Of a DNA stretch of 64,000 nucleotides, positions 1-64,000 are shown piece after piece (the stretch's first letter is position 1; each line of letters starts with the position of its first letter). The DNA lies in the NCBI GenBank assembly GCA_002685255.1, contig NYWU01000038.1:1-64000 (forward strand). The letters are read 5' to 3'. The stretch comes from Idiomarinaceae bacterium (GTDB taxonomy: Bacteria > Pseudomonadota > Gammaproteobacteria > Enterobacterales > Alteromonadaceae). Both the position numbers and the translations under genes were made by a program. The notes beneath the pieces were generated by a model, which was not told the DNA's origin, did not search any database, and saw only the letters and a program-made list of their open reading frames with translations.

Positions 1-1240
1 ACTCATCAATATATAATCCGGCATTCAAGCGAATAAACCAGCGTTGACTCACTTGATGCGCGACATGTTGCTCCAACCACCAGTACAAAGCGACTAGTAC
101 AATAAACCAAGCCGCTACCGCTAAGTCGAGCATGATGTGAACGCGCCCATCTTGCATCAACTGCGCAGCAGATAGTGTTAAGCCGGTATAAATTGCAACC
201 CAAACGACAGCGATAAGCACGCTCTTAAACCAGCTAAACTTGTGAGCCTGGGACATCAACAAAGTAATTGATAAGCTCAGTAGCACTGCCGCAGTCGGTT
301 TAAAGTGACCAAAGCTCAACCAGAGTGCCAAGTTAATTAACACCAGACTGAAGATAAACCACGCCAACGTTATCCAACTATTGCGAACTAGTACATTATG
401 AATAGGACGCACCGTTCCTGACGATAAAAACGCATAGGCTTTGTACAACGAGTGCGCAACCAAGTGCAGTAAAGCAAGGCTGTAATAACCCAAGGCAATT
501 TCGAGTAACATTAAGCCCATTTGTGCGCAGGTCGACCACGCCAATCGAATTTTAATACTGATGCGCGTCGACATGATTAAAATAGCCAAACCACAAGAAA
601 CAGCACTTAAGATCCCGAGCAACCAACGTGCAGATTCGGCCTCCGTAAGCAGTGGTGCAAAACTTAGCAACAAGAAGCCACCTAAATTGACAATGCCCGC
701 GTGCAGTAAAGACGATACTGAGGTAGGCGATTCAACAACCTGCATCAACCAACCATGAAAGGGCATTTGCGCACAGCTCAGTAACGCGGCAATCACTAAA
801 GTTAACATGGCGCCTGTCGGCACCGTGTTAGTGCTGTAATAATGGGCTAACGTTCCGGTGATAGTGGCATCGCCCGACCATAGATAAAACTGAATAAAGC
901 TGACAACAAGCAGTACTTCCGTAAGCCGCGCGGTGATCATACGTTTGTGTGTTGCAAGCACCGCTCGCGCTCGCTCAGGATAAAACAGCAGTAAACGGTG
1001 TAAGCACACACTGATGCTTATCCAACTTAACAAGAACAAAATAAAATGGTTGGCTACCAATGTAACCACTACACTAACCAGACAGCCCAACATCCAGCCC
1101 ATCGCACGAGGGCGACTGGGCTCAAGTGCAAAGTTCCGCCACGTGTAGCGTAAAACCACCCAACTCAATAAAGCGACCATGACGACTAAGGTCACTCGCA
1201 ATTCATCTATCTGAATCCAGTTCAACGTGGTTGCTCCCAT
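1..1240 (-). CDS. DabB/NuoL-like proton-conducting membrane protein (partial, C-terminus off window)
   Basis: A continuous open frame runs from ATG at 1240 leftward to the window edge (413 codons) with no stop, so it is absent from the ORF track. The product is almost entirely hydrophobic helices and carries the proton-antiporter signature HGWLMQVVESPTSVSSLLHA followed by GIVNLGGFLL, typical of the NuoL/MrpA/DabB superfamily. It lacks the usual complex I neighbours and is divergent from a LysR gene. That is the arrangement known for DAB inorganic-carbon transporters, where DabB couples a proton gradient to the DUF2309 protein DabA. The membrane family is seen in the sequence; the DAB assignment is inferred, and dabA would lie to the left. 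A GGGG lies about 8 nt before the ATG. Confidence 0.75.
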   Translation of the reverse strand, partial: MGATTLNWIQIDELRVTLVVMVALLSWVVLRYTWRNFALEPSRPRAMGWMLGCLVSVVVTLVANHFILFLLSWISISVCLHRLLLFYPERARAVLATHKRMITARLTEVLLVVSFIQFYLWSGDATITGTLAHYYSTNTVPTGAMLTLVIAALLSCAQMPFHGWLMQVVESPTSVSSLLHAGIVNLGGFLLLSFAPLLTEAESARWLLGILSAVSCGLAILIMSTRISIKIRLAWSTCAQMGLMLLEIALGYYSLALLHLVAHSLYKAYAFLSSGTVRPIHNVLVRNSWITLAWFIFSLVLINLALWLSFGHFKPTAAVLLSLSITLLMSQAHKFSWFKSVLIAVVWVAIYTGLTLSAAQLMQDGRVHIMLDLAVAAWFIVLVALYWWLEQHVAHQVSQRWFIRLNAGLYIDE

Positions 1241-1345
1241 CGCTTACCCCAATTAACTATGGGCTAGTATCTCGACTTGCGATAATTAAGTAAAATAGAT
1301 ATATATTATAATACTATTCTTTTTTTAAGAACGATTAACCCAACT
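1241..1345. promoter_or_regulatory. Divergent promoter region between dabB-like gene and LysR gene
   Basis: This 105-bp AT-rich gap separates two divergent genes. It contains a run of TATA/TATAAT-like steps around 1298-1315 that could supply -10 elements in either direction. LysR proteins commonly bind such shared regions, but I cannot point to a convincing T-N11-A operator. Confidence 0.4.
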
Positions 1346-2212
1346 ATGAATTATCGTCATCTCTATTATTTTTGGTCTGTCGCCAAAACCGGTCATTTAA
1401 CGCAAGCAGCGCAACAGCTGCATGTCTCTCAATCCGCGCTATCAAGCCAGATCAAGCAATTAGAGGAGTGGTTGGGTCAGACGTTATTTGAACGTGAAGG
1501 GCGTCGGCTAAAGCTGACTCAAGCAGGCTACATCGCCACACAATACGCCGATCGCATTTTTGCAGAAGGACAAAGCTTGGTCGAGCAACTAAAACAAGGT
1601 AAGACCAGTCAGGCAACCGTGGTGCGTATCGGTCACGCGTCAACCATGTCGAGAAACTTTGTTGAACAGTTTATTGCGCCACTGATGAGTGCCACGCCGC
1701 AACCGTTTCGTTTGCACTCAATGTCGACGCACCAGTTACTCACCGAGCTCGCCGAACACCGTATTGATATTGCGCTAGCAAATACCGATGTGGCGGGTCA
1801 AGACGAGGACATTTGGCAGAGCCGTTTGCTCGCTCGTCAACCCGTCTCGATCATCGGTATCCCCGGTTTACCAATTCAATCATTGGCTGACCCTGCACTA
1901 TGCAACCGCGCATGGGTGTTGCCACCGACCAGCGCGCCATTACGCTCGGGATTCGATATGTTGGCGACTCAGTATCAGTGGTCGCCGCAAATTATTGCTG
2001 AGGCGGATGATATGGCGATGTTGCGTTTGTTGGCACGTGACGGCGGCGCATTGGCTGTGATCCCTGACGTTGTGGTCAAAGACGAGCTCGATAGTCGGCG
2101 GCTACAAAGATATGTGACATTACCCAATTTGTTTGAGCAGTTTTACGCAATTACTATCAAACAGCCTTTCCAGCACCCTTGGCTCAGCCGCTTGCTTGCG
2201 CGTTACGATTAG
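1346..2212 (+). CDS. LysR-family transcriptional regulator (NhaR-like)
   Basis: A 288-aa full-length LysR protein. The N-terminal winged helix-turn-helix (residues about 2-60; YFWSVAKTGHLTQAAQQLHVSQSALSSQI) is followed by a type 2 periplasmic-binding-like effector domain. The NYRHLYYFW start is typical of the NhaR-like branch. It is divergent from the DabB-like gene and probably controls it in response to an inorganic-carbon or ionic cue; that target is inferred from position. Its stop overlaps by 4 nt the stop of a small convergent ORF. Confidence 0.85.
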   Translation: MNYRHLYYFWSVAKTGHLTQAAQQLHVSQSALSSQIKQLEEWLGQTLFEREGRRLKLTQAGYIATQYADRIFAEGQSLVEQLKQGKTSQATVVRIGHASTMSRNFVEQFIAPLMSATPQPFRLHSMSTHQLLTELAEHRIDIALANTDVAGQDEDIWQSRLLARQPVSIIGIPGLPIQSLADPALCNRAWVLPPTSAPLRSGFDMLATQYQWSPQIIAEADDMAMLRLLARDGGALAVIPDVVVKDELDSRRLQRYVTLPNLFEQFYAITIKQPFQHPWLSRLLARYD

Positions 2213-2376
2213 CGTGAACGCGAGCGTTCAAACTCGGTTCGCAGAGCCTCCACTTCGGCTTTGCTGAGCAGCTGCTGCACACTGCGCGGCTGTGCACGAC
2301 GATGCCAGCGCGTTTGGGCTCTGCGCTTCAGGGTTTCGTCGAGTTGTCGATTTATTGCCGCCCAATCGATCGTCAT
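2209..2376 (-). CDS. Small basic hypothetical protein, 55 aa
   Basis: Too short for the ORF track. ATG at 2376 is preceded by AGGAGCAGGTC, a strong ribosome-binding site about 5-8 nt upstream. The product (MTIDWAAINRQLDETLKRRA...) is rich in Arg and Gln and has a predicted helical, amphipathic look with no signal peptide or membrane segment. It ends convergently, overlapping the LysR stop codon by 4 nt. I do not recognise a family. The good Shine-Dalgarno sequence is the main reason to believe it. Confidence 0.5.
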   Translation of the reverse strand: MTIDWAAINRQLDETLKRRAQTRWHRRAQPRSVQQLLSKAEVEALRTEFERSRSR

Positions 2377-2640
2377 GACCTGCTCCTAATCAAATAAAGT
2401 GCCACCGACGGCTCTGAGTTATTCGGGGGGTCACCCAAGCCGTCCGATGACGTATAAACAGTATGCCGTGAGGCCTTATTCAACAAGGTGTGAAAGCGTA
2501 AAAGGTTCGTAAAGGTGAGTACTTACAAACATGTACAGTTAATTTAAGTATGAAGGGTGCGACAATTTGTCACATGGTCAAGCACGATTCAGTTTGTAAA
2601 CTGTGCTGCAAGTTAACGTGTTCACCATCGGACTATAAAC
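2377..2640. other. Intergenic region upstream of TonB receptor
   Basis: No gene is seen in these 264 bp. The region must hold promoters for the small leftward ORF and the rightward TonB receptor. An imperfect GC-rich stretch (2405-2455) lies near the small ORF. I see no Fur-like or CueR-like operator that I would defend. Confidence 0.4.
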
Positions 2641-4749
2641 ATGCAGAAATCCTTTACACTCACTCGTACTAGTTTTCTTGTTTTCACCGCCCTGAGCGCG
2701 CTTTCAAGTCAGGCTGAGACCACTCAGGACGCCACCGAAATTATTGAAGTCAAAGGCCATCAAAGTCAGCGTCCTTTGGGTGATTTATCTCAACAGCTAC
2801 GCGAGCAAGGCGTCGACTTTTCTGCAGCCGGCGGCGTATCGGCCTTGCCCGTTATCAACGGCATGATGGGTGATCGCGTTAAAGTGATTATCGATGGCGC
2901 CGAGTTAACCGCCGCTTGCGCTAATCAAATGAACCCTCCACTTTCCTATATATCAGCGAATCAAGTAGCGGCAACACAAGTTATAGCCGGTATAAAACCG
3001 GTGCGTAGCGGAGGTGACAACATCGCGGGTGTTATCAATTTAGAACAAATGCGTACTCAGTTTAGCGATACCGAGCAGCTCTCCTGGCAGCAAGGCTATT
3101 TCGCAAGCGAGTATCAAAGTAACGGCGACAAATGGTTAGCCGGCGCAGGCGCCCGGTGGGCGAGCATAAATTGGTCGATTGATTATCAAGGAGCCTACGA
3201 GGCGTCCAACAGCTATGAAGACGGTCATGGCGATACCGTGCTCGATACGCTCTATCAAGCGCAAAACCATGCTCTCACTACGGCTTGGCGCGATGAACGG
3301 CAGCAATTGACCACTAAGCTCACGGCGCAAGCCATTCCCTATCAAGGTTTTCCCAACCAATATATGGACATGACCGATAATCAAAGTCTGGGGGCGCATG
3401 TTAAGTACCAACGAAACTTGGCTCAAGGCGCTCGCTTCACGGGCTACTTTAATTGGCAATCAGTCGAGCATGAGATGGGGTTCTTCACGGACGAAAAGCC
3501 CGGCACGATGCCGATGATCACCGATGCCAGTGATCGCAGCTATAAACTGCATTGGGCGCTTCCTATCTCGTTGATAGGAACTCATGCAAGCGATATTACG
3601 CTAGGTCACGAATTATTCGATTATCAACTCGAAGATTACTGGCCTGCCTTGGCTGGCTCAATGATGATGGGACCCAACCCCTACATCAATATCAATGACG
3701 GCAAACGTCAGCGCATCGCTGTATTTGCCGATTCAGATACGCAACTGACCAGCGATTGGTGGATTAATGCGGGTGTGCGCATCGAGCATGTACGCACCGA
3801 TGCGGGAAAAGTACAGCCATACAACGATAGTCCAATGATGGGTATGCCTAATCCTGATGCAACTGCAGCAACAACCTTTAATCAAGCCAAGCGCGAACAA
3901 ACAGACACCCTAGTCGATTTCACCGTGGCCGTTAAGCATAGACTAGACGCACTACAAACCCTCGAACTGGGTATCGCACAAAAGAATCGTGCGCCCAATT
4001 TATATGAGCGCTACAGTTGGGGACGTGGAACCATGGCAACCACTATGATTGGCTGGTTCGGTGACGGCAATGGTTATGTGGGACGCATTGATTTAAAGCC
4101 AGAAACAGCGCAAACCCTCAGTGCAACTTATCAATTAGAAAGCGCTCACGATGATTGGCAACTTTCGCTAAGTCCGTTTTATACGCGAGTAGATGACTAC
4201 GTTGATGCTGAGGTGATCGGTACATTTAATCGCGGTACATCCCCCGTAACGGCGCGCAACATTCTACAGATGACCAATGTTGACGCCACACTAAAAGGTA
4301 TCGATGCCCAATATAACCAGCGTTGGAGTCAACTCTTGGGGGTTGACGAGTGGCGGCTGAGTGCGTCCGCAAAATACACCCATGGCGAACAACACAACGG
4401 GCGTCCACTCTATCAGATTCAACCACTGACCCTGCGCGTCGCGCTCAGTCAGCAATGGGGGGGATGGGAACAAACCGTTGCAATTGAACACGTCGCAGAA
4501 AAAGATCGTGTCGATCCGCAGCGTTTGGAAAACCGCACTGAGGCCTATGAACTCATCAACTGGCAACTCAGTTACACCGCTGCACAGTGGCAGGTCAATA
4601 TGGGTATCACCAATGTATTGGATGAGTTTTACCGACAGCCACTCGGCGGCGTCAATATTGCGGCGCAAAAAGCGGCTGCCAACGACGGGTTTGATAATAT
4701 TGCCGGCGCGGGACGTTCAATAAACTTTGGCGTCCGTTATACATTTTAA
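2641..4749 (+). CDS. TonB-dependent outer-membrane receptor, OprC/NosA-like (probable copper receptor)
   Basis: A 702-aa protein with a signal peptide (residues 1-25), an N-terminal plug and a C-terminal beta-barrel ending in the aromatic VRYTF typical of outer-membrane proteins. The plug carries C93-x3-M97 (CANQM) and a later loop carries H277-x-M279 (HEM). This matches the CxxxM-HxM ligand set described for the copper receptor OprC. Methionine clusters (GMMG, SMMMG, MMGMP, TMATTM) also suggest soft-metal binding. It is followed 37 nt later by a RegBA-like two-component pair, so the unit may link copper uptake to redox/respiratory control. Copper as substrate is inferred from motif conservation, with good but not complete confidence. 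Confidence 0.8.
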   Translation: MQKSFTLTRTSFLVFTALSALSSQAETTQDATEIIEVKGHQSQRPLGDLSQQLREQGVDFSAAGGVSALPVINGMMGDRVKVIIDGAELTAACANQMNPPLSYISANQVAATQVIAGIKPVRSGGDNIAGVINLEQMRTQFSDTEQLSWQQGYFASEYQSNGDKWLAGAGARWASINWSIDYQGAYEASNSYEDGHGDTVLDTLYQAQNHALTTAWRDERQQLTTKLTAQAIPYQGFPNQYMDMTDNQSLGAHVKYQRNLAQGARFTGYFNWQSVEHEMGFFTDEKPGTMPMITDASDRSYKLHWALPISLIGTHASDITLGHELFDYQLEDYWPALAGSMMMGPNPYININDGKRQRIAVFADSDTQLTSDWWINAGVRIEHVRTDAGKVQPYNDSPMMGMPNPDATAATTFNQAKREQTDTLVDFTVAVKHRLDALQTLELGIAQKNRAPNLYERYSWGRGTMATTMIGWFGDGNGYVGRIDLKPETAQTLSATYQLESAHDDWQLSLSPFYTRVDDYVDAEVIGTFNRGTSPVTARNILQMTNVDATLKGIDAQYNQRWSQLLGVDEWRLSASAKYTHGEQHNGRPLYQIQPLTLRVALSQQWGGWEQTVAIEHVAEKDRVDPQRLENRTEAYELINWQLSYTAAQWQVNMGITNVLDEFYRQPLGGVNIAAQKAAANDGFDNIAGAGRSINFGVRYTF

Positions 4750-4786
4750 GTAAGCTTGCTCTGAGTGTATTTAATGAGGCGGTAAC

Positions 4787-5839
4787 ATGATTTTGCTTAT
4801 CTGTATGGCGGTGTTTCGCAAACGCCGCCTCACAGTCATTTGGATGTTTGCCCTGCTACTGCTCGAAATAGTCGCGCTCAACTTGCTTATCGCGTTTAAC
4901 GGCGCCGCAAGTAACCCTTTCAGCGCGGTACTCTTGATTCCAGTCGTGATGGCGTGCGTTTGGCTACCTCACTCCGCAGCAGTGGCGGTTGTTGGCTTAA
5001 GCATCGCAGCGCAGTGGACCCAGTGGCAGTTCACTCAGTTCGATGCCAGACACGCCATGCTTGCTCATGCACAGGGCATGCTGCTTGGCTTCACGATTAC
5101 CAGTGTCTTGATAATGACCGTAGTGTTCTACTTACGTCATCGGCTTAATCAACAAGAGCATCAACTACACGCACTGCGCGAAAAGCAATTACGTAACGAG
5201 CAGCTATTGGCAATAGGTACCGCCGCCGCACAACTTACACACGAATTGGCGACACCGACACAGGCAGCACAGTGGCTTCTCGAGGAAGCACTAGAAAAAA
5301 CGCAGCCCACGCCCGATTGGTTAAACGACCTCAGTCTACAATTTTCTCGCATCCAAAATAAGCTCGAGCACTGGCGCCATGTCACGGACGACGTACGTCA
5401 TCAACGTACTGTCAGTATCAATGCACTTGCCCTAGCGACGGAGATTCAACATGTGATGCAGTTGGCGCGTCCTGAAGTCGCCATCAGCTGGCAGGTCGAG
5501 CATCAGCTTGAGTCGGTCAACATCAACGCTGACCGCACGCTGTTACCCGCGCTAAGCAATGTCATTGTCAATGCCTGCGATGCGCAAAAGCAAATCAGCG
5601 ACGCGCCCGTTTTAGCGTCTATTATGACCCACCAAAACGGATTCTGTATTGAAGTACGCAATGCCGGCCATTCAGATAATTTGAGTCAACTCGGACAACG
5701 ACTCATGCCAAGCGATGACGGTCATGGTGCAGGGGCAGTGATCAGTAATGCCACTTTAGAAAAGTTTGGCGGAACGCTACGCTGGACTCACGCAAATAAT
5801 GAGGTAGTCACGTGGATAACGCTTCCCTTATCATCATAG
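4787..5839 (+). CDS. RegB/PrrB-like membrane sensor histidine kinase
   Basis: A 350-aa sensor kinase. The first 115 residues form about four membrane segments including NPFSAVLLIPVVMA, which resembles the RegB/PrrB/RoxS signature. A DHp domain follows with the H-box in LTHELATP (about residue 154), an N-box (NVIVNACDAQ) and a degenerate G-box (GHGAGAVISNATLEKFGG). It is shorter than classical RegB (about 460 aa), with fewer membrane helices. A GAGGCGG ribosome-binding site precedes the ATG. It overlaps the next gene by 28 nt, so the two are translationally coupled. The likely role is sensing the quinone or redox state and phosphorylating the downstream regulator. Confidence 0.82.
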   Translation: MILLICMAVFRKRRLTVIWMFALLLLEIVALNLLIAFNGAASNPFSAVLLIPVVMACVWLPHSAAVAVVGLSIAAQWTQWQFTQFDARHAMLAHAQGMLLGFTITSVLIMTVVFYLRHRLNQQEHQLHALREKQLRNEQLLAIGTAAAQLTHELATPTQAAQWLLEEALEKTQPTPDWLNDLSLQFSRIQNKLEHWRHVTDDVRHQRTVSINALALATEIQHVMQLARPEVAISWQVEHQLESVNINADRTLLPALSNVIVNACDAQKQISDAPVLASIMTHQNGFCIEVRNAGHSDNLSQLGQRLMPSDDGHGAGAVISNATLEKFGGTLRWTHANNEVVTWITLPLSS

Positions 5840-6348
5840 ATGACGACACAAGCTATCGTAGTGTATTACAACGTCGGCTCACTCAAAAAACCGACTTTTC
5901 GGTGGCAGCATTTGCCTCCACGGAAGAGGCGCTCAACGCACCCAAATCATCGCACTGTCATGGGATCATTTTAGATATGATGTTGACTGATGAATCGGGG
6001 CTTGATGCCATCGCTCAACTCAAGCGACACTTTACCCCAAACCATCTGATCATGCTCACTGGCTACGCAAGTATAGCGACTACGGTCGAAGCAATGCGAC
6101 GCGGCGCAACCGACTACCTGGCCAAGCCGGTCGCCCTCAACACCCTGCTTCAAAGGCTTATTCCGACGCACAATTTCTTTGCCACAGAACCACCCGAAAC
6201 CACACTGACGCCCGCCCAACTCGAATGGGAACATATTCAACGCACCCTGCTCGACCACCAAGGCAATATCAGTGCAACGGCTAAAGCGCTAGGCATGCAC
6301 CGGCGCACGCTACAACGCAAATTACAAAAGATGTCACCTCGTGGATGA
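5812..6348 (+). CDS. RegA/PrrA/ActR-like response regulator
   Basis: A 178-aa regulator with a GTG start nested in the end of the kinase gene. The receiver domain (residues 5-115) has the acidic pocket IIDDD, the phospho-acceptor Asp in IILDMML, the conserved Thr in MLTGYAS and the Lys in LAKPV. A short linker leads to a Fis-type helix-turn-helix (GNISATAKALGMHRRTLQRKL) that is nearly diagnostic of the RegA family. RegA proteins control respiration, carbon fixation and terminal oxidases according to redox state. Here the partner genes suggest control of, or coordination with, the copper receptor. Confidence 0.87.
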   Translation: MDNASLIIIDDDTSYRSVLQRRLTQKTDFSVAAFASTEEALNAPKSSHCHGIILDMMLTDESGLDAIAQLKRHFTPNHLIMLTGYASIATTVEAMRRGATDYLAKPVALNTLLQRLIPTHNFFATEPPETTLTPAQLEWEHIQRTLLDHQGNISATAKALGMHRRTLQRKLQKMSPRG

Positions 6349-6457
6349 AATATAAACAATATACGCTAGACATTTACAGCACGTGTTTTATATTTGTTAA
6401 AATTGTATTCAAAAAAGTATTCTTCTTATTATATAAAAAGAATCAGGGGTGCAGTTT

Positions 6458-8767
6458 ATGCCATCGTCTCGGGCCACGACACTCATACAATCGGGGTTAA
6501 TGAACTCTGTCTCCGAGCGCGCATTCGACAATATCGCTTATATCGCGAAACTGATATTCAATACCGATATCGTCTTAATAAGCCTGGTCGATGACGACCA
6601 ACAGTGGTTTAAAGCGAAAATTGGCCTCTCGCTATGTGAGACGCCTATCGATATATCCATTTGTCAGTTCACCATTCAAAGCGATGAACCCTTTATCATC
6701 AATGACGCATTAACCGACAGTCGGTTTTCTAATAACCCCTTGGTAACGGGCTATCCATTTATACGTTTCTATTGCGGTATTGCGCTACATGCACCCAATG
6801 GACAGCGTATTGGCACCCTGTGTCTGATTCACGGCTCGCCACGGACAATAAGCAGTCATGAGCTCAAGATTCAACGTCATCTCGTACACATGATCGAGTA
6901 CGAATTCATGCGCCGAAGTCGTGCTCCGTTGCCCGATGCCGTGCAACCCAGCCGACTAAATGAAGTGATTATCAAAGCGCAGCATTTATTGCTAACAACC
7001 CATAACGATCAACTCACCTTTGATATTCTACTCGATGACATTCTAAAACTAACCTCGAGCGCGTTTGGGTTAATCGGTGAGGTCCTCTACGATGAGGAGC
7101 AGCAACCCTATCTCAAGGTCCATAGCCTCACTAACATCGCTTGGAACGCGGAAACCAATGCGCTATTTGAGCGCAATAAAGGTAATGGCTTAGAATTTAG
7201 AAACCTCGACAACTTGCTCTGTAAACCCCTGGTTACCGGTGAGGTATTGATAACCGATAACCCAGCAGAAGATAACCGATCGGGAGGTACACCCCACGGC
7301 CACCCGCCTATCCAAAACTATGTGGGAATCCCCGTATACTCCGGTGAGACAATGGTCGGATTAATCGGCCTAGCAAATCGTATTAATAAATACACGCCCG
7401 CTTTCGTTGACTCTCTGCATGCGCTGACCTCGGTTGTGGGTGTACTAATCGAGCGTAACCGCATGGTACAAGAGCGCAAGCAGTTTACCGTCAACCTGCA
7501 GTATGCCGCCTTTCATGATGAGTTGACGGGTTTGCCCAATCGGCGTCAGCTTGATCGAGACATCAAAAAGCTCACGCATGCGCAAGCCCCTTCACAGTTT
7601 TCTATCTGTTACATCGACTTGGATGGGTTCAAGCCTGTTAACGATAATTATGGTCACGAAGTTGGTGATAAGATACTCAAGCTAGTCGCTGCGCGCATTA
7701 AGCATCTCGTGTCATCTAAAGACTCTATCGCCCGCATTAGTGGTGACGAATTTGTCGTGCTATTGAACCGACCCGCTAATAGAGACGACTATCAACAAAT
7801 TATAGACGCTATCGCGCAACCGTATTCAATCGACGACATTATTATCATGGTGTCGGCGAGTATGGGGGTTGCGGTATACCCCAATGATACGCCTAATGCT
7901 GAACAGCTCATCCGATTCGCAGATCAGTCAATGTATCAAGCGAAAAGTGAAGGCAAGAATCAGGTCAGTATTCATGATGCCAAGCAAGCTTTAGAACGAG
8001 AACATAAGATAGAGTTTATAAAAGAGCTCCTTTATGCCATCGATGATCGGCAGATAGAGTTTGCCTACCAACCCAAATTTAATATGCACACCAACCAAAT
8101 AGTGGGTGTCGAAATGCTCAGTCGTTGGCGTCACAAAACCCGAGGTCTATTGATGCCAGGGGCGTTTATTCCACAAATTCAAGGTTCACAAGCCGCGATA
8201 GCGCTCGACCACCACGTGCTGAATGAAGCACATCACTTGGCAGCAATGTGGCGCCGTTCAGGCCACAAAATCAATGTCAGTGTTAATATTAGCGGTGATT
8301 ACTTCAACAGCGATTTATTTAAACGTCGGTTAGAAGCCATGTCGGAGTCAAATACTGGGCGCGATAATGGTATTACGCTCGAGATTTTAGAAACCACCAC
8401 AATCGATGACCTCGATGAAGCGGTCGACATACTGAAGCGCTGCCACCTCTGTGGCTATCGTACCGCACTCGACGACTTCGGCACACACTACTCTTCTCTC
8501 ACTTATTTTAGACGTTTGCCCGTTGATGAAATCAAGATTGACCGTAGTTTTATTACGAACCTAAAAACGAATACCAACGATGAAGCGATTGTCGAAAGCA
8601 TCATTTATTTGTGCGGTCGCTTTAATCGTGAAGTGGTCGCCGAGGGCGTGGAGACCCAAGAGCAAGCCGATCATTTGCTATCGCTGGGATGCCATTTGAT
8701 TCAAGGTTATTTAATTTCGCCCCCTGTCTCGCTAGAAGAATTAAGCTATAACGCCATACTGTCATAA
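6458..8767 (+). CDS. GAF-GAF-GGDEF-EAL cyclic-di-GMP signalling protein
   Basis: About 769 aa, cytoplasmic. Two GAF-like sensor domains (about 20-150 and 170-345) precede a GGDEF domain whose signature is degenerate (ISGDEF) and an EAL domain. The EAL motif itself reads EML, but the metal/catalytic residues around NVSVNIS, LEILE, LDDFG, KIDRSF and EGVE are kept, so it may act mainly as a c-di-GMP phosphodiesterase with a GTP-sensing or weak cyclase GGDEF. I prefer the ATG at 6458 over the track's GTG at 6449 because AGGGG lies 8 nt before it. The gene stands alone between the RegA-like gene and a chemoreceptor. Confidence 0.85.
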   Translation: MPSSRATTLIQSGLMNSVSERAFDNIAYIAKLIFNTDIVLISLVDDDQQWFKAKIGLSLCETPIDISICQFTIQSDEPFIINDALTDSRFSNNPLVTGYPFIRFYCGIALHAPNGQRIGTLCLIHGSPRTISSHELKIQRHLVHMIEYEFMRRSRAPLPDAVQPSRLNEVIIKAQHLLLTTHNDQLTFDILLDDILKLTSSAFGLIGEVLYDEEQQPYLKVHSLTNIAWNAETNALFERNKGNGLEFRNLDNLLCKPLVTGEVLITDNPAEDNRSGGTPHGHPPIQNYVGIPVYSGETMVGLIGLANRINKYTPAFVDSLHALTSVVGVLIERNRMVQERKQFTVNLQYAAFHDELTGLPNRRQLDRDIKKLTHAQAPSQFSICYIDLDGFKPVNDNYGHEVGDKILKLVAARIKHLVSSKDSIARISGDEFVVLLNRPANRDDYQQIIDAIAQPYSIDDIIIMVSASMGVAVYPNDTPNAEQLIRFADQSMYQAKSEGKNQVSIHDAKQALEREHKIEFIKELLYAIDDRQIEFAYQPKFNMHTNQIVGVEMLSRWRHKTRGLLMPGAFIPQIQGSQAAIALDHHVLNEAHHLAAMWRRSGHKINVSVNISGDYFNSDLFKRRLEAMSESNTGRDNGITLEILETTTIDDLDEAVDILKRCHLCGYRTALDDFGTHYSSLTYFRRLPVDEIKIDRSFITNLKTNTNDEAIVESIIYLCGRFNREVVAEGVETQEQADHLLSLGCHLIQGYLISPPVSLEELSYNAILS

Positions 8768-8870
8768 AAGCTTCATCTAAATCCTTATAATGAATGGCCG
8801 ATAAACAAAGAATCTTCAGTTCTTTGAGTTCATTGCTATACGCCGCTCACCCTCAAACTATGGATTTTCA

Positions 8871-10721
8871 ATGTCGATTAAGCAGAAGTTATACTTACTC
8901 GGTACAGGCGTTATTGTTGCCTTGCTGGTGTTAATGGGGATTTTTCTTTTCTCACAAGCTCAGATCGCATCGATAAACAAGGCCGATCAGCAACAATCAC
9001 GACTCAGTCGCCTGATCAGTGAACTACGCATAGCCGAGAAAAACTTCTTACTCGACAGTGACCTCAAGTACAGTCAGTCAGCTCAGCAGCAAATTGCGCG
9101 TATTGATAGTACCTCAAAAGAACTGAAACAAACCGTCACTTACCCTGAAGTGTTAACATTACTTGATCGCATCGACGATGCCGTTAGCGTTTATCAACAG
9201 CGTTTTATTGCGCTTGAGCAAGCGATGGTAGATCGCGGGCTCACAAGGAAACTGGGTGCCTACGGGGCACTTCGCGATGCGACACACCAACTTGAGGCGG
9301 TGCTTGATCAGCGTAACGATAACGCCACCTTAGTGACTTTACTGCAACTTAGGCGCGCAGAAAAAGACTTTATGCTGCGCTGGGAAGATGGTTACGTCGA
9401 TAAGGTCGCACGTATTGCTGACCAACTTAGCAGCCAATTGGCGGGTTCCGCGAGTGACCAAAGTAAAGTCAAAGGGTACTTAGTTGAATTTAACCGTTTC
9501 GCTGCACTTTCAAAAACCATCGGTTACACGCTCACGGATGGGCTCAAAGGCGAGCTCAGAACACAAGGAAGTGAGCTGAATGACACACTTAGTAACCTAA
9601 GCAACGTGCTCAATGAACAGCTCGCCGAACAACAAGCTCAAGCCACTTGGCTACCGATTATCATGACCTTACTAGTTATCGCGCTCATGATTGTGATGCT
9701 CTACTGGGTAACACGCTCGATCAACAAGCCATTACAGACGCTCAAAGCTCAGCTGAGTCAAATCCAAGAGAACAATGACTTGTCACTGCAGCTGGATAAA
9801 CATCAAAACGATGAGTTTGGTGCAGCGGTTGATCACGTCAATCAACTACTCGCTTATTTTAGAAGCGTGATAGACAACATTCGAAAAACCAGTGTGAGCG
9901 TGGGCGACTTATCTCAACAACTATCCGGTACCGTGTCACATTCTTCTCGTAAAACCGAGCAACAAAATGCGGAAATCGAACAGGTGGCCGCGGCGGTTGA
10001 TGAGGTGGGCTCAACGGCACATACCATTGCCGAAGACGCCGAGGGTACAGCGCAACAAGTCGACGAAATTGCTCAACAGGCCTCAACGGGTCGCAGCGTC
10101 ATCAACTCCGCCGTTGAGAAAGTCAACTTCCTTGCCGAACGGTTGGCAAATAGCAACCAACATGCCTCTGAACTTGCCAAACGCAGTCAAGGCATCAGCG
10201 ATATTGTTGCCGTTATTAATGGTATCGCCGAGCAAACTAACCTACTCGCGCTAAACGCAGCGATTGAGGCCGCCCGTGCGGGCGAGCAAGGACGTGGATT
10301 TGCCGTTGTTGCAGACGAGGTACGTAATTTAGCGCAGCGTACGCAAAAATCTATCAATGAAATTGAGCAAATTGCGACACAACTTTCAGAGCAAACAACG
10401 GTTATCGTACAGTCATTGGAAGAGTGCAATGAGCTAGGTGATGAAAGCCGACAAGAAGCAGCGCGTTCTGGCGACCTATTTACTGAAATTAATGAGCAGT
10501 TAATTAAAGTAAATGACCGTTCAGCCTCTATTGCCACTGCTGTTGAGCAACAGTCGAAGGTCGTTGATGACACCTCGCAAAATGTCGTGCGAATTAAAGA
10601 CGCAACCAATGACATTTTAGCGGATGCACGCACCAATGCGGAGACAGCCGAGCAACTAAGCCGATTCGCGCGCGAGTTAGGCGATTCCGTTGCACAATTT
10701 AAATGCGATTCGGGTCGCTAG
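8871..10721 (+). CDS. Methyl-accepting chemotaxis protein with large helical periplasmic domain
   Basis: A 616-aa transmembrane chemoreceptor. TM1 lies at about residues 7-28, followed by a long all-helical periplasmic region (about 30-255) resembling a helical bimodular (HBM) sensor, then TM2 at about 258-282, a HAMP linker and a cytoplasmic coiled coil. The signalling tip reads [19 protein letters not shown] followed by [14 protein letters not shown], the MCP hallmark. HBM receptors often bind organic acids or aromatic compounds; the ligand here is unknown. No CheW-binding pentapeptide is seen at the C-terminus. No che genes are adjacent. Confidence 0.9.
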
Positions 10722-10818
10722 GTATTACTCATTTTCCATCAATATAGCCAAATACATTTGATAATTGTTCTTATTAGCAATATCATTCAGGCAATCTTAA
10801 TGAATGATGGAATGCCCT

Positions 10819-11967
10819 ATGACGCAAAGGCAATGGTTTAAAATTCACGGATGGTGTTCGCTCCCCATATGGATCGTATTTTGTTTCGTCTGTATCACAG
10901 GCACCATCGCGGTATTTAGCCACGAGTTAACTTGGCTATTTAACGAAAACGCACGTGCTTTAAACCCCAATGATTTAGCGCCAATCGCTATGTCAGAGCG
11001 CGTCGCTGCGGTTAAAGCCCTGTATCCATCCGCACATATAACAACCGTCATGACGTTCGAGTCTTACCTGACCAACGCGGTGATGTTTTCTGCTGACTCC
11101 GTTCCAGCGGGCATAGCTTACGTCAACCAATACACAGGCCAAGTGCAGGAAGTCAATCAAGGTATTACCTTTATCAACTTCATGCGATCTCTGCACGGCT
11201 GGCTACTATTCCCTTGGCAAAGTAGCTACAGCGTCGGCTACTATCTGGTATCGGCGATGTCCTTTGTGATGATGGGTGCCTTAGTCAGCGGCTTGGTTAT
11301 CTACAAACGTTTTTGGCGCGCCTACACGCAACCTAAGATTCGGGTGAAACAAGGTAAAAAGTCGATCCTTTCAGACCTTCACAAACACGCCGGTGCGTGG
11401 TCTATCTGGTTTATCATGATCATGAGTTTGACGGGTCTGTGGTACTTCACGCAACAAGTACTCTGGCATGCGGATATCGATATCGAGCCTCATGCACCGA
11501 CAGTGAATATCAGTGATGTTCCGCGTGGTGAAGCCCCAGCTGAACCCGCTGTCAGCTTTGATCAAGCCATGCAAATCGCACAAGCACAATTCAGTGACCT
11601 ACAACCCAGTTATGTCATGATGCCAGAGCACAATCGCGATATGTATAAGATTATGGGCGGTGGAGACTTCATTTTTTATGATCAGTATTCCTACCGCTTA
11701 GCCATCAACCCATGGACAGGTGAAGTTGCACAGGCTGACTCTCCCGCCAATATGTCACCATTGCAAACCGTCATGCATGTCGTTGATCCATTGCACTATG
11801 GCACTATCGGCGGTATCTGGACCAAAGCGATTTGGTTTGTTTTCGGTCTCATTTTGTCAGCGATGTCGATCACAGGGTTTATGATTTGGAGCTCAAAAAT
11901 AGTACAGGCAGCGCGCGCTAAAAAAGCGGCTAAGCGTGAACAAAAGCTGTCAGAGCAAGGAGCATGA
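10819..11967 (+). CDS. PepSY-associated transmembrane protein
   Basis: About 382 aa, starting at MTQRQWFKIHGW; the track's start 15 nt upstream lacks a better ribosome-binding site. It has four membrane helices: one near the N-terminus (WCSLPIWIVFCFVCITGTI), a pair in the middle (around residues 140-230) and one near the C-terminus. Periplasmic PepSY-like segments lie between them. Conserved His residues in helices (KIHGW, HGWLLFPW, HKHAGAW) fit the PepSY_TM family, some members of which are thought to be ferric or flavin-linked reductases. It sits 1 nt before a small membrane-anchored protein and they are probably co-transcribed. The function is inferred only at family level. Confidence 0.82.
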   Translation: MTQRQWFKIHGWCSLPIWIVFCFVCITGTIAVFSHELTWLFNENARALNPNDLAPIAMSERVAAVKALYPSAHITTVMTFESYLTNAVMFSADSVPAGIAYVNQYTGQVQEVNQGITFINFMRSLHGWLLFPWQSSYSVGYYLVSAMSFVMMGALVSGLVIYKRFWRAYTQPKIRVKQGKKSILSDLHKHAGAWSIWFIMIMSLTGLWYFTQQVLWHADIDIEPHAPTVNISDVPRGEAPAEPAVSFDQAMQIAQAQFSDLQPSYVMMPEHNRDMYKIMGGGDFIFYDQYSYRLAINPWTGEVAQADSPANMSPLQTVMHVVDPLHYGTIGGIWTKAIWFVFGLILSAMSITGFMIWSSKIVQAARAKKAAKREQKLSEQGA

Positions 11968-11968
11968 T

Positions 11969-12445
11969 ATGGCACGTTTGAAGAATACATTTTGGCATCG
12001 TAACAAATTCAAGTTATCGGGTCTGATACTCATACTGCCCATCTATTTTCTGTACGAGTCGTTGCAACCACCGGAATTTCCCGAGGTATGGGAATCAAAA
12101 CCTGTGGGGCAGCTTGAGCTGGCATTGCAGCCAATGAACAATGAACCGCCCTACGCGCACCATGAAGATTGGGTTAAAGATTTCTCAGTTTGGGTCAATG
12201 ATGGCGCTATCAAAAATATCCGCCAAGCCTATATCAATATCGGCCCGCGCCCATTGCCATTGAACCAATTGGAACAAGACGATGTGGGTATTCTACACGG
12301 CAGTGATAGTTTGCAACATGTACACGCCATCGCACCCCAAAAATATTCACCGTCTGATCAGGTGTGGCTGACGTTGCAGAACTGGGATGGTAGTCAACAT
12401 GTTCAATCGTGGTCGTTACCGCCGCAATGGGTTCCCGCGAGTTAA
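11969..12445 (+). CDS. Membrane-anchored hypothetical protein linked to PepSY gene
   Basis: About 158 aa. I start it at ATG 11969 (MARLKNTFWH), which has AAGGAG 7 nt upstream; the track start at 11936 lies inside the previous gene. One N-terminal membrane helix (LSGLILILPIYFLYESL) anchors a small periplasmic domain with no Cys. The protein lies directly after the PepSY_TM gene and is likely its partner. I do not recognise a named family. Confidence 0.7.
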   Translation: MARLKNTFWHRNKFKLSGLILILPIYFLYESLQPPEFPEVWESKPVGQLELALQPMNNEPPYAHHEDWVKDFSVWVNDGAIKNIRQAYINIGPRPLPLNQLEQDDVGILHGSDSLQHVHAIAPQKYSPSDQVWLTLQNWDGSQHVQSWSLPPQWVPAS

Positions 12446-12517
12446 TGTAAATTACACTAGCCAATTTCCGTACTTTTGATTACTCTGCCACTATAACTCG
12501 TTGATGGAGTCATCCAT

Positions 12518-13870
12518 TTGCGCATTGATCGTGTATTTCGAAAGCTTGCAAACACGCTACCCTTCATGATGGCGTTCATCGATACTGAACGCCGCTATCA
12601 GTTCGTTAACGAGCGCTATGAACAGTTCTTTGACGTCAAGCTCGACGAGCTTAAAGGCAAGTTGGTCGCCGAAGTGCTCGGTGAGCAATCTTACAAGCGT
12701 ATCTCTAAAATCCATTCCAAAGTGCTCGCGGGTGAAGACGTTTCACTGCGGGAAAAAGTGACGCTCCGTAATGGGCGTGTATTACAGCTTGAAATTAAGT
12801 ATGTCCCAAACCAAAACCAACGTACGGGGCAAATTAACGGATTTTTCGCCATTATTAACGACGTCACTCATTACGCATCGGCATCCGAAGTATTACGCGC
12901 CGTCCATGATGTGATGAACCGACAATCAATGGGATTATCCACCGATCGCATTACCAAACTGCTCAAACTCGGCTGTGAATACTTAAATACCGATATCGGT
13001 ATTGTAAGCCGAGTGGTTGATAATGAGTATACTGTTAAATACGCGTGGTCCACCGGTGATCCTATTCCCCCCGGGACACAGTTTGAACTCGGTAATACGT
13101 ACTGCTCGGTCACTTTGGCGGCGAGTGATGTGATTGCTACACGTCACGCCTCAACGAGTAAGGAGTTCAGCGGACACCCGTGCTATGCTGCGTTTAAATT
13201 AGAGACTTATCTCGGTCTGCCAATCCGTATCAACGGGAAAGTATGGGGCACGCTCAATTTTTCTAGTCAAACCTCGCGCGGCGCGCCCTTTACCGATCTC
13301 GATAAAGAGCTCATGGGTCTTCTCTGCTCGGCAATAGAAACGTTGATTATCAACAACTCAAAGACCGATCGCCTCGAGCGCCTCGCCTATACCGACTTTC
13401 TCACAGGGCTCAGTAACCGCTTATTCATTAATGAGTTCTTTGAGCGTTTGGTCTATCAAAATCGTGAACGGTTGAACCAGTACTACTGCGTATTAGTCGA
13501 TATTGACCACTTTAAACAGCTCAACGATCAATTTGGTCACGACGCCGGAGATGCTGTATTGCAAGCGGTCGCGCTTGAGTTCACCGACAGCCTGCGCAAT
13601 GATGATGTATGTGCTCGCGTTGGTGGTGAGGAATTCATGTTACTTATACACGCTGACGACAGAGTCGATATTAAACGCGTAGTTGAGCGCCTCCGCCAAG
13701 ACATAGAAAACTTAAAAATAGAACATGATGACGAAATAATTACCACGACGGTATCTATCGGTGTTACTAAATTGCAAGAGCAAGACAGCTTCAACCTTGC
13801 GTATAAACGAGCCGATAAGGCGCTTTACCAAAGTAAATCGGACGGTCGCAACTGTACGCGTTGGAACTAA
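12518..13870 (+). CDS. PAS-GAF-GGDEF diguanylate cyclase
   Basis: A 450-aa cytoplasmic protein. The N-terminal PAS domain (about 8-120; MMAFIDTERRYQFVNERYEQFF) is followed by a GAF domain (about 130-285) and a GGDEF domain with an intact active-site motif VGGEEF. It is therefore expected to make c-di-GMP from two GTP. The RxxD inhibitory site is not obvious. The start is TTG at 12518 with GGAG 8 nt before it. It is a single-gene unit after the PepSY pair. Confidence 0.88.
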   Translation: MRIDRVFRKLANTLPFMMAFIDTERRYQFVNERYEQFFDVKLDELKGKLVAEVLGEQSYKRISKIHSKVLAGEDVSLREKVTLRNGRVLQLEIKYVPNQNQRTGQINGFFAIINDVTHYASASEVLRAVHDVMNRQSMGLSTDRITKLLKLGCEYLNTDIGIVSRVVDNEYTVKYAWSTGDPIPPGTQFELGNTYCSVTLAASDVIATRHASTSKEFSGHPCYAAFKLETYLGLPIRINGKVWGTLNFSSQTSRGAPFTDLDKELMGLLCSAIETLIINNSKTDRLERLAYTDFLTGLSNRLFINEFFERLVYQNRERLNQYYCVLVDIDHFKQLNDQFGHDAGDAVLQAVALEFTDSLRNDDVCARVGGEEFMLLIHADDRVDIKRVVERLRQDIENLKIEHDDEIITTTVSIGVTKLQEQDSFNLAYKRADKALYQSKSDGRNCTRWN

Positions 13871-13972
13871 CCTTAAATTTTTCTTAAAAGCGGTGATCTA
13901 AAGTCAGCACCTGAGACTAAATTACTACTCAATCGTTCTTAAAAATCGTAAGTTCAACAAGCTTTTTTAAAG

Positions 13973-13995
13973 TTGTTCAAAAAAAAGTCGAACAA
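13973..13995. promoter_or_regulatory. Inverted repeat TTGTTC-N11-GAACAA upstream of AMP-ligase gene
   Basis: A perfect 6-bp dyad (TTGTTC, 11 nt, GAACAA) lies about 30 bp before the AMP-ligase start, within a 150-bp AT-rich intergenic region. Its spacing and position fit an operator, but no regulator can be assigned. Confidence 0.3.
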
Positions 13996-14024
13996 TAAGA
14001 AGCTCTCTAATTGAGTATGACAAC

Positions 14025-15275
14025 ATGGCAAAACTAACCTCTCGCTCTATCGTGGATATTCTCGGTGCCATTATCGCCGATGAACTTGGACGTATGCGCA
14101 TGGGCGATGAACAGCTCTGGAAAGGTCGCCAGTGGCAACCCAACACCCAAATAGTCTTTGCCAGCAAAGCAACCGATGATGCACAGGAAGTCATCGTCGA
14201 TTCGTTCGAATGGATGTCCATTGCTAGCCGCGTCGTTGAGTTTTTTCAGCTCGACAGCAGTGGATTAGAAGATTACCTGTTACGTTTCTCAACGTTACAA
14301 CAATGGGCAGAGGTAATAGAAACGAGTCGTGAAGATCATCAACTCGATATCACCTTTTGCTCATCGGGTTCGGTCGCACAGGTGTCACATCACCGCCATG
14401 ATTGGATGGCGTTGCTCGCCGAAGCGCAATTTTTCATCGATTTTATTAAGCGTCATGATGTCGAAGTTCAGCGCGTCGTTAGTTTTGTACCACCGCACCA
14501 TATCTACGGTTTTATCTTTTCAGTACTCATACCCGAACTCCTCGACATACCGGTCGTAAGAGGCCACAAGGCGTTTTCAATGACCCAAGCACAGCAACTT
14601 AAAAACAATGACCTGCTGATTGGGTTTCCCGCCGCTTTTGAACAGTTTGTACAGATGGAAACGGCCTTTCCTCAAGCCGCCAATGCCATCTGCTCAACGG
14701 GGCCCTGCGCACCTGCAGTACTGAACGCACTGACTCGTAATGGACTCAACAGTGTATTCGAGATCTATGGTAGTACCGAGACCGCAGGTGTTGGTATTCG
14801 CAATGATCCTAATCAGCCTTACCAACTTGTGCCGCGTTGGATCAAGCAAGGCACACAACAACTAATGGATAATCTATCGCGCGAACTCATTGACTTACCT
14901 GATAGCATCCAATGGCATGGTCCCGGTTTATTTGAGCCGCTAAAACGCAATGACGATACACTTTCAATCTGCGGTAAATCAGTCCATCCAGACACTATCG
15001 CTGAGGTAATCCGCCAACATCCCAATATCAGTGATGCACGCGTGCGCCTTAATCATGCTCATGAGAGCCACTCCCTCAAAGCACTGCTGATAGCCGACCC
15101 AGAACAACGCTCAGGTCAGTCAGAAACGTTGATCGCACAAGTGCGTACGTGGCTTGCCGATAAGCTTGAACCGCATGAGCTACCTAAACGTTTCGCTGTG
15201 CGTGACTCCATTCCAACCAACGAGCTCGGTAAGGAAATCGATTGGGACTCACAGCCTGATTTAATGCGCCGTTAA
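14025..15275 (+). CDS. AMP-dependent synthetase/ligase-like protein
   Basis: A 416-aa ANL-superfamily adenylation protein, shorter than a full acyl-CoA synthetase (about 500-550 aa). The P-loop-like motif is TFCSSGSVAQVSHH; SSGSV replaces the usual SGTTG. Further on are FEIYGSTETAG (A5 motif) and WHGPGLFEPL. The C-terminal small domain ends with the catalytic-lysine region TNELGKEIDW. This shape resembles the free-standing AMP ligases of aryl-polyene/xanthomonadin clusters, but no ketosynthase or ACP gene is nearby, so the substrate is unknown. Its stop overlaps the stop of the convergent LysR gene by 4 nt. Confidence 0.75.
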   Translation: MAKLTSRSIVDILGAIIADELGRMRMGDEQLWKGRQWQPNTQIVFASKATDDAQEVIVDSFEWMSIASRVVEFFQLDSSGLEDYLLRFSTLQQWAEVIETSREDHQLDITFCSSGSVAQVSHHRHDWMALLAEAQFFIDFIKRHDVEVQRVVSFVPPHHIYGFIFSVLIPELLDIPVVRGHKAFSMTQAQQLKNNDLLIGFPAAFEQFVQMETAFPQAANAICSTGPCAPAVLNALTRNGLNSVFEIYGSTETAGVGIRNDPNQPYQLVPRWIKQGTQQLMDNLSRELIDLPDSIQWHGPGLFEPLKRNDDTLSICGKSVHPDTIAEVIRQHPNISDARVRLNHAHESHSLKALLIADPEQRSGQSETLIAQVRTWLADKLEPHELPKRFAVRDSIPTNELGKEIDWDSQPDLMRR

Positions 15276-16183
15276 TAGGCACTGATGGCTTGTTGCGACT
15301 GACACAGCTCGACAAGCCAGTCCCTCAAAACTTGAATAGAACTGCGATTGGAAAGCGTGCTCGGCACCACAAAATAAAAGCTATCGCCCGTTTTAAGTCC
15401 ATGCATAGGTAACCTGACTAACTCTTGCTCACGCTCCCGCTGCGTCGTCATAAACTCATTCAATAGCGCGATACCGTGGCTATGTTTAGCAGCTTCAGCG
15501 GCCAATAATAAATGACTAAAATGATGCACCTTGGCACTGCTAGGTAAGCGCTTCCCGCCTTGTTTAAACCACATTTTCCAATCATAGCCAGGCGTTGCAT
15601 GGGCAAACGTATAAGTGGCTGAGAGTAATGGAAAGGCGAGTAAAGCACTTGGATCGCGCAGTTCGTCTAGCCGCGACCGAATGTCGTAAGAGCAATACGG
15701 ATATAAATATTCGTCGTACAAATGGGTCACTTCAAAACCGCTCTTAGGCGGTTGTGTCGTTATAAAGCAATCCGCTAACGCGCGTTCGAAGCCACCGTCT
15801 TCGGTAAGCATGGTGAGTGTTAAATCAACATTTGGGTAGCGTTGCCGGAAACGATCAACCGCTGGGATTAACCACTTCACCGCCAATGAACCATAAGAAG
15901 CAAGACGCACGAACCCTGCATCGCCGTGCTGCAGTTGCGAAAACTCACGCTCTATTTGCGCGAGCGGCTCCTCGATATTTTGGTAAAAGGCTTCTCCCGC
16001 TGCGGTGAGCAACAACTGCCGCCCTTTACGAATAAACAAAGCTTGCCCTAACCGCTCCTCTAACAGTTTAATTTGGTGACTCACCGCGCTTTGCGATACG
16101 AATAACTCCTCAGCGGCTTTAGAAAAGCTGCCTCGGCGGGCTACCATGGCGAAATAATGGATCGATCTAAACGGTACACTCAT
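15272..16183 (-). CDS. LysR-family transcriptional regulator (GcvA-like)
   Basis: A 303-aa LysR protein. The HTH occupies residues 5-63 (YFAMVARRGSFSKAAEELFVSQSAVSHQI) and an effector domain follows. The layout (FRSIHYFAMVARRGSFSKAA) is like the GcvA/AmpR group. It is transcribed away from an EamA transporter gene across a 109-bp AT-rich gap, so the transporter is the likely target. The start ATG at 16183 begins MSVPFRSIHYF. Confidence 0.85.
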   Translation of the reverse strand: MSVPFRSIHYFAMVARRGSFSKAAEELFVSQSAVSHQIKLLEERLGQALFIRKGRQLLLTAAGEAFYQNIEEPLAQIEREFSQLQHGDAGFVRLASYGSLAVKWLIPAVDRFRQRYPNVDLTLTMLTEDGGFERALADCFITTQPPKSGFEVTHLYDEYLYPYCSYDIRSRLDELRDPSALLAFPLLSATYTFAHATPGYDWKMWFKQGGKRLPSSAKVHHFSHLLLAAEAAKHSHGIALLNEFMTTQREREQELVRLPMHGLKTGDSFYFVVPSTLSNRSSIQVLRDWLVELCQSQQAISAY

Positions 16184-16292
16184 ACACTAGCATCTAAATT
16201 ACTCATAGCTACTAGATTTTAATATCATTTTTAATAATATCAAACACACTTTATCCTAACCCCATCTTCAACAACTCATCAGGGGGTTCATC

Positions 16293-17147
16293 ATGGATAA
16301 AGCCTTAATTGCTGCAGTGTTATGGTTGGTGTTAGGCAATAATGTCGCGATTCTATCGGACTCACTGATTAAGATGTTGGACAGCTTCGACGCGCCGTTT
16401 CAATTTGTCTTATTACGGCAAGTCAGTGCAGTACTTATCCTGCTGCCGCTTATTAAACTGCGTGGCGAAAGATTGGCACCCAAAGGTTTGCGTTGGCATG
16501 CAGCGCGTGCTCATATCTGGCTATTCGGCACTGCCTTGATGGTACTGTCACTCACCACTCTGCCGCTTGCTACTGCCAATGCGTTATTTTACGCAGCGCC
16601 CATGCTGACAGTCATCATCGCGCGCATGGCATTTAAAGAGCGCGTTACGTGGCACAGTACCGTCACTGTCGGGCTGGGGATGCTGGGCGTGCTCATTATT
16701 GTGAACCCCACTGAATTTAACCCATTTGCCGTCGCGGCGTTATTGGTAGCGGGTAGCTTGGCCGTTAATAACCTGCTGATCAAAAAGCTGCCGCGCGAAC
16801 ACGGTATTTTACAGACCTTGTTCCTAACCAACCTGCTGGGACTCCCAGTGGGCATTGCGATGGCGATTTGGGAAGGTGCAGCGTTTGAATGGCAACGTCT
16901 ACTGTTTGCCACCGGTTCGACCCTGTTTATTATGATTTATGCTGCTACCTGTATCTACGCTTATCGGGCGGTCGATAGCGCAAAAGTCACCAGCGCCGAA
17001 TATACAGGTCTGATTGGCGCCGTTGCGATTGGTATGGTGTTTTTTGCTGAACAGCCAGGGCTTAACTTCTATATCGGCTCAGCGATGATTGTTGCGCCAC
17101 TGATATGGCAAAGCTGGGCGTTACAGAAAAAACCAGCGACTTCTTAA
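16293..17147 (+). CDS. EamA/DMT-family membrane transporter
   Basis: A 284-aa protein of ten predicted membrane helices made of two EamA repeats (about 5-135 and 145-275), the usual size of drug/metabolite exporters. ATG at 16293 follows a strong GGGGG ribosome-binding site. It probably exports a metabolite or amino acid. Its divergent LysR neighbour is its likely regulator. The stop codon lies in the loop of a hairpin that terminates the convergent gene. Confidence 0.85.
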   Translation: MDKALIAAVLWLVLGNNVAILSDSLIKMLDSFDAPFQFVLLRQVSAVLILLPLIKLRGERLAPKGLRWHAARAHIWLFGTALMVLSLTTLPLATANALFYAAPMLTVIIARMAFKERVTWHSTVTVGLGMLGVLIIVNPTEFNPFAVAALLVAGSLAVNNLLIKKLPREHGILQTLFLTNLLGLPVGIAMAIWEGAAFEWQRLLFATGSTLFIMIYAATCIYAYRAVDSAKVTSAEYTGLIGAVAIGMVFFAEQPGLNFYIGSAMIVAPLIWQSWALQKKPATS

Positions 17148-17159
17148 CCGAAGTCGCTG
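17126..17159 (-). terminator. Rho-independent terminator of the beta-hydroxyacid dehydrogenase gene
   Basis: A perfect 10-bp stem (CAGCGACTTC / GAAGTCGCTG) with loop TTAACC lies between the convergent genes. On the minus strand the hairpin is followed by GGTTTTTTCTG, a T-run suited to intrinsic termination of the leftward gene. On the plus strand there is no T-run, although the stem could still stall the EamA transcript. Confidence 0.75.
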
Positions 17160-17168
17160 CTACAGCTG

Positions 17169-18023
17169 CTATTCATACAGCTTGGCGACCACCGTCATGT
17201 TCCATTCGCCCAATTGTTGCTCTTGCGCCTCATTAAACACCGTGCGTGCTGCTGAGGTCATTGGCGCGACTTGGTCGGCTGCTTGCAAACAATAGCCCAG
17301 ATCTTTTTCAATCAAATCAACCGGAAACTGAGGATCATACGCTTCGCTTACCATGGATTTGCGCACGATACCTGCGGTCTTGCTCCATACCGGTGTCGTC
17401 GATACCGCCTCGAGGATCGCATCCGGGTCTTGCCCTTGTCGCTTGAGCATGCCAATCAACTCTGCAATCGTCGTTACTTGAATACCCATTAAGGTGTTAG
17501 TCACTAATTTGGCAAGTGCGCCGGAGCCCATCTCTCCGGTGTGATTGACTTTTTTTCCCATCAGCGATAAGACAGGTTCGGCGCGTTTTACCAAATGGGC
17601 ATCACCGCCCACTAAATAGACTAACTCTGCATTCTGTGCTTGCGGACGCGAGCCTGATACGGGCGCCTCAATCAATTGTTTACCGCGTTGTTGAGCCTGC
17701 TGTGCCAGCTCTTTTACCCAGTCCACTGACAAAGTAGAGCTCTCAATCGCAATCGCATCATCGCTCATGCCTTTAAAAGCGCCGGTTTGCTCATCCAACC
17801 AAACCGCTGCAGAGGCATCATCATCACGCACCATCGCAATCACGAGTTCGGCGCCTTGTGCTGCCTCAGCCGGCGTATCAGCCCATTGAGCGCCTTGTTC
17901 AAGCAACGGCTTAGCTCGGGATTCAGTGCGATTCCAAACCGTCAAAGAATGTCCTGCATCAATGAGATGCTGCGCCATGCGAATACCCATCGCCCCTAAG
18001 CCTAAAAATGCAATCTGTGTCAT
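17169..18023 (-). CDS. NAD(P)-dependent beta-hydroxyacid dehydrogenase (HIBADH/GarR family)
   Basis: A 284-aa two-domain dehydrogenase. The Rossmann fingerprint at the N-terminus is FLGLGAMGIRMAQHL, and an all-helical C-terminal domain follows with the substrate-binding APVSGSRPQAQNAEL and the catalytic-Lys region GALAKLVTNTL (Lys near residue 171). This family oxidises 3-hydroxyisobutyrate, tartronate semialdehyde or related acids, or reduces short aldehydes. The substrate cannot be read from sequence. It is a single gene with its own terminator. Confidence 0.85.
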   Translation of the reverse strand: MTQIAFLGLGAMGIRMAQHLIDAGHSLTVWNRTESRAKPLLEQGAQWADTPAEAAQGAELVIAMVRDDDASAAVWLDEQTGAFKGMSDDAIAIESSTLSVDWVKELAQQAQQRGKQLIEAPVSGSRPQAQNAELVYLVGGDAHLVKRAEPVLSLMGKKVNHTGEMGSGALAKLVTNTLMGIQVTTIAELIGMLKRQGQDPDAILEAVSTTPVWSKTAGIVRKSMVSEAYDPQFPVDLIEKDLGYCLQAADQVAPMTSAARTVFNEAQEQQLGEWNMTVVAKLYE

Positions 18024-18141
18024 ATTTACACCTTAATATTTGCCAAAACGAGCTAAGTAGTGTCAGTGTACTACGTATAACGAACGATTTTGATTAGCCA
18101 TTAGTATCGAATGGTCTACAAATTAAGGAAGCCACCCAATT

Positions 18142-18771
18142 ATGAAACGTATTTTCCAATTCCTCCTCAAAGGGTTAGCCATTTTGCTACCGATTATTGT
18201 CACCATCATGTTGGCGCGTTGGTTGCTCGTCACAGTGGAGACATGGTTGAGTCCGATTTGGAAAGCCTTGTTAGGCGAGAGCTATTACTTTCCGGGGCTC
18301 GCGTTCGCTAGCTTTCTATTACTTGCAGTACTCATTGGCTTTACCTCGCAATGGTCATTTTTGCAGTCCATTTGGCAATTACCAGGTAAGTTGATGAACA
18401 AATTGCCCCTGCTACGCAACCTATACGGCACCATTAACGATATATTCGATATGATGCAGGGCAAAGACTTTGCCGATGAGTCCGTCGTGCTAGTGACTAT
18501 GCCGGGCAGTAAAATGCAACTGATCGGTATCGTCACCAAACGCAGTGATAAAAAAGCAAAAGACAAAAACGATAAGTTAGTGAATATCATGCCAGACGAC
18601 CATGTCGCCGTATTCCTGCCAATGGCCTACAACGTGGGTGGTTACATGATTATGGTGCCAAAAGACTGCGTTCAATCGATCGATATGAAGCCGGCTGATG
18701 CTCTGCAATTGACAATCAGCGCAGGACTTGGCAAGAGCCAAGGCAACTTCAAATCAGATGACAACGACTAA
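18142..18771 (+). CDS. DUF502 family inner-membrane protein
   Basis: A 209-aa protein with two N-terminal membrane helices (about 5-30 and 52-75) and a C-terminal soluble domain containing VAVFLPMAYNVGGYMIMVPKD, the hallmark of DUF502. AAGGA lies 12 nt before the ATG. The function of DUF502 is unknown. The gene ends convergently with, and overlaps by 4 nt, a diguanylate cyclase gene. Confidence 0.85.
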   Translation: MKRIFQFLLKGLAILLPIIVTIMLARWLLVTVETWLSPIWKALLGESYYFPGLAFASFLLLAVLIGFTSQWSFLQSIWQLPGKLMNKLPLLRNLYGTINDIFDMMQGKDFADESVVLVTMPGSKMQLIGIVTKRSDKKAKDKNDKLVNIMPDDHVAVFLPMAYNVGGYMIMVPKDCVQSIDMKPADALQLTISAGLGKSQGNFKSDDND

Positions 18772-20123
18772 ACGGGCCGTTGATTGGCTTTGTCTCGGTA
18801 CATCGCCTGATCGGCGCGAATAAGGATATCCTTAACGCTACTTTCAGGCGCATTGAAGACTGCGACGCCAATACTAAGCGAGGGACGGATGCTGGCTTTA
18901 CCCCACGCCAATGCGCGCTGTTCAATTTTCTGTCTTAATGACTCAGCTAACCGTTGCGCGCTGTCCTCATTCTTAATGCGGTGCATAATCACGACAAACT
19001 CATCACCTCCTAATCGTGCGACGATATCAGTCATTCGCACGCCACTCAGGATCTCATGAGCGACCAATCTCAGTAATTGATCACCTGCCTCGTGCCCATA
19101 AGTATCATTGACTTCTTTAAAGCCATTGAGATCAATATTTACAACAGCAAAGGCTTGTCGCCCCTGATTAAGCTCCGTTAACTTATCTAAATGAGCCATA
19201 ACAAAACGGCGATTATATAAGCCCGTTAGCTCATCTTCATGAGCAAACCTACGCACCACACGATAAGATCGCCAGAGCGCGAAAACGGCCGCAAATATTA
19301 GAAAGCCAATCATTAGCAAACCAATACGCAGTGCCATTAATTGCCGAGACAAAGTGACCGGAATCTCTGTATCAAACTGAGCACCAACGACCCACTCACC
19401 ATTGGGGATATTAATGACCGAAGTGAAGTCGGTGTCTTCAAAAATCTGCTGGTCACCGAAAAACACCGCGCCCTCCATCCCTTCGGCATCAACACCTCGA
19501 ATAGCTACAGGTTCATCACTCAAGTCGGCAAACCCTGAAACCTCCATCAGCGAAGGATAATCGATAACTACACTGATACTCCCCCAGTAATCGTTGTTCA
19601 CCGGATAGTCATTAAAAACAGGAAACCGTGCTATTACAGCTTTACCACCCTGAACAAGCTCGAGTGGGCCAGATAAGAACACGTCTTGTAATTCACGTGC
19701 TTTTAAGACGGTGCGATATTGGTTGGGCGTTGACCTGAAATCAAGACCTATTGCACGCTCATTACCTTGTGGAGGGTAGTTCAGTAGAATAACATCATTA
19801 GGTGCAATACCCACGTTACGCACATGAGTTGACTTGCTCATCAACTTTTCACCTAACTCTGTCCAATTTTGTATGGCCAGTTGCGGGTCGATTGTGATCA
19901 CAGTGGCTAAGCTGTCAGCCAAAAACACGTCGCGAAATAACTCGGCCTCTAACTTTGACTTTGCCAAAGACACGACTTCGCGAAGTCGTTCGTTCTGCTT
20001 AGTAAGTTCGCGTTCTTTGAGCAAACCAACCACTGTACTCGTGGCTTGGTAAACAACCACAGAGTAAATTAGAAAAACAATAACACCGATAATATACTGC
20101 TTTTTCTTCACATCGACACCCAT
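18768..20123 (-). CDS. Membrane diguanylate cyclase with periplasmic sensor domain
   Basis: A 451-aa protein with TM1 (about 8-30), a roughly 230-residue periplasmic sensor of CHASE- or Cache-like character (about 35-262), TM2 (about 265-287) and a C-terminal GGDEF domain with intact ARLGGDEFVV. The periplasmic part contains IGLDFRSTPNQYRTV, which resembles CHASE sensors. It should synthesise c-di-GMP in response to an extracytoplasmic ligand. Single-gene unit. Confidence 0.88.
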   Translation of the reverse strand: MGVDVKKKQYIIGVIVFLIYSVVVYQATSTVVGLLKERELTKQNERLREVVSLAKSKLEAELFRDVFLADSLATVITIDPQLAIQNWTELGEKLMSKSTHVRNVGIAPNDVILLNYPPQGNERAIGLDFRSTPNQYRTVLKARELQDVFLSGPLELVQGGKAVIARFPVFNDYPVNNDYWGSISVVIDYPSLMEVSGFADLSDEPVAIRGVDAEGMEGAVFFGDQQIFEDTDFTSVINIPNGEWVVGAQFDTEIPVTLSRQLMALRIGLLMIGFLIFAAVFALWRSYRVVRRFAHEDELTGLYNRRFVMAHLDKLTELNQGRQAFAVVNIDLNGFKEVNDTYGHEAGDQLLRLVAHEILSGVRMTDIVARLGGDEFVVIMHRIKNEDSAQRLAESLRQKIEQRALAWGKASIRPSLSIGVAVFNAPESSVKDILIRADQAMYRDKANQRPV

Positions 20124-20229
20124 CGCTGGATTTAGAATAATTTAATATTTTTGAATCATACGTTCAAAAATAGCGAAAGGTCACCGTTATAACAAAAATT
20201 ATGGCGTGTAGTAAAATGTTGTTTTATTG

Positions 20230-20487
20230 TTAATCCAGGGTGGCAAGGCTCATCCAAATTGCCAAACTCGCGATGACAACCGCCGAGCTACCAATCCAAC
20301 GCGCACGGGTGGGCGTATGGGAAAACGCAATCAATGCAGCGCCTGTCAGCATTAGAAGAAAAGCCATAACGACAAAATCAATAGGCGTCCAGTTGACTTC
20401 TTCTGAAAACTGCATTGCCACTGCCGGAATAGCTAAAATGACCACAGTCACACACACCACAACCAACCATTTACTCGACTCTCGCAC
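20230..20487 (-). CDS. Small three-helix membrane protein
   Basis: An 85-aa protein with three predicted membrane helices (about 8-28, 36-57, 64-82). The GTG start at 20487 follows AGAGGA. It lies 18 nt after another small membrane protein gene on the same strand, so they are probably co-transcribed. Family not recognised. Confidence 0.7.
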   Translation of the reverse strand: MRESSKWLVVVCVTVVILAIPAVAMQFSEEVNWTPIDFVVMAFLLMLTGAALIAFSHTPTRARWIGSSAVVIASLAIWMSLATLD

Positions 20488-20505
20488 GGTATTTTCCTCT
20501 CAACG

Positions 20506-20700
20506 TTATTGACCGACAGACTTGTTCTTAAACACGATATAGCCTATTAACGTCAGTAACTGCACAATGATATAGCCAGCCATGGTGGGAAACGAGCCAT
20601 CTGCAAGCACCACCATGCCAAAAATGATTAGAGGGAAACAGACAATAAATAGTTCAAATAAAGCGCGTTTGACCCACGTGCCCTTTTCCTGTTCAGACAT
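20506..20700 (-). CDS. Small two-helix membrane protein
   Basis: A 64-aa protein starting MSEQEKGTWVKRALFELF with two membrane helices. A strong GGAGG lies 5 nt before the ATG. The cytoplasmic N-terminus resembles small DUF-type inner-membrane proteins that travel with three-helix partners such as the gene just downstream. No function is assignable. Confidence 0.75.
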   Translation of the reverse strand: MSEQEKGTWVKRALFELFIVCFPLIIFGMVVLADGSFPTMAGYIIVQLLTLIGYIVFKNKSVGQ

Positions 20701-20724
20701 AAAACCTCCAGTACGCTAAGCACT

Positions 20725-21015
20725 TCAATAACCTTTAAAAAAGCCCGCAATCTCTTTTCCTTTTGCGTGCTCACTTTGCGCTAAAAACAGTTGGTAGAGA
20801 TTATGTTTGATGAGCTTGCGTCGAAGCAAGAATAAATTGACAGAAATATAAGCGGTCAGCGTGAATAAGGTGAGACCAACGAGCAACATTGCTAATGTAA
20901 GCAGAGGAAGATGATAAGCGCTTAACAACAGCGTAAAAAACACCGCGCCGGATACTAAGCTCATTTCCCATTTAATGGCGCTAAGCGCTACTATTAAAAC
21001 TTTTAAGTTCAACAT
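20725..21015 (-). CDS. Small membrane protein, unknown function
   Basis: A 96-aa ORF with two predicted membrane helices (about 18-36 and 38-62) and a basic C-terminal tail (RRKLIKHNLYQLFLAQSEHAKG). The ribosome-binding site before the ATG is weak, so the start could be further in. It precedes two other small membrane-protein genes by 24 nt on the same strand and may form an operon with them. Confidence 0.55.
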   Translation of the reverse strand: MLNLKVLIVALSAIKWEMSLVSGAVFFTLLLSAYHLPLLTLAMLLVGLTLFTLTAYISVNLFLLRRKLIKHNLYQLFLAQSEHAKGKEIAGFFKGY

Positions 21016-21157
21016 ACGACATTATTGTTGTTTTTATTTAACGATTTAAACTTGTAAGCACCGCGTAAATGTCTGAACGATCACTTCAAACAGTGTTTAC
21101 ACTAAAATAACAATCATCCATATTGTAGGAATCAGATTACAAAATCAAGGATGTCCA

Positions 21158-21439
21158 ATGAATAAAATCATGTTTGTATTGGCACTGATCGCCAGTCTAT
21201 CAGCGTGTGAGAGTCATCAAGCTGAGCCCTATCAAAAAGACCGCTCGGTCGAATCTCGGGATGAATACAACGGCCTTGAAGGTATGGAGCAGTATCAAAA
21301 AGATGAAATTGAACGGATGAAAACCGATAAGTCCGAGGCCTGCCAACAAGCACAAATCGATCTCGCCGAAGCAGAAAGTGAGGGCGATACAAAACGCATC
21401 AAGCGTTTAAAAGCACTGGTAGAGGACGTGTGCAACTAA
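21158..21439 (+). CDS. Small lipoprotein
   Basis: A 93-aa protein with a signal peptide and lipobox LSAC (Cys17), then a charged helical region rich in Glu and Lys. AAGGA lies 7 nt before the ATG. It is expected to be lipid-anchored in the envelope. It sits just ahead of dgt but 70 nt away. No known family was recognised. Confidence 0.7.
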   Translation: MNKIMFVLALIASLSACESHQAEPYQKDRSVESRDEYNGLEGMEQYQKDEIERMKTDKSEACQQAQIDLAEAESEGDTKRIKRLKALVEDVCN

Positions 21440-21509
21440 CAATTGGCCCTTGCTTCGCGTTAAGCCGGCTGATACAACAAGGCTCTACTCAGTCAATAGT
21501 GGAGCCATT

Positions 21510-22985
21510 GTGAATTTAACTCGTCTCGTCGCCCGATTAAAAGCTGACCGTCCGTATTCTCGCAATGCCGGAGACTGGATCATTGCCGCCGAAAGCGACC
21601 GTGGCCGGATCATAAATTCTGCGGCGGTAAGGCGTCTACAACAAAAAACACAAGTATTCCCACTTGAGCGCAATGCCGCGGTGCGGAGTCGTTTAACGCA
21701 CTCTCTCGAAGTACAACAAAACGGCCGCTATATAACGCGTGAGATCGGCGAGCGGCTTAAACAAGCGCGCCACTTTGAGACGTTAGAAGAACAAGGCACC
21801 TCACCCCATGAATTGTTCCGAGTCATGGAGAGCTGCGTTGAAATGGCGTGCATCATGCATGATATCGGCAACCCTCCTTTTGGTCATTTTGGCGAGGCAG
21901 CAATAAGTAGCTGGTTTGCGACACATAATGATGAATTATTTGCCGGTTTCAATGAGCCCGACGCCGCTGATATTAAGAATGAATTGCAGAGTTTCGAAGG
22001 CAACGCGCAAGCGATTCGTTTAATTCACTCATTGATGAGTCTCAACCTAACCTACACACAGGTCGCCGCGGTATTGAAGTACACTCGTTTGGCAAGTCAG
22101 CCCAAGCCCAGTAAAAGCGACCCATTAAGTTATTTGGGTAAAAAACCCGGTTATTATCTAGCCGAGCAAGCACTGATCAATGATCTCTACCAAGTATTGG
22201 ATCTCCCACAAGGACATCGTCATTTCCTCAGCTACATAATGGAGGCGGCTGACGATATTTCTTACGGCATCGCGGATCTCGAAGATGCCGTCGAAAAACA
22301 CGTTCTTAACCGCGAACAAGTTGCCGAAGGCATTCGAGAGCACTTTAGCCGTTTAGGCGGCGATCCCGACAAAGCCGAACTTCTGTACAACGGTAAAGCG
22401 ATTTCGGTGAACGATATTTTAGCCAAAGCAAGCTACTACGCGGCAAAAGACAGCATTGATACAGACAACCAGTTTTTTATCTGGCTACGCGTCTATGTTC
22501 ACCATATTTTAGTCAATCACGCTGCGCAGCGCTTTATCGACAACTTTGACGCTGTGGTTGATGGTTACTTTAATGAAGCCTTACTCGAGGATGATAGCCC
22601 GGCCCACCGGCTTAGCGAAGCGCTGCAAAACCTCGCCTTCAAACGAGTATTTAATCAACCCGAAGTCGAACAACAAGAACTACGCGGTCATACCATTATT
22701 CTTGGCTTACTGGATATCTATGCCCCGCTGCTCAAACTCTCGACCGAAGACTTTCAAGGACTGGTGCGTGAGAAGGCTAAAATACAACGCGCTTATCCAC
22801 TAGCAAGCCGTTTATGTCATAAGCTATCAGGTAAACACGTGCGCGCTTATGTCAAAGCAACCGATACCGACGTTTCGCCACTTTGGGAACGCTACTATCG
22901 CTGTCGCTTAATTCAAGATTATATTAGCGGAATGACCGACCAGTTTGCATATGATGAATATCGTTCACTGCGCGTTATCGATTAA
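21510..22985 (+). CDS. dgt: Deoxyguanosinetriphosphate triphosphohydrolase (dGTPase)
   Basis: A 491-aa HD-domain enzyme that hydrolyses dGTP to deoxyguanosine and tripolyphosphate. It closely follows E. coli Dgt (505 aa): ESDRGRIINS, RRLQQKTQVFPLERNAAVR, the metal-binding RLTHSLEVQ and MHDIGNPPFGHFGEAAI. The HD metal ligands (H in THSLE, HD in MHDIG) are present. I moved the start to GTG at 21510, which has GGAG 5 nt upstream and begins MNLTRLVARL; the track's TTG at 21450 would add an unconserved tail. It is followed after 13 nt by a small periplasmic protein gene. Confidence 0.93.
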   Translation: MNLTRLVARLKADRPYSRNAGDWIIAAESDRGRIINSAAVRRLQQKTQVFPLERNAAVRSRLTHSLEVQQNGRYITREIGERLKQARHFETLEEQGTSPHELFRVMESCVEMACIMHDIGNPPFGHFGEAAISSWFATHNDELFAGFNEPDAADIKNELQSFEGNAQAIRLIHSLMSLNLTYTQVAAVLKYTRLASQPKPSKSDPLSYLGKKPGYYLAEQALINDLYQVLDLPQGHRHFLSYIMEAADDISYGIADLEDAVEKHVLNREQVAEGIREHFSRLGGDPDKAELLYNGKAISVNDILAKASYYAAKDSIDTDNQFFIWLRVYVHHILVNHAAQRFIDNFDAVVDGYFNEALLEDDSPAHRLSEALQNLAFKRVFNQPEVEQQELRGHTIILGLLDIYAPLLKLSTEDFQGLVREKAKIQRAYPLASRLCHKLSGKHVRAYVKATDTDVSPLWERYYRCRLIQDYISGMTDQFAYDEYRSLRVID

Positions 22986-22998
22986 ATGGAGAAAAAAA

Positions 22999-23346
22999 AT
23001 GAAACCCCTCATTAAGTCAGCACTTATCGCGCTACCATTATTCCTCGCCTCTGTTGCAGCACATGCAGATTACCGAGTCGATACCAAACTTTACCAAGCG
23101 GGCCAGCTTGTCGGAGCGCCCTCAATGGTGGTCAAGGCGAATCAGCCCGCTACCGTCAGCGTCAATTCCACTTACGATATTGAACTGATGCTCGAACCTT
23201 ATGACAGCCAACAAGTCCGCGTGACAGCGACTGTTAACTTGCACGGTATTCCGATGCGCCCCACCCTGTTGGTCGAATTGGGTAAACCCAATACGCTCAC
23301 TATTGGTGATAGACGCATGGAAGTAGTGGTCAACAAATCCCAGTAG
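22999..23346 (+). CDS. Small periplasmic protein
   Basis: About 115 aa, starting at MKPLIKSALIAL with GGAG 8 nt upstream; the track's longer start lies inside dgt. A signal peptide (cleavage after AHA, about residue 22) leads to a beta-rich domain without Cys. It may be co-transcribed with dgt. The sequence (DYRVDTKLYQAGQLVGAPSM) is reminiscent of small exported proteins seen near secretion or envelope genes; no confident family. Confidence 0.65.
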   Translation: MKPLIKSALIALPLFLASVAAHADYRVDTKLYQAGQLVGAPSMVVKANQPATVSVNSTYDIELMLEPYDSQQVRVTATVNLHGIPMRPTLLVELGKPNTLTIGDRRMEVVVNKSQ

Positions 23347-23360
23347 CTGCAAACGTTGGT

Positions 23361-23383
23361 GTCGCGCGTAACGCGCGACCTAC
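23361..23383. repeat. Single type A REP-like palindrome
   Basis: GTCGCGCGT/ACGCGCGAC followed by CTAC, which reads GTAG on the minus strand. Its GTAG supplies the TAG stop of the leftward HAD phosphatase gene. This is an isolated member of the repeat family that is dense beyond 51 kb. Confidence 0.85.
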
Positions 23384-24159
23384 CATGAGCCGTACATTGG
23401 ATTAGGTAAAATAACGATATCCTTGCCAAAACGAGGCAATAAGACGTTCGGATCCGCAGACGCTTGTGTAGTTTGCGCAATGTCTTCAATATTGTCGCCT
23501 ACTTGCATCACAATATTATGCGGCTGTGACCATTCGGTCGCAGGCTTCACAGAGGGGCTATAACAGTCGACATCGCCGCTCGATAGTTGCTGACGACGTA
23601 AATCTTTGTCATTCACAATCGCCTGCCCATCAACCGCTTCTTTATCCGCTTGGCTGCGCCCCATCAAGCACGTATTGTCGGCATTTATGGGCAGCCCCAT
23701 GGCCAGTAAGTTTTGCCAAGTGTAATTATCTAACTGCTTATCTCGGTTAGTCACTAAGGCTACTTTGCCCCCCGCACTCACCACTGACGTAATAAAGTCA
23801 CTCGCTCCTGGCACCAGTTTCGCTTGTTTACTTTTGACCCACTGATTCCAGCTCGCTGTCGAATACGATTGTCCGGTTTGACTCAGCATGGCCTGATAAC
23901 CGCTGTTATCCAATACCGTCTCATCAACATCCATCACCACAACCCAGTTTGTCGGTAGCTCACGCTGCATAAGCTGTAACGCTGCGTCTCGGTATATGGC
24001 TCGAGTGATGAGTGGATATTCTTGGCTTTGCGTTTGCCACTTTACTGACGGAGGCAAAACGGTCGACGCCGAGCTTCCCTCATGGTTGGGCTTTGTACTA
24101 CAGGCTCCCAGTAAAGTTAGACTTAAAGTGGTTACCAGGGCCGTTACAGTTAGTCGCAC
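23380..24159 (-). CDS. Lipoprotein HAD-family acid phosphatase (e(P4)-like)
   Basis: A 259-aa exported lipoprotein (lipobox LGAC, Cys20). It has the HAD catalytic motif DVDETVLDN (Asp nucleophile), a Thr/Asn motif VALVTNRDK, a conserved Lys region and the final acidic motif MQVGDNIED. The layout matches class C acid phosphatases/5'-nucleotidases of the e(P4)/OlpA type, which dephosphorylate nucleotides at the outer membrane so nucleosides can be taken up. GTG start with AGGAG 6 nt upstream. The stop TAG is the foot of a REP palindrome. Confidence 0.87.
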   Translation of the reverse strand: MRLTVTALVTTLSLTLLGACSTKPNHEGSSASTVLPPSVKWQTQSQEYPLITRAIYRDAALQLMQRELPTNWVVVMDVDETVLDNSGYQAMLSQTGQSYSTASWNQWVKSKQAKLVPGASDFITSVVSAGGKVALVTNRDKQLDNYTWQNLLAMGLPINADNTCLMGRSQADKEAVDGQAIVNDKDLRRQQLSSGDVDCYSPSVKPATEWSQPHNIVMQVGDNIEDIAQTTQASADPNVLLPRFGKDIVILPNPMYGSW

Positions 24160-24209
24160 AACATTCTCCTTTTAGAAAAGCGAGGTCGCATTATCCACCG
24201 AGCAAAAAT

Positions 24210-25385
24210 CTAGCGCAATACAACGCGGTTACGTCCAGCCTTCTTGGCGCTGTAAAGATTTTCGTCAGCACGCTTTAATATCGCTTCAGCAGTATCATTT
24301 TTCGCCCGCACGGTGGCCCCCAAGCTGATGGTCACTTTAATGTGTTTATTCTGGACTTTACGTTGGCCTCGTTGTTGCTTGCCTTCATTGCCACGCTTGG
24401 GGCGGCTGGCATCACGTATCGAGAGCGGATAACTCGCCACTGCCTTGCGTACCTCTTCGAGCTGCGCCTTTAACCGCGCCTGATCGTTATGGGCGAAGAC
24501 TAAGGTGAACTCTTCCCCACCATAGCGATACGCTTTAAGTCCTTTTTGCTCAGCAAGAATTCGCCCGAGCAGACGCAACACCTGGTCACCAACATCATGA
24601 CCATACTTATCATTAAACTTTTTAAAATGATCAACATCGAGCATACATACTGCACTGCGTCGCTTAAGGTGTTGCAGTTGACTCATTAAGGCTCTTCTCT
24701 GCGGCAGGCCAGTTAGTTCGTCAATATAAGCTAAACGCAACAGTTGGTCTGCTAGGGCAACAATCAATCCTGTCGCTGCCACAATCACAGTCCAACTCAA
24801 CGCATCGGACGCAGACCCAGTTAACAACAGCGCCATCATGACCAACCACGCGGCCCATTGCGCCCACCGATAGGCGGCTGATACTTGATACATCAGGAAC
24901 GTTGCCCAAGTTGCCGCAATTGCCAAGACAAACAAGCCGTACGCTAACTGCGGGTAGTCATCGCGCAAAGCGGCGGTCATTAACCAATGCGAAGGATTCA
25001 AAGCGGCGATGGCCGCCCCTAGCGGCGGCCATAACAAACCCAGTGGCAAGCCAAGTAATAGAATGAATAAGCCTTTACCTGCCCATGTTCTTAACGAAGG
25101 TATTGGGGCGAAACTCAACAACAAGCTCGATAACACCCACCAAATGGGTAGTGCATTGACCGCATCACTGTGCTCGGCCAGATAAAAAGCGCCAGCATTG
25201 CCCGCCAGCCACGCTGCCCAGTGCGTCCATCGCCACTGTCGAAAAAACAAAGTAAGTAGTAAAAACACACCAATAGCACCGCTCACAACTTGAGCGGTCG
25301 AGAAGGGCAACGCAGGTAACCAATGCGGAAATAAACAGCCAACAAATAACCAAACTAATGCGGGTAAAACGGCCAGCAACGCCAA
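24210..25385 (-). CDS. Multi-helix membrane diguanylate cyclase
   Basis: A 391-aa protein. About eight membrane helices form the N-terminal 230 residues (a MASE-like membrane sensor), followed by a GGDEF domain with active-site motif YGGEEF. An insertion rich in Arg/Lys/Gln (SRPKRGNEGKQQRGQRK) interrupts the GGDEF domain before its final beta strands. The TTG start at 25385 has GGGAG upstream. Predicted to make c-di-GMP. Confidence 0.82.
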   Translation of the reverse strand: MALLAVLPALVWLFVGCLFPHWLPALPFSTAQVVSGAIGVFLLLTLFFRQWRWTHWAAWLAGNAGAFYLAEHSDAVNALPIWWVLSSLLLSFAPIPSLRTWAGKGLFILLLGLPLGLLWPPLGAAIAALNPSHWLMTAALRDDYPQLAYGLFVLAIAATWATFLMYQVSAAYRWAQWAAWLVMMALLLTGSASDALSWTVIVAATGLIVALADQLLRLAYIDELTGLPQRRALMSQLQHLKRRSAVCMLDVDHFKKFNDKYGHDVGDQVLRLLGRILAEQKGLKAYRYGGEEFTLVFAHNDQARLKAQLEEVRKAVASYPLSIRDASRPKRGNEGKQQRGQRKVQNKHIKVTISLGATVRAKNDTAEAILKRADENLYSAKKAGRNRVVLR

Positions 25386-25480
25386 TGTGTACTCCCTTCA
25401 GCGGCTTGTTATGAGTTTTTTATTATTGTACGTTTATTCAGGAGTTATTACCAACACACGCCTGTCGATATCAACCTTAT

Positions 25481-26356
25481 TTAGCGTTGTAAACTTGTTT
25501 CAATATAACGCATCACCCGCGAAATGCGCCGGGGCAGCTTCGCAGTTTTACGCGTCACACAGTAGATGGGTTCAGCCACAGGCTGTGGTAATCGATGAAT
25601 ATTAAAAGACTCGCCGCCTTGCGATTGCTCCACCGCAAACTCTGGTAATACGGTAAAACCCAGCCCACGTTTAACTGGCTCAAGAATCAAGTTAATTTGA
25701 TTTGAGAACCCGCGTTTTTTAAATTCACTCATATGAGAGAACTCATTAAAATTTTGGCTCAGTAACAAGTTTCCGTGATGATAACCATCGGGGTGGTCAA
25801 TAAAGCCCAAACATTGCAATGTTGAAAAGTCAATCTCCTGAGTGATTGGCGGCGTAATTAACAGCAATTGCTCTTGACTCAGTTGCGTAAATCTCAGCCC
25901 CTCTGCTATCGGGGCCTGGGTCATCAAACCGATATCCACTTGTTTGTCAGTAATACGAGCCTCAATGTCCGCATTAGGCGCAAAGCGATAATCGATGACT
26001 AAATCTGGAACATCCATTTGTAACGTCAGCAACGCATCGTATAACTTCAACCCAACGCTCCCAGGCGACATAACCCTGACCTCTCCACGGTCATCGGGGT
26101 CCTCTGATATCCACTGTGGCAAAGATTCCAGTTGCTCTACCAAGTCCGACGCCGTCAGCAGTAAGCGCTGCCCTGCCTCCGTTAACTCAAATGCGTGATG
26201 ATGCCGCTCAATAAGCGAGATCTCTAGCTGCTGCTCGAGCTTCTTGATGTGTTGGCTCACCCCCGACTGCGTCATAAACAATAGTTCAGCAGTGCGCGTG
26301 AAGTGTTGTGTATTCGCCAAGGTCACAAACGTACGCAACCAAATTGGATTAACCAT
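25481..26356 (-). CDS. LysR-family transcriptional regulator
   Basis: A 291-aa LysR protein with N-terminal HTH (WLRTFVTLANTQHFTRTAELLFMTQSGVSQHI) and effector domain. It is divergent from a glyoxalase-fold (VOC) gene across about 93 bp, so that gene is the likely target. The hydrophobic effector pocket cannot be assigned a ligand. Confidence 0.85.
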   Translation of the reverse strand: MVNPIWLRTFVTLANTQHFTRTAELLFMTQSGVSQHIKKLEQQLEISLIERHHHAFELTEAGQRLLLTASDLVEQLESLPQWISEDPDDRGEVRVMSPGSVGLKLYDALLTLQMDVPDLVIDYRFAPNADIEARITDKQVDIGLMTQAPIAEGLRFTQLSQEQLLLITPPITQEIDFSTLQCLGFIDHPDGYHHGNLLLSQNFNEFSHMSEFKKRGFSNQINLILEPVKRGLGFTVLPEFAVEQSQGGESFNIHRLPQPVAEPIYCVTRKTAKLPRRISRVMRYIETSLQR

Positions 26357-26449
26357 AACAATACGTAATCAATTTAATGAAAAACAATAATTTCACATAA
26401 TGACAGGTTGTTTTGTAACCTACAAGCGTCAAAAACACAGGAGGTAGCA

Positions 26450-26950
26450 ATGAGCAACGTATTTCCCAGAACTTTCTCACACATTGGATTATCTGTTCCG
26501 GATCTCGATAAAGCGGTAAAGTTTTATACTGAAGTACTCGGCTGGTATCTAATAATGAAGCCCACGGAAATTACCGAAGACCAGAGTCCGATTGGTGAAA
26601 TGTGTACCGACGTATTTGGAAAAGGATGGCAGCGATTCCGTATTGCCCACCTATCAACGGGTGATCGTATAGGCGTAGAGATTTTTGAGTTTGATAACCA
26701 GCAGAATCCAGAGGACAACTTCGAATATTGGAAAACCGGTATTTTTCACTTCTGCGTACAAGATCCCAATTTAGAGGAGCTTGCAGAACGTATCGTTGAG
26801 GCTGGCGGTAAAAAACGGATGGAGAAGCCCCGCTACTATTATCCAGGCGAAAAGCCTTACCGTATGATTTATATGGAAGACCCGTTTGGCAACATCTTAG
26901 AAATTTATAGTCACAGCTATGAATTAACTTACAGTGATGGCGCTTACTAA
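26450..26950 (+). CDS. VOC-family (glyoxalase/dioxygenase-fold) protein
   Basis: About 166 aa, starting MSNVFPRTFSHIGLSVPDLDKAV with AGGAGG 5 nt upstream. Two beta-alpha-beta-beta-beta modules are visible; likely metal ligands are the His in FSHIGL, His in GIFHFCV and Glu in GNILEIYSH. This set matches single-domain VOC enzymes such as lactoylglutathione-lyase-like and ring-cleavage proteins. Regulated probably by the divergent LysR. Its stop overlaps the M23 peptidase stop. Confidence 0.82.
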   Translation: MSNVFPRTFSHIGLSVPDLDKAVKFYTEVLGWYLIMKPTEITEDQSPIGEMCTDVFGKGWQRFRIAHLSTGDRIGVEIFEFDNQQNPEDNFEYWKTGIFHFCVQDPNLEELAERIVEAGGKKRMEKPRYYYPGEKPYRMIYMEDPFGNILEIYSHSYELTYSDGAY

Positions 26951-28209
26951 GGCGCCAAGCTGGCTAATTGACTGTCCGCGGATTTAAGTTGTGCCAGTTG
27001 TTGTTTAAACCCCTCGAGTGCAGCGCCTTGCAGCCGCGCTTGAGCGGGTGCTTTTATATCTAACGGATTAATCGCACGACCATTATGGTGCACTTCGTAA
27101 TGCAAATGTCGACCTGCTGACAAACCCGTCTTACCCAAATAGCCGATCACATCGCCCTGCTTTACATGATCACCCGGCTTCAGGTCATCAGCGAAATCAT
27201 TCAGATGCGCGTATAAGGTCTCATAACCATCACCGTGATCGATGACCACCGCATTACCAAAGCTACCATAGCGGTTTGCACGTTTAACCACACCGCGACC
27301 AGCCGCCATTATCGGGGTGCCTATCGGTGCGCTAAAATCAATTCCTTTATGCATGCGATCATAGCCCAATACAGGGTGATGACGGTTACCATAATACGAT
27401 GAAAGTCGCGCACCATTGAGCGGCGTTTTCAACAAAAAGCTTTGTGCCAAACGCCCATCGGGAAAGTAGAATGCACCTTTGTAGCGCACTAAGCGATAAT
27501 CTTCGCCCGAATTGGTAAAACGTAGATAGATTAACAGAAGCGGGTTTTGCAAATGACTGAACAATGACTTAAATGATGTCACTTCAGTGCGCTCAAAGCG
27601 CACTTCCATCAAATCGCCGGGCTGCACCTGGCGCTGAAAATCAACAAAATGCGAAAGTGCCATCACTGAACTATTGATCACACCATTGGGGATGCCATTT
27701 TGCTCAGCATCTTGATAAAGACTGTTGTGAATAATCAGGTCGTGTTCTTCGGCGAGCTGCTCGGTAGGCACATGCAATAGCTCAACATGCCAATCACCCT
27801 CAACGTAGGTCGCTTGCACCAACTCGCCATATTCCCGCGCCAAGCGAATGCGGTGCTGACCCGGTTTAGGATGGCTGATCTCAATATTCACTCCGGTTTG
27901 CAACTGACCCAGATCGATAATAGGTTCAGCGCTCATCGCTAATAAAGCAACCTGACGTTGAGAAATACCTTGGCCACCCAATAATGTGGTTAGGTTTTGT
28001 CCGTTCTGTAACTTCACGATACGCCCGGTGCGCGAAGAACGAATATAACGGCGCTCTAATGCGCTCAACTCACCGTGGTCGGCTTCAAGCTCAGCACTGA
28101 AAGGCGTGAGAGGTTGGGGCACCAATGCGGTATTCTGTGTTGGACTATCGAGTAACCAAACGCCAATAATCGTAACCAGTAGTACCGTTAGAATCAGTCT
28201 AATATTCAA
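26947..28209 (-). CDS. M23-family peptidoglycan endopeptidase (MepM-like)
   Basis: A 420-aa envelope protein. An N-terminal membrane anchor (residues 4-20) is followed by an OapA/LysM-like region (about 60-210) and a C-terminal LytM domain with zinc motifs HKGIDFSAP (HxxxD), and HLHYEVHHNG (HxH). MepM-type enzymes cut D,D cross-links in peptidoglycan during wall growth. The full catalytic ligand set is present, so it is likely active rather than an NlpD/EnvC-type activator. Single gene. Confidence 0.9.
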   Translation of the reverse strand: MNIRLILTVLLVTIIGVWLLDSPTQNTALVPQPLTPFSAELEADHGELSALERRYIRSSRTGRIVKLQNGQNLTTLLGGQGISQRQVALLAMSAEPIIDLGQLQTGVNIEISHPKPGQHRIRLAREYGELVQATYVEGDWHVELLHVPTEQLAEEHDLIIHNSLYQDAEQNGIPNGVINSSVMALSHFVDFQRQVQPGDLMEVRFERTEVTSFKSLFSHLQNPLLLIYLRFTNSGEDYRLVRYKGAFYFPDGRLAQSFLLKTPLNGARLSSYYGNRHHPVLGYDRMHKGIDFSAPIGTPIMAAGRGVVKRANRYGSFGNAVVIDHGDGYETLYAHLNDFADDLKPGDHVKQGDVIGYLGKTGLSAGRHLHYEVHHNGRAINPLDIKAPAQARLQGAALEGFKQQLAQLKSADSQLASLAP

Positions 28210-28529
28210 CGGTCAGCCTCTCCAAACGGCGCAAATCCACATTGTGGGTATAAAAATCAACCACCTGTTACAACTCTCATCAGCTCGAGGGCGCAACAAA
28301 ATAGCATTATTAGCAAAGTGGTACAAGGCGCACACGCCTTGCCATACAACGCTTACATAGTTTTACACGGTTAGTTAACCACATCGATTTATTATATTTA
28401 ATTTCATTAGCAGTACTATTTATGACGTTAATTGACACGTTATTCACTTTCAGAACAGTTATTCATCATAATTCGTTGAGTTTTTCTTTATAGTAACCAC
28501 TCATAATTAAACATGAGACCAGGACGACC
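28210..28529. other. 320-bp intergenic region before csrA, with one hairpin
   Basis: No gene is seen. The region holds divergent promoters for the M23 gene (leftward) and csrA (rightward). At 28324-28341 a perfect hairpin CAAGGCG-CACA-CGCCTTG lies in the middle; it lacks a T-run on either strand, so it is not a clear terminator. The 28380-28500 part is AT-rich. I see no riboswitch or small RNA that I can support. Confidence 0.45.
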
Positions 28530-28709
28530 ATGCTAATTTTAAGTAGACGCGCCGGCGAAACGCTCGTTATTAACGAAAATGTTAAAATTACCGTCGTAAG
28601 TTCAACTGATACGCAAGTCAGTTTAGGTATCGAAGCACCCCGAGAGGTCGATATTCACCGCGAGGAAGTTTATCAACGGATTCAAGCTGAAAAACAAAAA
28701 AATCCATAG
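28530..28709 (+). CDS. csrA: Carbon storage regulator CsrA
   Basis: Missing from the ORF track because it is only 59 aa. The sequence [20 protein letters not shown] is diagnostic for CsrA, followed by the [17 protein letters not shown] block that carries the RNA-binding Arg44 equivalent. CsrA binds GGA motifs in mRNA leaders and controls carbon metabolism, motility and biofilm genes. AGGACGACC precedes the ATG. A PAS-GGDEF gene starts 45 nt downstream, consistent with CsrA control of c-di-GMP output. Confidence 0.95.
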
Positions 28710-28754
28710 AATGGCTTTTTATTCAGTGCATCTAATCGTTCGAGGGGGAATCAC

Positions 28755-29663
28755 GTGATGAATTCACTCACAGTCTCTACCTCTAAAGATCTAGAAAATA
28801 TTCTCAACCACTTAGATGCCGTGGTTTATGTATCGGATATAGATACATATGAGCTCCTTTACATGAACCAGTATGCAATCGCTAATATTGCAGGTGAGGC
28901 GGACTTTACTCGAATCAAAGGTAAACGGTGTTATCAAGTATTACAAAAAAACCAGTCCGGCCCTTGCAGCTTTTGCACCAATGGAAAATTGCCTGACAAT
29001 GGTGACAGTTACGTTTGGGAATTCAAAAACACTCGAAATAATCGTTGGTATCAGTGCCATGATCGACTAATAACGTGGCATGATAATCGCTTAGTGCGAC
29101 TCGAGGTGGCCGCCGATATTACTGAAAGAAAGGAAGCCGAAGAAGCACTCCAACACGCACAGGAACAGCTTAAATGGTTAGCAGACACCGACGGGCTAAC
29201 GCATTTATATAATCGTCGTGCTTTCTATAAAAATGCAGAAAAGCTACGTTTAAGTCTACCTACCAACACGTTATTGGGCTTGGTATTGCTCGATATCGAT
29301 TACTTTAAAAAAGTGAATGATACATACGGCCATGAAGCAGGTGATAAAGTTCTCGAAGCAATTGGTTTTACGCTGAAAACATTTACCTCCGAGACCACGA
29401 TTGTCGCTCGAACAGGGGGCGAAGAGTTTGCTATTTTCTTGCCGATAAAGTCTAAGAAAAATGCCAAGGCATTCGCTCAACAAATACGGGGCGCCATTGG
29501 CAAAATCCGCGTTCCCTACTATAAAGATGTACTCTCCTGCACCGCAAGTGCGGGCATGTCTACCGGGTATACAAGCATTCAAATATCATCACTCATGCGT
29601 GATGCGGATCGTGCGCTGTACCGAGCTAAGGCTTCTGGTCGCGACAGCTTATGTGAAGGGTAA
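28755..29663 (+). CDS. PAS-GGDEF diguanylate cyclase downstream of csrA
   Basis: A 302-aa protein with an N-terminal PAS domain (about 8-125) containing three cysteines (CYQVL...GPCSFC) that could bind a metal or act as a redox switch, then a GGDEF domain (140-300) with intact RTGGEEF. Start GTG 28755 or ATG 28758; GAGGGGG lies 6-9 nt upstream. The GGG-rich leader is a possible CsrA target (GGGGGA). Likely co-transcribed with csrA. Confidence 0.88.
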   Translation: MMNSLTVSTSKDLENILNHLDAVVYVSDIDTYELLYMNQYAIANIAGEADFTRIKGKRCYQVLQKNQSGPCSFCTNGKLPDNGDSYVWEFKNTRNNRWYQCHDRLITWHDNRLVRLEVAADITERKEAEEALQHAQEQLKWLADTDGLTHLYNRRAFYKNAEKLRLSLPTNTLLGLVLLDIDYFKKVNDTYGHEAGDKVLEAIGFTLKTFTSETTIVARTGGEEFAIFLPIKSKKNAKAFAQQIRGAIGKIRVPYYKDVLSCTASAGMSTGYTSIQISSLMRDADRALYRAKASGRDSLCEG

Positions 29664-29745
29664 CAAGATCAATCAGTAAAATACGCGACCCACATAAAAA
29701 TGTCTGCTATGTTGTTATCTGAATGTTAGATACAATTGGACATCT

Positions 29746-30282
29746 ATGACTGAATACGAACTTTCACACGCGTTGCATCGTATTGCTCTTGGCGATAACT
29801 CAGCCTTTGAGCGATTTTACCAAGCGACATCCCCCAAACTAATGAGCGTGAGCTACGCAATTCTTCGAGAACGCACACTCGCTGAAGAAGCGCTTCAAGA
29901 TACTTATTTAAAAATTTGGCATGCCGCCTCGGACTACCGCAGTGATGCGGGGTCGGTCATGTGCTGGATAACCAGTATGGTGCGCTACCGCGCAATCGAT
30001 ATGCTGCGACACGCACATCGTCAACCATTAACCAGCAAAGATATCGAACAATTACTCGATCAGCGCGCCAGTGAGAACCTACCAACTGCAGCACCCGATG
30101 CCGATAAACTAGAAAATTGTATGTCGGATCTCGATGGCTCACAACGACAGTCTATCCACCTCGCTTTCTTATATGGTTTGAGTCACCGCGAAGTCAGTGA
30201 TTATCTAGGTGAAGCCCTAGGCTCAATAAAAAGCTGGATACGTCGTGGTTTAGATAGTTTGAAGAGGTGTTTGCAATCATGA
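29746..30282 (+). CDS. ECF-type RNA polymerase sigma factor (SigK-like)
   Basis: A 178-aa sigma-70 family protein. Region 2 (about 25-95) includes AEEALQDTYLKIWHAASDYR and the region 4 HTH is LYGLSHREVSDYLGEALGSIKSWIRRGLDSL. Size and domain order are those of ECF sigma factors controlled by an RskA-type anti-sigma, encoded here by the next gene with a 4-nt overlap. Expected to drive the DUF4331 operon downstream and itself. Confidence 0.92.
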   Translation: MTEYELSHALHRIALGDNSAFERFYQATSPKLMSVSYAILRERTLAEEALQDTYLKIWHAASDYRSDAGSVMCWITSMVRYRAIDMLRHAHRQPLTSKDIEQLLDQRASENLPTAAPDADKLENCMSDLDGSQRQSIHLAFLYGLSHREVSDYLGEALGSIKSWIRRGLDSLKRCLQS

Positions 30283-30956
30283 ATTACCAAAACGACACAC
30301 TGATCGACACCCTTGCTCACCGTTATGTTATCGGCCTCATGCGAGGCCAAGCACGGGTTCGCTTTCGTTACCTCATTAGCCAGCACCCGCGTATTGCTCA
30401 GCAGGTGACGCTTTGGGAACAGCACCTCAACGGACTTGCCGAGCAACTTAGCCCAATGAAACCGCGACCTCAAGTTTGGCAAAAGATACAGCAAACATTA
30501 TTTAAGCCGGCTCAAAATAGCGCTCCTTTTTGGCGATTGTTTGGCGGTTTAGCGGCGGCCACCGCCGCGGTGCTGATGATTGTTGTCGTACAATTGCAAA
30601 CCCAAACGCCCGAGCCGCCTTTGAGTGAGCGTATCGCGCTGATTCAGAGCGAACAGCAACGTACGTTGTGGGTACTCAATGTACAGCCCGACAAAATTCA
30701 AGCCACTGCTCAAGCCAATGTTGAGTCACGCAATGATAAAGACTACGAGCTTTGGATGTTGCCCAAGGATGGGAGCGCGCCGGTGTCACTCGGTTTGTTA
30801 CCCGAGTCAACACAACCAACGGCATTGAATCCACCGGCTGAATTTCAGTTAGCCCGCGTCGGAGCCCTTGCTGTGAGCCTAGAGCCAACAGGCGGTTCCA
30901 CGACCGGCGCACCTACGGGGCCCGTACTCTACACAACAGATATTATAACTTTGTAA
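30279..30956 (+). CDS. RskA-family transmembrane anti-sigma factor
   Basis: About 225 aa, starting MNYQNDTLIDTLAHRYVIGLMRG at the ATGA overlap with the sigma gene. The N-terminal cytoplasmic zinc-less anti-sigma domain (about 1-80) is followed by one membrane helix (FGGLAAATAAVLMIVVV, about 85-105) and a periplasmic domain with ELWMLPKDGSAPVSLG, a typical RskA_C signature. It should hold the ECF sigma factor inactive at the membrane until a periplasmic signal triggers its release. Confidence 0.9.
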   Translation: MNYQNDTLIDTLAHRYVIGLMRGQARVRFRYLISQHPRIAQQVTLWEQHLNGLAEQLSPMKPRPQVWQKIQQTLFKPAQNSAPFWRLFGGLAAATAAVLMIVVVQLQTQTPEPPLSERIALIQSEQQRTLWVLNVQPDKIQATAQANVESRNDKDYELWMLPKDGSAPVSLGLLPESTQPTALNPPAEFQLARVGALAVSLEPTGGSTTGAPTGPVLYTTDIITL

Positions 30957-30974
30957 AAAAAATTTAGATTTTTT

Positions 30975-31002
30975 GCATCCAAAACCCGCTCTGGTTCGGA
31001 TA
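30975..31002 (+). promoter_or_regulatory. Candidate ECF promoter for the DUF4331 operon
   Basis: GCATCC, 16 nt, CGGATA lies just upstream of the DUF4331 gene. The -35-like CATCC and the spacing resemble promoters described for SigK-type ECF sigma factors paired with RskA anti-sigmas. I see no matching copy upstream of the sigma gene, so this is a weak call. Confidence 0.35.
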
Positions 31003-31029
31003 GGTGATGAATACCTATAAAAACCAGAG
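30989..31029 (+). promoter_or_regulatory. Nested inverted repeat in the leader of the DUF4331 gene
   Basis: CTCTGGTT...AACCAGAG (8 bp) encloses ATAGGT...ACCTAT (6 bp) with a 3x3 internal bulge and 7-nt loop. It ends directly before GAGGG, the ribosome-binding site. It could be an RNA structure on read-through mRNA or a protein-binding operator overlapping the candidate -10 element. Confidence 0.5.
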
Positions 31030-31038
31030 AGGGTTGTT

Positions 31039-32613
31039 ATGAAAAACACAGCATTTAAACACTCAGCGCTTGCCGGCGCTATCGCTCTAACCGTATCGGC
31101 CGTAGGTGTATTAACCACCCTAGACGCCAGTGCTTCAAGCCACCGAGAGGCACCGAATATTTCGCGCTTTCCTGCGCTTGATTCCACTGACTTTTATCTG
31201 TTTAACAGTTATGAACCCGGTCGCGAAGATTACATCACGGCCATAGCCAACTATGTGCCATTACAAGATGCCTACGGTGGTCCTAATTACTTTGCCATGG
31301 ACCCAGCCGCTGTCTACGCGATCCACTTTGATAGTGACGGTGACGCCCAAGAGGACCTGACCTTTGAGTTCCGCTTCGACCATACCCTGCCTAATGGCGG
31401 CGTAAAGCTACCGGTAGGCGATAAAAATGTCAGCGTACCGCTGAAGTTTATCGGGCAAGTATCCGCCATGGATCAAAGTGCACTTAACTTCAACGAACAG
31501 TACAGCGTTAATGTCGTTAGCGATGGTCAAATGTCGGGGATGTCATCGCCAGTAACCACTGTGGGCGGCGCTGAATCGTTTACTAAACCCATCGCGTTTG
31601 TCGGTGAGAAAACTTTTGGTAGTGCCTCTGGCTACGCTGACTATGCCAACCAGTACGTTTACGAGATCAATATCCCTAATTGTTCGGCGCCCGGCCGTTT
31701 ATTTGTCGGTCAACGCAAAGACCCGTTCGTGGTGAACCTGGGCGAGACCTTTGATTTGGTCAACTATGTGCCTATCGAAGCGGGCGCCTTTCCGGGTGGT
31801 ATTGAGCAAAGTGATGCTAACGACGACCTAGCTGACAAAAACGTGAACACTATCGCGCTGGAGCTGCCGAAAAGTTGCGTGACCGGCGATGGTAACGGCG
31901 TTGTAGGAGCTTGGACGACAGCCCATGTACCCCAAGCACGTCTGCAAAACCCGAACGCGAACTTCGAAAAACCCGAGGTGAACGGCGGTGCGTTAGTGCA
32001 AGTCTCACGTTTAAGTGCACCACTGGTCAATGAACTCGTTATTGGTATCGACGATAAGGACACCTTTAACTCAGCGCACCCCAGTGAAGATGGTCAGTTT
32101 GCCGACTACGTGACGCACCCCACCTTACCGGTCATCTTAGACGTATTGTTTAACGAACCCGTGAACGCCACTCTGGGCACCAGTATCGATTCACTCGCAC
32201 CAAGCAATTATCCGCGTACCGATCTCGTGGCCGCGTTCTTGACTGGTTTTGAAGGGGTTAACCAACAGGCGACCGTCACTGCTTCAGAAATGTTGCGTTT
32301 GAATACGGCTATTCCAGCGACACCGGCCGACCAACAGTCCGCCTTTGGCGTTGCCGGCGATGACTTAGCGGGCTTCCCAAATGGACGTCGCCCAGGTGAT
32401 GACGTGGTTGATATTGCCTTACGTGTCGTCATGGGTGCGCTGTGTCACGACATCCCAGTCAACGGTGAGCCTACCAACCTTGGATTCTGTACACCCGACC
32501 AGGCCCCCGTGGGTAACGTACCGTTCACTGATGGCGCGCCAATCGATGCGAGCTACGTGGATACGCAATTCCCTTATTTGAAAACCCCCATTGCAGGTTC
32601 ACCGAACCAGTAA
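31039..32613 (+). CDS. DUF4331 domain-containing exported protein
   Basis: A 524-aa protein with a signal peptide (cleavage near residue 33, ASA). The mature N-terminus SSHREAPNISRFPALDSTDFYLF is the DUF4331 hallmark: SHREAP...D.TD.Y.F. It contains acidic DSDGDAQEDLTFEF, likely a calcium site. DUF4331 proteins are periplasmic and of unknown biochemical function; in several bacteria they follow ECF sigma/anti-sigma pairs, as here. It begins an operon with a cadherin-like lipoprotein, a TPR protein and a HupE-like protein. Confidence 0.9.
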   Translation: MKNTAFKHSALAGAIALTVSAVGVLTTLDASASSHREAPNISRFPALDSTDFYLFNSYEPGREDYITAIANYVPLQDAYGGPNYFAMDPAAVYAIHFDSDGDAQEDLTFEFRFDHTLPNGGVKLPVGDKNVSVPLKFIGQVSAMDQSALNFNEQYSVNVVSDGQMSGMSSPVTTVGGAESFTKPIAFVGEKTFGSASGYADYANQYVYEINIPNCSAPGRLFVGQRKDPFVVNLGETFDLVNYVPIEAGAFPGGIEQSDANDDLADKNVNTIALELPKSCVTGDGNGVVGAWTTAHVPQARLQNPNANFEKPEVNGGALVQVSRLSAPLVNELVIGIDDKDTFNSAHPSEDGQFADYVTHPTLPVILDVLFNEPVNATLGTSIDSLAPSNYPRTDLVAAFLTGFEGVNQQATVTASEMLRLNTAIPATPADQQSAFGVAGDDLAGFPNGRRPGDDVVDIALRVVMGALCHDIPVNGEPTNLGFCTPDQAPVGNVPFTDGAPIDASYVDTQFPYLKTPIAGSPNQ

Positions 32614-32628
32614 ACTGAGGAGGGATAC

Positions 32629-33120
32629 ATGATGAAAAATTTACATACACTCTCGCTCGCAGCCGCAACGGTGCTTCTTGCCAGTTGCGGTGGCGACAGT
32701 GATGAAAACTTACCGCCAGCAGCGCGTGACGCTAACTATAGGGTCGAGGCGGATACCACGTTAATGGAGCAGTTAAAGGGTTTCGATGGTAACGGCGACG
32801 AATTGACTTATTCATTAACTTCAGAAGTCGACGTTGGTGAACTTTCCGTTAGCCCAGACGGTTCCTTTAACTACACGCCACCGATGGAGTACACCGGCAC
32901 CGCGATGTTCAGTTACAGCGTCTCCGACGGTGAGTTCAGTGATACCGGTGATGTCATGATTACGGTTGAAGCACAAACCGTGTCCACTGCAGCCTATGTG
33001 CGCGATGCATTTAATCAAGATGAACGCGCACAGCCACTATCGGTCAATGGACGTGAATTTACTGACGACGTGGCAGACACGGCGGAGTTCGCCGACTTGG
33101 TATCGGAGGGTCAGCAATGA
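32629..33120 (+). CDS. Lipoprotein with cadherin-like domain
   Basis: A 163-aa lipoprotein (lipobox LASC, Cys20). After a short linker it contains a single cadherin/Ig-like repeat (VSPDGSFNYTPPMEYTGTAMF and SYSVSDGEF), a form common in surface adhesins and calcium-stabilised repeats. AGGAGGG precedes the start. It lies between the DUF4331 gene and the TPR gene, with a 4-nt stop-start overlap with the latter, so it is part of the same transcript. Confidence 0.8.
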   Translation: MMKNLHTLSLAAATVLLASCGGDSDENLPPAARDANYRVEADTTLMEQLKGFDGNGDELTYSLTSEVDVGELSVSPDGSFNYTPPMEYTGTAMFSYSVSDGEFSDTGDVMITVEAQTVSTAAYVRDAFNQDERAQPLSVNGREFTDDVADTAEFADLVSEGQQ

Positions 33121-34169
33121 TGTTAAGCGCGTTGATTTTGATGTCGGGCCTTTTCAGCGCACCATCGGATCAAAGCGACGTACTGTGGCAGCCTCAGGCT
33201 GCCGCAGTGCCTACCGATATCACACAAGCTGAAGCGGCTTTCCAACAACATCCTAATGAACTCCGTGTAGCCTCTGAATTATTGAGTAAATACCTAAGAG
33301 AAGCGCGTGTTGAACAGGGGCACTATTATCTTAATCAAGCGAATGAACTCATCGCCAAGGTAGGTGCTGAACATCGCCAACGCGACTGGCTTATCGCGGT
33401 AGCGGATACGTTACAGTACCAACATGATTTTGCCCAAGCGCGTAAGGTGCTCAACCGAGTACTTGAGCAATCGCCTCGCGATGCGCAAGCTCAGCTAATG
33501 CTCGCTCGCATCGCACTCACCTTAAACGAGACAGACAGTGCCAAGCAGCACTGTGCTGACTTAATGGGAAGTGTTGCGTTGGGTATCGTCTCAACCTGCC
33601 TACTTGAAGTCCAAGGACGCGCGGGAAACCTACAAAGCGCTTACACACGGCTAAAACAATTACACGAACAACAACCTGGGCAAGCACAATCAGCCATTGC
33701 ACACTGGCGGTTACAAATCTTAACCGAACAAGCCTTGTTGCTCGGTGATTTTCAAGCCGCACAACAATGGACCGCGGCCATGCCAACGCCACTCAATGTG
33801 GTTGATAAGAAGAGGCGCTTAGACAGCTACTTATGGGACACCGATGCGCAAGTGCCCAAAGCGCTCATGCTTGATTGCCAGCAGACTCCTGTCGATAGCA
33901 TCACTATCCGCCTCGCTTGGGCAGAAAAGCGCAGTCAACACGGTCATTGCTGGCAAGACTACGCACGCGAGCGCATGCAACTGCGCGTTATGCGTGGAGA
34001 AAAGCTGCACAGTGCCGACATTGCCTACTACTTTACTTATGTTGAGCCCGATGCCGAGCAAGCCATTTATTGGGCGCAACAAAACATTGAGGTTGCACAG
34101 GAGCCCTTCGATTACCGTTTACTCTCTGCAGCTAAAGCACTTCAACCTCATCAGGAATCAGCACCATGA
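33117..34169 (+). CDS. TPR-repeat periplasmic protein
   Basis: A 350-aa protein with a short N-terminal hydrophobic segment and several tetratricopeptide-like helix pairs (for example TLQYQHDFAQARKVLNRVLEQSPRDAQAQLMLARIAL). It is probably exported and acts as a scaffold for the neighbouring DUF4331 product. It overlaps its neighbours by 4 nt at both ends. Confidence 0.8.
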   Translation: MMLSALILMSGLFSAPSDQSDVLWQPQAAAVPTDITQAEAAFQQHPNELRVASELLSKYLREARVEQGHYYLNQANELIAKVGAEHRQRDWLIAVADTLQYQHDFAQARKVLNRVLEQSPRDAQAQLMLARIALTLNETDSAKQHCADLMGSVALGIVSTCLLEVQGRAGNLQSAYTRLKQLHEQQPGQAQSAIAHWRLQILTEQALLLGDFQAAQQWTAAMPTPLNVVDKKRRLDSYLWDTDAQVPKALMLDCQQTPVDSITIRLAWAEKRSQHGHCWQDYARERMQLRVMRGEKLHSADIAYYFTYVEPDAEQAIYWAQQNIEVAQEPFDYRLLSAAKALQPHQESAP

Positions 34170-34672
34170 ATACGCTTCGTTTAGCTTTATTTTCCCTTAT
34201 TCTATTAGTGGGTGTGGCGCCAGCGAGTCAGGCACATACGTTTAGCACTTCATTTATTAACCTTAAGGCCCAAGCTGACGGCTTGCAGGTTCGATGGCAA
34301 TTGACTTTCCATGATCTGCTCGCATTGAATCAGAGCTGGATGCCTGAAAATCGCATTAGTGGTGAGTTGCTTAATCAAAACCTCGATAAGCTGCAACACT
34401 TCGTTCAGCGCAGGGTGTTAGTCAGTAATGAAGAAGCGACTTGTGAGTTGGAGCTGAATAATGGCTCGCCGTGGTCCACCATCACCTTTGCACGCGAGCA
34501 ATACATCGTGCTATCGATGACCAGTGACTGCCAACCCGATAGTTTCTCGAAACTTGTCATTGACGGTGTCTGGCAAGAGCTTCCTGACCACAAAATCATC
34601 GTTGAAGGTGACGTACTCGGTAACGTCCCGCGCCACGTGCTCGACCAAAACACACCACAATTCACCCGGTAG
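34166..34672 (+). CDS. HupE/UreJ-like N-terminal domain protein (possibly truncated)
   Basis: A 168-aa protein with signal peptide (cleavage after QAH or ASQA, about 23). The mature N-terminus HTFSTSFINLKAQADGLQVRW resembles the extracytoplasmic N-terminal part of HupE/UreJ_2-type proteins that often end DUF4331 operons. Such proteins normally continue into about six membrane helices, which are absent: the frame ends in TAG at 34670-34672 that belongs to a REP palindrome, and no membrane-coding frame follows. I infer truncation by the repeat, or a shorter natural variant. Confidence 0.55.
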   Translation: MNTLRLALFSLILLVGVAPASQAHTFSTSFINLKAQADGLQVRWQLTFHDLLALNQSWMPENRISGELLNQNLDKLQHFVQRRVLVSNEEATCELELNNGSPWSTITFAREQYIVLSMTSDCQPDSFSKLVIDGVWQELPDHKIIVEGDVLGNVPRHVLDQNTPQFTR

Positions 34673-34872
34673 CGTGCGCCTTTGGCGCACGATCAGATCC
34701 ACATGTCGCGCACGATGCGCGACCTACCGCACGGGGCGATGTCCCCCACGCGACGTAGCGTGCGCATTTTGCGCACGATCAGATCCACATGTCGCGCACG
34801 ATGCGCGACCTACCACCCCGGCCGATGTACCCCACGCGACGTAGCGTGCGCATTTTGCGCACGATCAGATCC
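34669..34872. repeat. REP/BIME array, two and a half 86-bp units (B-A-B-A-B)
   Basis: GTAG-CGTGCGC feet start at 34669, 34755 and 34841, an 86-bp period. Type B palindromes GTGCGC..GCGCAC alternate with type A GTCGCGC..GCGCGAC. The first foot supplies the stop codon of the HupE-like gene. Confidence 0.9.
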
Positions 34873-34944
34873 TATTAACAATTGTATAGTCATATCAACT
34901 GAAATCGATTAGCATTTAGCTTTGACGTAAATTTAAATGTGACT

Positions 34945-37023
34945 ATGCAAATAAAACGGACGATTTCAGCTTCGGTCATTATCAACGTCGCGGTGGCAAC
35001 GTTATTTGGCGCAATAGCAACGCTGATACAGCCACAATTTCTGCCACCGAGCCAACTCCCATTACTGTCCGCCACATGTGTTATTGCCGGCTTCCTTGTC
35101 AGTGCGATCTACTTTGGTTACGTGCTACAAAAGTATTGGATAACTCGCACAGCCGGCTTTGTGCTCTTCGGCTTTGGGATCATTCTATTATTCTCAGAAT
35201 CCATCACACTCGCTCTATCGAACGGTATGCCGCCCCTCACCATGCGGCTATTCATTTTGATGGCGGGAGCGACATTTTGCGTATTCAAAATTGCAGGGCT
35301 ATACCGGGTACTGGGCTTAGCCACCAGTCTCTTTGGTCTCGTGGTCGGCTTATTCGACCTCTATTGCTTGTTCACCATGAACGCCAGCTTAGCGAGCCAA
35401 TCCAATGTATTTGAAATCGCTCTGTGTGCTTTTGTAATCACCGTCGTATCCGCAACCCTATTAGCCATGGAATGGTCTGACGAATACAACTACACGATGC
35501 TCTCACCCACCAGTTGGTTGACGCTATCACTCACGCAGTTTTTCCTAGCCTGCTTATGGACCTATGTATCAACGCGGCAAATTAACAAAATTCTTGAGAT
35601 GGGCGACTTTGTTACCATGAGCGACCCGATCCTCATTGCAGCGCAAACCAGTCTCATGGTGTACTTCGCAGGGTTTGTATTCGCAGTAGTACTGACCTTC
35701 GCTTTCTTTACCAATACTCGCTTACGTGCAGAAAAAGACAAACTCAGCTATATCGCACAACACGACGGTACCACTGACTTGTATAGGCGCTCGTACCTTG
35801 AATGTTACATCCAAAATCACCTAAACAATCACGGTCACTCTGGTTGGGTTATTTTTATCGACCTTGATGGCTTTAAGCCGATTAACGATAGTTTAGGTCA
35901 AAGCACGGGGAACCTCGTACTCAAAACCATTGCACGTCGATTACTCGATAACAAGCCCGAGTTTGTCAAAGTGGCGCGTTTTAGTAGTGACGAATTCATT
36001 GTGTTTATAAAGACAGTAAAAGACTTTGATATCGAAGACTATTGCCGCCAGATACTGGCAACGGTCCGTGAAAAGATCGGTGTCGACGAGTTCTCACTGC
36101 ATGTGACAGCCAGTTTAGGCGTTTATCGCATCGAAAATCGTCAAACCAATGCAGAGGACGCCATCCAACGAGCCGACGTCGCGATGAGCTTTGCCAAGCA
36201 GCTCGGTGGTAATCATTATGTGCTGTATCAAGAAGCGATGGCGCGACACTATCAAGAGGCACTGTGCCTTCGCAATCGTCTACAAATTGCGCTCGACAAT
36301 AATCAACTCGATGTTCACTATCAGCCGATCGTTGATGCTAAGACGGGTGCGATAAAAGGTGTTGAGGCCCTCGCTCGCTGGCCACAGTCGGACGGTAGCT
36401 TTATTTCACCCGGCCAGTTTATTCCAGTGGCCGAACAAACCGGCCAAATCACTCAACTCAGTCAGTTTGTTATGACAAAAGCGATTCGTGATATGGCACC
36501 GTTATGCAAAAAATATAAAATTAACTTGTCGCTCAACCTCTCGGTACAGCAGTTTCATCAAACCGATATCGCACAAGACCTTATCCAGCTTTGCCAAACG
36601 TATCAATTTGCTCCCGCTGACTTATGTGCAGAACTCACCGAGAGTGTCGTCGCAAAAGATATTAAGTTGGTAAAACAAAAACTCACCACGTTGAAAGAAG
36701 CCGGCATCCAGGTCGCTATTGATGATTTTGGTACAGGCTATAGTAGCTTGTCTTACTTAAGCGATTTGCCTATCGATATTCTAAAAATCGATAAGTCCTT
36801 CACCGATCAAGTTTCGCAGAACAATACCGAGTACCCCTTGGTTGATTCAATTATCTTTATGGCGCAACAGCTTGATAAAACTATTGTGGTCGAAGGTATC
36901 GAAGACGAAACCCAACACCACTACTTCAGCTCGCGCGGTTGTCATTACTTGCAGGGCTTCAAGTTTTATAAACCCATGCCGTTGGTCGATTTGACGCACG
37001 CGCTTGGCGAACGGAGATCATGA
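34945..37023 (+). CDS. Membrane GGDEF-EAL protein (probable c-di-GMP phosphodiesterase)
   Basis: About 692 aa. Seven or eight membrane helices occupy the first 265 residues, then a GGDEF domain with degenerate motif FSSDEF (unlikely to be an active cyclase) and an intact EAL domain: EALARW, LNLSVQQF, ELTES, IDDFGTGYSS, KIDKSF, VEGIE. The expected main activity is hydrolysis of c-di-GMP, with the GGDEF as a possible GTP sensor. ATG at 34945 is chosen; no clear ribosome-binding site is seen for it or the GTG at 34939. Confidence 0.88.
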   Translation: MQIKRTISASVIINVAVATLFGAIATLIQPQFLPPSQLPLLSATCVIAGFLVSAIYFGYVLQKYWITRTAGFVLFGFGIILLFSESITLALSNGMPPLTMRLFILMAGATFCVFKIAGLYRVLGLATSLFGLVVGLFDLYCLFTMNASLASQSNVFEIALCAFVITVVSATLLAMEWSDEYNYTMLSPTSWLTLSLTQFFLACLWTYVSTRQINKILEMGDFVTMSDPILIAAQTSLMVYFAGFVFAVVLTFAFFTNTRLRAEKDKLSYIAQHDGTTDLYRRSYLECYIQNHLNNHGHSGWVIFIDLDGFKPINDSLGQSTGNLVLKTIARRLLDNKPEFVKVARFSSDEFIVFIKTVKDFDIEDYCRQILATVREKIGVDEFSLHVTASLGVYRIENRQTNAEDAIQRADVAMSFAKQLGGNHYVLYQEAMARHYQEALCLRNRLQIALDNNQLDVHYQPIVDAKTGAIKGVEALARWPQSDGSFISPGQFIPVAEQTGQITQLSQFVMTKAIRDMAPLCKKYKINLSLNLSVQQFHQTDIAQDLIQLCQTYQFAPADLCAELTESVVAKDIKLVKQKLTTLKEAGIQVAIDDFGTGYSSLSYLSDLPIDILKIDKSFTDQVSQNNTEYPLVDSIIFMAQQLDKTIVVEGIEDETQHHYFSSRGCHYLQGFKFYKPMPLVDLTHALGERRS

Positions 37024-37024
37024 C

Positions 37025-38215
37025 TTGAAAGTCCTGATTATCGCTATCGCACAATTACTGGGGACTTCGCTGTGGTTTAGCGCCAACAGCGCCGCACCTG
37101 ATTTAATGAGTGCCTGGCAGTTAACGCCGAGTGATATTGGTTGGCTGACCAATGCGGTTCAATTCGGGTTTATTGTCGGCACTCTCATGCTCGCATTTTC
37201 AGGTCTCGCTGATCGTTTTCATGCCAGTCACATCTTTGTCGTCGGCGCACTCGCAGGTGCCAGTTTTAATGTACTGTTCGCGTGGGCAAGCGATGGACTT
37301 GCTATTGCAATTATATTCCGGTTTTTCGTGGGATTATCGCTCGCTTGTATTTACCCCATGGGAATGAAGCTGATCGTAGGCTGGGCGCCAGAGCGCACCG
37401 GCGCCGCCCTTGCTTTATTGGTCGCGATGCTGACGCTAGGTACGGCGTTACCGCATGGGTTAAAAGCGCTGGGTGCAAGTTTTAACTGGCAATGGATAGT
37501 CAGTACCTCATCTTTACTTGCTGTAGTCGCGGCACTACTCATTGCACTTTTAGGCGATGGCCCGCACGCTTTCTCAGGTAAGCCTTTGAGTAACAAGCGG
37601 CTTGCCATACTTGGCATTTTTAGACTGCCTCGGTTTAGGGCCGCGGCGCTCGGCTACTTTGGGCACATGTGGGAGTTATATGCGTTTTGGACGATAATTC
37701 CTTTGTTAGTGAGTGAAACGCTGTTAGGAGCGCAATCAATCTCGGCAACCATTTCATCTATCAGTTTTTTTATCATCGCTGCCGGTGCGGTCGGCTGTAT
37801 AATCGGCGGTTGGGCATCCAATAAAGTAGGTAGTCAGGCCGTGGCGCTTACTACGTTGGGTATATCAGGATTATCGATTGTTACGTTTGTAGTGTTTGCC
37901 GAACAGCTAGGTTCATACGCATTGTCGGCGTTACTGCTCATCTGGGGTGCCAGCGTTATTGCCGATTCGCCACAATTTTCGGCATTATCCGCAAAAAGCT
38001 GCCCAGCAGATCAAGTGGGCGGTGCACTGGCTATTCAAAATGCCATCGGCTTTTCCGTGACCATTGTATCAATTGCCTTGATTACTCGACTATTTGAAAG
38101 CATACAGCTCGACGCGGTCTGGCTTCTCCTGCCGGGTCCGCTTCTTGGTATAATCGGCTATCTCTGGAGCTTACGCCACGGTAACGTGCGCCTTGGGCGC
38201 ACGCGACACACCTGA
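37025..38215 (+). CDS. MFS transporter with a repeat-encoded C-terminal tail
   Basis: About 396 aa, twelve membrane helices, with the MFS loop signature FSGLADRFHASH after TM2. I start it at TTG 37025, which has GGAG 8 nt upstream, directly after the EAL gene stop (2 nt gap), suggesting co-transcription. The last 11 residues (GNVRLGRTRHT) are encoded by a type B REP palindrome, so the natural C-terminus has been replaced or extended by the repeat. Substrate unknown. Confidence 0.83.
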   Translation: MKVLIIAIAQLLGTSLWFSANSAAPDLMSAWQLTPSDIGWLTNAVQFGFIVGTLMLAFSGLADRFHASHIFVVGALAGASFNVLFAWASDGLAIAIIFRFFVGLSLACIYPMGMKLIVGWAPERTGAALALLVAMLTLGTALPHGLKALGASFNWQWIVSTSSLLAVVAALLIALLGDGPHAFSGKPLSNKRLAILGIFRLPRFRAAALGYFGHMWELYAFWTIIPLLVSETLLGAQSISATISSISFFIIAAGAVGCIIGGWASNKVGSQAVALTTLGISGLSIVTFVVFAEQLGSYALSALLLIWGASVIADSPQFSALSAKSCPADQVGGALAIQNAIGFSVTIVSIALITRLFESIQLDAVWLLLPGPLLGIIGYLWSLRHGNVRLGRTRHT

Positions 38216-38238
38216 TGTCGCGCCAAGGCGCGGTCTAT
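38181..38238. repeat. B-A REP pair between convergent MFS and permease genes
   Basis: Type B (GTAACGTGCGC CTTGG GCGCACG) lies inside the MFS reading frame; type A (GTCGCGCCAAGGCGCGGTCTA, imperfect) supplies TAG for the leftward permease gene. The pair probably also blocks read-through between the two genes. Confidence 0.85.
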
Positions 38239-40664
38239 GCCATAGCGCGGGAAATAGGACGGGACAGCTGTCGATAAAGGGCTGGAACGCAGCTCAACAA
38301 AAGCAATATCGAAAAGCCTAAAAGACTCCAACCCAGCGATTGAGCGGTCACCAAAGGGGCATAAAATTCGTCAGCGAACCAACCGTTTAAACTCATCAAC
38401 GCCGCACCGCCGAGCAGCAGTCCCAATAGAACTCTAGGCAGCAGCGATTCGGCAATGCTGACAAGTACATCATTTATCTGCGCGCCGACCGCTTGCATAA
38501 TCGCATAGCGACGGCCGCGCTCAATCAAATAAGCCATCAAATGCTGATACACCCCTGTTGCTGCTAAGCCACAGACTAGCACGGTCAACACAAGCACTAG
38601 CTTAGCCAGTTTAAACCACTGTTCATCTTGCATTTGCAATAACTCACCTACAGAAGCTTGTTGACTCACCTTAAAGACGCCCTCACTGGCGTCTGACTTG
38701 CCATCCAACCAAGCCCGTAACAGCGCAACATTATCACCACGCGCAATAAAACTAAGCTGATAAGGGGCAATAACGCTACTCACCGCCAAGTTGTAGACCA
38801 CGGGTGAGGCTCTCTGATTCAAGCTTTCGTGGGGTAAATCTTCGATAACGCCCCGAATAATAATGGGTGCTCCTTCAGACAACCGAAAACTATGGGCGTT
38901 TTTAATATAAATACGCTGGCCAACGGCTTCGTTGGGGTTGTCGAACCCCAAAGCCAGCGCTGCCGATCGATTAATGACCACTCGGTTACCTTGCTCAGGA
39001 TCCCGGTAGCCTGTTAAAACGTTCGCGCCTAGCAGCGACAAATAGCTTTTAGATACCGCCATGATTTGCATAGTGCTCGCACTCGGAGAGTTGGGGTTTT
39101 CTAAGTCAACTTTAATAGCACTCAAATCGGACTCAACCACCGACTTCATTGAAAATGCCGTTTCAAAATCTAAACTCGCTGTATCTTTAAGCCACTCATC
39201 AAGCACAATAACCTGAGACGACTCTGTCACCGCCTTAGCATAAGTAATTTGCTGTACTTCGCTATCCATTGGCACCGATGATAAACGCGCATCTTGAGTC
39301 AACCACAACGCGACCGTTGCTGTAATCGCAATGAACGAGAATCCGACCTGAACAACCATATTGCCGTTATCAAGCAGCTGCTGAAAGCGGCTCTTGCCGT
39401 GACCTCTGGCGCGCGAGAATGCCGCCTTTTTATTCATAATCGCAAACGGCACACTACCCAACAACGTGACAACCAATATAATCAATACTGCACTGAGTGC
39501 TGCCGCAGCTATACTCATGGTCGCTGATACCTCGCCTACCAACGCCATTTGATCAGCTAACCACGCAATTAACCAGTGACTGCCAGCCACGCCCAATACA
39601 GCGGCGACACTGCCTAAAATAGAGTTCTCGACCAATATCAGTTTGAATAAATCCTGATGGTTTGCGCCAACCGCCTGACGCGTCTGAAACTCACTCAGGC
39701 GTTGCAAATAAAGCGAGAAATTAGAGGTGATCAGGTTAAACAGAGTAAGGACAAAAAATGCGACGGCCAAACCGAATAGCATCCACCATTGTCGTTGTAC
39801 CTCATTGCGTTGATGAGGAAAAAACTGCACTCCTGCAACTACTTTAGGAAGCCAACTGCCCGAACTTGAGTGCGAAACAAACGAGTATTTGTCACTTTGT
39901 TCATCAGTTTCTGGACGAACAGGCTTCACTTGGTCAATCGTGTAACCAGGTTTCACTTCCGCGATGCCGAACGAGCTATTTGCAGTTTTTATCAGTTCTT
40001 TCGTAAAAAATGCCCGCTGTTCATCACTTACCCGGTCGTCGTTACCAAATTTAACGACGAAAGTTTGCTTAATTTGAGGAATAAGCATGATCGCATCGAA
40101 TTGACGTCCAGAGAACAACGAGAAGTCCTTAGGCAAAACACCCACCACGGGATAACTTACACCCGTATCGGGAAAACTCATCACCAGATCATCAATCGCT
40201 CGAGATGAATTCTCGTCAGCCCAAAACTCATGTGAAATAATCATTTCCGAGCCTTGAAGCTTGGTAAAGGACGTTGGTAAATGGTCGGCAAAGGTGTCGA
40301 TGAAATTACGCGAGACAAATAATAACCGAGGTGAGTCAAAGCGTTCACCCTCCGGGCTCACCATTACATGGTGAACACCGGTAGAAATGTGCATCAATTT
40401 CTCAATTGCCGGTGAGTGCTCAAATAACGCGAGCTGTTCAGACGTCATCGGTTTAAACGTTTGCGTCTGAGTTTCTAAACCGAGGGTTACTAAATTCGGC
40501 TCATCGGGCATCCATGGCTCACGGTCAGCGAATAAAGTGGGTGCGGTCGCAGTCAAACCGATGAGAAAAGCGCAGCATAAGCTAAACCCGGTTATTAACA
40601 CCGCACTTTGCATCAGGTGCAAACGCCATTGCCTTAGCGTGTATTTTATCAGAAATGGGGTCAT
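38235..40664 (-). CDS. FtsX/MacB-type ABC transporter permease
   Basis: About 809 aa, starting at MTPFLIKYTLRQWRL; the track's extra 16 residues come from a REP. It has the double FtsX layout: TM1, a large MacB_PCD periplasmic domain (about 45-260), three helices with TRQAVGA, a second periplasmic domain (about 430-650) and three helices with YAIMQAVGAQ. This is the layout of permeases that drive mechanotransmission or peptide/lipoprotein export. The upstream gene is a membrane-fusion protein, but no ATP-binding subunit is adjacent, which is unusual. Confidence 0.85.
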   Translation of the reverse strand: MTPFLIKYTLRQWRLHLMQSAVLITGFSLCCAFLIGLTATAPTLFADREPWMPDEPNLVTLGLETQTQTFKPMTSEQLALFEHSPAIEKLMHISTGVHHVMVSPEGERFDSPRLLFVSRNFIDTFADHLPTSFTKLQGSEMIISHEFWADENSSRAIDDLVMSFPDTGVSYPVVGVLPKDFSLFSGRQFDAIMLIPQIKQTFVVKFGNDDRVSDEQRAFFTKELIKTANSSFGIAEVKPGYTIDQVKPVRPETDEQSDKYSFVSHSSSGSWLPKVVAGVQFFPHQRNEVQRQWWMLFGLAVAFFVLTLFNLITSNFSLYLQRLSEFQTRQAVGANHQDLFKLILVENSILGSVAAVLGVAGSHWLIAWLADQMALVGEVSATMSIAAAALSAVLIILVVTLLGSVPFAIMNKKAAFSRARGHGKSRFQQLLDNGNMVVQVGFSFIAITATVALWLTQDARLSSVPMDSEVQQITYAKAVTESSQVIVLDEWLKDTASLDFETAFSMKSVVESDLSAIKVDLENPNSPSASTMQIMAVSKSYLSLLGANVLTGYRDPEQGNRVVINRSAALALGFDNPNEAVGQRIYIKNAHSFRLSEGAPIIIRGVIEDLPHESLNQRASPVVYNLAVSSVIAPYQLSFIARGDNVALLRAWLDGKSDASEGVFKVSQQASVGELLQMQDEQWFKLAKLVLVLTVLVCGLAATGVYQHLMAYLIERGRRYAIMQAVGAQINDVLVSIAESLLPRVLLGLLLGGAALMSLNGWFADEFYAPLVTAQSLGWSLLGFSILLLLSCVPALYRQLSRPISRAMA

Positions 40665-40680
40665 AGGTATTCGATTCCGC

Positions 40681-40738
40681 AGGAGCGTGCGCCTTAGGCG
40701 CACGCGACACACCTGATGTCGTGCCCAAAGCGAGCTAC
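40681..40738. repeat. B-A REP pair between permease and membrane-fusion protein genes
   Basis: GTGCGCCTTAGGCGCACG followed by GTCGTGCCCAAAGCGAGCTAC, a decayed type A. The decayed foot GTAG supplies the stop of the membrane-fusion protein gene. The pair separates two genes expected to be in one operon. Confidence 0.8.
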
Positions 40739-41982
40739 AGTTGAATTATCGACGCGCGCTCCCAGTTGGCTGGATCGCTGAGCACAAATTCGGTACCCAC
40801 AGCGACGCTGTCGGCGAGTTGAATATAGTCTTTGGAAGCCTCTAAAACGGGCACCTCAACCACACTGTATTGGTCTCCCTGTTGGTGCTGATAAAGCATC
40901 AACGGATCTCCTTCCCGGTAGTGCGCAGGGCGAGGAAGCACATGGGCGTTATCACGTCGAACAATAGCAATATCGCCACGCACATCAATATTGCTACGCG
41001 CTACTTTGGGAAGCTCATTTTGTAACGCAACATCCACTTGAACCTGATTTTGGCTCGCATTGGGCGCCACACGCATGACCTCACCAGTGACTCGGTGTCC
41101 ACGCACACTCAGCGTCACCGGCATACCCAACTGCACGCTCGATGCATCTGCAGCGTTTACATTAAGTTCCGCAAATAAACTATCGTTACTCGAAACAATC
41201 CCCAGCGAGGTTCCTTGGGCAATCCACTGACCCAAAGCAAGACTACTCTCCTGACTTTCCAATACGCCTTGCATACCCGCACGCACGTTGAGTGCATCTT
41301 GCTTTTCACGACTAATCTCTAATAAATAACGTGCTTGTTGGACTTGTAACTCGCCAGACGAGAGTTTCGCTGCCAAGGCAGTCTCTGCGCTCTCAACTCG
41401 TTTAGTGGCTAATTCCAGTTTTATTTCGAGTTGCCGTAACTGCATTTGCGCCTTACGCAAATCTAACTTAGATACGATGGCGTTTCGGGCAAGCTCTTCT
41501 TGTGCTTCGAGCTCCGCGCGCTTAGTCGAGATCTCAGCCTCAAGTAGACGCCGCTCATTATCTAAAGATAAACGCTGGTCTAATAAATCCGAACGCAACG
41601 CGGCAAGTTCTGCTTCAGCCTTTTGTAAATCAAGCTGTGCTTTTTGCACCGCACTATCCACCTCTGGGTTTGACAATACCAGTACAATAGAATCAGCATT
41701 CACCTGTTCTCCAGGACGCTTGCGAATCTCCATCACAGTACCCGCCGAGCGACCAATCAATGTGCGTTGCTGTTGCGGTCGCAGTTCACCATAGGCTGAA
41801 ATGACTTTACTAAAAGGTTGCGTCTTAACCTTTGCAACAGTTACATCGGAAGATTGCTGGCGACTTGGCATCAACATGTCCGACATCGCAATCGCCGTAG
41901 CAGCGAGCACGCCAAATAACACGACTATTATTAATAGCCAACGATGTTTAACCCACAACGATTGATCTTGAGGTATATCCAC
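40735..41982 (-). CDS. HlyD/MacA-like periplasmic membrane-fusion protein
   Basis: A 415-aa inner-membrane-anchored adaptor. One N-terminal helix (about 14-33) is followed by a biotinyl-lipoyl-like half motif (SAGTVMEIRKRPGEQVNADSIVLVL), a long coiled coil (about 105-225), the second half motif and a beta-barrel region. It should bridge an inner-membrane ABC permease to an outer-membrane channel. It lies upstream of the FtsX-like permease on the same strand with a REP pair between them. Confidence 0.87.
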   Translation of the reverse strand: MDIPQDQSLWVKHRWLLIIVVLFGVLAATAIAMSDMLMPSRQQSSDVTVAKVKTQPFSKVISAYGELRPQQQRTLIGRSAGTVMEIRKRPGEQVNADSIVLVLSNPEVDSAVQKAQLDLQKAEAELAALRSDLLDQRLSLDNERRLLEAEISTKRAELEAQEELARNAIVSKLDLRKAQMQLRQLEIKLELATKRVESAETALAAKLSSGELQVQQARYLLEISREKQDALNVRAGMQGVLESQESSLALGQWIAQGTSLGIVSSNDSLFAELNVNAADASSVQLGMPVTLSVRGHRVTGEVMRVAPNASQNQVQVDVALQNELPKVARSNIDVRGDIAIVRRDNAHVLPRPAHYREGDPLMLYQHQQGDQYSVVEVPVLEASKDYIQLADSVAVGTEFVLSDPANWERASIIQL

Positions 41983-42082
41983 TATCTATCCAGCTTGTTG
42001 TTTTATTGTTATTCTACATTTTAATCTTTAATTAACAAGACACGGTATACCGATTTTGTTGGTCAGTTCATTGGAGAATAAA

Positions 42083-43348
42083 GTGAAGAAGCATTTTTAT
42101 GTTGTACTCTTTGCCCTGCTACTTGGGACGCTCTCAAGCGCTAGCGCTCAGCCAGCAAATCGTTATGTACAATATGACAGCAAGATAACGTTTAAGCCGG
42201 ATGAAGCAGGCATCAGTGCCGATGTAACTTTAATCATCCCGACTTCACTGCTCCAAAACCAGCAACTGACGCTGCTACTCAGCCAGCAACAATCGATATC
42301 TCATATATCGGGCACTCAGTTGAAGTCATATGCGATTGAGACATCAACTCGTGTCCCGCCATGGAATCTCATTACACTCAACTTCAAATACACCCAACAA
42401 CCTTCCTATAGCGTAAATTTAAAGTACGCCGGCTTCATCGATGAAACTGCAGGCCATGGTAACTACATCAACAAGCAAGGCGCTCACCTCAGTATCGATT
42501 CCGCATGGCATCCTTTTGTCGCTGACTTCGCGACCAAAATGACGGGAAAAGTTCAACTTACAGTGCCTACAGACTGGGCGCTTTTTAGCCCAGGTCACCA
42601 GCAAAGGCTTACAGCGGATAGCCGCTTAGTCATTAACGATATGCCCGCAATCGACGTCGTATTATTTGCTCAACGAGCGCCCCAAATAAAAACCGTTAAC
42701 AACGTAGAAGTGATTTATCAGGACATCACATCAACCAAAGCACAACGCTTAGCCGATGATGGTAGTCAGTGCCTGACTGCGCTTAACGCGAATATGAGTT
42801 CGGATAATCAACTTGCTCGAGCACACCTGATCGTTTTAGAGCGCAACGGTCCGAGTTTTGCTCGGGGTCATTATATTTCAATGAGCAAAGCGAGCCTCTC
42901 AACCCGCCAGGCTGACTATCAGTATGTTTGTCATGAGTTAGCACATCATTGGACACCCTTTGCCAATGCGATGTCTCACGACTATTGGATGATGGAATCC
43001 TTTGCTGAGTACATCTCGGCACAACAACTCAAACGCCGCTTTGGCGAGCAGGCCTATCAACAGGTCGCTGAGCGCTGGCAACAACTTGCAAAAGGTGTTG
43101 GTTTTGTATGGCGTGCCAATACCCCCGAGCGTGCATCACATCGGGTTAATTATGGCTTAGGTCCGCTGCGCCTGACACAATTAGCAAACCGGATAGGCAA
43201 TAAAAAATTTGCTCAGTTACTCGCGTGGTATACTGCCAATGACGTAACCGAAACCGAGCAGCTCCTCAATAAAATAGGTGAGATCACGTCTGCTACCACA
43301 CAAGCCTGGTTCACAAAGCAATTAGGTCAAAGGGAAAGAAAAAAATGA
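42083..43348 (+). CDS. Exported M1-like (gluzincin) metallopeptidase
   Basis: About 421 aa, starting at GTG 42083 (MKKHFYVVLFALLLG) with GGAG 6 nt upstream. A signal peptide (cleavage after ASA/AQ, about 22) precedes a beta-rich N-terminal half and a catalytic domain with zinc motif HELAHHW and the third ligand in MMESFAEY, spacing typical of M1/gluzincin peptidases (HExxH-x18-E). Expected to be a periplasmic or surface aminopeptidase-like enzyme. Divergent from the membrane-fusion protein gene. Confidence 0.82.
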   Translation: MKKHFYVVLFALLLGTLSSASAQPANRYVQYDSKITFKPDEAGISADVTLIIPTSLLQNQQLTLLLSQQQSISHISGTQLKSYAIETSTRVPPWNLITLNFKYTQQPSYSVNLKYAGFIDETAGHGNYINKQGAHLSIDSAWHPFVADFATKMTGKVQLTVPTDWALFSPGHQQRLTADSRLVINDMPAIDVVLFAQRAPQIKTVNNVEVIYQDITSTKAQRLADDGSQCLTALNANMSSDNQLARAHLIVLERNGPSFARGHYISMSKASLSTRQADYQYVCHELAHHWTPFANAMSHDYWMMESFAEYISAQQLKRRFGEQAYQQVAERWQQLAKGVGFVWRANTPERASHRVNYGLGPLRLTQLANRIGNKKFAQLLAWYTANDVTETEQLLNKIGEITSATTQAWFTKQLGQRERKK

Positions 43349-43516
43349 AAACCAAGTTCTGCACGACTCCCTGCCACAAAATATTCCCCCCACCACTACA
43401 AAAATCAAAAAAAACTATTGAACAATCTTAACGGAATATTTACATTAGCAAAAACTCAAATAACAACTTGTTAATAAATACCTATAGCTCGTTTCAATAA
43501 CCCCGAGGGATGAACA
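43349..43516 (+). promoter_or_regulatory. Promoter region of the eight-gene envelope operon
   Basis: A 168-bp AT-rich gap with no gene. It must carry the promoter for the following operon because the next seven gene gaps are at most 21 nt or overlaps. GAGGGATGAACA provides the ribosome-binding site of the first gene. I see no defined operator. Confidence 0.5.
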
Positions 43517-44218
43517 ATGAACAAATGGATCTTGGCGCCTACGCTCGCCGCAATTCTTGCTACTTCTGGTTGTATGTCTAACGGTTCTGGTAACGAACAA
43601 GCCGCAACTATGAACCGAGTTGATGCCATTGCTGCTTTATCTACAAACATTGAAGAAGTTGGCTTTAATCGTGTCGAAATCAGCCCAGGCGTCGATGAGG
43701 TGTTAAATATTTGCGCGTCAATTTTAGAGCGTCAATACAGCGTCATGGATGAATACCGTACGCAAGCGGAAAATCATGCCGATGTGCAAGCTTTCCTTTT
43801 TGCTCATCAAGGTAAAACACCAGAACAGTTGCAAGCCGCCATCCTCGAATTCGATGCCGGAGCGACCACCGAAGACGAAAAAATCGGTCCCAAAATCACC
43901 GCCTATCAAGCAGCGATTGATGAAGTTTCCGAACAAAATACGCAGCTCGGTATTGAGCTCGCCGCGCAGCTTATTAAGTTAGGTTATCTGACAACCCAAT
44001 ACAGCGGAGAAATTGCCAAAGCAACCGCCGCTAATTGGTTGGGCGGTATGATGATGGCCGATGAGGAGCGCACTGCAGACAACGATGTTGCACTTGCATT
44101 GCTACGCGCCAAAGATCAGCTCAGTCTCGCATCCGATGCCAATGAATTGATTTCTCTTGAACAAGAGACCATCGAAGCCATCGATGGTTTGCAAGCAGAA
44201 CTCGAAGCAAAAGGCTAG
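43517..44218 (+). CDS. Lipoprotein, first gene of the envelope operon
   Basis: A 233-aa lipoprotein (lipobox TSGC, Cys19). The mature part is almost all helical, with few aromatics, resembling a coiled helical bundle (residues 45-230). Start ATG with GAGGG 7 nt upstream. No recognised domain. The next gene begins 2 nt after its stop. Its position at the head of the operon and lipid anchor suggest an outer-membrane-attached scaffold. Confidence 0.75.
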   Translation: MNKWILAPTLAAILATSGCMSNGSGNEQAATMNRVDAIAALSTNIEEVGFNRVEISPGVDEVLNICASILERQYSVMDEYRTQAENHADVQAFLFAHQGKTPEQLQAAILEFDAGATTEDEKIGPKITAYQAAIDEVSEQNTQLGIELAAQLIKLGYLTTQYSGEIAKATAANWLGGMMMADEERTADNDVALALLRAKDQLSLASDANELISLEQETIEAIDGLQAELEAKG

Positions 44219-44220
44219 GC

Positions 44221-45159
44221 GTGCGTTTCTCTGCGCCAGCGCTAGCGGTCGTTTCACTGCTAGCGCTCAATCCGTCGGTTCACGCGCAAGAGCAACCGCA
44301 ATGGGTCAATGAACTGCCCCACTCTGATAATCAAAATTATCGCGCGGTCGCAACAGCCGAGACACAAGCACAAGCGATGCAAGCCGCTTTAGCGGCTATT
44401 GCAGAGCAAGTCGCGATGTCCATTCGTAGTGAATCGCTGAGTCGCTACGAGAAACAGTCAACCGGACAGTCCACACAAACCCAAACCCGTTTTACACTTA
44501 ACGTGGCCGGACAGTCGGTTCCTTTACAGTTTAACGATATCAGTCCCGAGCAAAGCTATCGCCATGCCGATGGCTCAATCAGCGTAAAAGTGGCTGTGAG
44601 CAAACAGGCCGTTAGTAACTTCTTACAAAACCAAATTGCACAGTATCGCTCGTTGCGTTTTCCTTCAGACGCCAGTGCATCGCAGCAATTGCTTTGGAGT
44701 CTACGGTATAAAGAACCATTAAAAACGGCTAATGCATACGCGCTCGCACTTGAACAGATTGATCCGACACAATCGAATAACCCCTTCAAGAATCAGTTGA
44801 GCTTGTTGACTCAAGCGGAACAATCTCTCGGACTCCGTATTGTTGCCAGTCGCAACTTAAACGCGTTGGTTGGCGTCATTCAACGGCACACACCGACGCA
44901 TAGTGAGCCTAACCTATGGTTGCAACTGGAACAAAAGTCGCAACAACGCGCTCAGGGCAGCCTTTATTTGCACCGCCAGCAACTCATCGCATCGGTGACC
45001 GAGCCGAGTTCTCCGTTTCGGCAATTGCACCAGCAAGTGATCGAAGTGATTGGCAAAGGCCCAACGCCAGATGCGGCGGCCGCGGATGCAAAGAACCAAC
45101 TTAAATCAAAAGTCGAACAGCCTGTTTCAAATTGGCTGTTTGACGCTAGCTCAGAATAG
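44221..45159 (+). CDS. Periplasmic LPP20-like protein
   Basis: A 312-aa exported protein (GTG start; signal peptide ending VHA, about 22). The mature N-terminus EQPQWVNELPHSDNQNYRAVATAE followed by an Ala-rich helix (TQAQAMQAALAAIAEQV) is the pattern of the LPP20 domain, also found in FlgP-type proteins. A second related stretch near the C-terminus (VIEVIGKGPTPDAAAADAKNQLKSKV) suggests a repeat of the same fold. Part of the eight-gene operon; the next gene is 8 nt away. Confidence 0.7.
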   Translation: MRFSAPALAVVSLLALNPSVHAQEQPQWVNELPHSDNQNYRAVATAETQAQAMQAALAAIAEQVAMSIRSESLSRYEKQSTGQSTQTQTRFTLNVAGQSVPLQFNDISPEQSYRHADGSISVKVAVSKQAVSNFLQNQIAQYRSLRFPSDASASQQLLWSLRYKEPLKTANAYALALEQIDPTQSNNPFKNQLSLLTQAEQSLGLRIVASRNLNALVGVIQRHTPTHSEPNLWLQLEQKSQQRAQGSLYLHRQQLIASVTEPSSPFRQLHQQVIEVIGKGPTPDAAAADAKNQLKSKVEQPVSNWLFDASSE

Positions 45160-45167
45160 GAATAACC

Positions 45168-46298
45168 ATGAAGAACACCTTTAAAATCGCTTTATCACTG
45201 GCTGCCGCCGCCGTACTATCGGCCTGCCAAACCACTCAACCGGCGCAGCAGACACAGTCAGGTCAAGTGAGCAATCGCGCCTCTAACGCAGTCATAGCTA
45301 AGAGTGCCTATCGCTTTGAAGATAAAGACATCAAAGTCCCTGCTTACTTTGATACGCAGGGGCTGGCAAACTGCAGCTTCGATCGAAACAATGAAAACGA
45401 TAGTTGCCCACTTAAAAAGCCTATCGTGCGTATGTACTTTAGCGGTACCGACGTCGGTGGTGAGGGTCAAGGCGTCGACGCGCTGCGCCAGTACGACGAT
45501 AGCCAGTTACTGAAAATGCTGGAAAACCAATTTGCGGGGATTAACCGCTTCCGCATCGTTACCCGCGATGACAGTGTCATCGCAGAAGAAAAGCAGCTAC
45601 AACTCGAGCAACAAGGCGCCAGCACTGTGGCAAGGACCGCTGCCAATCGTCGTATCTTACAACCCGATTATGTCGTTAAGCTCGATACACTGCGTACCGT
45701 TAAAAACGAAGGCAGTATCACAGGCTGGATGGACTACACCTTAGAGCTGACTGCCGCGACCATCGACCCCTATACCCGTGAGATGTTGTCATACCCTAAC
45801 CTCGGCAAAATCCGAGTCAAATCCGAAGATGTGCGTGATCGCAGCGAGCTGAAATACGTCATGGCCAACAACCGTTATGTGAGTGGTTACCGCTACTTTG
45901 ATAGTGCCCATGTCAACGCCGTGATCAACGATATGGCATCGCGTGGTATTGATATCTTACTTACACGCATGCTGTCGGAAATGCCCGCGACTGCACAGGT
46001 GTTAGGCATTAAAGGTAACCAAATCAGCCTTGACCGCGGTCAGAACGCGGGCGTTTTACCGAATGAAACCATGATTATTTTCCAATACAGCGCAGGTTTT
46101 GTCGAACCTATCGGAGTGGCGAATGTGAACCCATCGCGCAATAGCGCCATGGGTGAAATGACGCTGTGGAAAGATTCATCATTAGCGGACACTATCTCAG
46201 CACAGGCGCAAGCAGGCATATACCGTCCAACCAATAGCGCTAAGATTTTTGCTGTATCGGTCGGTACCCCCGCTAATTTCTTGGAGAACCGTACATGA
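45168..46298 (+). CDS. CsgG/LpoB-like lipoprotein
   Basis: A 376-aa lipoprotein (lipobox LSAC, Cys20). Residues about 80-250 have the CsgG/LpoB/TolB-N pattern: a beta strand (KPIVRMYFSGTDVG), a helix (SQLLKMLENQFAGINRFRIVTRD), a helix with EEKQLQLEQQG and ILQPDYVVKLDTLRTVKN. The C-terminal part (VLGIKGNQISLDRGQNAGVLPNETM) resembles the FlgT C-terminal SH3-like domain. CsgG-like lipoproteins form outer-membrane pores or activate synthases. Four-nt overlap with the next gene. Confidence 0.72.
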   Translation: MKNTFKIALSLAAAAVLSACQTTQPAQQTQSGQVSNRASNAVIAKSAYRFEDKDIKVPAYFDTQGLANCSFDRNNENDSCPLKKPIVRMYFSGTDVGGEGQGVDALRQYDDSQLLKMLENQFAGINRFRIVTRDDSVIAEEKQLQLEQQGASTVARTAANRRILQPDYVVKLDTLRTVKNEGSITGWMDYTLELTAATIDPYTREMLSYPNLGKIRVKSEDVRDRSELKYVMANNRYVSGYRYFDSAHVNAVINDMASRGIDILLTRMLSEMPATAQVLGIKGNQISLDRGQNAGVLPNETMIIFQYSAGFVEPIGVANVNPSRNSAMGEMTLWKDSSLADTISAQAQAGIYRPTNSAKIFAVSVGTPANFLENRT

Positions 46299-47689
46299 TA
46301 AAAGCGTTTGGAGTTAAACCTGCGCTGCTCTCTGTCATGCTGGGGCTAACTTCGACGAGCGCCCTAGCACAAGATCTAAACATCTTATTAAGCGGTGAGA
46401 TTCAAGCAGATCGCTGCGCTTATGGGCGCGGCGCCAGCGCTATCGAACAAGCAAAAACTGAAGCACTAGCAGACATCGCACGGGCACTGCAATCGGGCAA
46501 AGTACTGAGTATCGCCGATACCTATGAGGAAATGGACACCGCCAGCACCACGTGGTTACAACAACTCAGTGATATGGCGCAAACGGGCTACGACCTGCGC
46601 GGCCTAAAAACCAACACATCAAAGCCCCGCCTGGAAGGTACAGATACGTGTGTAACGGTCAGTGTCGTTAAACAAACACTCGGCACAGCAACGACTGACG
46701 AAGGTAGCTGGGATGATGCGCAAACCATCGTATCGGTCACGGTCGTTGGTGAAGGTTGGCCTGATAGCCAACAAGGCATGAGTGCGCGCGAAGCGGCCGA
46801 GCTCGATGCCTTGCGTCGTGCTATTTCTCAAGTCGTCGGCGTATGGCTTACCGAGCAACGCACGCAATACTCCAATACCGTGAGTCATACCAATGACACC
46901 AGCGACAACTTTGCGATGAACGACTTTGTGGCTCGCCAGTTGCAAACCAAATCCTCAGGCGTGGTTAAGCAATGGCAATTAATAGACTCAAAAGCTATTG
47001 CCGATGAGGGGGTACAGGTCACACTGCGTGCCGATGTTGAAAAGCAAAAGCTTGAAATCGCTACGTCACACATCATGCAACAAATTGGCTCGCCACGTGT
47101 CGCCGTCAATGCACCGGCCCCACTTGATAGTGAGTTAAAACGTTGGCTCTCAAGTCAAGGCGTTGAACTCAGCGAAAATGCCAACCTTATCCTTAATGCT
47201 AAACCTCGCATGATAGAACGCGACGGTACGGCGCGCCTCTATTTGCATGTTGAAGTCACGGATCAGGCAGGCAACATCTACGGCGAATGGCAAAACGATC
47301 CCACACTGATCGCATTGCCCAACGCCCAAGACGCTCTATACGACTTAATTGACGTGCACCTGTCACTGGATGCTCAACAAAAAGCGTTACGCCAACAGCT
47401 AGGCGATGCGTTCATGCGTGTCGTACAAGAAGGTGGGCTCGTACATGATGTGTATATCAACAGCCGCTATCTCGCTAAACCCGAACGCCTGTCAGGCGTC
47501 ATTTCTACGCTAGGTGGCGCACAAGATGTCAGCATATCTAACGACGGCAAATTTTATAAAGCCCAACTGCGCTTTAGTGGCAAAACCGGCGACCTGGTTG
47601 CTGCGCTACAACAATCTTTGCAGCCTATTACAGCCGCTGAATTACCGAAGGCGGTTATCGCCAATGAATTTACCATTCGATTTAACTAG
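46295..47689 (+). CDS. Periplasmic protein with FlgT-N-like domain
   Basis: A 464-aa exported protein (signal peptide to ALA, about 25). Residues about 140-260 (VTVVGEGWPDSQQGMSAREA, then ELDALRRAISQVVGVWL) match the FlgT N-terminal/LPP20 fold, where a mixed sheet packs against an AR..A..A helix. A similar pattern starts at about residue 30 (GEIQADRCAYGRGASAIEQA) so the fold may be duplicated, and a CsgG-like region follows. Member of the envelope operon; 21 nt before the next gene. Confidence 0.68.
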   Translation: MIKAFGVKPALLSVMLGLTSTSALAQDLNILLSGEIQADRCAYGRGASAIEQAKTEALADIARALQSGKVLSIADTYEEMDTASTTWLQQLSDMAQTGYDLRGLKTNTSKPRLEGTDTCVTVSVVKQTLGTATTDEGSWDDAQTIVSVTVVGEGWPDSQQGMSAREAAELDALRRAISQVVGVWLTEQRTQYSNTVSHTNDTSDNFAMNDFVARQLQTKSSGVVKQWQLIDSKAIADEGVQVTLRADVEKQKLEIATSHIMQQIGSPRVAVNAPAPLDSELKRWLSSQGVELSENANLILNAKPRMIERDGTARLYLHVEVTDQAGNIYGEWQNDPTLIALPNAQDALYDLIDVHLSLDAQQKALRQQLGDAFMRVVQEGGLVHDVYINSRYLAKPERLSGVISTLGGAQDVSISNDGKFYKAQLRFSGKTGDLVAALQQSLQPITAAELPKAVIANEFTIRFN

Positions 47690-47710
47690 TAAGACCATAA
47701 AGGACAGAAT

Positions 47711-48997
47711 ATGAAACGCACCTTACTTGGCCTAGCAATTATTGCAGGCATCAGCGGCGCCGCCCAAGCACAAGATTTTGATTTAACCGATATGACCCCT
47801 GCTCGCCCTGGGCAAGAAGTAGAGAGTACATCCACAGTCACTGAGGGCAATATCGTCGTCGGTAATAATGAAAAGGAAGCAGTCGCTGTTGCGCACCAAC
47901 AATTGGTTGATAACAGCGAAGACGGCATTCGCTTAATTCAGGTCGGCAGTGGCACAGGCATTCTGTCGATTGGTAGCGCGTTCTACCAAACTTACGACAA
48001 CATGAACGCCACCTTGCTATCGAAGCGCGCGGCATACAACCAAGCTGCACTCATCGCCAAACGTCAGTTGGTTTCAAACGGCAAAGGTGTTGATGTGACC
48101 TGTAACAACCTCGCTGAACTGACGATCGATACCATCGATACGGGCACCGATTCAGTGGCTAACGAAACCTCAGGTATGAAAGAGCGCTGCATTGAATCAG
48201 TCAACGGTTCGCTCGCCGGCTATGTAACCTACGACGTTTACGACGACGTGGATAGTAATCAAGTACGGATTAGCCTAATCTCAACACCTAAAACGCGCTC
48301 TCAAGTGCGTGAAAATGCCGGCGCAGCGATTGTTACCAGCGATCCTAACGCGCTTTTCAAACAAATCGTTACTGATATTAACACCGGTGTATTACCACCG
48401 ATGGGCGCTAAGATCCTCACTCATGCCGATACAGGCGAAGTCATTCTAATGGGGTATGGCTCAGCGATTGTCCGTGATAACGATAATCCTCGTGTCGCAA
48501 AACGTCTGAAAGATGTCGCTAAACGTCAGTCAGAAACACGTGCGCGAGCAGCATTATTGGGCACCATGAAAGGTGAGGAAGTATATTGGCAAGGCGGCTT
48601 TAACGAAGAACAGTTAGAGAGCACCCAACAGTTTGAGTACACCGATCCCAATCTACAAGATCCAACAAGAGTGAAAAAGTTAGATAATGATCGCACTCAG
48701 TTCATGAATCAACTTAAAGCAAGTGATGAGTATCAAGCAATCGCAAGCGGAACATTACCTGCTGGTGTACAAACCCGTAACTTTGTTAGCGCGGATGGTC
48801 ATTGGCAATATACCGTAGCCGTTCACTCGCCCACGTTCGAAGCTATCGCGAAAGAGGCGCAACGTGAAATGCAGGGTCGCGGTAGCGCTCAAAAAGACAG
48901 TTCGGGTCGCGCAATTAACATCTACGGCGGTGACAATGACAAAGCAGCCAACCCACAGGGCGCGTCAGGCAAGGTATCTGAGGACGATAACTTATAA
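47711..48997 (+). CDS. Periplasmic protein with duplicated LPP20-like region
   Basis: A 428-aa exported protein (signal peptide to AQA, about 20). Two internal stretches show the helix of the LPP20/FlgT-N pattern: LSKRAAYNQAALIAKRQLV (about 104-122) and KRQSETRARAALLGTMKGE (about 275-293). The C-terminus is low complexity and polar (GGDNDKAANPQGASGKVSEDD). It is not a named family that I recognise. It overlaps the next start by 1 nt. Confidence 0.65.
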   Translation: MKRTLLGLAIIAGISGAAQAQDFDLTDMTPARPGQEVESTSTVTEGNIVVGNNEKEAVAVAHQQLVDNSEDGIRLIQVGSGTGILSIGSAFYQTYDNMNATLLSKRAAYNQAALIAKRQLVSNGKGVDVTCNNLAELTIDTIDTGTDSVANETSGMKERCIESVNGSLAGYVTYDVYDDVDSNQVRISLISTPKTRSQVRENAGAAIVTSDPNALFKQIVTDINTGVLPPMGAKILTHADTGEVILMGYGSAIVRDNDNPRVAKRLKDVAKRQSETRARAALLGTMKGEEVYWQGGFNEEQLESTQQFEYTDPNLQDPTRVKKLDNDRTQFMNQLKASDEYQAIASGTLPAGVQTRNFVSADGHWQYTVAVHSPTFEAIAKEAQREMQGRGSAQKDSSGRAINIYGGDNDKAANPQGASGKVSEDDNL

Positions 48998-49743
48998 TGG
49001 CGAGTTGCTTCGTTAAAACTACACTGTTTGCGTTCTGCGGATGGGTTGCCTTGGGCAGCTCATCCGTGACTGCGAATGAGCTCACTTTGCTGAACCGTTA
49101 TCAGCAGCAAACGACTGAACAAGGTGTCGCTGTTAGGGCGGAGTCTGACCTACCGGCACAAGTCGATCAGAAAGCGTGTCGTTTACTGTTGAGCAAACCG
49201 CAACGGTTGGCATTAAGAACAGAACTGAGCGATACACTCGGATTTGAGATTACCGACAGCGTCAGCTTTTTTGCGGGTCGCATCGATAACGAAAAGCTCT
49301 GGACGGCAGACGGCTGGCAGCACTGCAGTGGCGAAGTCGTCATCGAAAATAAGTCACTTAATCTTGCAGCGCTAGCTGTACGCGCAGCTTGGCAAATGCG
49401 CGGCGAGCTAGAGCAAGCACAATTAAAACAACTGCTGCAAGTGAGTTTAAGTGAGCCCTATAGTAGTGCCGACGCGGTGACCCTTATCGCGCACCTCGCG
49501 CCTGAGCCACGTCAATTTGCCTATTTACAACAAAACTTACAGGCTGACCAACTCACGCTTGATGTCGCCAAGCAATCCGCCGCACAACTGTATTTTAAGC
49601 AACAAGATTACGCACAAACCATAGCTATCACATCCACATGTAAAAGTATCGACTGTCAGCGTTTGCGCTTACAAGCCGAGCAACAGAAGGAAAAGCAAGA
49701 TGCCGAAAAGGCCTTTGACTTGGACAGCTACTTTAATCCTTAG
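48997..49743 (+). CDS. Exported hypothetical protein of the envelope operon
   Basis: A 248-aa protein with a signal peptide (about 1-27, ending VTA/NE). The mature part contains four cysteines (for example QKACRLL, WQHCSGE, STCKSIDC), probably paired in the periplasm, and a helical C-terminal half with TPR-like spacing. Its end overlaps the transglycosylase gene by 44 nt, a strong sign of translational coupling. No family assigned. Confidence 0.65.
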   Translation: MASCFVKTTLFAFCGWVALGSSSVTANELTLLNRYQQQTTEQGVAVRAESDLPAQVDQKACRLLLSKPQRLALRTELSDTLGFEITDSVSFFAGRIDNEKLWTADGWQHCSGEVVIENKSLNLAALAVRAAWQMRGELEQAQLKQLLQVSLSEPYSSADAVTLIAHLAPEPRQFAYLQQNLQADQLTLDVAKQSAAQLYFKQQDYAQTIAITSTCKSIDCQRLRLQAEQQKEKQDAEKAFDLDSYFNP

Positions 49744-50842
49744 TAGTTTTGCATTTTCCGCATTGGCACAAGATGCAAACACTGAAGACGAAGCATTCGC
49801 GCAGTTCGCTGCACAACAGCGAGCCGAATTTGAGCAGTTTGAGCGTGAGCATTGGCAGGCGTTTGAACAGTTTGCCAAACAATGGCGCGAAGCGGAGTCT
49901 GCTTACAAAAAACAATTGGCACAGGTGTGGGAAGAACCACAGCTCACCGACAAAAAACGCTTTATTCAATACAGTGAGGATGCCTCAGAGCGCACCGTCG
50001 TTGACTATGAGCGCAACACCGTCACCGTAGAAGTGCAAGGTCGTTTGACTAAGGCACAGCTTAAGCAAAGACTACAACAGCGACTTAACCAACTCAGCAC
50101 GACCACTGTAACTAACGCATTAAAATCAGATCCTGTTATCAAGCAGTTACCGCAGGCGGTGCAACAAACAATAGAAGTTGAGGACAATACGCCCATTCTA
50201 GACGCTCAGCCAAGCGTTGATAGCACCGCCGAAACCACTCAAGAAGCGACAGCCAAGACCAGTAAAATAACTGTTAAGTTACCGCCTAACAGTCAACAGG
50301 CACGTATCAAGCGCGTGTTACCAACGGTTGAGGTTTACGCACAAAAACATGGCTTATCACCCGCTTTGATACTGGCGATCATCCACACAGAGTCCAGTTT
50401 TAACCCAATGGCACGATCGCATATTCCGGCCTTTGGCTTGATGCAAATTGTGCCAACGTCCGCGGGCAAAGATATCAGTGATTTTTTATACGGTGAGCAA
50501 CAGCTATTTAGCCCCGCCTACTTGTTCGACCCCGCTAATAATATTCAGGCGGGTAGTGTCTACTATTACCTGCTTAATCGCCGCTATTTTAAAACGGTTC
50601 GCAACAATGAAGTACGTGAGCTTTTATCAATTGCAGCTTACAACACCGGGCCAGGTAACGTAGCCCGTACCTTTGGCAACGACTACTCGCTAGCCCAAGC
50701 CAGTGCAGCAGCAAATAAAATGAGCCGCGAGCAGGCTTACCAACATTTAATGACTTATTTACCCGCACAAGAAACGAAAAACTACCTGCGCAAAATTACG
50801 CAGCGCCAAACTAATTACCAACAAATGATGGAAGCGTTCTAA
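49700..50842 (+). CDS. Lytic murein transglycosylase, MltC-like
   Basis: A 380-aa exported enzyme (signal peptide to ALA, about 23). An N-terminal domain of the DUF3393 kind (about 25-195, very Gln/Glu-rich helix first) precedes an SLT catalytic domain with catalytic Glu in IIHTESSFNP, then AFGLMQIVPTSAG, AGSVYYYLL and IAAYNTGPGNVARTF. MltC-type enzymes cleave the MurNAc-GlcNAc bond and make 1,6-anhydro ends. Unlike MltC it has no lipobox. In this operon it could open the peptidoglycan for assembly of the other products. Confidence 0.9.
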   Translation: MPKRPLTWTATLILSSFAFSALAQDANTEDEAFAQFAAQQRAEFEQFEREHWQAFEQFAKQWREAESAYKKQLAQVWEEPQLTDKKRFIQYSEDASERTVVDYERNTVTVEVQGRLTKAQLKQRLQQRLNQLSTTTVTNALKSDPVIKQLPQAVQQTIEVEDNTPILDAQPSVDSTAETTQEATAKTSKITVKLPPNSQQARIKRVLPTVEVYAQKHGLSPALILAIIHTESSFNPMARSHIPAFGLMQIVPTSAGKDISDFLYGEQQLFSPAYLFDPANNIQAGSVYYYLLNRRYFKTVRNNEVRELLSIAAYNTGPGNVARTFGNDYSLAQASAAANKMSREQAYQHLMTYLPAQETKNYLRKITQRQTNYQQMMEAF

Positions 50843-51453
50843 TGAAAAAAACTTTACTCGTACTTAGCTTATCAGCGCTATTGACCGCCTGCTCGTCACA
50901 GCCGCAACAGCCCACTGCACAGCAAATGCAACAACAAGCACAGCAGCAAACGAATAGCGATATGCAAAAAGTAACTGGCAACCCAAACGATACCGCGCCC
51001 AGCTGGGTATTTAATCCGAAATCAGACAAGGGCTTGGCGGCTTCATCGTGCGTCGATTGGTCAGGTAATATGGCGGTCGATAAACCGCAAGCGATTGCAG
51101 CAGCACGCGCCGACCTGACGCAACAGATCCAAGTTAAAGCAAGCGTGTTGGATAAACTCTACAACCGCAAAGTACAGGCCGAGGGCGGCAGCTCGGTAGG
51201 CGCTACGTTTGAGCAAGTGTCTAAGCAGGTGGCGAGCGAAACATTAGTGGGCAGTACGCCAGAAGAGATGGCAATGGCACGGATTGATGGCAAAAAATAT
51301 CTATGTGCTTTGGTTGTTTTGGACGAAACCCGCGACACCTTTGATGCGATTATTGACGCCTCAAAACGCACCATCGATCCGCAATCAAAAGAAGCACTCT
51401 ACGAAGAGTTCCGCGCCCAAAAAGCCATGAAAGAACTCGAGGCCGAACTGTAG
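50842..51453 (+). CDS. LPP20-family lipoprotein
   Basis: A 203-aa lipoprotein (lipobox LTAC, Cys17) followed by a Gln-rich linker (QQPTAQQMQQQAQQQT) and an LPP20 domain: APSWVFNPKSDKGLAASSCVDW and KPQAIAAARADLTQQIQ. LPP20/FlgP-like lipoproteins assemble outer-membrane rings or basal discs in some bacteria. It overlaps the transglycosylase gene by 1 nt and ends the operon. Its stop TAG is the foot of a REP array. Confidence 0.85.
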   Translation: MKKTLLVLSLSALLTACSSQPQQPTAQQMQQQAQQQTNSDMQKVTGNPNDTAPSWVFNPKSDKGLAASSCVDWSGNMAVDKPQAIAAARADLTQQIQVKASVLDKLYNRKVQAEGGSSVGATFEQVSKQVASETLVGSTPEEMAMARIDGKKYLCALVVLDETRDTFDAIIDASKRTIDPQSKEALYEEFRAQKAMKELEAEL

Positions 51454-51630
51454 GTCGCGCCTTTGGCGCGACAGCCCATACATCTCATCAACGCCCGACG
51501 TAAGTCGCGCCTTTGGCGCGACAACCATGCATCTCGTCAACGCCCGACGTAAGTCGCGCCTTTGGCGCGACAACCATGCATCTCATCAACGCCCGACGTA
51601 AGTCGCGCCTTTGGCGCGACAGCCATGCTT
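51450..51630. repeat. Four type A REP units in a 49-bp tandem array
   Basis: GTAGGTCGCGCC TTT GGCGCGAC begins at 51450 and recurs at about 49-bp intervals with spacers ACAACCATGCATCTCGTCAA-like. Later units read GTAAGTCGCGCC. All four palindromes are the same type and orientation, unlike the alternating arrays elsewhere. The array lies between the envelope operon and queH. Confidence 0.9.
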
Positions 51631-51690
51631 TCTTTTTTCCCAAAAAAATGCACAATACTGGGCATCTGCTCAAAACAACGGATGCCCACC

Positions 51691-52335
51691 ATGGCCAAGC
51701 AACAAAGTATCGTGCTCGAAGCGCCCACCGAATCCAATAAAGTACTACTGCACTCTTGCTGCGCCCCGTGCGCTGGAGACGTCATGCAGCGCATGGTTGA
51801 TGCCGGCATCGACATCACGATCTTCTTTTACAACCCGAATATTCATCCCGAAAAAGAATATTTGATTCGTAAAGAAGAAAACATCCGCTTCGCCGAAAAA
51901 TTGGGCATCCCGTTTATCGACGCCGACTATGATAGCCAAAACTGGTTCGAGCGTGTGCGTGGATTGGAGTGGGAACCCGAGCGTGGAGAGCGTTGCACTG
52001 TCTGCTTTGATATGCGGTTTGAACGCACCGCCCTGTATGCTCATGAGCATGGTTTTGACGTGATCACCAGTTGCTTAGGTATCTCACGTTGGAAAAATAT
52101 GCAGCAAATTAATGATTGCGGCGAACGCGCGGCAGCCCGCTATGATGATGTTACCTACTGGACTTTCAATTGGCGCAAGCAAGGTGGCTCGAGTCGGATG
52201 GTAGAGCTGGCAAAGCGCGAACGCTTTTACCAGCAAGAGTACTGCGGCTGCATTTATTCACTTCGCGATACTAACCGCTGGCGAGTAAAAAACGACCGCA
52301 AACGCATCGAAATCGGCGTTCAATATTACGGGTAG
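51691..52335 (+). CDS. queH: Epoxyqueuosine reductase QueH
   Basis: About 214 aa, a true QueH rather than QueG. It has the paired-cysteine signature HSCCAPC near the N-terminus, [10 protein letters not shown] in the middle and YCGCIYS near the C-terminus, the ligands of the iron-sulfur and metal sites. It catalyses the last step of tRNA queuosine synthesis, reducing epoxyqueuosine. The track start is inside the repeat array; I use ATG 51691 (MAKQQSIVL), with ATG 51682 (MPTMAKQQ) also possible. The stop TAG is again a REP foot. Confidence 0.9.
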
Positions 52336-52413
52336 GTCGCGCCGCCCGTCGACGTACGTCGAGCCTTTGGCGCGACACGCGGATTGCCCCGTGCGCAAAA
52401 TGCGCACGCTACC
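52332..52413. repeat. REP pair between queH and dps
   Basis: A type A element with an insertion or decay (GTAGGTCGCGCC...TTTGGCGCGAC) and an intact type B in reverse (CGTGCGCAAAATGCGCACGCTAC) fill the gap between the convergent queH and dps genes. Confidence 0.85.
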
Positions 52414-52935
52414 TTACCGCTTCAACTCGCCCGAAGACGATTCAATGTGAGCGCGAACAAACCACTGGAACTGTTCTAAATCACCCAACTGACCTGTCAG
52501 CATATCTTCCGATACCGGATCAACCTCGCTCAACTCATCGATGGCTTTCCGATGGTCACCGTTGACGCCAATGTAGACTTTATCAAGCTCAGATAAATGC
52601 TCAGCAACTAAGCCCTTACCGATCGAATAATCTTTCCATGAGCGCTTTCTCACAACCGCTTCTGGCGTTCCTTCTGGCACACCGCCTAAGGTCGCGATTC
52701 GCTCTGCAATGGTGTCTGTCATTTCACGTACCGCATCAACCTGCGGATCAAGCATCTCATGCACACCGATGAAATTTGGACCCACCACGTTCCAATGAAC
52801 ATGCTTTAAAGTAAGCTGAAGGTCGATAAGCGCAACTAAGCGGTCATCGAGCAGAGCGATGGCCTTTTGAGCAGCATCCTCTTTCAAACCCGGAGCAGTA
52901 AATCCAGCGACTTTTGCATTCTCAGTATTGCTCAT
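52414..52935 (-). CDS. dps: Dps-family DNA-binding ferritin
   Basis: A 173-aa four-helix protein. Ferroxidase ligands of Dps are recognisable in LTLKHVHWNVVGPNFIGVHE followed by MLDPQVDAVREMTDTIAER. Dps oxidises Fe(II) with hydrogen peroxide, stores iron and protects DNA as a dodecamer. The N-terminal tail has few Lys residues, so DNA binding may be weak. Ends convergently near queH with a REP pair in between. Confidence 0.9.
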   Translation of the reverse strand: MSNTENAKVAGFTAPGLKEDAAQKAIALLDDRLVALIDLQLTLKHVHWNVVGPNFIGVHEMLDPQVDAVREMTDTIAERIATLGGVPEGTPEAVVRKRSWKDYSIGKGLVAEHLSELDKVYIGVNGDHRKAIDELSEVDPVSEDMLTGQLGDLEQFQWFVRAHIESSSGELKR

Positions 52936-53001
52936 TATTCCTCCTTCCTTTAAATTCCATTCACCTATACCTACGGCATCATCTGCTCATTGGATCGGTC
53001 G

Positions 53002-53584
53002 CGTAACGTGCGCCTTTGGCGCACGGGTGATATCAACCACCGACGTAACGTGCGCCTCTGGCGCACGGGGCGATATCTGATGTCGCGCACAATGCGCGAC
53101 CTACGTATGACGGCCGTACCGACCACCCGCGTAACGTGCGCCTTGGGCGCACGCGCGGTATCTGATGTCGCGCACAATGCGCGACCTACGTATGACGGCC
53201 GTACCGACCACCGGCGTAACGTGCGCCTTTGGCGCACGGGGCGATATCTGATGTCGCGCACAATGCGCGACGTACGAGATGGCGGCGGTATCAACCACCG
53301 GCGTAACGTGCGCATTTTGCGCACGGGGCGATATTTGATGTCGCGCACAATGCGCGACCTACGTATGACGGCCGTACCGACCACCAGCGTAACGTGCGCC
53401 TTTGGCGCACGGGCGATATCTGATGTCGCGCACAATGCGCGACGTACGGGATGGCGGCGGCATCAACCACCAGCGTAACGTGCGCCTTTGGCGCACGGGC
53501 GGTATTTGATGTCGCGCACAATGCGCGACGTACGGGATGGCGGCGGTATCGAGCACCGGTGTAACGTGCGCCTTTGGCGCACGG
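53002..53584. repeat. Large REP/BIME array with 86-bp period
   Basis: GTAACGTGCGC feet occur at 53002, 53044, 53131, 53216, 53303, 53389, 53474 and 53561: one 42-bp step and then six steps of 85-87 bp. Each long unit holds a type B palindrome (GTGCGCCTTTGGCGCAC or loop variants), a spacer GGGCGATATCTGAT, a type A palindrome (GTCGCGCACAATGCGCGAC), and a second spacer ATGACGGCCGTACCGACCACC or the variant GATGGCGGCGGTATCAACCA. The ORF track entries over this array are artefacts. No gene is seen between 52936 and 53694. Confidence 0.93.
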
Positions 53585-53694
53585 GACAAACTCGACGTTG
53601 CACACGATAATTGCTTTTAATCAATCCCACTCATATAATAATCACAGGCAAACGTTATAAATATATTAAAAAAATAAACAAGGTTTGGTAAAAC

Positions 53695-54453
53695 ATGAAG
53701 TATGCACTCATATGTCTATCGCTTTTTATAAGCTCCGCAATCAGCGCAAACGAACTAATTATCGTTAACTCAGTCCACCAAGCGTCAGCAAAATACAAAG
53801 CCGTCGATCTCTATAACTATATAAAATCTGTTGAGCCCGATGCGTTGCTCACTGAGGGTAGTGAATCAATGTTTAATGACGATGGAAGTATTTCTGAAGA
53901 TACATCGGGACTTGAAGTTGAGGCATACCGGCTTTTAGAAAATAACGGCAACACACCTATCATCAACGTATCAATGGAAAACCGCAACGAGAGAATGAGA
54001 GAAATAGACTACAGCAACACCTTAACCAAAACATTTCAGTTGCTACAAAAGAAATTTCAGGCTGACGAGTTAAAAAATCCGGCCTTGTTTAACGAGATAA
54101 TGAATTCGTTTTTTGGTCGACGGAGCTGCATGATGGACTCATCATTGGCAGAGATAAATTCCGAAACCTGCGTCACTGCATTCGAAAAAAATAATGATGC
54201 AATCTTTAATAAAATGACATCGCTATTAGAACAAACACCGTCGCTATCAAGCCAATTAAACCAGTGGAAAAAAATCGTCAACTTTCATAATGACAGACAC
54301 ACAGCGCTTGTGAAAAATGTGAACGAACATGTGTGCAAAGATACGCAAAAGACATATGTACTCGTTTTAGGAGCCATGCATTTTTCCGAAGTGAAACGCA
54401 TGTTGAGCGAATCAAGCTGTGATTTTTCAATTGCTACATATTCAGAAGCATAA
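53695..54453 (+). CDS. Exported protein, possible TraB/Tiki-like (EreA-fold) enzyme
   Basis: A 252-aa protein with a signal peptide (to ISA, about 18). The order of motifs (VNSVHQASAKY with His, PDALLTEGSES with Glu, NDRHTALVKN, and LVLGAMHFSEVKRML) recalls the TraB/Tiki/GumN family, where conserved His, Glu, Arg and a second GxxH line the active site. Base composition is more AT-rich than in the genes left of 51 kb, and REP arrays flank it, suggesting an acquired gene. The family call is tentative. Confidence 0.5.
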   Translation: MKYALICLSLFISSAISANELIIVNSVHQASAKYKAVDLYNYIKSVEPDALLTEGSESMFNDDGSISEDTSGLEVEAYRLLENNGNTPIINVSMENRNERMREIDYSNTLTKTFQLLQKKFQADELKNPALFNEIMNSFFGRRSCMMDSSLAEINSETCVTAFEKNNDAIFNKMTSLLEQTPSLSSQLNQWKKIVNFHNDRHTALVKNVNEHVCKDTQKTYVLVLGAMHFSEVKRMLSESSCDFSIATYSEA

Positions 54454-54454
54454 T

Positions 54455-54513
54455 GTAACGTGCGCCTTTGGCGCACGGGCGGTATCTGATGTCGCGCCAA
54501 AGGCGCGACCTAC
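54455..54513. repeat. B-A REP pair
   Basis: GTAACGTGCGCCTTTGGCGCACGGG, spacer GCGGTATCTGAT, then GTCGCGCCAAAGGCGCGACCTAC. The CTAC at the right end is the TAG stop of the small leftward gene. Confidence 0.9.
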
Positions 54514-54680
54514 TTCTTCTCCATTTCTTGGATCTTCTTCCACAATTCATCTGCTTGCTGGCTAATATGCGAACTATCTCGGATATTGCCATTACGCTGC
54601 ATTTCCATTGCCTTTTGCTGTAACTGCTGCAGCTCTTTGCGCATTTTTTTAGTTGGATTTGATTTAAATAGACCGAACAT
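54510..54680 (-). CDS. DUF6435-like small cytoplasmic protein, 56 aa
   Basis: Too short for the ORF track. The sequence MFGLFKSNPTKKMRKELQQL followed by AMEMQRNGNIRDSS and ADELWKKIQEMEKK matches the pattern of the small DUF6435/Lacal_2735-type proteins. GAGGT lies about 6-8 nt before the ATG. It is a charged helical hairpin with no membrane segment and unknown function. Its stop TAG is the foot of a type A REP. Confidence 0.7.
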   Translation of the reverse strand: MFGLFKSNPTKKMRKELQQLQQKAMEMQRNGNIRDSSHISQQADELWKKIQEMEKK

Positions 54681-54782
54681 CGCACACCTCGAATTAGGAA
54701 TCTCACCTTATTACGTATGTCGATCATAAAAAGTTCGACGTGCGAGCATATAGCCAACACAGGCGCACGGGGCCACCCCCAT

Positions 54783-54874
54783 CGTCGCGCACAATGCGCG
54801 ACCTACAACACCGACGTAACGTGCGCCTTTGGCGCACGGGGACAACCCAACGTCGCGCCATAGGCGCGACCTAC
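54783..54874. repeat. A-B-A REP cluster
   Basis: GTCGCGCACAATGCGCGACCTAC, GTAACGTGCGCCTTTGGCGCACGGGG and GTCGCGCCATAGGCGCGACCTAC in 92 bp. A decayed half of another type B unit lies at about 54738-54770. The final CTAC supplies the stop of the SIMPL gene. Confidence 0.88.
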
Positions 54875-55605
54875 TGTATGGTGAACACGACATATACGGT
54901 GGCGGATGCGGTCATTTCGCCTATTTCAAAAAGCCCGCTTTGCGGGGGCGGAGCACGAAACCTTACCGATACACCAGCGAGTTCGCTAGAAGACTGACCG
55001 TAAATTTCTTGCGAGGGTATCAAATCGTAAACACTTTCATCACGTGTTTTAAATTCTGAGATTGAATACACATCTTTTATCTTCTTACCATTTAGCTCAG
55101 CAAGTTGTTCGGCTTTTTGACGCGCGTTTTTTAATGCCTCAAACAGCACTTGTTTCTTAATCTCTCGCGGATTTTCAACCTTAACTTCAGCATCTAATGT
55201 CTCTGACACGCCCGCATCAACCAGCGATTGATTGAGTTCGTTATATAAGGAAAGATCACGTAACGTAATATCGATACTGCGCACAACGCGCGTGCCTAAA
55301 TTAATTTCCTCGCCGTTCTTATACTCATTATGCGGCGCAATTCTAAGTGGCGTCGCTCGAATATCTTCTTGAGCTATTCCCATTTTTTTGACTACTTCAA
55401 ACAGCTCAACTGACCGCCGATCAACTTCACTTTTGGCGACGGAGGCGTCCTTGTCGGTATGCCTCAAGTACGCGCTAATGACGATTATTTCCGGCTTAAC
55501 ACGTTGTTCAGCATACCCTTCAACATAGATATGAGGAGCATTTGGAATTACATCACTCCATGCTGAACAACTCACCAAGAACAAAAAAAATAAATATTTT
55601 TTCAA
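54871..55605 (-). CDS. SIMPL-domain periplasmic/outer-membrane protein
   Basis: About 244 aa. I start at TTG 55605 (MKKYLFFLFLVSCSAWS), with GGGG 8 nt upstream, since the ATG at 55638 would put a polar tail before the signal peptide. The mature part has the SIMPL pattern: IYVEGYAEQRVKPEIIVISAYL, then a repeat of paired strands and a helix (KKQVLFEALKNARQKAEQLAEL). SIMPL proteins (BP26, YggE) form ring oligomers in the envelope and have been linked to oxidative stress. The stop TAG is a REP foot. Confidence 0.85.
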   Translation of the reverse strand: MKKYLFFLFLVSCSAWSDVIPNAPHIYVEGYAEQRVKPEIIVISAYLRHTDKDASVAKSEVDRRSVELFEVVKKMGIAQEDIRATPLRIAPHNEYKNGEEINLGTRVVRSIDITLRDLSLYNELNQSLVDAGVSETLDAEVKVENPREIKKQVLFEALKNARQKAEQLAELNGKKIKDVYSISEFKTRDESVYDLIPSQEIYGQSSSELAGVSVRFRAPPPQSGLFEIGEMTASATVYVVFTIQ

Positions 55606-55687
55606 TCTATACACCCCATTTATTTTTAATAGCCGCACAAAGTTGCTAAGTTAAAAATCATGTTTGTTATATAAGTGACTCAATATA

Positions 55688-56053
55688 ATGATTAATCAAT
55701 TCAAACTTCATATTTTTATTATCTGTTTACTATTAACCAATTTAGTAGCTTGCACAACAACTAAAGAAAATAATGTAGCAACCTATTGTTATTCAACTGA
55801 ACAAGCAGCCGTCGCAGCAGGTTCAAAAGTAATAAACGATATGCTTCGCGAATATCGGCTGAGAACAGATGGCCGTCCAGGCTTCGGTGTAAGCTATAAC
55901 ACCAAAGACAACGAATGTGGCAGCGACTTAGGCGCGGTAGTTATGAAGCCTCCACACGAAACGAACGATGAAAAAGGCGCCGAAATCATCGCCATCTCTC
56001 GTGATATTTTCACAAAACACATGGAAACAACCGATTACCAATATAAAATTTAG
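55688..56053 (+). CDS. Hypothetical lipoprotein
   Basis: A 121-aa lipoprotein (lipobox LVAC, Cys22) with two further Cys residues (ATYCYST and NECGSD) that could form a disulphide. No recognisable domain. It is AT-rich in the upstream half and lies in the repeat-rich accessory zone between a SIMPL gene and a GNAT gene. Confidence 0.6.
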   Translation: MINQFKLHIFIICLLLTNLVACTTTKENNVATYCYSTEQAAVAAGSKVINDMLREYRLRTDGRPGFGVSYNTKDNECGSDLGAVVMKPPHETNDEKGAEIIAISRDIFTKHMETTDYQYKI

Positions 56054-56055
56054 CC

Positions 56056-56114
56056 GTAGCGTGCGCCTTTGGCGCACGGGGCAAACGCAATGTCGCGCAC
56101 AATGCGCGACGTAC
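56056..56114. repeat. B-A REP pair
   Basis: GTAGCGTGCGCCTTTGGCGCACGGGG, a short spacer, then GTCGCGCACAATGCGCGACGTAC (foot variant CGTAC). It lies between the lipoprotein and GNAT genes. Confidence 0.88.
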
Positions 56115-56153
56115 GGGATGGCGGTGGTATCCAAAAAGCGGAACAACACAAAC

Positions 56154-56624
56154 ATGTACGACATCAAAATACGAAGCTATAAACCGACCGATGCGGCAAC
56201 ATTGCGAGATATATTTTTCGACACCGTGAGAAACATCAACATCAAAGACTACTCGCAAGCACAAGTCGAAGCCTGGGCACCAAGCGATTACGATTCGAAT
56301 GAGTGGGCACGTAAGATGAATAAAATCGCGCCATACGTTGCAGAATTAAACGCCGATATCGCAGGTTACGCAGATCTTCAGCAAGACGGTCTTATCGACC
56401 ACTTTTTCTGTCACTACAAATATCAGCGAAAGGGCGTAGGCGGCGTGCTCATGCAGCATATAATAGGTGACGCGAAAACCCGTGGGATCAGTAAGCTTTA
56501 CTCACATGTCAGCATCACCGCACGCCCCTTTTTCGAGCATTTCGATTTTATCGTAAGCACATCACAACACGTCAAAGTGCGCGGCGAAGAGCTACAAAAC
56601 TTCATCATGGTAAAGCCGGTTTAA
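56154..56624 (+). CDS. GNAT-family N-acetyltransferase
   Basis: About 156 aa, starting MYDIKIRSYKPTDAATLRDIF; the longer track ORF begins in the preceding gene and repeat. It has the GNAT layout with motif A reading YKYQRKGVGGVLMQHI (acetyl-CoA binding Q/R-x-x-G-x-G) and motif B near LYSHVSITARPFFEHFDF. Many close relatives are uncharacterised acetyltransferases. The ribosome-binding site before ATG is weak. A REP cluster follows. Confidence 0.8.
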   Translation: MYDIKIRSYKPTDAATLRDIFFDTVRNINIKDYSQAQVEAWAPSDYDSNEWARKMNKIAPYVAELNADIAGYADLQQDGLIDHFFCHYKYQRKGVGGVLMQHIIGDAKTRGISKLYSHVSITARPFFEHFDFIVSTSQHVKVRGEELQNFIMVKPV

Positions 56625-56631
56625 TAGCAAT

Positions 56632-56740
56632 GTCGCGCCAAAGGCGCGACCTACGGAATGGCGGTGATATCAACCACCGACGTAACGTGCGCCTTGGGCG
56701 CACGGGCCAAACCCATCGTCGCGCACAATGCGCGACCTAC
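56632..56740. repeat. A-B-A REP cluster upstream of the RAYT gene
   Basis: GTCGCGCCAAAGGCGCGACCTAC, then CGTAACGTGCGCCTTGGGCGCACGGG and GTCGCGCACAATGCGCGACCTAC. Together with the cluster after the gene it brackets the transposase with REPs on both sides, the layout called a REPtron. Confidence 0.9.
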
Positions 56741-56791
56741 GTACAGGATTTTAAAATACTGTGATGTGGTTTTTGGTCTTAAATAGCCGGC

Positions 56792-57346
56792 ATGAAAAAT
56801 GTTCGTCGCTATTTCGAAGACGGTTACTATTTTTTTATTACCGTCGCTACTCAAGGTCGCAAGCCTCACCTAACGCGCCAGCCGGTTATTCAGGCGCTGC
56901 GCAATGCTGTGCGAACAACCATGGTATCGCACCCTTTTGATATCCAGGCGTGGGTTGTATTGCCCGATCATATGCATTTATTAATTGGCGTTGCCGACCA
57001 AAAAGTCGATCTACGGATTAGAAAGATCAAAGCGCTTACCACACGCGCCCTACCCGAGTTTTCCTATAAAAACTCACAACCTAATTTTTCAAAACGCCGC
57101 CGACGGCAAGGCAGTCTTTGGCACAATCGATTCTATGATCGCATCATTCGTAATGAACAAGAGCTCTACATGTATACACTGTATTGCTGCTTTAACCCGG
57201 TCAAACACGGCTACGTTAATAATGCATTGGAATGGCCGTACTCCACCCTCAATGGTTATATAAAACAAGGTCGTTACCCAGAATCATGGCGACACATCAC
57301 CGAAGCATGGGTGGACGACAATTTCGCCGATTACGACATGTGGTAG
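56792..57346 (+). CDS. REP-associated tyrosine transposase (RAYT, TnpA-REP; Y1_Tnp family)
   Basis: A 184-aa Y1 (HUH) transposase of the IS200/IS605-like REP-associated group. The HUH motif is DHMHLLIGV (about residue 57). The diagnostic RAYT block follows: RRRRQGSLWHNRFYDRIIRNEQEL, then the helix with the likely catalytic Tyr (YMYTLYCCFNPVKHGYV) and EWPYSTLNGY. RAYTs bind and cut single-stranded REP hairpins that carry a GTAG foot. The repeats in this window have exactly that foot, so this gene is the likely source of their spread. The stop TAG is itself a REP foot. No frameshift is seen, so it may be active. Confidence 0.92.
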   Translation: MKNVRRYFEDGYYFFITVATQGRKPHLTRQPVIQALRNAVRTTMVSHPFDIQAWVVLPDHMHLLIGVADQKVDLRIRKIKALTTRALPEFSYKNSQPNFSKRRRRQGSLWHNRFYDRIIRNEQELYMYTLYCCFNPVKHGYVNNALEWPYSTLNGYIKQGRYPESWRHITEAWVDDNFADYDMW

Positions 57347-57401
57347 CGTGCGCCTTGCGCGCACGGGCGGCATCTGAGGTCGCGCCACAGGCGCGACCTA
57401 C
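57343..57401. repeat. B-A REP pair after the RAYT gene
   Basis: GTAGCGTGCGCCTTGCGCGCACGGGC and GTCGCGCCACAGGCGCGACCTAC. The left foot supplies the RAYT stop codon and the right foot the stop codon of the convergent GDPD-like gene, so two genes share one REP pair. Confidence 0.92.
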
Positions 57402-58315
57402 TTCACTGATTCGATGAAATCGATATTACCCGTAACAACGCCAACACCCTGTTTAATGATATTTGCCTGTTCTGGCGGAACAATGTCGTGCTTATTCCAT
57501 AAGTAAATCTGTGTGTTATGTTGGGCCAGTCGAGCTGCAAGCCGATCGGGGTACCCCCAAATAAACTTGGCCATGTCAGGAGGCACCAATACAACCGTAT
57601 TTTTACATGAATCAGGGATAACGCCAGCCCATCCAACCAGCAAGTAATCTGTGCCACAGTTTTTCACTGTATTCACTGAAAATGTTTGCAGCGACGGAGT
57701 CTCGTTAGCAAACCACTCATTGCCCTTGGCAGACGTAATGACAACTGTTTTATTATTTTTTTCGCTTATAAAACGACTTAACGTTAGAAACGCATCCTCG
57801 TTATTAGTCTTTAGATTCAACCAAAACGTTTGGTTAGGAAACCGTTCATAAAACGCATCAAGCCGATCGATACGAAAACCTTTTCCACGAAAGGGAAATG
57901 TTCGACCATAGTCCGCCGTATAGCCGTAACCCGCATCAATAGATTGTAATTGATCAACGTTTAAATCACTTACAAGACGATTCCCGTTCGTTGCACAACT
58001 AAGATTCCAATCGTGAAATACAACCAATTCATTATCATTTATCAGGTGAACGTTTAAATGAATAATATCCGCGCCAGCAGCAACCGATGCCGAGGCCGCT
58101 TGTAGGGTATTTTCCACCGTTGTCAGACCCACTTCCGACAGCGATTTTGCTGTGCACGACGTATCACTTAATTTTTCGTAATCAACCTGACTACCGCCGC
58201 CACGATATGCAACCACCTGACCGTCGCCGTTTACTTGGGGCGCTAAAAAATAGGCGTTACCAATACCTAACAACACAAGCACAACGAGACTTAATAAAAT
58301 TATTTTTAGTTTCAA
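57398..58315 (-). CDS. GDPD-like membrane-anchored protein with altered active site
   Basis: A 305-aa protein with an N-terminal membrane anchor (about 4-24) and a glycerophosphodiester phosphodiesterase-like TIM barrel. The family signature AHRGG becomes AYRGG, and the usual metal ligands in GAD.IE.DV become GADIIHLNV, so Glu and Asp are lost. FHDWNLSCATNG keeps the HD that follows. Later parts (RIDRLDAFYERFPNQTFWLNLKTN) are also divergent from the typical ...E.K motif. It may be non-hydrolytic or have a different chemistry. Stop TAG is a REP foot. Confidence 0.75.
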   Translation of the reverse strand: MKLKIILLSLVVLVLLGIGNAYFLAPQVNGDGQVVAYRGGGSQVDYEKLSDTSCTAKSLSEVGLTTVENTLQAASASVAAGADIIHLNVHLINDNELVVFHDWNLSCATNGNRLVSDLNVDQLQSIDAGYGYTADYGRTFPFRGKGFRIDRLDAFYERFPNQTFWLNLKTNNEDAFLTLSRFISEKNNKTVVITSAKGNEWFANETPSLQTFSVNTVKNCGTDYLLVGWAGVIPDSCKNTVVLVPPDMAKFIWGYPDRLAARLAQHNTQIYLWNKHDIVPPEQANIIKQGVGVVTGNIDFIESVK

Positions 58316-58399
58316 ACTATTATTTCCATTTGTTATTAGAATTTTTTAATAGTTTGTGATAATTGCAAATCCTAACCATTCAATCAATAGAGATCTGAT

Positions 58400-58422
58400 G
58401 TCGCGCACAATGCGCGACCTAC
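58400..58422. repeat. Single type A REP
   Basis: GTCGCGCACAATGCGCGACCTAC lies in the gap between the GDPD-like gene and the TonB receptor promoter. Confidence 0.88.
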
Positions 58423-58445
58423 GGACGAAATAAAAACTTTTGTTT

Positions 58446-58466
58446 AAATACGAATCGTTTTCATTT
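58446..58466 (+). promoter_or_regulatory. Candidate Fur box upstream of siderophore receptor
   Basis: The AT-rich stretch AAATACGAATCGTTTTCATT lies about 40-60 bp before the receptor start and resembles half-sites of the Fur consensus GATAATGATAATCATTATC. Iron repression of a siderophore receptor is expected, but the match is partial. Confidence 0.4.
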
Positions 58467-58507
58467 ATGATCCACTCGCGAATACACATTCAGGAGTGGA
58501 CAGGGAT

Positions 58508-60598
58508 ATGACGATTCAAAAAACAGTATTGGCATCAAGCATTCTGATTGCATTAGCAAGCAACTATGCTGTAGCTGAAGAGCAACAAACAAAAAAAGAA
58601 AAAGAAGACATGATGGAGACGATTGAGGTGAGCTCACGCGGGCTGATTTCATACGTCAGTGCGACCGGCTCCAAGTCCGATACACCTATCATCGAAACTC
58701 CCCTCTCAGTTTCCGTATTGACGGAGGCGCGTATTGAAGACTTAGGCGCTGTCACCGTTCAGGACGCTATTGGTTATGTAGCAGGACTTTACAATGGCCC
58801 ATACGGCGTTGATACACGAGGCGACTGGGCACAAATACGGGGTGTCTCGCCAGTACAATACTTAGATGGCTTAAAATCACTCTTTGGCTACTACAACAAC
58901 GTCCGCATTAATCCTTATTCACTCAGCCAGATTGAAATTTTAAAAGGCCCGAGCTCTGTACTCTACGGTCAGGGCTCAACCGGTGGTATTATCAACCTGG
59001 TCAGTAAACGTCCCCAAGCCGAGACTCAAGGCGAGCTCTGGGGTCAACTCGGTAATTACTCTCGCAAGCAAGTCGCTGGAGACATTACAGGCGCACTTAA
59101 TTCCGATGCCTCACTCACAGGCCGTTTAGTTGGACTTTATCGTGACAGCGACACACAAACCGATTATGTTCCGGATAATAGCCTCGTATTGAATCCATCG
59201 CTGACTTGGCACGCATCAGACGAGACTAAAGTCACTTTAATTGCCAATATTCAACGTAATGAATCAGGCTCAAGCACGCAGTTCTTCCCTTGGCAAGGCA
59301 CCCTGTTTCCCAATGAGTTTGGTCAAATTGATAGCTCAACCTTTGTTTCAGAGCCGGGTTTCGACAAATACGACACCGAACAAGACGCATTGACTGCAAT
59401 CATCGAACATGACATCAACTTGAACTGGCATATTCGATTAGCCAGTCGTTACAGCGAGAGCAACGCCGAATACAACACAATGTACGGCTGGCCCCCTAAA
59501 TTTGCAGAAGATAACCGTACTGTCGACCGAGTCTCGTACCTCTCACGAGCCAATGCGCGTGCCTGGACATCGGATCTTCAACTTCACGGCTCCATCACAA
59601 CGGGCTTCATCGAGCACGATTTAGTGTTTGGTCTCGATTTCCAAGATGCCTACACCGATAACGACTACGCTTACGGTGCTAATAACACGCTTGACGTGTA
59701 CGACCCGGTCTACGGTGAAGCCACGGGCTTACCCACCGAGGCGGATATCACTGATTTTGCGTCAACTAAGAATTACCAACTTGGCTTATACGTACAAGAC
59801 AACATGCGCATTGACGACAAATGGCTCGTTTCAGCCGCGTTACGTCGTGATCGCGCAACCACCAATCCCGAAAACAGCGCCGCCAATGAGCAATATGCTA
59901 CGACGGGTCGTTTAGGATTAATGTACCTGTTTGACGGTGGTATTTCGCCGTACGTAAGCTACAGCGAATCCTTTCAACCAGTGTTCGGTCGCGATGCGTA
60001 TAACAACCCATTCGTACCTATCGAAGGTAAGCAATGGGAGGCGGGAGTGAAATACCAGCCGCAAGGCACGGAGCATTTAATTACCGCATCGGTCTATCGT
60101 ATCAAGCAAGAAAACCTACAGGTACAAGTCAACGATCCCGAGGCACCTAATCCAAGTGGTCAAGTGCAAATGGGCGAAGTCGAGATTGAAGGTGTCGAGC
60201 TCGAAGCGCAGTTAGCGTGGGACTTTATGGATGTTTATGCGAGCTACGCTTATAACGATGCCGCCGATATTCTGACAGCCACGCCCGATCATCAGGCATC
60301 TGTTTGGGCAACATACCGCCCAGATAGCTGGGGTGGCTTTAAAATCGGCGCAGGCGCACGGTATGTGGGACATACCTCCGGTGGCTATGGCGTTTACAAC
60401 GGCAACAACGTGTTACTCGAGACCCCAACTTACACGCTTGTTGATGCCATGATCGGCTACGACTGGGACCAATATTCGGTCAGTGTCGACATCGATAACC
60501 TGACCGACAAAACGGTGCTTACGTCATGCTTAAGTCGCGGCGACTGTTTCTACGGTCAACAACGTACCATCATGGCCAATTTCCGGTATAAATTTTAA
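58508..60598 (+). CDS. TonB-dependent siderophore receptor
   Basis: About 696 aa, starting MTIQKTVLASSILI with AGGG 6 nt upstream. A signal peptide (to VAEE, about 23) precedes a TonB box region (ETIEVSSRG), a plug with PLSVSVLTEARIEDLGA, VQDAIGYVAGLY and RINPYSLSQIEILKGPSSVLYG, and a 22-strand barrel ending in NFRYKF. This is the FhuA/FpvA-like siderophore receptor layout (ferrichrome/hydroxamate group possible). No siderophore synthesis genes are near. Confidence 0.9.
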   Translation: MTIQKTVLASSILIALASNYAVAEEQQTKKEKEDMMETIEVSSRGLISYVSATGSKSDTPIIETPLSVSVLTEARIEDLGAVTVQDAIGYVAGLYNGPYGVDTRGDWAQIRGVSPVQYLDGLKSLFGYYNNVRINPYSLSQIEILKGPSSVLYGQGSTGGIINLVSKRPQAETQGELWGQLGNYSRKQVAGDITGALNSDASLTGRLVGLYRDSDTQTDYVPDNSLVLNPSLTWHASDETKVTLIANIQRNESGSSTQFFPWQGTLFPNEFGQIDSSTFVSEPGFDKYDTEQDALTAIIEHDINLNWHIRLASRYSESNAEYNTMYGWPPKFAEDNRTVDRVSYLSRANARAWTSDLQLHGSITTGFIEHDLVFGLDFQDAYTDNDYAYGANNTLDVYDPVYGEATGLPTEADITDFASTKNYQLGLYVQDNMRIDDKWLVSAALRRDRATTNPENSAANEQYATTGRLGLMYLFDGGISPYVSYSESFQPVFGRDAYNNPFVPIEGKQWEAGVKYQPQGTEHLITASVYRIKQENLQVQVNDPEAPNPSGQVQMGEVEIEGVELEAQLAWDFMDVYASYAYNDAADILTATPDHQASVWATYRPDSWGGFKIGAGARYVGHTSGGYGVYNGNNVLLETPTYTLVDAMIGYDWDQYSVSVDIDNLTDKTVLTSCLSRGDCFYGQQRTIMANFRYKF

Positions 60599-60611
60599 CG
60601 ATCGCGCGGTA

Positions 60612-60734
60612 CCGTGCGCATTTTGCGCACGGGCCCGAATCCATTGTCGCGCCCAAGGCGCGACCTACCGCACAGCCGTAACGTGCGCATTTTGCGCACG
60701 GGCAAATCCATTGTCGCGCCCAAGGCGCGACCTA
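60612..60734. repeat. B-A-B-A REP cluster
   Basis: Two copies of type B (CGTGCGCATTTTGCGCACG) alternate with two of type A (GTCGCGCCCAAGGCGCGACCTAC). The rightmost CTAC foot supplies the stop of the leftward lipoprotein gene. Confidence 0.9.
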
Positions 60735-61301
60735 CGAACAACCGTTTTTAAGCGCTAGTTCGTTGAGGTCAATATCGTCCAAAAACAATAAAAACTCATT
60801 GGTTTGATCGATTTTTAAATACACGTCTAATTCAGAGTCATGCCAAGTAAATTCGTCGCTTTGGCATGCCGAGACCAATCTAACGTTAATGCTTCCCGCG
60901 CCACCTTCCTCGTGCTGGCGGCGATACTCACGGATCGTTTCCTGCCCAGCGCTCATGGTTTTCGCGTCAGCTTCAGATAAACGCATTACGGTAAACTGTT
61001 CGTCGTTCTCAAGCTCGTCTTTCAGCTCCGCGGCTAACGCGTAATCGGAATCAACTATAACCGGAAAGGTATGATTAAAGCTGCTCTCAGGTTCCCCTGT
61101 TCTAAAACTAAAATCTAGCACTACATCACCGTCATTGACACTGACTCCATTCGGAGATTTCACAGCCACGACAATCTGGTTCGGGTCCGCCTCTAAAGGG
61201 TTCATATCCATCAATTTGACCATGGTCGTTAGCGGAATACTGCCGCACGCAGATACAAGTGCTATCAAGCTCACAGCCAAAAGCATTTTTAATTTATTCA
61301 C
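60732..61301 (-). CDS. Hypothetical lipoprotein
   Basis: About 189 aa. I start it at GTG 61301 (MNKLKMLLAVSLIALVSAC) with AGGATG upstream; the track start adds 9 residues. Lipobox VSAC (Cys19). The C-terminal domain has Cys residues in SACQSDEFTW and KNGCS, likely a disulphide. The family is not recognised. Stop TAG is a REP foot. Confidence 0.65.
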   Translation of the reverse strand: MNKLKMLLAVSLIALVSACGSIPLTTMVKLMDMNPLEADPNQIVVAVKSPNGVSVNDGDVVLDFSFRTGEPESSFNHTFPVIVDSDYALAAELKDELENDEQFTVMRLSEADAKTMSAGQETIREYRRQHEEGGAGSINVRLVSACQSDEFTWHDSELDVYLKIDQTNEFLLFLDDIDLNELALKNGCS

Positions 61302-61387
61302 AGTGCATCCTAAATTATCAAATAACAATGTTAACTAAATGTATTCGGGAAAATTCTGACTGTGAGTCTGTAAAAAAGTTTCAAGCA

Positions 61388-61446
61388 GTAGCGTGCGCAT
61401 TTTGCGCACGGGCGGTATCGACCGTCGCGCCCAAGGCGCGACCTAC
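61388..61446. repeat. B-A REP pair
   Basis: GTAGCGTGCGCATTTTGCGCACGGGC, spacer GGTATCGACC, then GTCGCGCCCAAGGCGCGACCTAC. The right foot supplies the stop of the GFA gene. Confidence 0.9.
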
Positions 61447-61844
61447 CGGGGTAATCGGTCGAACACGGGGGGGTCGATGTTGGGGTTATCCCATTGCGCG
61501 CGGCTGGATGAAAAAATATGTGCGGTCGGCGATATGTCGAGATCTGTGTCTAGGCTACCGGCTGGGACCACGAGCAAACCAGTGATTTGTGTGTTCGGTA
61601 CGGCCGAGCCACAATGCTTACAAAAGCTTTTATGATGCCGCGTGCCGGTTAATGTGAAAGAGGTGACTGCGTCGGCGCCAGAATGCCAAACTAACTGAGC
61701 CGATTGAGAGAACAAATTAGCCGCGTGGGCAGAGCCGCTATCCTTTTGACAATGCTGGCAATGGCACAAATAAAAGCTATCAAACCGCCCCTGCACCTCA
61801 AACGTCACAGCACCACATAGACAAGAACCTTGATGTTTATCCAT
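61443..61844 (-). CDS. GFA-family (glutathione-dependent formaldehyde-activating-like) zinc protein
   Basis: A 133-aa protein with the CENP-V/GFA fold. Zinc-binding Cys sets are CLCGAV, LCHCQHCQK and FCKHCGSAVP. Family members include a formaldehyde-glutathione adduct-forming enzyme, but most, like this one, are uncharacterised. The start ATG 61844 follows AGATATAAATGG. Stop TAG is a REP foot. Confidence 0.87.
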   Translation of the reverse strand: MDKHQGSCLCGAVTFEVQGRFDSFYLCHCQHCQKDSGSAHAANLFSQSAQLVWHSGADAVTSFTLTGTRHHKSFCKHCGSAVPNTQITGLLVVPAGSLDTDLDISPTAHIFSSSRAQWDNPNIDPPVFDRLPR

Positions 61845-61862
61845 TTATATCTCCCACATCGA

Positions 61863-61988
61863 CGTAACGTGCGCATTGTGCGCACGGACAGATCCATTGT
61901 CGCGCAGAATGCGCGACCTACCGCAACGCCGTAGCGTGCGCATTTTGCGCACGGGCAAATCCAACGTCGCGCACGATGCGCGACCTAC
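61863..61988. repeat. B-A-B-A REP cluster
   Basis: CGTAACGTGCGCATTGTGCGCACG, GTCGCGCAGAATGCGCGACCTAC, GTAGCGTGCGCATTTTGCGCACG, GTCGCGCACGATGCGCGACCTAC. It fills the gap between the GFA gene and a small membrane-protein gene; the track ORF at 61845..62180 is an artefact of it. Confidence 0.9.
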
Positions 61989-62073
61989 CGCAAGCTTCAA
62001 AACGCCGGTTTGTTTTTTAATACCAGAACAATTACCGTAATAAAAACAACTATAAAAAATAAGGACTTTTTCA

Positions 62074-62283
62074 GTGTCTTTTTTTAAAGAATCGTATCTT
62101 CTTTTGTTCGCTATTCTGGCATCAATAGTGTGCTTGATAAATATTGTGGATATTACACTTTTCTTATTTTGGTCAAACACCGATTTCGACTGGGTTTATT
62201 TAGGTAAGAAACTAGTTTTCGCCCTCGTCACAGGTTATGCCGCATGGCAGCTTTTGGTCATACGTAGCAAGCAAAAGAGGTAG
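62074..62283 (+). CDS. Small two-helix membrane protein
   Basis: A 69-aa protein with a GTG start; AAGGA lies 8 nt upstream. Two membrane helices (about 8-30 and 44-62) and a basic C-terminal RSKQKR. The function is unknown. Its stop TAG is a REP foot. Confidence 0.65.
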   Translation: MSFFKESYLLLFAILASIVCLINIVDITLFLFWSNTDFDWVYLGKKLVFALVTGYAAWQLLVIRSKQKR

Positions 62284-62444
62284 CGTGCGCCTCTGGCGCA
62301 CGGGCAGATCCATTGTCGCACAGGATGCGCGACTTACCGCACGGGCGATATCCCACGTCGCGCCAAAGGCGCGACCTACCGTACCGACGTAACGTGCGCA
62401 TTGTGCGCACGCACAGATCCATTGTCGCGCAGGATGCGCGACTT
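62280..62444. repeat. B-A-A-B-A REP cluster
   Basis: GTAGCGTGCGCCTCTGGCGCACGGGC, decayed type A (TCGCACAGGATGCGCGACTTAC), GTCGCGCCAAAGGCGCGACCTAC, then GTAACGTGCGCATTGTGCGCACG and a type A with foot variant CTTAC. Its right half encodes the tail of the leftward membrane protein. Confidence 0.88.
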
Positions 62445-63038
62445 ACCGCACGATGCGCCGCCTATTGGCAGTTTGTAAACTTGCTCGACGCCCTCAGGGG
62501 TGTCACTCGAACTGAGCACCACAGTGTTGTCGACGACCGTCAGGTCAAAGTTTTTGAGCCACTCCACCGATCCTATTGGCTCTAATTTGTAGCGGTTCAG
62601 TGCTAATGGGCACTTCAAATAAACATGTAACTCGCCGCCCAATGCGCCAGAGTCAGCGTTGTGAACGTAAAATGTTTGATCACCTATCGTTTTTTCGTAA
62701 TGAAAAAAATCATTCGAGGGTGATATTAAAAATGACACCAGCCCCCAAAATAAAACCGCTAATTGCAACGCTGCGAGTACATAAAACGTACTAAAGAAGG
62801 CGACTTTAAAAGCGCTACGGTTAAACACATCAGCAATAGCTCGCTGTTGATAAAACAACAAATAGGCAGCCGTAGCAACGCTCACAATTTTAAGAACGAG
62901 AATAATATTCCCAAGATTAGCCATCACCAACGGTGATTCGAAATTTAATCCCCAAAGCGTTGCTGGACTCAGGCTCTCTAAAAGGGGAATAACAACACAT
63001 AAGACAACAATAATTATGTAGCGATTATTTTTTAACAC
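62376..63038 (-). CDS. Membrane protein with repeat-encoded C-terminal tail
   Basis: About 220 aa from GTG 63038 (MLKNNRYIIIVVLC), GGGAG about 6 nt upstream; the longer track ORF begins in a REP. It has four membrane helices (about 5-28, 38-60, 68-95, 100-125) and a C-terminal soluble domain with FYVHNADSGALGGELHVYLKC. The final 24 residues or so (SCGKSRILRDNGSVRAHNAHVTSVR) are encoded by the REP cluster, so the original stop has been lost. No family recognised. Confidence 0.6.
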   Translation of the reverse strand: MLKNNRYIIIVVLCVVIPLLESLSPATLWGLNFESPLVMANLGNIILVLKIVSVATAAYLLFYQQRAIADVFNRSAFKVAFFSTFYVLAALQLAVLFWGLVSFLISPSNDFFHYEKTIGDQTFYVHNADSGALGGELHVYLKCPLALNRYKLEPIGSVEWLKNFDLTVVDNTVVLSSSDTPEGVEQVYKLPIGGASCGKSRILRDNGSVRAHNAHVTSVR

Positions 63039-63068
63039 AACAGCTCCCTTCCCATCACAGCATCGCAT

Positions 63069-63136
63069 GTCGCGCAAAATGCACGACCTACCACATCGAC
63101 CTACCGCACCGCCGTAACGGGCGCATCTTGCGCACG
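63069..63136. repeat. A-B REP pair
   Basis: GTCGCGCAAAATGCACGACCTAC (one mismatch in the stem) followed after a spacer by a decayed type B (GTAACGGGCGCATCTTGCGCACG). No gene is seen between this pair and 63275. Confidence 0.8.
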
Positions 63137-63274
63137 ATGATTGAGGCCACCTTAGCACAAAAGCTAAACATATTAACCCATTGTAAATTAAACGTTAATT
63201 CGTTATAAATAGAGGGTTCACTCAAGCACTGATGCTAATTTTAGGTGCCAAAATAACTACAAAAGGAACTGACG

Positions 63275-63523
63275 ATGAAAAATATATTCGTATTCAACTC
63301 GATGCTAACGCCCAAAATCATCACTTTTGTCTACTGGCTTATGCTCTTAGGCTGTTTGATTTCCGGTATAGGTTCAATGTTCACCCAATATGGCGGTGGC
63401 TTTTTCGCCGGATTAGGTATCATTATTTTCGGTGCTATTGGCGCGAGGATCTGGTGCGAATTGCTTATCGTGTTATTTAAAATCCACGAAAACCTTCAAA
63501 AAATGGCTAATAAATCAGAATAA
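63275..63523 (+). CDS. DUF4282-like small membrane protein
   Basis: An 82-aa protein with two membrane helices. The pattern LTPKIITFVYWLMLLGCLISG and GARIWCELLIVLFKIHENLQ matches the DUF4282 family: a helix pair, an R..CEL..VLF.I.E.L end. AAAGGA lies upstream of the ATG. Function unknown. It overlaps by 28 nt the end of the convergent ammonia-lyase gene. Confidence 0.78.
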   Translation: MKNIFVFNSMLTPKIITFVYWLMLLGCLISGIGSMFTQYGGGFFAGLGIIIFGAIGARIWCELLIVLFKIHENLQKMANKSE

Positions 63524-64000
63524 GTAGCATGCGCATGGTGCGCACGGGCAAATCCAGATGTCGCGCAAAATGCGCGACCTACCCAACGCGTTAATGCGCG
63601 GAGTTCGTTTTCGAGGGGACGATCTTCGGTAAGCAAGGGATGCTCACTCACGAGGTTGTCGACATAGTCCTGCAGCGGTGGCTCAATCTCAGTATTGGGC
63701 GAAACCAAGCAGCGCAGCTTTACACCGTGAGTGGCGGCTAACAGCGACGCGGCGACAACCTGTTGCGTTAATTCCAAAACGCGACGGCAATCACGCGCAG
63801 CAATCGTCCCCATACTCACCTTATCTTGGTTATGACACTCCGTAGAACGCGAGAACACACTCGCCGACATCGTTAATTTCAGTGCCTCCGCAGTCCATGC
63901 CGAACAACCAATTTGCACCGCTTTAAATCCATGACTAATCGCCAAGTCATCCCCCTCAGCGGCGGATAAATTAGGTGGTAATCCATTATTCGACTTGGTA
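63496..64000 (-). CDS. Aromatic/histidine ammonia-lyase, C-terminal part (N-terminus off window)
   Basis: Open frame from the right window edge to 63496, about 168 codons. It contains NNGLPPNLSAA and then FSRSTECHNQDKVSMGTIAARD, the C-terminal core of the MIO-dependent HAL/PAL/TAL family. The E-x-x-N-Q-D-K block is the conserved helix that supports the active site. These enzymes remove ammonia from His, Phe or Tyr. The last 27 residues or so (RAFCATSGFARAHHAHATYSD...) come from a REP pair. Substrate cannot be told without the N-terminal selectivity residues. Confidence 0.82.
   Translation of the reverse strand, partial: TKSNNGLPPNLSAAEGDDLAISHGFKAVQIGCSAWTAEALKLTMSASVFSRSTECHNQDKVSMGTIAARDCRRVLELTQQVVAASLLAATHGVKLRCLVSPNTEIEPPLQDYVDNLVSEHPLLTEDRPLENELRALTRWVGRAFCATSGFARAHHAHATYSDLLAIF
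63524..63582. repeat. B-A REP pair inside the ammonia-lyase reading frame
   Basis: GTAGCATGCGCATGGTGCGCACGGGC, spacer, then GTCGCGCAAAATGCGCGACCTAC. The reading frame of the leftward gene passes through the pair in a frame that avoids TAG, giving a repeat-encoded tail. Confidence 0.88.

Follow-up and report, generated by a model that had tools for sequence, protein, structure and literature searches.

Eight genes in the window (the whole stretch of 64,000 nucleotides that was analysed, from an Idiomarinaceae bacterium) form an operon which, as we read it, could encode a collar that is anchored in the outer membrane, consists of a split FlgT together with LPP20 proteins and is set in the cell wall by the transglycosylase g7. 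Our confidence in this reading as a whole is evenly balanced.

Gene set, distribution and probable mobility

All eight open reading frames are located on the plus strand and span positions 43517 to 51453 (coordinates checked on the window):

g1: 43517..44218, + strand, lipoprotein (Cys19), 233 aa, no known family
g2: 44221..45159, + strand, exported LPP20-domain protein, 312 aa, GTG start
g3: 45168..46298, + strand, lipoprotein (Cys20), 376 aa, fold similar to the FlgT middle and C-terminal domains and to CsgG
g4: 46295..47689, + strand, exported protein, 464 aa, with a putative FlgT_N/LPP20-related domain at about residues 150-253
g5: 47711..48997, + strand, exported protein, 428 aa, probably two LPP20/SHS2-type repeats
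g6: 48997..49743, + strand, exported protein, 248 aa, four conserved cysteines and a weak TPR-like signal
g7: 49700..50842, + strand, exported MltC-type lytic transglycosylase, 380 aa, without lipobox
g8: 50842..51453, + strand, LPP20 lipoprotein (Cys17), 203 aa

The spacings from g1 to g8 are 2, 8, -4, 21, -1, -44 and -1 nucleotides, as expected from the preliminary description, which had proposed an eight-gene operon with gaps of at most 21 nucleotides or overlaps. A scan of named genomes yielded 43 loci, in which neighbouring operon genes are at most 30 nucleotides apart in 243 of 259 cases. The signal peptides claimed for all products are borne out by a hydrophobic N-terminus in at least 30 of 33 members per family, and the three lipoboxes had been placed correctly (Cys19 in g1, Cys20 in g3, Cys17 in g8) and are conserved across these loci (41/43 for g3, 37/37 for g8 and 36/43 for g1), while lipoboxes are uncommon in the other five families. 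The number of cysteines is steady in g4 (two in 39/40), g5 (two in 31/33) and g6 (four in 33/33), which suggests periplasmic disulfides in these proteins.

Judged by g3, the operon is present in 8 of the 19 genomes of the Idiomarina genus, and all seven other carriers of this genus contain the eight genes in the same order, with protein identities down to 31%; a conservation of this kind, like that of the spacings, goes beyond chance. A scattered distribution had been named beforehand as an argument against a functional unit; the operon does occur unevenly among strains, yet its genes remain next to one another. The window belongs to an Idiomarina genome of 2.77 Mb, and its g3 shares 99% identity with the g3 of Idiomarina sp. 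MD25a. Loci were found in Idiomarina, Pseudidiomarina, Aliidiomarina, Alteromonas salexigens, Shewanella, Pseudoalteromonas, Colwellia, Litorilituus, Marinobacter nauticus, Vibrio, Photobacterium, Enterovibrio and Aliagarivorans as well as in MAGs. Most of the 43 loci contain the full gene set; those of Vibrio and Photobacterium begin with g2-g1, several are missing the g5-g6 pair, and in Aliidiomarina just g1-g3 are recognisable, g1 staying beside g3 even in these minimal loci. Of 296 genomes sampled from the GTDB order 10 match, and a class-wide sample added one match, a weak one, outside the order. Viral contigs contained no relative of the operon, and plasmids gave one match, an 805 kb Pseudoalteromonas record with most operon genes annotated as hypothetical.

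At least three architectures of the gene set can be distinguished. The window represents type I. Type II is a permuted arrangement present in five genomes of the GTDB order, and its complete version (L032) reads g1-like lipoprotein, g3, g4, TPR protein, g5-sized protein, g8, g7, g2; here g3, g4, g7 and g2/g8 were identified by profile, g1 was recognised in one locus (L031), and the counterparts of g5 and g6 were assigned from position and size, not from sequence. Type III comprises five genes in two Idiomarina genomes that lack type I: a protein with one membrane span, g2, a lipoprotein classed as CsgG/FlgT-like just from its position and a weak similarity, g8 and g7.

When the neighbourhoods were searched for recurring genes, the operon flanks proved unrelated between genera; the main neighbour to recur is a protein of 258-270 aa adjoining g7 in nine loci. 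In the window, a peptidase-like gene is located upstream and a queH-like gene downstream of the operon. An operon-free relative (G018, L116) has homologues of both at a distance of about 0.5 kb from each other, with a palindromic repeat array in this empty site. In the g3 tree Alteromonas salexigens is nested in an Idiomarina group (SH-aLRT 99), and Shewanella occupies two distant positions, one of them adjoining Vibrio. Thus, the patchy distribution, the unrelated flanks, the empty site and the mixing of genera in the tree support, but do not prove, that the operon moves as a unit by horizontal transfer between marine bacteria. Transfer explains these findings most simply, and repeated loss may have added to the patchy distribution.

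Domain assignment of the eight products

The profile searches that had been suggested for these genes gave a strong SLT match, LPP20 matches that were under the cut-off for g2 and g8 singly and stronger in the best homologues, and no usable Pfam match for g3 and g4 as single sequences. Assignment of g3 and g4 therefore needed a structure model, profile-profile comparison and a distant homologue. Sequence searches of the PDB with single g3 and g4 and with profiles of g3, g4 and g5 yielded nothing useful.

The g3 model (AlphaFold2 with 30 sequences; pLDDT 81.4, pTM 0.74) matched a chain of the flagellar LPHT ring (8z5n, 5.2e-11) and the FlgT crystal structure (3w1e, 2.7e-10) in Foldseek; CsgG followed behind FlgT from 3.0e-6, which confirmed a CsgG-like core fold. 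Whole-chain TM-scores against FlgT are low (0.26-0.28), so that the likeness holds domain by domain. With hhalign, FlgT aligned to g3 at 4e-5 and to g4 at 7e-5 to 2e-4; the positive control, FlgP against FlgT, gave values of similar size (1.5e-5 to 4.5e-4). In Pfam, g4 homologues gave weak matches to LPP20 and FlgT_N, and a distant type-II homologue (L029) matched FlgT_N above the cut-off (1.9e-8). A relationship of g4 to FlgT_N, as first described, is thereby supported but not proven. The earlier view of g3 as CsgG/LpoB-like with a FlgT-C-like end holds for FlgT and CsgG and fades for LpoB, which was matched weakly by 5 of 30 g3 homologues (best 0.011). Taken together, Foldseek, hhalign and the type-II homologue would place the N, middle and C domains of FlgT across g3 and g4, with no one gene containing all three. 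FlgT is probably divided over two genes, g3 (middle and C-terminal/CsgG-like) and g4 (FlgT_N-like), and this division is part of our best explanation. The hhalign matches between g8 and g1, FlgP and g8, and FlgP and g3 span hardly more than the signal peptide and were set aside, together with the match between FlgP and g1, which begins in the signal peptide; comparisons with five-row alignments were uninformative.

The proteins g2 and g8 are members of the LPP20 family, as had been recognised at the outset, and their homologues and solved structures establish this. On its own, g2 matched Pfam LPP20 (PF02169) at 2.4e-5, 0.8 bits below the curated cut-off, and g8 at 1.5e-3, 6.6 bits below it. 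LPP20 was matched by 17 of 26 g2 homologues (best 2.5e-9) and 14 of 25 g8 homologues (best 7.6e-8), the g2 profile found the structure 4kzs (5.5e-16) and the g8 profile 5ok8, Lpp20 (9e-9), and the two families are alike (2e-9 to 4e-9, hhalign). The SHS2 fold of FlgP is common to Lpp20 and FlgT, and FlgP builds concentric rings; ring formation in this family has been tied to the insert that separates the SHS2 helix from the second strand (PMC12222027). For g5, LPP20 was matched by 4 of 22 homologues, and a low-confidence model (pLDDT 57) contains two beta-alpha-[insert]-beta-beta units, with Francisella FTT1539c as best fold match (4qvr, 4e-8). In this model a helical insert seems to occupy the site between SHS2 helix and second strand, compared with a beta-hairpin in FlgP, a difference that counts against the ring reading. 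Of the duplicated LPP20/FlgT-N protein announced in the preliminary description, two LPP20/SHS2-type repeats are probably present, with low confidence.

The SLT transglycosylase noted previously is specifically of the MltC type: g7 matched the SLT domain in Pfam (1.1e-22), MltC in NCBIfam (3.6e-48) and in the PDB (5.6e-69), and is also similar to MltC_N. Its catalytic motifs are intact and Glu231 is invariant in 21 of 21 aligned sequences. A lipobox-like motif is found in just 4 of 38 members and is absent from the window protein. Several carriers also keep a canonical MltC, and some Idiomarina carriers show no separate one. A few g6 homologues gave weak TPR-like signals, and the type-II operons include a TPR protein.

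Relation to the flagellum and other readings

The operon is not the flagellar H-ring locus of the cell, because the strain has a separate cluster of flgA, flgM, flgN, flgP and flgT on another contig (G000:C5; flgA, flgM and flgN named from sequence and order), FlgT is found in 19 of 19 genomes of the genus versus 8 of 19 for the operon, and the operon leaders show no flagellar-type promoter. In 44 leaders of up to 250 nucleotides a crude consensus test found no flagellar sigma consensus, the best matches having at least 3/12 mismatches for sigma-54 and at least 5/16 for sigma-28; just upstream of the strain's flgA and flgM/flgP, where a longer region was scanned, the control gave 2 and 2 mismatches. 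In agreement with the initial observation that no flagellar gene is near, a comparison of neighbourhoods across loci revealed no recurrent flagellar gene beside the operon.

The H-ring of Vibrio-type motors is composed of FlgO, FlgP and FlgT (PMC6375700), and the operon might add an extra ring or disk to the polar motor or modify this H-ring in some strains. The fold of g3 is nearest to FlgT, and flagellar rod genes are present in 34 of 35 tested carriers; in addition, Helicobacter pylori Lpp20 (HP1456) and HP1454 interact with FlgP in co-immunoprecipitation and two-hybrid experiments, and an interaction with FapH was reported too (PMC11756786). However, FlgT is universal in the genus and the operon patchy, neither the neighbourhoods nor the 44 leaders point to flagellar genes, and one carrier, a possibly incomplete MAG of 1.6 Mb, has no rod gene. 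H. pylori cells lacking Lpp20 retained normal motility and normal bacitracin resistance (PMC11756786). The flagellated fraction of carriers is of little weight, since flagella are the rule in nearly all of these marine genera. We therefore consider a role at the motor unlikely, albeit a serious alternative.

A role in secretion, with g3 as a CsgG-like outer-membrane pore exporting a polymer or protein and the other products as gate and collar, seems quite unlikely to us. It would suit the second fold match of g3, the lipoprotein anchor and the wall-cutting enzyme encoded in the operon, but FlgT fits g3 better, and the loci show no recurrent substrate gene or inner-membrane energiser adjoining the operon; a protein with one membrane span is found in nine of them. 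Since FlgT outranks CsgG as a match of g3 and no substrate or energiser travels along, the pore is the weakest part of the original idea of a ring or pore.

It is very unlikely that the operon serves cell-wall maintenance, with g3 acting like LpoB on a wall synthase, g7 in turnover and the LPP20 proteins as linkers between outer membrane and wall. The weak LpoB matches, the MltC type of g7 and the Idiomarina carriers without separate MltC are in line with this, but the g3 fold is far closer to FlgT and CsgG, several carriers retain the canonical MltC, and no wall synthase gene recurs nearby. Defence against phages or other threats by an envelope operon that blocks infection is hardly credible despite the patchy, mobile distribution, as the eight genes gave zero PADLOC matches and no defence genes recur nearby.

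The proposed collar and known systems

In the collar that we favour, the lipoproteins g1, g3 and g8 would anchor a single envelope complex in the outer membrane, with FlgT in two pieces, g3 and g4, as its frame. The LPP20 proteins g2 and g8, and probably g5, would join this frame to make a single ring, several rings or a disk in the periplasm, comparable to FlgP and FlgT at the flagellum, with the TPR-like g6 and g1 as adaptors. Without a lipid anchor, g7 could open the peptidoglycan locally and thereby allow the collar to be seated through the wall. The collar would then be a mobile accessory structure of marine gammaproteobacteria, separate from the flagellar H-ring. Its physical assembly, the ring geometry, the opening of the wall and the non-flagellar use are what we infer from the genes. 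As to the benefit for the cell, our guess is a reinforced outer-membrane site or portal.

A wider reading, to which we incline slightly less than to its opposite, is that of a horizontally spread, non-flagellar outer-membrane ring machine whose parts are those of the flagellar H-ring and basal disk. Equally tentative is the idea that such a machine either puts flagellar accessory rings to a separate use or was a source from which they arose. These rings have so far been studied as parts of the motor; if the idea is true, FlgT/LPP20-type parts outside the flagellar set also serve as general outer-membrane scaffolds. The eight-gene set is present in culturable Shewanella, Pseudoalteromonas and Vibrio, making the scaffold idea testable. 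The operon might then be a candidate for unassigned envelope complexes seen by cryo-tomography, such as the vesicle complexes of Shewanella (PMC8455137).

The full-text literature that was searched yielded papers on flagellar rings and none on this gene set, consistent with the initial impression that it is not a described system; this absence is weak evidence, since most subscription journals were outside the scope of the search.

Several known systems resemble parts of the operon. With MltC, g7 shares the SLT domain, the similarity to MltC_N and the invariant catalytic residues; it differs in that the window protein has no lipobox, is encoded within the present operon and in some carriers occurs alongside the canonical MltC. 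The curli lipoprotein CsgG resembles g3 in core fold and lipoprotein anchor, whereas g3 scores lower against it than against FlgT, has an additional C-terminal part and is not accompanied by recurrent curli genes. In H. pylori, HP1454 and HP1456 (Lpp20) are encoded in one operon, and g2 matches the structure of HP1454 and g8 that of Lpp20. Both cases represent LPP20 proteins co-encoded outside the flgP operon, although species and context differ. The Vibrio-type H-ring of FlgO, FlgP and FlgT resembles the operon in the FlgT fold of g3, the FlgT_N-like g4, the LPP20/SHS2 fold that g2 and g8 have in common with FlgP, and the outer-membrane lipoproteins. In contrast to this H-ring, the operon has a FlgT that is probably split, more LPP20 proteins and its own transglycosylase, and it is unlinked to flagellar genes, without a flagellar-type promoter, patchy and probably mobile, and present alongside the flgP-flgT of the strain.

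Transglycosylase g7 and a single-span protein

Among the Idiomarina genomes carrying the operon, g7, which encodes the MltC-type transglycosylase, was found without a separate canonical MltC in G000, G001, G009 and G010, and together with one in G002, G012 and G017. A protein of 258–270 amino acids with one apparent membrane span and no Pfam family adjoins g7 in nine loci (L026, L040, L041, L043, L055, L059, L060, L071 and L074), and is also encoded by the first gene of the five-gene type III operon (L110, 13509–14321; L111, 12882–13688). It is possible that this protein is an inner-membrane partner of the operon products.

Surroundings of the operon

Upstream of the operon, an M1-peptidase-like gene (window 42056–43348) has an open reading frame. 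In the close relative's locus L009 (11118–11657) it was matched only piecewise, with the pieces in different frames, and thus the gene may be disrupted there. Four other loci (L037, L038, L042 and L072) share one block upstream of g1, in which the genes are mostly divergent and include those for a trypsin-like protein and other exported proteins.

Dispersed palindromic repeats with the core tcgcgcctttggcgcga, frequently in tandem arrays, were observed at window 51449–51632, 52353–53605 and further sites, one array lying immediately downstream of g8. They are likewise plentiful in L010 and in L116, which comes from a relative lacking the operon.

Likeness of g5 to a Francisella protein

Judging from its low-confidence predicted structure, the g5 product (window 47711–48997) appears to resemble Francisella FTT1539c, an immunoreactive, uncharacterised protein present in outer-membrane vesicles (PMC10963506).
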